Part shown: piece by piece, positions 1 through 15,890 of the stretch
How positions within the stretch are numbered: the stretch's first letter is position 1
How the letters are laid out: the number at the start of each line of letters is the position of its first letter
Assembly: GCA_947461185.1 (NCBI GenBank)
Contig: CANHJY010000009.1
Coordinates: forward strand, 1 to 15,890
DNA from: Flavobacteriales bacterium
GTDB taxonomy: Bacteria > Bacteroidota > Bacteroidia > Flavobacteriales_D > Crocinitomicaceae
Length of the DNA stretch: 15,890 nt
Direction of reading: 5' to 3'
Position numbers and translations under genes: made by a program
Notes under the pieces: model-generated
The model's input: only the letters and a program-made list of their open reading frames with translations
What the model was told of the DNA's origin: nothing
Databases searched by the model: none

Positions 1-573
1 AGTGCTATTCAATTTGCGAGTGATTCATTGAGAAAAGATAAGGAAATCGTTTTAGCAGCGTTAACAAATGATAGTTCAATAGTTCAATTTATTGATCTAG
101 CTCTAATTTTGGATTTAACACCGAATAAAAAAATAGTAGAATTGAGTAAAAAAGAACTTTTAGATGTTCTTCAAAATGACGGTTTATTATTGAGAAACAC
201 AAAAGAATCTTTTCCGAAAGACAAAGAAATCGTACTAACAGCTGTTGAACAAAACGGAGAGGCACTTGAATTCGCTGATGAATCTTTGAAAAAAGATAAG
301 GAAGTCGTAAGGGCAGCGATTAATCAAAATAGTTCTGCATTCTACTTTGCTGATGAATCCTTATTAAAGGATAAAGAATTGGTTTTATTAGCATTAAAAA
401 ATGGCGGGTTTAGTCTTCAAGATGCAGATTCTACGCTTCTAAAAAATAAAGAATTTATGATAAAAGCTATTAAAATAAGACCTTCAGTTATTCATTATGT
501 TCATCATGATTTATTACTCGATGATGATATTTACAAGGTATGGGATAAGGTAAAAAAGGATAAAAATTACTAA
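1..573 (+). CDS. DUF4116-repeat protein, 5'-truncated by window edge
   Basis: The reading frame is open from base 1, so the gene begins upstream; a TTG at 28 lies inside a repeat and is not a credible start. The visible 190 residues hold degenerate repeats of about 25 to 50 residues built around 'DKEIVLAAL', 'NGEALEFADESLKKDKEVV' and 'NSSAFYFADESLLKDKELV', the alternating pattern of DUF4116 (PF13475), a helical repeat of unknown function common in bacteria and giant viruses. Repeats are well kept in the middle and decay towards the C-terminus, which ends in a charged KKDKNY tail at a TAA stop. No signal peptide or membrane segment is visible in this part. It is separated from the next gene by 448 bases, so it is probably not part of the srf-like operon. 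The family is recognised with good confidence; the role is unknown. Confidence 0.8.
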   Translation, partial: SAIQFASDSLRKDKEIVLAALTNDSSIVQFIDLALILDLTPNKKIVELSKKELLDVLQNDGLLLRNTKESFPKDKEIVLTAVEQNGEALEFADESLKKDKEVVRAAINQNSSAFYFADESLLKDKELVLLALKNGGFSLQDADSTLLKNKEFMIKAIKIRPSVIHYVHHDLLLDDDIYKVWDKVKKDKNY

Positions 574-942
574 CATTTTCAGTCTATAACTTCACATAAG
601 TTACACGTGTGAATGTTGTGGTTGTTTTTTGAGTGAAATATGCAAATAATTAAACTCATTAATAATCTCTTTTAGTTCTTATCATAATTCATAATTTGAA
701 AAATTTATTAACTTACACTCATATTCACCTGAATTCTCTAGTTCTAACATGCCCTAAGAATCGGGAGGAGGTCAATAATAACCTGGAACTTTATCAATAA
801 CCGTTCTATTCAGGGGAAGCTTATTTAATGGGTTAGAAGTTAATTTGTAATCTAAAATTCAACTTTTTACTTGAAAAAAATAAAATTAACGTATAAAACG
901 CTAATTTTAAAAAATGCACAAAAACCTTAAAATATAGAACTT

Positions 943-969
943 TTTTATTCAATTATTGTGTGAATAAAA
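943..969. repeat. Perfect 9-bp inverted repeat abutting the promoter
   Basis: TTTTATTCA (943-951) and TGAATAAAA (961-969) are exact reverse complements separated by nine bases. The right arm ends at the base before the -7 box candidate, so the repeat covers the region where the -33 element should lie. That placement suits an operator for a dimeric regulator, but the arms are A/T-rich and the pairing could be chance. Confidence 0.4.
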
Positions 970-977
970 TAATTTTG
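970..977 (+). promoter_or_regulatory. Candidate -7 promoter box for the srf-like operon
   Basis: TAATTTTG matches the Bacteroidetes primary-sigma -7 consensus TAnnTTTG exactly and is the only exact match seen on this strand in the 574-1021 spacer. It lies 44 bases before the ATG at 1022, giving a predicted leader of about 35 to 40 bases. No clear TTTG or TTG -33 element is found 17 to 23 bases upstream; that position is occupied by the left arm of the inverted repeat at 943-951. A promoter lacking a good -33 element would fit one that needs an activator, but that is inference. Confidence 0.45.
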
Positions 978-992
978 TGCGTATGCAAATTA

Positions 993-1011
993 ATTTATTC
1001 GCATAATAAAT
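993..1011 (+). promoter_or_regulatory. Small hairpin in the operon leader
   Basis: ATTTATT (993-999) pairs with AATAAAT (1005-1011) around the five-base loop CGCAT, ending ten bases before the ATG at 1022. The stem is seven A-U pairs and weak. It could modulate translation initiation or be a by-product of A/T-rich leader sequence. Confidence 0.2.
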
Positions 1012-1021
1012 AATAACTTAT

Positions 1022-4000
1022 ATGACAGAAATAAATTTAATTGGAAATTCGGGCGTTCAATTTCATAGAATCAAAGCAAAAATTGAGAAAGACAAATTAC
1101 GTAGTTTAAAATTTGTTTATTTTGAAGATGTTGAACTTAATAAAAGGCGTTTTTGGCTAGAAGAGTTGGTTTTTGTGTCAGAAAGGGATGCTTTTTGCAG
1201 AAAATCTGAATTAATTAAATTAGGTGCGTTCACAAGCGAAGCCAAGTTAAAGCCAACTATTAGATGGGACGAATTGCGGGTTTTCTCTGAAGGTCAGCCC
1301 CAAGTCTTTGAAGTTGGAAACATTCAACAGGTAATCAAAGCATTTAAAAACAAATGGATTCCACTTCCTTACTTCAAAAATAATTCGATCACTCGGGATT
1401 TTTTTGGTCCGACAGATTGGGTGAGAATGTTTATCAATCAAATCGATCAGGAAACATTAGAGATAATTTTTGCTGTAGATACAACACTTGCTGAAAGTCC
1501 TGAAGTTATTCACAGCCCTGAATTAAATGAGAATCCACAGGAAAACAAATTTAGTCTTTGTAAATCAGAAGAATTAATATTGCATTATTTTGAGCCTTTG
1601 ACTGATTGTAAATGGGTTGAAGATTATATTTTGCCCTTTTTCAAATTTGAGGATGGAGAAAGTCAAACCTTGCATTTAGCTTCTTATGTTTTCCTAATCC
1701 GATTTTTAAATAGTTTGGAGGAAACCCCAACTATTCAATTACTTTCTGACCGCGCTGGCGTTATAGATGTGGATTTAACAATTGATGTTGGAAATTCAAA
1801 CACATGCGCCCTTCTTTTCGAAAACCCAAATGATCTTCGTTTCAATTTAAACAAGGTGAAGCATCTTGAATTGGTTGATTTGTCGAATCCACAGAGAGCA
1901 TATAAAGGCAGTTTCTCTACACGACTCGTTTTTCACCAACCAGATTTTGGTTTTCGAATAGCTGAACTTAATCAATACAAAAAATTTAAATGGCCGAGCT
2001 TCGTGCGAATTGGAAATGAAGCAGAAAGATTGATAAATGAGGATGACCTTGATGCGTCAATTCGGTTGGAATCAAAAAGCTATCATTCCAGTCCGAAACG
2101 CTATTTGTGTGATGACTCCCCGCAAGAAACCGATTGGAATTTTTTGAATGAACGAACGAGTGTTCCAAAGCCGGTTTTTTTAAATGGTATATCAGAACAA
2201 CTTAAAAGTGATGGAAGTATTTGTTCCGACGGGGTATTTGGAGCCAATGCACGTTATTCTAAAAAGTCTTTAATGACTTTTGTGTTTTTAGAAATTCTGA
2301 CTCAAGCGCATCGCCAAATCAACTCATTTGAATTCAGAAGCGCTCATGGTTCAAATAACTCAAAACGAAGAATAAAAAGAATTCTTATTAGTTGCCCAAC
2401 AGCAATGATTAAACAAGAACAAATAGCGCTCCGAGCGTGTGCTAATGATGCCGTTATTTTGTTTAATAATTTCAACCAAGTTGTAAAATCGCAATTTAAA
2501 AAACTTTCTTTTGAGAACACAACAGTTGAAATAATCCCATCTACCGCCAATTTATCGGTAAAACTAGATCAACTTGAGACCAGAAATGATTGGATTTATG
2601 ATGAGGCCACAGCTGCACAATTCTTATATCTATTTGGTTCAATCCAACATAAATTTGATGGAAATGCCGAATTGTTCTTTGAATTATATGGTAAACCCGC
2701 TTTGTTTAATCAGTCGCAAAAGAAAATAGTTGTCGGTTCCTTGGATATGGGCGCGGGGACTACAGATTTAATGATTTGCGAGTATGGTTATGAGTATACT
2801 GATTCAACCACAATTCTTCCCGATCCAATTTATTGGGAAAGTTTCCATTTTGCTGGAGATGAATTGTTGAAACAGATAATTCAAGAGGTTATAATTGAGG
2901 GATCTGAGTCAGAAAAAGATGATTTAGGTTGCTCTGGTGTAATCCTCAATCATGGTAGAAAAAATGGAATAACGGATATCGTTTCGAAACTTAATGGTTT
3001 TTTTGGTAGAAATAATGCAAATATGGGTTATAAAGCTAGGTTGATGCGCCAAAGCTTTTTAAATCAAATAGGGTTACCTATTGCCCAAAAATTCTTGTCC
3101 GTGGCAAATGATCCAGAAGAGAAAACGTATGATTTAGATTTTGAAACTTTATTTAAAAACAATAAGCCAAATAAAGAATTGCTGAATTATTTCGCTAGAC
3201 ACTTTGGTTTTAAATTTGAACAATTAATTTGGAAAATCAATCCTAAAAAGGTAAATCGAATTATAGCATCTTGCTATTCAAAATTATTTGAGCAGATAGC
3301 AAAAATAATGCACCTTTACCGCTGTGATGTCATCATTTTATCAGGAAGGCCCTTCTCACTTAATTCTCTTGAGAAATCATTTATGAAACTTCATCCTGTA
3401 AACCCAAATCGCTTAATTAATTTAAATCATTATTGGATTGGAAAATGGTTCCCGTTCTGCGACAATCATGGCTACATCAATGATTCCAAAACAGTCGTTG
3501 CAGTGGGTAGTTTGTTGTCAATGATGGGAGGTAAAATTTTTAAACTCGATAATTTTAGAATTGACACCAAGAAACTCCGCACAAAAATTTGCTCAACAGC
3601 CAATTACATTGGAAACTGGGATAATTTTATAGTTAGCAAATCATTTATGGGCCCTGAAACAGAAGAAGCAAAGTTTAAAATTTACGATTTACCTTACCAC
3701 ATTGGATTTAAAAACATTGATTCGTCAAATTATCCATCAAGACTTTTATACACGTTGCAGTTTAATAACAACAATATAAAAACAAATTTAGGGCATTCAT
3801 CATTTGGTGACTCATTGAGCGTTATGGACGCTTTAGAGGATCGTAAAAATAGTCTTCGATCGAGATTGCCATACACAGTTACGTTAACCAGGGAATTTGA
3901 ACTAGACAAAGAAAAAATAAAACTTGAACTCATTCAAGATAAAGAAGATGGAGATGTAACTAAATCCAATTTTGAGTTAAAACTTCAGACCCTTGATCAT

Positions 4001-4051
4001 TCAGAAGGGTTTTGGCTAGATTCAGGGGAATTTAATCTTTCAGTAGAATAA
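1022..4051 (+). CDS. srfB: SrfB-family actin/Hsp70-fold ATPase
   Basis: This 1009-residue cytoplasmic protein has the nucleotide-binding signature of the actin/Hsp70 ATPase fold. The phosphate-1 loop is DVGNSNTC (255-262), followed by YDEATAAQ (526-533) at the Hsp70-type connect position, the phosphate-2 loop GSLDMGAGTTDL (572-583), an adenosine-pocket segment IILSGRP (771-777) and a closing helix VVAVGSLLSMM (825-835). Length, the roughly 250-residue leader before phosphate-1 and the order beside an SrfC-like gene match the SrfB family (PF07520), first seen in the SsrB-regulated srfABC operon of Salmonella. It has no signal peptide or membrane helix. The ATG at 1022 is the first plausible start after the promoter candidate. 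SrfC follows three bases after the stop. I infer that it works as a nucleotide-dependent switch or scaffold with SrfC and the SrfA-like proteins; the substrate is unknown. Confidence 0.85.
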   Translation: MTEINLIGNSGVQFHRIKAKIEKDKLRSLKFVYFEDVELNKRRFWLEELVFVSERDAFCRKSELIKLGAFTSEAKLKPTIRWDELRVFSEGQPQVFEVGNIQQVIKAFKNKWIPLPYFKNNSITRDFFGPTDWVRMFINQIDQETLEIIFAVDTTLAESPEVIHSPELNENPQENKFSLCKSEELILHYFEPLTDCKWVEDYILPFFKFEDGESQTLHLASYVFLIRFLNSLEETPTIQLLSDRAGVIDVDLTIDVGNSNTCALLFENPNDLRFNLNKVKHLELVDLSNPQRAYKGSFSTRLVFHQPDFGFRIAELNQYKKFKWPSFVRIGNEAERLINEDDLDASIRLESKSYHSSPKRYLCDDSPQETDWNFLNERTSVPKPVFLNGISEQLKSDGSICSDGVFGANARYSKKSLMTFVFLEILTQAHRQINSFEFRSAHGSNNSKRRIKRILISCPTAMIKQEQIALRACANDAVILFNNFNQVVKSQFKKLSFENTTVEIIPSTANLSVKLDQLETRNDWIYDEATAAQFLYLFGSIQHKFDGNAELFFELYGKPALFNQSQKKIVVGSLDMGAGTTDLMICEYGYEYTDSTTILPDPIYWESFHFAGDELLKQIIQEVIIEGSESEKDDLGCSGVILNHGRKNGITDIVSKLNGFFGRNNANMGYKARLMRQSFLNQIGLPIAQKFLSVANDPEEKTYDLDFETLFKNNKPNKELLNYFARHFGFKFEQLIWKINPKKVNRIIASCYSKLFEQIAKIMHLYRCDVIILSGRPFSLNSLEKSFMKLHPVNPNRLINLNHYWIGKWFPFCDNHGYINDSKTVVAVGSLLSMMGGKIFKLDNFRIDTKKLRTKICSTANYIGNWDNFIVSKSFMGPETEEAKFKIYDLPYHIGFKNIDSSNYPSRLLYTLQFNNNNIKTNLGHSSFGDSLSVMDALEDRKNSLRSRLPYTVTLTREFELDKEKIKLELIQDKEDGDVTKSNFELKLQTLDHSEGFWLDSGEFNLSVE

Positions 4052-4054
4052 CAT

Positions 4055-6811
4055 ATGAAAAACATTGAAATAGATAAAGTTAGGGAAATCGAATCCGCGT
4101 GTAAAGAATTCTATGATTCATACACGGAGGCGAATCAATGGGTGAACAATTACTTAAAATTTGAGGAAAAAGATAACCTTTCAACTTACATCAAAAAAAG
4201 TCGAGCCGAAATTTTAAAAATTCAAAATTCAATTTGTTCAAAACCAGTATTTGCAATTTTCGGAATTAGTCAAGTAGGAAAGTCCTATTTGGTTCAAAAT
4301 ATTTTGTCGTTGAACGGCGACTCGCTGAAAATAAAAGTCGGAGAGCGCGAATTTGATTTTTTATCTCAGATTAACCCTGTTGGGAATCAGCGAGAAAGTA
4401 CTGGGGTTGTCACAAGATTTACAATTGACCGATCAACTGGATCGAATGAATTTTCGGTTAAGGCAAAAATGCTTGTTGCGAAAGACATTGTAATAATTCT
4501 TGCTGATGCATTTTTTTCAGACATTACGAGTCGGGAAACTTATACATCGAGAGAAGAATTTAAAAAAACGATTGAAAATTTGAATTCCATTTATGGATCA
4601 AATGACCTAGTTCAAAATTACTTCACTGAGGATGATATTTGGAACACATTCAAATACTTTAATCAAAATTTTAAAGCATATGCACAAAACGTGAAAGATA
4701 TCGAACTCTCAGGTTTCTGGCATGCCGCAGGAAATTTAATTTCTAAAATCCCAGTTAGTGAATGGCACCGACTTTTTGAGTTAATATGGTGCAAAGACCC
4801 AGAGATGACAAAGCTTTTCAAACTCCTAATTTCAGCCTTGGAGCAAATAGAATTCAATCCGTTTATCTATTTAAATGAAACGGCGTTGTTAAGAGATGAA
4901 GGCGCCATTTTGGATGTCGAAACTTTAAATAAAATTTTAAGTCATTCAACTGAATACGAAATACAATTAGAAAATGGCAAACGAAAAAAAATAGAAATCT
5001 CCAAACTTAGCGCCGTTACAGCAGAGGTCACACTTCCTGTTAATGAGCGCATCGCGGATGACAAACCATTTTTAGCGAATACTGATTTATTAGACTTTCC
5101 AGGCGCAAGAAGTAGAGAGTCGTTTACTTCTGAAATGATGTCAGAACAAATTGCTGTCAAAATGTTTTTGCGCGGAAAAGTTTCGTTTTTATTCAATAAG
5201 TATAGTTCTGATTTTGAAATAAACAACCTTCTGTTTTGTATGAAGGATGAGAAAATCGAGGTCAATGTAATCGCAGATTTATTATATGATTGGATCACAA
5301 AAAATGTAGGGGAAACCCCTGAAAAAAGAGAAGAAGTGGTTGGTAATCTTCCTACTTCACCGTTATTTGTAATATTTACTTTTTTTAATAGGCAATTGTC
5401 TTTTGATCCTGTGAATGATGATAAAGATGTCCGATACAAATGGGATAATCGTTTTAGAAAATTCTTTGAGGAACAAATAACATTCAAATATAACTGGCAT
5501 ACAAGCTGGACTAAAACCAAACCAAACTTTTCCAACTTTTATCTTTTGCGTGATTTTAAATATTCAAAAGATGTTTTTAATTCGGAAAATGGAATAGAAA
5601 TAGGTGTGAAATCTGAAATGCAAGGTCACTTAAACAAATTGCAGTCAACGTTTCAAGAGGACATCTTTGTTAAAAAACATTTTGAAACCCCACTTTTGTC
5701 ATGGGAAAATTCGGCAAGTCCACAAAAAGATGGAAGCCAAATGATAATTGATGCCTTATTACCCGCAGCAAACAATTTTGTAAAGACATCTTATTTTTGT
5801 AAAACATTGCAAGGTTATCGCGAGAAAATCCTAACAGATTTATCAAAATACATTGTCAATGATAATTTAAACGAAAAACGAAAAATAGCTTTTCAAAAAG
5901 CAACGGATATTGAATTTGAACTGTTAAACCTATTTCAAAATCCCGGTTTTAGCTTTATTGAATTTTTGGAACTAATGTCGCTCAATGAAGTAGAGATCTA
6001 TAATTTAATTCATAAAAATTATGTCTCCTCTCAAAACCGTCAAGAGCCTGAGCATTTTCAGATTTTTAAGAAAATGTTCCCCTTAATTTCTAATGACAAC
6101 ACTTTAGAAGAAAATTTGAATATTATTAAAAACCAACTTCATTTTGATACAACCGATGAGGTAAAACAGTATTTAGTTTCAAAAAACATTGATCTTCAGT
6201 TAGTTTTGGAGAATCGTGTTTTGACAAGTGCCGCGCGCTTGGTAGACTCGGTAATTGATTCATGGCGAAAAAGACTTGAATTAGAAAATTTTGAAAGTTA
6301 TTTTCAAATGGGTCTGGATAAAAACGCTATGTATTTGTTAGTTGAAAACCTTTATCTTACTTTCGATTCTCTCGGAATTAGAGATGAATTAATTCAACTT
6401 TTTGAACAAAAAACAAGACTTATCAATGCACCAAGTGATACAGAGGAATATTTGGCCTCAATAATAACTGAGCATATCAATGATTTTGTTTCGAATTTCG
6501 GGTTCAACTTTATGAAAGAGGATCGAATAAATGAAATTGTAAAAATCGCCAAAGCATTTAATCAAAATTTAAATTTGCTAACAAGGGAAGACATTCAAGA
6601 TTATAACGCGGAATTAAAAAACATTTATGACAAAACAGATTCGTTAAATGATGTAGATCTGCCGAAGTCTGAAAACTTCCAATTATTTACCTTGAAAATA
6701 AAGCTCGCTATGTTATCAAATTGTGGCTTTGCAATGCAAGATGAAAATATGAATGCCTCACTCACAAAAATTCTTAGTAGACTCAAGATGTTAAAGTTCG
6801 AGTTGAATTAA
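4055..6811 (+). CDS. srfC: SrfC-family large P-loop GTPase-like protein
   Basis: The 918-residue product has a P-loop near its start, FGISQVGKSY (69-78), a switch-I-like threonine segment ESTGVVTRF (114-122) and a G3-type DFPGARSR (347-354). About 270 residues, mostly helical, lie between P-loop and G3, which is the unusual spacing of the SrfC 'putative virulence factor' family (PF10139). A normal N/TKxD G4 motif is missing; the matching strand reads VIFTFFNRQL (439-448), so guanine specificity cannot be read from sequence. The C-terminal half is predicted helical with no membrane segment. The overall plan recalls dynamin-like or septin-like large GTPases, which is an inference. It begins three bases after srfB and ends ten bases before the SrfA-like gene, so all three are surely co-transcribed. 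Confidence 0.8.
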   Translation: MKNIEIDKVREIESACKEFYDSYTEANQWVNNYLKFEEKDNLSTYIKKSRAEILKIQNSICSKPVFAIFGISQVGKSYLVQNILSLNGDSLKIKVGEREFDFLSQINPVGNQRESTGVVTRFTIDRSTGSNEFSVKAKMLVAKDIVIILADAFFSDITSRETYTSREEFKKTIENLNSIYGSNDLVQNYFTEDDIWNTFKYFNQNFKAYAQNVKDIELSGFWHAAGNLISKIPVSEWHRLFELIWCKDPEMTKLFKLLISALEQIEFNPFIYLNETALLRDEGAILDVETLNKILSHSTEYEIQLENGKRKKIEISKLSAVTAEVTLPVNERIADDKPFLANTDLLDFPGARSRESFTSEMMSEQIAVKMFLRGKVSFLFNKYSSDFEINNLLFCMKDEKIEVNVIADLLYDWITKNVGETPEKREEVVGNLPTSPLFVIFTFFNRQLSFDPVNDDKDVRYKWDNRFRKFFEEQITFKYNWHTSWTKTKPNFSNFYLLRDFKYSKDVFNSENGIEIGVKSEMQGHLNKLQSTFQEDIFVKKHFETPLLSWENSASPQKDGSQMIIDALLPAANNFVKTSYFCKTLQGYREKILTDLSKYIVNDNLNEKRKIAFQKATDIEFELLNLFQNPGFSFIEFLELMSLNEVEIYNLIHKNYVSSQNRQEPEHFQIFKKMFPLISNDNTLEENLNIIKNQLHFDTTDEVKQYLVSKNIDLQLVLENRVLTSAARLVDSVIDSWRKRLELENFESYFQMGLDKNAMYLLVENLYLTFDSLGIRDELIQLFEQKTRLINAPSDTEEYLASIITEHINDFVSNFGFNFMKEDRINEIVKIAKAFNQNLNLLTREDIQDYNAELKNIYDKTDSLNDVDLPKSENFQLFTLKIKLAMLSNCGFAMQDENMNASLTKILSRLKMLKFELN

Positions 6812-6821
6812 CTATAATTAA

Positions 6822-7712
6822 ATGAAAACTATTTATTCCATTCCGTATAATCAGTACCAAGCGATTTCGCACAAAACAGATTTTGTATTTGAGAAATACA
6901 ATGCGATTATTTCGTTATTGACTAGACAAAACATTCTCCCTAACGACTTAAAAAGAATTTGTAAACCCAATCAAATAAACCAGGATCGTATTGAATGGCA
7001 GGGTGATTTCAACAACTCTATGAAGCCAATTAAAGAGTTTGGACCAGAAATACAAAGAAAATTCGAAAAGGACTATTCTGCTTGGTGGAAAACAATTCAG
7101 GCGAAAGCCAATCTATTAAAAAATTCGGATAACGAAGACTCTAAACAATGGGGTGAATTGATTAAAAGTGCATTCAAAGAAGACACTAACATTATTATTT
7201 CGGATGGAACTGATTGGGCTGTCATCTGGGGTTGGAAATTCAACAACCGATTCGAACATCTTCCGCAGAATTGGCAAATAGATGAAGTTCCAGCTGAGGA
7301 AGAACAGGAAGAAAAAAAAGAAGGTCTAGAAGGACAAAATGCCATTGAAACCGAGCCAACTCCTGAGCCTCCCTCAACACCAAATCCCGAGCCACCAACT
7401 CCCGGGCCACCAGCACCGCCAAGTCCCCCCGAGCCACCAACACCTGAAGCTGATCCTACTCCTGAAAAAAAATCGAGAATTGGATTTTGGGGCTGGATAA
7501 AACGATTTTTTAGATGGATTGCCTACCGTTTCTGGGGTCTTATGACGCTAATAGTATATACCTTATTAATCATTTTCTTAACTAAAAAATGTAGTACCCC
7601 ATCTAATAATTGCGAAGATTTTAGGAAAATCGAAAATGAACTAAAAGAACTCGAGGGAAGAGTGAAGGAGAAATGTCAAAATGCTGATTCAACTCAGGTT
7701 GTAAATCCTTAA
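6822..7712 (+). CDS. SrfA-like single-pass membrane protein
   Basis: Of its 296 residues, 1-145 form a soluble domain with markers YNQYQAISHKTDFVFEKYNA (9-28), RIEWQGDF (56-63) and IISDGTDWAVIWGWKF (125-140). The same domain opens the protease at 9052, and it resembles my recollection of the N-terminus of proteobacterial SrfA. An acidic segment (158-170) leads to a Pro/Glu-rich linker (179-216), a basic aromatic stretch (217-238) and one membrane helix at about 239-254 (GLMTLIVYTLLIIFL). A short Cys-containing coiled-coil-like tail (257-285) follows. The basic stretch before the helix predicts the N-terminal domain inside the cell and the tail in the periplasm. Its place right after srfB and srfC supports an SrfA-type partner role. 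It is shorter than typical SrfA as I recall it, so assignment by name is tentative. Confidence 0.7.
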   Translation: MKTIYSIPYNQYQAISHKTDFVFEKYNAIISLLTRQNILPNDLKRICKPNQINQDRIEWQGDFNNSMKPIKEFGPEIQRKFEKDYSAWWKTIQAKANLLKNSDNEDSKQWGELIKSAFKEDTNIIISDGTDWAVIWGWKFNNRFEHLPQNWQIDEVPAEEEQEEKKEGLEGQNAIETEPTPEPPSTPNPEPPTPGPPAPPSPPEPPTPEADPTPEKKSRIGFWGWIKRFFRWIAYRFWGLMTLIVYTLLIIFLTKKCSTPSNNCEDFRKIENELKELEGRVKEKCQNADSTQVVNP

Positions 7713-7715
7713 AAG

Positions 7716-8315
7716 ATGAGATTAATAGTTTCAAAACATACGGCAAGAAAATGGTGGTACCGCTGGATACGAACACTTAGTTGGTTTTCTTTTCGATACT
7801 ATTGGTTTGTTTGGCTTCTTTTCATTCTTTCTACTCTAGTGTTGTTATGGTTGATACAACGCTCGAATAAGGTTCAGCGTTGCGATACCCGAGTAATTGA
7901 GAAATCGATTGAACAGATAAATGAGAATTTAAATTATTGCTGTGATTGCGTAAATCAAGTTGTTACAGACGATCCGGTTGCGCCACCATCCCCTGCTGAC
8001 GTAATAAATTGCGATGATCAGAATAGTATTAAAGAGGAGGGAAGCAATGTAGCTCCAGCACCAAAATCATTTGAGGTTGGAAACGTTAGTGGAACAATCA
8101 AACTATGTTATAATAATGGGGATATATTTCCTGATAACATAAAAGTTCTGCATAATGGCAACGTTATCTTTGAGACAGGTGTTGTCACGGGAAAGAACTG
8201 TGTAGATGTCCCTTACGTTTATAATCCAGGTGACCCTACTTATGTGCAAGTAATTGTCGAGCCATCTAACTCACAAGACACTAAATGGAAATATCAACTT
8301 GGCTGTCCTCAATAG
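7716..8315 (+). CDS. Membrane-anchored protein with beta-rich outer domain (paralogue A)
   Basis: This 199-residue protein is not a recognised family. Residues 12-48 are basic and very aromatic (WWYRWIRTLSWFSFRYYWF) and run into one membrane helix (about 30-48); the basic N-terminus predicts a periplasmic C-terminus. A helix follows with a conserved cysteine set, C56 and CCDC at 75-78. After a Pro/Ala-rich linker (83-117) comes a domain of about 80 residues rich in predicted strands (VSGTIKLCYNNGDIFPDNIKVL onwards), resembling a beta-sandwich. The first 80 residues are clearly paralogous to the next gene, sharing FSFRYYWFVWL, while the C-terminal domains are unrelated by eye. It starts three bases after the SrfA-like gene. 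A structural or sensory role in the envelope is possible but not shown. Confidence 0.75.
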   Translation: MRLIVSKHTARKWWYRWIRTLSWFSFRYYWFVWLLFILSTLVLLWLIQRSNKVQRCDTRVIEKSIEQINENLNYCCDCVNQVVTDDPVAPPSPADVINCDDQNSIKEEGSNVAPAPKSFEVGNVSGTIKLCYNNGDIFPDNIKVLHNGNVIFETGVVTGKNCVDVPYVYNPGDPTYVQVIVEPSNSQDTKWKYQLGCPQ

Positions 8316-8322
8316 AAATAAA

Positions 8323-9048
8323 ATGCACGTAAGCAAAAAATATTGGTATAGAAATATTCGGGCGAAAAGTTATTTTTCATTTCGCTATTATTGGTTTGTT
8401 TGGCTTGGATTTAGTGCTCTTCTTGCCTTATTAATTTATTTTCATCAATGCGCGAAAGAACCAAAAAAATGTGAAACCAATGCCCTTGATACAATAATTG
8501 AAATAAATCGCGCTTTGGATAATTGTTGTGAATGTGGCACTGACACAACAGGAATTCACTTTCCGGCAGATTATCTAATAATTACTTATCAATTTGATGC
8601 TGATGGCGGCCGAGATCTAGATACAAAAACGGGTATTTCAAGTCCTTTATCCGCTGGACCTCTTGGATATTGTGATCTTTCTAATCATGGAGATCCATAC
8701 CTATTTTGGAGTGGTGACAATACAGGAATTGGAGTAGAATCATGTATGATTGACTTGACACAATTTGGAACAAATGATGTTGTTACAATAGATTGCTCAG
8801 CCTTATGGTGGAGACTAAGAAATTCAGGTGACATGTCACTAGATATTCGTGCCTTTGAAGGAGGTTCAATGTCTTTAAATGGATACCAATTTGTAAATAG
8901 CGGAGGAATGGAATCTGCTTTCACGAGTTTCGATGGTAATGTTTCAAATGCCGGTTCTGATTGCAATAAAATGGAAGCCGTTGGAACCATCGTTTACAAT
9001 AAAAAAAATAAAACGCTTCAATTCATCCCAGCTCAAAACAATCAGTAA
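8323..9048 (+). CDS. Membrane-anchored protein with Asp-rich outer domain (paralogue B)
   Basis: The ATG at 8323 is chosen, seven bases after the previous stop; it gives 241 residues beginning MHVSKKYWYR and aligns with paralogue A. An earlier start at 8254 would add 23 residues overlapping that gene. Residues 6-41 carry FSFRYYWFVWL and one membrane helix, then C50 and CCECG (68-72) at the same spacing as in paralogue A. The outer domain (about 82-236) has a possible calcium-binding strand, YQFDADGGRDLDTKTG (89-104), then LFWSGDNTGIGVESCMIDL (127-145), LWWRLRNSGDMSLDIRAF (161-178) and GSMSLNGYQFVNSGG (181-195). I recall a domain with FDxDxxxDLDTRT and WGGDNTGxGxE motifs but cannot name it. 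A cell-surface or periplasmic recognition role is inferred. Confidence 0.75.
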   Translation: MHVSKKYWYRNIRAKSYFSFRYYWFVWLGFSALLALLIYFHQCAKEPKKCETNALDTIIEINRALDNCCECGTDTTGIHFPADYLIITYQFDADGGRDLDTKTGISSPLSAGPLGYCDLSNHGDPYLFWSGDNTGIGVESCMIDLTQFGTNDVVTIDCSALWWRLRNSGDMSLDIRAFEGGSMSLNGYQFVNSGGMESAFTSFDGNVSNAGSDCNKMEAVGTIVYNKKNKTLQFIPAQNNQ

Positions 9049-9051
9049 ATT

Positions 9052-11181
9052 ATGAAAAAGCACTATGTATTTGATCCAAATCGTTATAAAGCAATTTCTG
9101 AAGGAAATGCATTTGTTTATTTGAAATATGAGGCACTAAAAAGTTTTCTCAGAGCTAATTTCAGAGAGGAAATTCAGCAATTACTTTTAAAACCGGTTAA
9201 AAACAATAATGAAATCGAATTTTGGTCTGAGCAAACTGGTTCTTTTTCAGAGCTGAACTCATTCGATTTGGCAAAGCAGGAAAAAATTATTTTAAAATAC
9301 AACGCGCTGATTTATGAAATAGAGCAAAAAGCCGAACAATTTAGAAATGGAACAGACATAGATGATTTTAAATGGGGAAGGATTTTATCCAGCGTTTTTA
9401 ATCCTAATTGCAATCGAATATTAAGCGACGGAGAAAATATAGTTGTTGTTTGGGGTTGGGGATTTCAAAATCAACAAAATTACGAAAGGCCATTCGACGC
9501 ATTCTCTAGTTTAATTTTTATCGATCCAGTTATTTCTGATATTGACAACGCAGAAGAAGAAATAGATGTTTTACCTCCCAATGAAGAGGAAGAAATCGCC
9601 GAGGAAAAACCGATTGAAGCTCCAGAAAAGGTTGAAATTAAAGAAGAAAGTACTATTACTGAAGAGGAACCAGCTAAAACGAAAGAAGAAACAAAAAAAA
9701 CGAGAAGACCAGTAGTTCCACCAACAACTAATGGATTGACTCAAATATTGGATGCCTTTGAAAGATTTGCACTGAGAAATAAATGGTTGGTTGTCATTCT
9801 AGCAATTATCCTACTCTTACTTCTCCTTAAACTTTGTTCTCAAAAACCAACACTTTCTGCATCAGATCTTGATCCAATAGAATTAAAGGAACGTTATCAG
9901 GAAATTATGCCGCCCACTCCAAAAGTCCGCAAGAAACCTATTAATAACAAAGACATCATTGAGGATAAGCAAACCAAAACCAAAGTAGTAGGGAATTTAG
10001 TAAACATTGCGTTAAAAAATAAATCAGATAATTTTCAGCATTTCGCAGTCGACCTAAAAAATGCGTTTCCATCAGACGAATATCAAATTGTTTATTTCGA
10101 TGATGAAACTCGCCGACTGCAGTTACAGTTTCCAGCGGATCAACGTGCGAATATAAAAACAGAGATTAGATCCAAAATGACTCAATATAAATTATTGATT
10201 TGGGATGAATCTATTTTTTCAAGCACAAAAACATTTAATGATCCTGCCTCACGAGATTTGCAAAAATTCGGTCCATGGGCAGCACTAAATCTCCCTGCAG
10301 CATGGGATATTACTACCGGTGACACATCCGTTATTGTTGCGGTTATTGACAATGGTTTCGATTTAAAACACTTTGAATTGAAATCGAAAATAGTTAAACC
10401 TTATAATGTTGTAACGGATAGCCGGGTAATCACCTATCCAAATGATGAAAAAGGACCGCATGGAACACATGTGGCAGGACTTGTAGGCGCAGTCGGTAAT
10501 AATTCGAAAGGTATCATTGGAGCAGCTCCCAGTTGTAGAATTATGCCTATTCAAACAGCAGGTAATAACTCCCAGTTTCTAATGTCTGATGTTGTAGATG
10601 CCATTTTATATGCAATAAAAAACAATGCCGATGTTATCAATATGTCATTGGGGCTTCAATTTACAGATGATGTCAAAAATATGTCACAAAGTCAACAAGA
10701 AAATATGATTAGTAAATTCGGAAAGGATGAAGCGGAATTTTGGAATGAATTATTCTTAATGGCGGAGGAAAATAATGTTACAATCGTTACGGCTGCAGGG
10801 AACCAAAATATAATTGTTGGACTTGACCCAATGTCCAGGAGCTCACGATCTATTAAAGTGGCCGCGACTGATAATTCGAAACAAAAAGCCTTTTTTAGTA
10901 ATTACTTTAGTTTTAATCTCAACAACGGATCGTGCATAAGCGCCCCTGGTAGTAACATTTATAGTTCTGCTCCCAATGGTGGATTTATTTATGAAAGCGG
11001 AACGAGTATGGCATCACCATTAGTAGCAGGTGTAGTTGCGCTGATGAAAAGCGTGAATAATAACATTTCAAACAAGAATATTATGCGCATATTACATGAA
11101 ACAGGTATTAAGACTAATGGCAGTAAAATTGGAGCCTTTGTTCAAGCTAATAAGGCTGTTTTGAAGGCAAAAAATTTGTAA
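9052..11181 (+). CDS. SrfA-like domain fused to membrane-tethered subtilisin (S8) protease
   Basis: The 709 residues contain, in order: an SrfA-like domain (1-145, with FDPNRYKAISEGNAFVYLKY and ILSDGENIVVVWGWGF) paralogous to the protein at 6822; a Glu-rich linker (166-217); one membrane helix (about 244-262, KWLVVILAIILLLLLLKLC); a linker; a small alpha/beta domain (about 327-387) placed like a subtilase propeptide; and an S8 catalytic domain (about 400-709). The catalytic set is intact: Asp433 in VAVIDNGFD, His470 in GPHGTHVAG, oxyanion Asn584 in TAAGNQN, and Ser652 in SGTSMASP. An insertion of about 37 residues (536-572) lies between the SLGL strand and the Asn strand. With no signal peptide and basic residues before the helix, the protease should face the periplasm while the SrfA-like domain stays inside. 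The gene starts three bases after paralogue B. Targets, and whether the propeptide-like part is cleaved, are unknown. Confidence 0.88.
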   Translation: MKKHYVFDPNRYKAISEGNAFVYLKYEALKSFLRANFREEIQQLLLKPVKNNNEIEFWSEQTGSFSELNSFDLAKQEKIILKYNALIYEIEQKAEQFRNGTDIDDFKWGRILSSVFNPNCNRILSDGENIVVVWGWGFQNQQNYERPFDAFSSLIFIDPVISDIDNAEEEIDVLPPNEEEEIAEEKPIEAPEKVEIKEESTITEEEPAKTKEETKKTRRPVVPPTTNGLTQILDAFERFALRNKWLVVILAIILLLLLLKLCSQKPTLSASDLDPIELKERYQEIMPPTPKVRKKPINNKDIIEDKQTKTKVVGNLVNIALKNKSDNFQHFAVDLKNAFPSDEYQIVYFDDETRRLQLQFPADQRANIKTEIRSKMTQYKLLIWDESIFSSTKTFNDPASRDLQKFGPWAALNLPAAWDITTGDTSVIVAVIDNGFDLKHFELKSKIVKPYNVVTDSRVITYPNDEKGPHGTHVAGLVGAVGNNSKGIIGAAPSCRIMPIQTAGNNSQFLMSDVVDAILYAIKNNADVINMSLGLQFTDDVKNMSQSQQENMISKFGKDEAEFWNELFLMAEENNVTIVTAAGNQNIIVGLDPMSRSSRSIKVAATDNSKQKAFFSNYFSFNLNNGSCISAPGSNIYSSAPNGGFIYESGTSMASPLVAGVVALMKSVNNNISNKNIMRILHETGIKTNGSKIGAFVQANKAVLKAKNL

Positions 11182-11205
11182 AGTGACATTAAATTTCTAT
11201 TTTTG
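11175..11205 (+). promoter_or_regulatory. Candidate internal promoter before the second operon half
   Basis: TTTG (11175-11178) is followed by exactly 19 bases and then TATTTTTG (11198-11205). This matches the Bacteroidetes TTTG-N19-TAnnTTTG layout in both boxes and spacing. The -33 box overlaps the last codons of the protease gene, and the -7 box lies 20 bases before the ATG at 11226, in the only gap in the operon longer than ten bases. A start near 11212 would leave a leader of roughly 14 bases. A weak six-pair hairpin (11192-11197 with 11207-11212) overlaps the -7 box. Confidence 0.5.
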
Positions 11206-11225
11206 GGAAATTAATTTTAATAGTT

Positions 11226-12173
11226 ATGGCTTTAAACTCAAATAAAAAAATCGGCGAGCTCTTCGAGGTTGCACAGTTAGCAAGTTTGTTTGTTATATTG
11301 ATTGGATTATTCTTCGGATCCATGTTTGCTTTTGATAGCTATTTTATTAGTATTCCAGTAAGTTTTGGAATTGTAATTTTATTATACAAATTGCTTGAAA
11401 TATTAATAAACAAACGCATGGAGCGAAATCGAGAAAATGTGAATATGGGCGCAAGCGCATTATGGGCACTTTTTGTGGTTTGTGCAATTCCGACCAATAT
11501 ACTTATCGTTCACATGTTCAATGTTGAATTTACAGAAAAACAAGCCATAAAAGATGTTGGAAATAATAAAATTGCTTGCCTCGATTCGTTGCATTCGAAA
11601 TATACCTCCACATACGAAACATATCTTGGACAAATAAAACATGATCTTTTGACATATATCGATACTAAAAACTACGAGAAAGCGGTAAAAATTGGATTAG
11701 ATAAGGACGATCTAAATTTTTGGCACAAAAAATCAGATTTAGAGATAGCATCTTTTATTGATAGTTTCTACATTTCTCCAAGTCGTAATACTTTTATAGT
11801 AAAAGATTCAGTTGTTTTTGGCTCGAATTTTCAAACATATATTGCCGAGCAGCGAAATAATATTCAACAGTTTAAACATTTCCAACAAAATAAAACACTG
11901 AACGACTTGAATTTTAAATTGGAAAAAACAAGAGACAGTATCGTGCCATTTTTAAAAGAAAAAACAAAAACAGATTTAATATTTAATAATATTTGTATTG
12001 ATGACAATTCGCTTATCAGTTCACCCTTACGTCTGTTTCGTAAACAACTAGGCTTATCTACATTGTTTATTTTACTACTAACGAATGGTTTGTTGTTATT
12101 GCCATACTTTTTATCCCCAAAAAAAGTCTATGGGTCAACAGGCGGAATTAATAATGTTAAAACATACGATTAA
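11226..12173 (+). CDS. Four-helix membrane protein with large outer loop
   Basis: No family is recognised for this 315-residue protein. Hydrophobic segments lie at about 14-36, 38-54, 76-98 and 276-296. A mostly helical, charged loop of about 175 residues (100-275) sits between the third and fourth. The basic stretch NKRMERNREN (62-71) between helices two and three predicts that side, and both termini, as cytoplasmic, leaving the large loop in the periplasm. The C-terminal tail (297-315) is short. The gene follows the 44-base gap with the internal promoter candidate and is separated by four bases from the GTPase, so it probably forms a unit with that GTPase and the TSP3 protein. A role as membrane anchor or receptor for the GTPase is inference. 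Confidence 0.75.
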   Translation: MALNSNKKIGELFEVAQLASLFVILIGLFFGSMFAFDSYFISIPVSFGIVILLYKLLEILINKRMERNRENVNMGASALWALFVVCAIPTNILIVHMFNVEFTEKQAIKDVGNNKIACLDSLHSKYTSTYETYLGQIKHDLLTYIDTKNYEKAVKIGLDKDDLNFWHKKSDLEIASFIDSFYISPSRNTFIVKDSVVFGSNFQTYIAEQRNNIQQFKHFQQNKTLNDLNFKLEKTRDSIVPFLKEKTKTDLIFNNICIDDNSLISSPLRLFRKQLGLSTLFILLLTNGLLLLPYFLSPKKVYGSTGGINNVKTYD

Positions 12174-12177
12174 AATA

Positions 12178-13494
12178 ATGGCACAAAGAGATCAAAAAGA
12201 ACAAGCGCTAGTTGATTTTATTTTAAAAAATATTCGCAACAAAACGGCTGTCGAACTGCAAAACTATCGCTCAATAATGGGCATTACTCTGGCTGAAATG
12301 ATTTATGCTGGTTTACGGGCAGAACAATTGGAAAGTTTACCAAATGAATTTTTAAAAGAGTGTATTGACAACAATGAAGTAACTTCCGAAGAAATGATTA
12401 GTGCTGGACTATCTGAAGATCGCGTAAATGAATTAATTGGAGCCACTTCAGAACCAGATCCAGAACCCGAACCATTTCCGATTTACCCAGATCCATATCC
12501 TACTCCCGTTGCGAATCAATCCGAGAGGGAAAATTTGTTGCTAGATATTGATAATAACGACGCCGAAATTGCTGACATTCAAAGAGGTATAAACCGAAAA
12601 ATTATTTCTAAACAAGATTTGTATGATCGGGGATGTTCTGCCGATTTAGTGGAACGATTGATGCAATATTCACCTTTGAACGCGATATTTCCAAAAGTGT
12701 CTGATTTACCCCCCCTTCGTAAAAACGCAACAGATGTTTATTTTCTTGGTATGCCAGGATCAGGAAAATCTACCATGTTAGCTTCTCTTCTCGCCTATGC
12801 GAACAAAAAAGGCTTGATGAAACCGGTTGTAGACAACTCTTTTGGTAATAAATACAAGAATCAATTGGTTTTGGGGATGGTTCAAGGTCATCTCCCAAAT
12901 TCAACACCAAGAGAATTTATCAATTTTATCCCCGTTGATATGAGGCATGCAGCCCAAGATAATACTCAACAGTTAAACTTCATTGATATGGCCGGTGAAA
13001 AATTCAAACAAGTTGCAGATAGTGGCATTGATGAATTCAAGGCATACAAGGATTATTTGAGTAACGATAACAATAAATGCCTAATTTTTGCAATGGATTA
13101 TTTTGAAAAAAATCCTGTAAAATATACCGAACAGGATCAGAATCTACAAGAAGTTTTAGCCCTTTTGGAAAAGTTTGATATTTTGAAAAAAACGGATGCT
13201 GTTTATCTAGTACTTACAAAAGCCGATTTATTTCCTGATGATAATAAACAAAAGTTTTGTGAAACACACGTTGATAAGATGTATACCAATTTTGTAAATT
13301 CATGCCTCGACGCAAAGAAAACACACAAATTTGTTATGAAAAACTTTCCTTTTTCGATTGGACCTTCGAGATTTAATTACATCCTTGAAGATTGTGATCT
13401 TGAAACGAATGAGAACTTGGTTCGTTATCCTAAGCAACTTCTCAAGCAATTAGAGGAGGATATTTCTTATTTCAAAAAAGGTTGGTTTAACTAA
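12178..13494 (+). CDS. P-loop GTPase with repeated N-terminal helical motif
   Basis: The ATG at 12178 is preferred, four bases after the previous stop; longer starts at 12085 or 12154 would overlap that gene. The 438-residue product has a GTPase core with Walker A FLGMPGSGKSTML (189-201), G3 FIDMAGEKF (268-276) and G4 VLTKAD (345-350), so guanine binding is well supported. It resembles the single-domain GTPases placed in conflict systems under names such as 'double-GTPase' (DO-GTPase2), though only one P-loop is present. The N-terminal part contains three copies of a helical motif: ITLAEMIYAGLRAEQLESL (36-54), VTSEEMISAGLSEDRVNEL (68-86) and ISKQDLYDRGCSADLVERL (143-161). An acidic Pro-rich linker (92-111) lies between copies two and three. 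No membrane segment is present. It is probably a cytoplasmic switch working with its membrane neighbours on both sides. Confidence 0.82.
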   Translation: MAQRDQKEQALVDFILKNIRNKTAVELQNYRSIMGITLAEMIYAGLRAEQLESLPNEFLKECIDNNEVTSEEMISAGLSEDRVNELIGATSEPDPEPEPFPIYPDPYPTPVANQSERENLLLDIDNNDAEIADIQRGINRKIISKQDLYDRGCSADLVERLMQYSPLNAIFPKVSDLPPLRKNATDVYFLGMPGSGKSTMLASLLAYANKKGLMKPVVDNSFGNKYKNQLVLGMVQGHLPNSTPREFINFIPVDMRHAAQDNTQQLNFIDMAGEKFKQVADSGIDEFKAYKDYLSNDNNKCLIFAMDYFEKNPVKYTEQDQNLQEVLALLEKFDILKKTDAVYLVLTKADLFPDDNKQKFCETHVDKMYTNFVNSCLDAKKTHKFVMKNFPFSIGPSRFNYILEDCDLETNENLVRYPKQLLKQLEEDISYFKKGWFN

Positions 13495-13501
13495 AGAAAG
13501 A

Positions 13502-15478
13502 ATGAGTACTATAGACATATCTATTTGGGGGATAAGAGACGGCTTTCAGCAGGGAGGTTTTTTTCACAGTCATAATTTTAATGCAGTAAAAGAAATTCAA
13601 CAGGATCGATTTCGTTCGGTTAAAAACGTAATTGGTCGCGAAGGGTTTTTCATGACGCATCGAAAAGGTGGCAAATTTATTGTAACATTTTGTGATACCA
13701 GTATTAAGGAATATAATCCTAATGCCAAACGCGGAGCGTATGTTTGTTTTTCACTTATCATTGATGAAAATTTCGCTTTTTCAGTAAGTCCTCGCTCTGT
13801 TTTAATGGAATTAGCTCGATTTTATGTGCAGAGAGTTGGCGAATCGAACACTAATAATTTTGAGGCAGAAGACATTCAAATTTACCTCAAACATATTCAA
13901 ATAGAAGCCAAACATTCAGTTAGTGTTGCACTGCCAGGAAGCCATTATCTGTATTACAACACTCCAAATCAAATCGATGAAATCCTAACTGGAAAATTGC
14001 CTTTTGTTAACTTAAATGAATTGGTTTTGATTCCAAACAATGAGATTGATGTGAAAACGAACAGTTTCAAGGACATTGCCTTTTACGATGACTCATACGG
14101 AGTTACTCCTTCCTATTTCAATTTGAATTCATTTAAAGTCAAATACGAAGATGATGAAATCAAGAGGCAACACAAAGCAAAACAAGCTATCATTGACAAG
14201 GAAAACGAGCGTATTCGCCAAGAGGAAGAAATCAGACAAATAAGGCAATTGGATAGTCAACTAGCTATTCTGTTAAATCAAAATAAGTTAGACGAAGCTA
14301 TCAAACTCTATAAAGAAGCACCTGCCGCTGCGCAGGTAAAAATTTCTAACCAGGTTTCCAACGATTTAAAACATCGAATTCAAAAAAAAGAAATTGATGC
14401 CGTTGATGAACAGAGAAAACAGGAAGATCGCGAGAAAATTACGGAAATCGAAGAAGCTTTAAAAAATGAGGATTTGGAAGCGGCAGCAGCTATTTTCTTT
14501 AAGTTACACGATAAAAACAACAAAGAATTAGACCCTGAAAAGAGAGAGCAAATTCAGGAATTTAACACAGAAAAAAGAGAAGAAATTTTACGTAGACAAA
14601 AAGAAGAGGACGACAAAAAGAAGAAAGAAGCAGTAAGGAAAAAACGTAGAAAAACGATTTTGTTTTCATCTGTTGTTACTATTTCAGTGCTTTTTATAGT
14701 AAGTTTCTTTACCGCTTTCCCGTCGGCGTTGTGGGATTCCGACGAAGATGGTTATCATACTTTTTTGGATGATAACTGTCCCGACGAGAAAGGAATGATA
14801 GGTGGCTGTCCAGATAAAGATAACGATGGCATTTTGGATAAATTGGATGAATGTCCAGATCAAAAAGGAACTGTGAACGGTTGCCCAGATTCTGATGGTG
14901 ATGGTGTTGCTGACAAATTCGACAAGTGTGACACCATTCCTGGTTCTACAGATAATCACGGGTGTCCAGAGCCCGAAAAAATGGATTCGGCAACCACTGA
15001 ACAACAAATTCCTGACACCTATGACCTTGCGCCTCAGGAGGAGTCTGATAAACTCTTAAAAGGAATACCTGTTAAAACTCCTTCAGATGGTCTTTTTTAT
15101 AGGCAGAATGTCGGTCAAAAATGGATTAAATTTAAATCCAAAAACTATGAGTTTTCGAAATCTGAAAAAAACGGATATCAACCTGTAAAAACACAAGAAA
15201 CTGTCGATTTGTTAAACAAGTATTACGGATTGAAAGGGGAGTTGAAACAAGTTGGATCAACGACAGCCCCAATAACTCAAACCCCTAAAACTAGCCAGAC
15301 GACTAAACCTCGAAATCAAAATCAAACTCAAACAAATACGACTACAAAAAACAAATTAACGGATGCTGAGGAAAACGAATTGAAAGAATTGCTAAAAAAG
15401 TTTGAAACCACACCATTGAATTTACATGAAATAAAAAGAAAGAATGAATTAATGAAAAAAAGGGACGGTAAATTATGA
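13502..15478 (+). CDS. Trans-envelope protein with helical cytoplasmic part and outer TSP3 repeats
   Basis: Residues 1-212 of 658 form an unrecognised alpha/beta domain containing SIWGIRDGFQ, GREGFFMTH and RGAYVCFSLIID. A charged coiled coil (213-250) is followed by helical-hairpin segments like TPRs (LDEAIKLYKEA at 263-273; LEAAAAIFFKLH at 325-336) and more coiled coil (340-383). A basic cluster (373-384) precedes one membrane helix (about 385-405), predicting N-terminus inside. The outer part opens with three thrombospondin type 3 repeats, starting DSDEDG (412), DKDNDG (438) and DSDGDG (463), each with downstream NCP/ECP/KCD cysteines, so it probably binds calcium and is rigid. A small domain (506-580), a Thr/Gln/Asn-rich linker (586-617) and a charged C-terminal helix follow. 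The gene starts seven bases after the GTPase and overlaps the next gene by four bases. It looks like a link between the cytoplasmic GTPase and an outer structure. Confidence 0.8.
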   Translation: MSTIDISIWGIRDGFQQGGFFHSHNFNAVKEIQQDRFRSVKNVIGREGFFMTHRKGGKFIVTFCDTSIKEYNPNAKRGAYVCFSLIIDENFAFSVSPRSVLMELARFYVQRVGESNTNNFEAEDIQIYLKHIQIEAKHSVSVALPGSHYLYYNTPNQIDEILTGKLPFVNLNELVLIPNNEIDVKTNSFKDIAFYDDSYGVTPSYFNLNSFKVKYEDDEIKRQHKAKQAIIDKENERIRQEEEIRQIRQLDSQLAILLNQNKLDEAIKLYKEAPAAAQVKISNQVSNDLKHRIQKKEIDAVDEQRKQEDREKITEIEEALKNEDLEAAAAIFFKLHDKNNKELDPEKREQIQEFNTEKREEILRRQKEEDDKKKKEAVRKKRRKTILFSSVVTISVLFIVSFFTAFPSALWDSDEDGYHTFLDDNCPDEKGMIGGCPDKDNDGILDKLDECPDQKGTVNGCPDSDGDGVADKFDKCDTIPGSTDNHGCPEPEKMDSATTEQQIPDTYDLAPQEESDKLLKGIPVKTPSDGLFYRQNVGQKWIKFKSKNYEFSKSEKNGYQPVKTQETVDLLNKYYGLKGELKQVGSTTAPITQTPKTSQTTKPRNQNQTQTNTTTKNKLTDAEENELKELLKKFETTPLNLHEIKRKNELMKKRDGKL

Positions 15479-15890
15479 ATAAAAATAAGAAATTAGTAAT
15501 TATGCTGCTCGCGGCTAGTGTGTTTATCGCAGTTGTTGTAGCAATTACAAATGATCCCCCTCCCCCTCCCCCTCCGCCGCCTAGTTCGAATCTTTTTACT
15601 CAGTTGAAATCAAAAATTGATTCGATGGAAATACAAGCCTATGAGGAAGAACAGTACAAAGGATTAAAACTTCTAATTGCCACATATGGCAAAAGCAAAC
15701 AGATCACCTCAACCGACTCCTTAAACCTCATTTCGTTATTAGAGTTGGGAAAATCAAAAAGCTTGGTCATCTCCTTTGATCAGCAAGAAAGCACTACTTG
15801 CATGGGGATAGTTTCCCTTGCCAAATGGACCGAAGAATTAAGAAGACAAGAAATCATCATTCCCTACCCCGAGGCTAAAAAGCGCATTCA
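15475..15890 (+). CDS. Membrane-anchored protein with polyproline linker, 3'-truncated by window edge
   Basis: The ATG at 15475 overlaps the TGA of the preceding gene (ATGA), which supports translational coupling and the start choice. The frame stays open for 138 codons to the window end. It begins with MNKNKK, a hydrophobic helix (about 7-24, LVIMLLAASVFIAVVVAI), and then nine consecutive prolines (28-36). The helix could be a membrane anchor or an uncleaved signal; no clear lipobox is seen. A coiled-coil-like helix (LKSKIDSMEIQAYEEEQYKG) and an alpha/beta-looking segment follow, including SKSLVISFDQQEST and CMGIVSLAKW. No family is recognised. The protein is expected in the periplasm and belongs to the same operon. 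It may continue well beyond the window, so its end and function cannot be judged. Confidence 0.72.
   Translation, partial: MNKNKKLVIMLLAASVFIAVVVAITNDPPPPPPPPPSSNLFTQLKSKIDSMEIQAYEEEQYKGLKLLIATYGKSKQITSTDSLNLISLLELGKSKSLVISFDQQESTTCMGIVSLAKWTEELRRQEIIIPYPEAKKRI
15556..15582 (+). repeat. C-rich hexamer repeat encoding polyproline
   Basis: Three perfect copies of CCCCCT are followed by CCGCCGCCT and encode nine prolines. On the - strand this gives three G5 runs spaced by single A residues, plus shorter GG runs, an exceptional base composition in this A/T-rich region. Gain or loss of one hexamer would change the linker by two prolines without shifting the frame. Confidence 0.8.

Follow-up and report, generated by a model that had tools for sequence, protein, structure and literature searches.

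What would a block of ten genes headed by srfB and srfC do in an uncultured member of the Crocinitomicaceae? The srfABC genes are entered as 'virulence factors' in many pathogen annotations, and we read two articles as leaving their cellular role unsettled (PMC6950479, PMC11942329). The window, by which we mean the whole stretch of DNA analysed, is a complete contig of 15,890 nucleotides (CANHJY010000009.1) from a Flavobacteriales genome, G000 (GCA_947461185.1). The ORF list and profile searches place ten tightly packed, co-directional genes, g1 to g10, on its + strand between positions 1022 and 15888. The gaps between them are, in order, 3, 10, 3, 7, 3, 44, 4, 7 and -4 bases, if 8323 is taken as the start of g5 and 12178 as that of g8; the initial annotation had rightly described a ten-gene co-directional block with no spacing above 44 bases. 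Because the window is the whole contig, g10 runs off it on the 3' side, and the block lacks the eleventh gene that nine relatives show by position. On the opposite strand lie four ORFs of 82-197 aa that overlap block genes. A Bacteroidota promoter pattern was considered for the 44-base gap before g7 and rejected, the one match against 1.67 expected being at chance level; the -7 part of the pattern is present, among ten such gaps, only in those of the window and of genome G254.

The product of g1 (1022..4051, 1009 aa) is SrfB (PF07520, E 9.8e-172, 573.8 bits against a cut-off of 27.1) and that of g2 (4055..6811, 918 aa), which adjoins it across 3 bases, is SrfC (PF10139, E 2.5e-114, 383.8 bits against 28.1). 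Modelling gives SrfB a predicted Hsp70/Hsp110 fold with ATP motifs (about residues 248-989) behind an additional N-terminal domain (1-247), the Hsp70 alignment of the model reaching residue 989, beyond the nucleotide-binding part. By sequence, SrfB matched no chain of solved structure at E 1, and Pfam (E 0.1) found neither a J-domain protein nor GrpE in the block. In modelled fold and in ATP motifs SrfB is like the Hsp70/Hsp110 proteins DnaK and Sse1; it differs from them in its 247-residue N-terminal part. SrfC is modelled as a large GTPase of dynamin-type fold; it has a DxPG G3 motif, a degenerate G4, and a hydrophobic segment (139-157) that just exceeds threshold and is placed by the model within the GTPase domain. 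In fold, domain by domain, and in its G3 it is like the bacterial dynamins (BDLP, CjDLP, SynDLP, IniA, LeoA) and mitofusins; it differs in its G4 and in being partnered, in the loci read, with an Hsp70-fold protein. An Hsp70-fold ATPase teamed with a dynamin is not known to have been described in bacteria. The open-access literature yielded no paper combining three of SrfB, SrfC, Hsp70 and dynamin, nor one joining SrfB and SrfC with Bacteroidetes.

Two later genes, g3 (6822..7712, 296 aa) and g6 (9052..11181, 709 aa), had been called SrfA-like, a name which does not hold at the NCBIfam cut-off (NF040486; 19.1 and 29.7 bits, far under 150) but does by profile comparison: hhalign against proteobacterial SrfA gave 97.5 % for g3 and 98.7 % for g6, and a SrfA-N profile, with both proteins themselves in its seed, matches them at E 7e-49 and 2e-50. 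On profile evidence only, then, their N-domains appear related to that of proteobacterial SrfA. In g3 the domain is followed by one TM segment near 237-255 and a short tail, in g6 by a TM segment at 245-263 and a subtilase domain (425-684; PF00082, E 8.8e-47) predicted to lie across the membrane. Residues D433, H470 and S652, which we take to be the subtilase catalytic residues, are conserved in every locus of the alignment (9/9), and in g6 a SrfA-type N-domain is fused to an intact subtilase. In most SrfA-type proteins a TM segment follows the N-domain, and the parts on the far side vary: subtilase in the window, CarboxypepD/Ig-like or DUF2135-like domains in relatives. Between g3 and g6 stand g4 (7716..8315, 199 aa; N-terminal TM anchor at 29-47, predicted periplasmic part) and its paralogue g5 (8323..9048, 241 aa; TM at 22-40), homologous across residues 7-80 of g4 (E 1e-19), the TM region, and different in their far parts; g4 is also homologous to FLU_4 of Fluviicola (E 7e-33).

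Such anchors bear on the idea that the block encodes a secreted tripartite toxin, as the initial annotation had mentioned for Xenorhabdus. A report of this kind does exist, describing E. coli lysates with Xenorhabdus SrfABC as cytotoxic (PMC6950479), and Salmonella SrfA is termed an effector in a review (PMC11942329); but the three-gene make-up is unlike that of the window block, the membrane segments of most SrfA-type proteins and the predicted chaperone-like and dynamin-like folds of SrfB and SrfC, both of which lack an N-terminal hydrophobic segment, speak against secretion, and of nine srf genomes, not all of them complete, only one yielded TssC of the Bacteroidota T6SS (PF17541), with no match in G000 (65 % complete). 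We consider a toxin very improbable.

The second half of the block begins with g7 (11226..12173, 315 aa), which has four TM segments (at 18, 43, 77 and 275) and a loop of about 180 aa; its window group aligns with those of five other locus groups (hhalign 79.7-99.3 %). The next gene, g8 (12178..13494, 438 aa), encodes a DO-GTPase-like GTPase with an N-terminal extension (PF19993, DO-GTPase2, about 31.6-31.9 bits, cut-off 27), with G191, S195-S198, G273-E274, K348 and D350 invariant in 8 sequences; it reaches 98.7 % by hhalign to the GTPases of L061-L063, and its best match to a solved structure was at E 0.023. The two sets of genomes searched contain five with full-length g8: in four of these it shares a contig with srf genes, and in the fifth, G015, which is itself SrfB-positive, it lies on a separate contig; all SrfB-positive genomes of those sets (4/4) have it, and among the genomes searched it occurs only in srf-positive ones. 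The protein of g9 (13502..15478, 658 aa), in 10 of 12 loci the immediate neighbour after the GTPase, comprises an N-domain, a TM segment (385-403) with 10 K/R before it and 0 after, and TSP3-like repeats on the far side. As a TSP3 protein, its earlier designation, it is sub-threshold in the window (TSP_3, 14.3 bits against 25), but FLU_11 of the Fluviicola locus passes (30.5 bits); one g9 relative matches TSP3_bac at 9e-8. The contig end cuts g10 (15475..15888, at least 138 aa), which has one N-terminal TM segment (7-25) and a homologue in G015b_2 (E 1e-11). A hydrophobic segment suited to membrane anchoring is thus present in seven proteins, g3, g4, g5, g6, g7 (four), g9 and g10, with a charge bias which in g6, g9 and g10 agrees with an N-terminus on the inner side; three nucleotide-binding and seven membrane-anchored proteins is exactly the composition first proposed.

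Kaur et al. 2020 (PMC7159879), in whose text Srf is mentioned 0 times, describe systems in which a DO-GTPase is accompanied by HSP70 and by TM proteins. The block is like these DO-GTPase/GAP1 systems in that a TM protein comes after its DO-GTPase-like GTPase, in its Hsp70-fold partner and in its several TM proteins with far-side parts; it differs in that the window shows no GAP1 or FNIII match, that SrfB with its extra N-terminal part would take the Hsp70 role, and that a dynamin-fold partner is added. A Pfam search of the ten proteins gave no FNIII match, nor one to GASH as far as Pfam may cover it. The candidacy of g9 as GAP1 was dropped: seven g9 proteins have no GAP1 family match (Pfam HMMs, E 10), GAP1-N2 (PF20013) is absent from G000 and from all of 148 genomes of the phylum, and hhalign comparison of g9 with GTPase-downstream proteins gave only 10.8-19.4 %.

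Short intergenic gaps are common in compact genomes, and the ten genes might simply be unrelated neighbours packed by chance in a dense one. This is contradicted by the recurrence of the gene set. Among 12 Bacteroidota srf loci, which are no census, the subtilase is present in 11 and g7 in 10 (9 by sequence), while the g8 GTPase also reaches 11, in 10 of them on the same contig; SrfC, subtilase and GTPase share one contig in 10 of the 12, with SrfC 25 to 50 % identical to that of the window where compared, and once, in G701, with the two halves of the block in swapped order. Chance packing can be all but disregarded, and the accessory genes do travel with srfB/srfC in distant genomes, as the initial annotation proposed to check.

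Possession of the locus is patchy: SrfB-positive genomes number 3 among 99 relatives, 2 among 395 genomes of the phylum and 4 among 395 of the class, the window's own genome counted each time. SrfC of G022, a genome of the same genus, is only 28.5 % identical to that of the window and groups with other families, and the srf genes have probably passed between lineages, to judge from these comparisons. Patchiness, transfer and the varying far parts weigh against a housekeeping role in envelope biogenesis or surface-protein quality control, in which SrfB and the subtilase would handle misfolded exported proteins and SrfC would shape the membrane; with the extent of the SrfB Hsp70 alignment and the predicted membrane-anchored protease in its favour, we still regard this role as unlikely.

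The same patchiness and transfer could suit a conflict system of the DO-GTPase kind, directed at phages or other elements, in which detection of an infection would set off the GTPase and Hsp70 switches, and the cell would then be killed or sealed by the dynamin or the subtilase. Consistent with it are the g8 score above the DO-GTPase2 cut-off, the described HSP70-partnered systems, and a match of the subtilase to models of anti-phage IetS (PADLOC E 1.7e-9; NCBIfam 29.8 bits against 900); BREX lies 1.3 kb before a Runella plasmid locus, and two other loci have, at about 5 and about 10 kb, a type I restriction gene and a reverse transcriptase of the DRT type. In PADLOC 2.0, however, SrfB was unmatched and SrfC had nothing below E 0.01 (DrmC, E 0.016); the g6 subtilase also matched the subtilase model (2.5e-18), and g8 matched mad8 (0.0016). 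Nor was there the defence-island enrichment that had been suggested as a check: 55 PADLOC families were counted among 109 flank proteins against 75 among 110 control proteins from the same genomes, the control stretches being one draw and family names covering the first 25 of each set. The flank set was 109 of 142 proteins, excluding nine from the Runella plasmid (BREX annotated) and 24 others, mostly short, without a fixed rule; G022 and the window, having no usable flanks, did not enter. The lack of a GAP1 match in g9 and of GAP1-N2 in G000 also counts against it, as does the absence of SrfB from 50,697 phage records and from the viral contigs reached by the scan's patterns. As neither SrfB nor SrfC has a PADLOC match that convinces, and defence genes are not enriched around the loci, phage defence is unsupported, and we judge it improbable. 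A viral or phage origin of the genes was likewise discarded: the phage records gave no match, and of 70 viral-contig stretches that had a pattern none is a relative.

The block can also be compared with proteobacterial srfABC (Salmonella, Xenorhabdus, Klebsiella plasmids). SrfB and SrfC are clear homologues there and the SrfA N-domain is related by profile, but in the window SrfB comes first and SrfA-type genes follow SrfC (not srfA-srfB-srfC), one SrfA-type gene is fused to a subtilase, and a 4-TM protein, a GTPase and a TM/TSP3-like protein are added. That the proteobacterial operon has three genes, as had been stated, is true of five Enterobacterales loci with SrfABC alone; 9 of 16 untruncated proteobacterial loci, counted on six frames, carry four more, co-directional and one gene after SrfC, for vWA, ABC ATPase, FtsX permease and SUMF1 proteins. 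A TagQ-like protein is present in 7 of the 16, including a lipoprotein in L036 (NF041250, E 5.6e-15; 55.4 bits, cut-off 300). This gene set resembles the TagQRST-PpkA threonine phosphorylation pathway of the H1-T6SS, as outlined in PMC11323562 and PMC12607579, the former reporting a TagQRST response to attack by T6SS or T4SS, to polymyxin B, to EDTA and to DNA. Unlike that pathway, the window is without the module, only SrfA, SrfB and SrfC profiles matching at E 1e-4, and no kinase was found among ten Klebsiella plasmid proteins scanned. One Bacteroidota locus, G494, combines SrfB, SrfC and SrfA::subtilase with TssR_VWA (3e-24), TssR_C (7e-12), FGE (2.3e-18) and an ABC ATPase, this Tag-like module standing where the GTPase genes would be. 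In open-access literature from 2016 on, no paper contained both TagQRST and SrfB.

We give about an even chance to the block being a machine for sensing envelope perturbation and remodelling membrane, with exchangeable sensor modules; the envelope-spanning signalling machine imagined at the outset fits the Tag-like module seen in relatives. The ten genes would encode one such machine, in which the SrfA N-domains, in the cytosol, dock SrfB and SrfC at the inner membrane, and damage to the envelope or contact with something foreign is sensed by the far parts. A signal through g7-g9, or in relatives through the TagRST/vWA-like module, might then let SrfB load or release SrfC, which would remodel or seal the membrane; the subtilase could cut a periplasmic or surface protein. 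If sensing runs in this way from far parts to SrfB and on to SrfC, attack on the envelope, or stress to it, would be what triggers the system.

A wider proposal, more tentative than the last, is that SrfB-SrfC is the Hsp70-dynamin engine of trans-envelope guard machines in Gram-negative bacteria, into which lineages plug either a TagQRST/TssR-vWA or a GTPase-subtilase module, the bare SrfABC of several enterobacteria being a stripped form; TagQRST-like sensors would then be general attack sensors, not specific to T6SS and also able to drive membrane remodelling. Should this be true, such sensors would also function outside type VI secretion. The predicted Hsp70 and dynamin folds, the SrfA family with its swapped far parts and the tie to a Tag-like module make the role of srf testable in harmless carriers. 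Recurrence of much the same gene set in distant relatives suggests that the Srf 'virulence' genes may lie at the heart of an apparatus for surveillance or repair of the cell envelope.

The window spans one entire contig of a source genome that is 65 % complete. It opens with a DUF4116-repeat gene (1-573; E 1.1e-50 over four stretches), cut at its 5' end by the contig and lying outside the srf block, from which a 448-base gap separates it. The ten genes of the block (1022-15888, + strand) are co-directional, with gaps of 3, 10, 3, 7, 3, 44, 4, 7 and -4 bases. SrfB (57 % identical to that of Fluviicola sp. XM-24bin1, the nearest named record among the matches listed) is followed by SrfC, an SrfA-type membrane protein, two membrane proteins with a common TM region and an SrfA-type N-domain fused to a subtilase; the second half comprises a 4-TM protein (g7), a GTPase (g8), a TM protein with TSP3-like repeats (g9) and a small TM protein (g10) cut at the contig end.

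The accessory genes had been proposed in the initial annotation to belong with srfB and srfC, and in relatives they do travel together. Our searches yielded twelve Bacteroidota srf loci in all: the window, those of genomes G015, G048, G254, G022, G701 and G662, a Runella plasmid, and L012-L015 (in genomes G491-G494), these four taken from among the matches listed. SrfC is present in all twelve and SrfB in 11, the G022 contig starting within SrfC; the subtilase is present in 11/12, the exception being G015, whose contig stops within SrfC, and it is fused to the SrfA N-domain in ten of these 11, G048 having the N-domain in a nearby gene. The GTPase is found in 11/12 (ten on the same contig, that of G015 on a different one), g7 in 10/12 (the G022 copy assigned by position only), g9 and g10 in place in 10/12, and a further gene, g11, in nine, the G015 copies lying on its other contig. 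Profile comparison links g7 across most locus groups (14/15 pairs at at least 57 %); the links of g9 and g10 are partial, the two Bacteroidales loci falling out, and g11 is hardly linked. In G701 the g7-g11 half precedes SrfB rather than following the subtilase: the two halves have shifted yet remained together. The SrfC of G015 (L044, 1-2327) is also split into pieces of 273 and 503 aa, through a frameshift or an assembly error. In G662 a trypsin-like domain (E 1.5e-14) is encoded, along with Ig-like parts, by the second gene past g10 (L070, 6262-8850), which puts another protease close to an srf block.

The reverse search, with a profile of the GTPase, matched over the full length, at E 1.5e-76 or better, in 2/395 genomes of the phylum and 4/99 relatives, five genomes in total with the window's own in both sets; in four the contig also bears srf genes, and the fifth, G015, is SrfB-positive with g8 on another contig. 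SrfB itself is rare (3/99 relatives, 2/395 phylum and 4/395 class genomes, in overlapping sets that each count the own genome), and g8 is present in each of the four SrfB-positive genomes that the phylum and relatives sets contain. Matches to the GTPase domain only (E 1.1e-19 to 1.5e-7) occur in nine further phylum genomes and one further relative; the four of these ten stretches that were read (L060-L063) lack srf genes. Three, from Bacteroidota, carry DO-GTPase1-like genes (L061, 7226-10757; L062, 7780-11323; L063, 7681-10913) that adjoin a 344-354 aa protein and have downstream of them a protein of 411-527 aa for which Pfam gives no useful match, perhaps an unrecognised family of GAP1-like partners.

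The SrfC tree and the plasmid-borne Runella copy indicate that srf loci have probably spread horizontally between lineages. The SrfC fragment of G022, of the window's own genus, is only 28.5 % identical to that of the window, and a 17-protein SrfC tree places it with G662 and a pair of Bacteroidales loci (support 0.976), then with G254 (0.981); SrfC of G701, from a different family, is closer to the window, at 39.0 %. On the Runella plasmid (L033, 1-21174) SrfB lies about 1.3 kb past the end of a BREX system, on the same strand. Of the 142 plasmid records with SrfB, 114 are named as Klebsiella. The srf range extends past Proteobacteria and Bacteroidota: in a Phycisphaerae locus (L030, 9755-18246) a remote SrfC (E 4e-27) accompanies SrfB and an SrfA-like protein, with other genes in between.

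Such transfer between lineages and patchy occurrence, together with the DO-GTPase kinship of g8 and an IetS-like match of the subtilase, would suit an anti-phage or anti-element conflict system of the DO-GTPase kind; but SrfB and SrfC have no PADLOC matches and a flank control showed no excess of defence genes beside srf loci, and we consider this reading unlikely. Our literature search found no paper joining the parts described here, and the DO-GTPase paper (PMC7159879) does not mention Srf; srf genes and DO-GTPase/HSP70 neighbourhoods are each known already.

An SrfA N-domain profile of about 180 residues matches g3 and the subtilase fusion, and most of the srf loci read have one such protein or several; many of these matches are members of the profile seed (those outside it, E 2e-40 to 2e-3); it has no match in the broken G015 contigs or L030, nor among 227 ORFs of 21 other stretches. 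After the domain there is in most cases a single TM segment, then a variable far part: a subtilase, CarboxypepD/Ig-like parts (G494), or little. The catalytic residues D, H and S of the subtilase are retained in 9/9 aligned sequences (of 11 found). A DUF2135/PPC-like part, sub-threshold in Pfam, is carried by a TM protein of G701 and, through similarity to G048_5, by the subtilase protein of L014 and an SrfA-type protein of L015.

Among the twelve loci, only G494 (a MAG recorded as Acetofilamentum sp.) lacks g7-g10 without a contig end to explain it. Its SrfB, SrfC and SrfA-subtilase fusion are as in the window; at the g7-g10 position it instead encodes TssR-like vWA proteins (TssR_VWA 3e-24, TssR_C 7e-12) and an ABC ATPase, together with a sub-threshold FtsX-like permease and a SUMF1 domain (2.3e-18) on a TM protein. 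Profile comparison links its vWA protein to the proteobacterial one (97.5 %) and gives no link between the permeases (1.3 %). The set resembles one found in Proteobacteria, whose srfABC the initial annotation described as a three-gene operon. That description proved too narrow, and the locus often exceeds three genes: among 16 untruncated loci (13 of 16 genome loci among the matches listed, L016, L026 and L032 being dropped as truncated, plus hits H2, H3 and H5 from the 142 plasmid records), nine have the full vWA, ABC ATPase, FtsX permease and SUMF1 set, beginning one gene past SrfC, L031 holds three of the four, and six have none (Sinorhizobium and five Enterobacterales: Yersinia, Escherichia sp., Pseudescherichia, Salmonella and Erwinia). 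The one Klebsiella plasmid read, also from Enterobacterales, has all four (L036, 5962-22816): a TagQ-like gene and SrfA-SrfB-SrfC, then, one gene on, vWA-ABC-FtsX-SUMF1. TagQ-like glycine-zipper proteins occur in 7/16 loci; that of the Klebsiella plasmid matches NCBIfam TagQ at E 5.6e-15 and 55.4 bits, below the cut-off of 300. Parts of these kinds make up TagQRST; TagR is SUMF1-like and PpkA has a vWA part. Genes for T6SS control are noted next to srfABC in the introduction of a Xenorhabdus paper (PMC6950479). In eight of the nine Bacteroidota srf genomes searched, some of them incomplete, no TssC of the Bacteroidota T6SS was detected; as G494 is among the eight, its Tag-like module accompanies Srf without a detected T6SS sheath.

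The data establish which parts are present, how they are linked, what folds are predicted for them and that modules are swapped. Beyond this we infer a mechanism in which SrfB and SrfC would form an engine that SrfA-type anchors tether to the inner membrane and that either of two sensor modules drives. Its likeliest input would be envelope damage or contact, and its likeliest output membrane remodelling by SrfC together with proteolysis outside the inner membrane.
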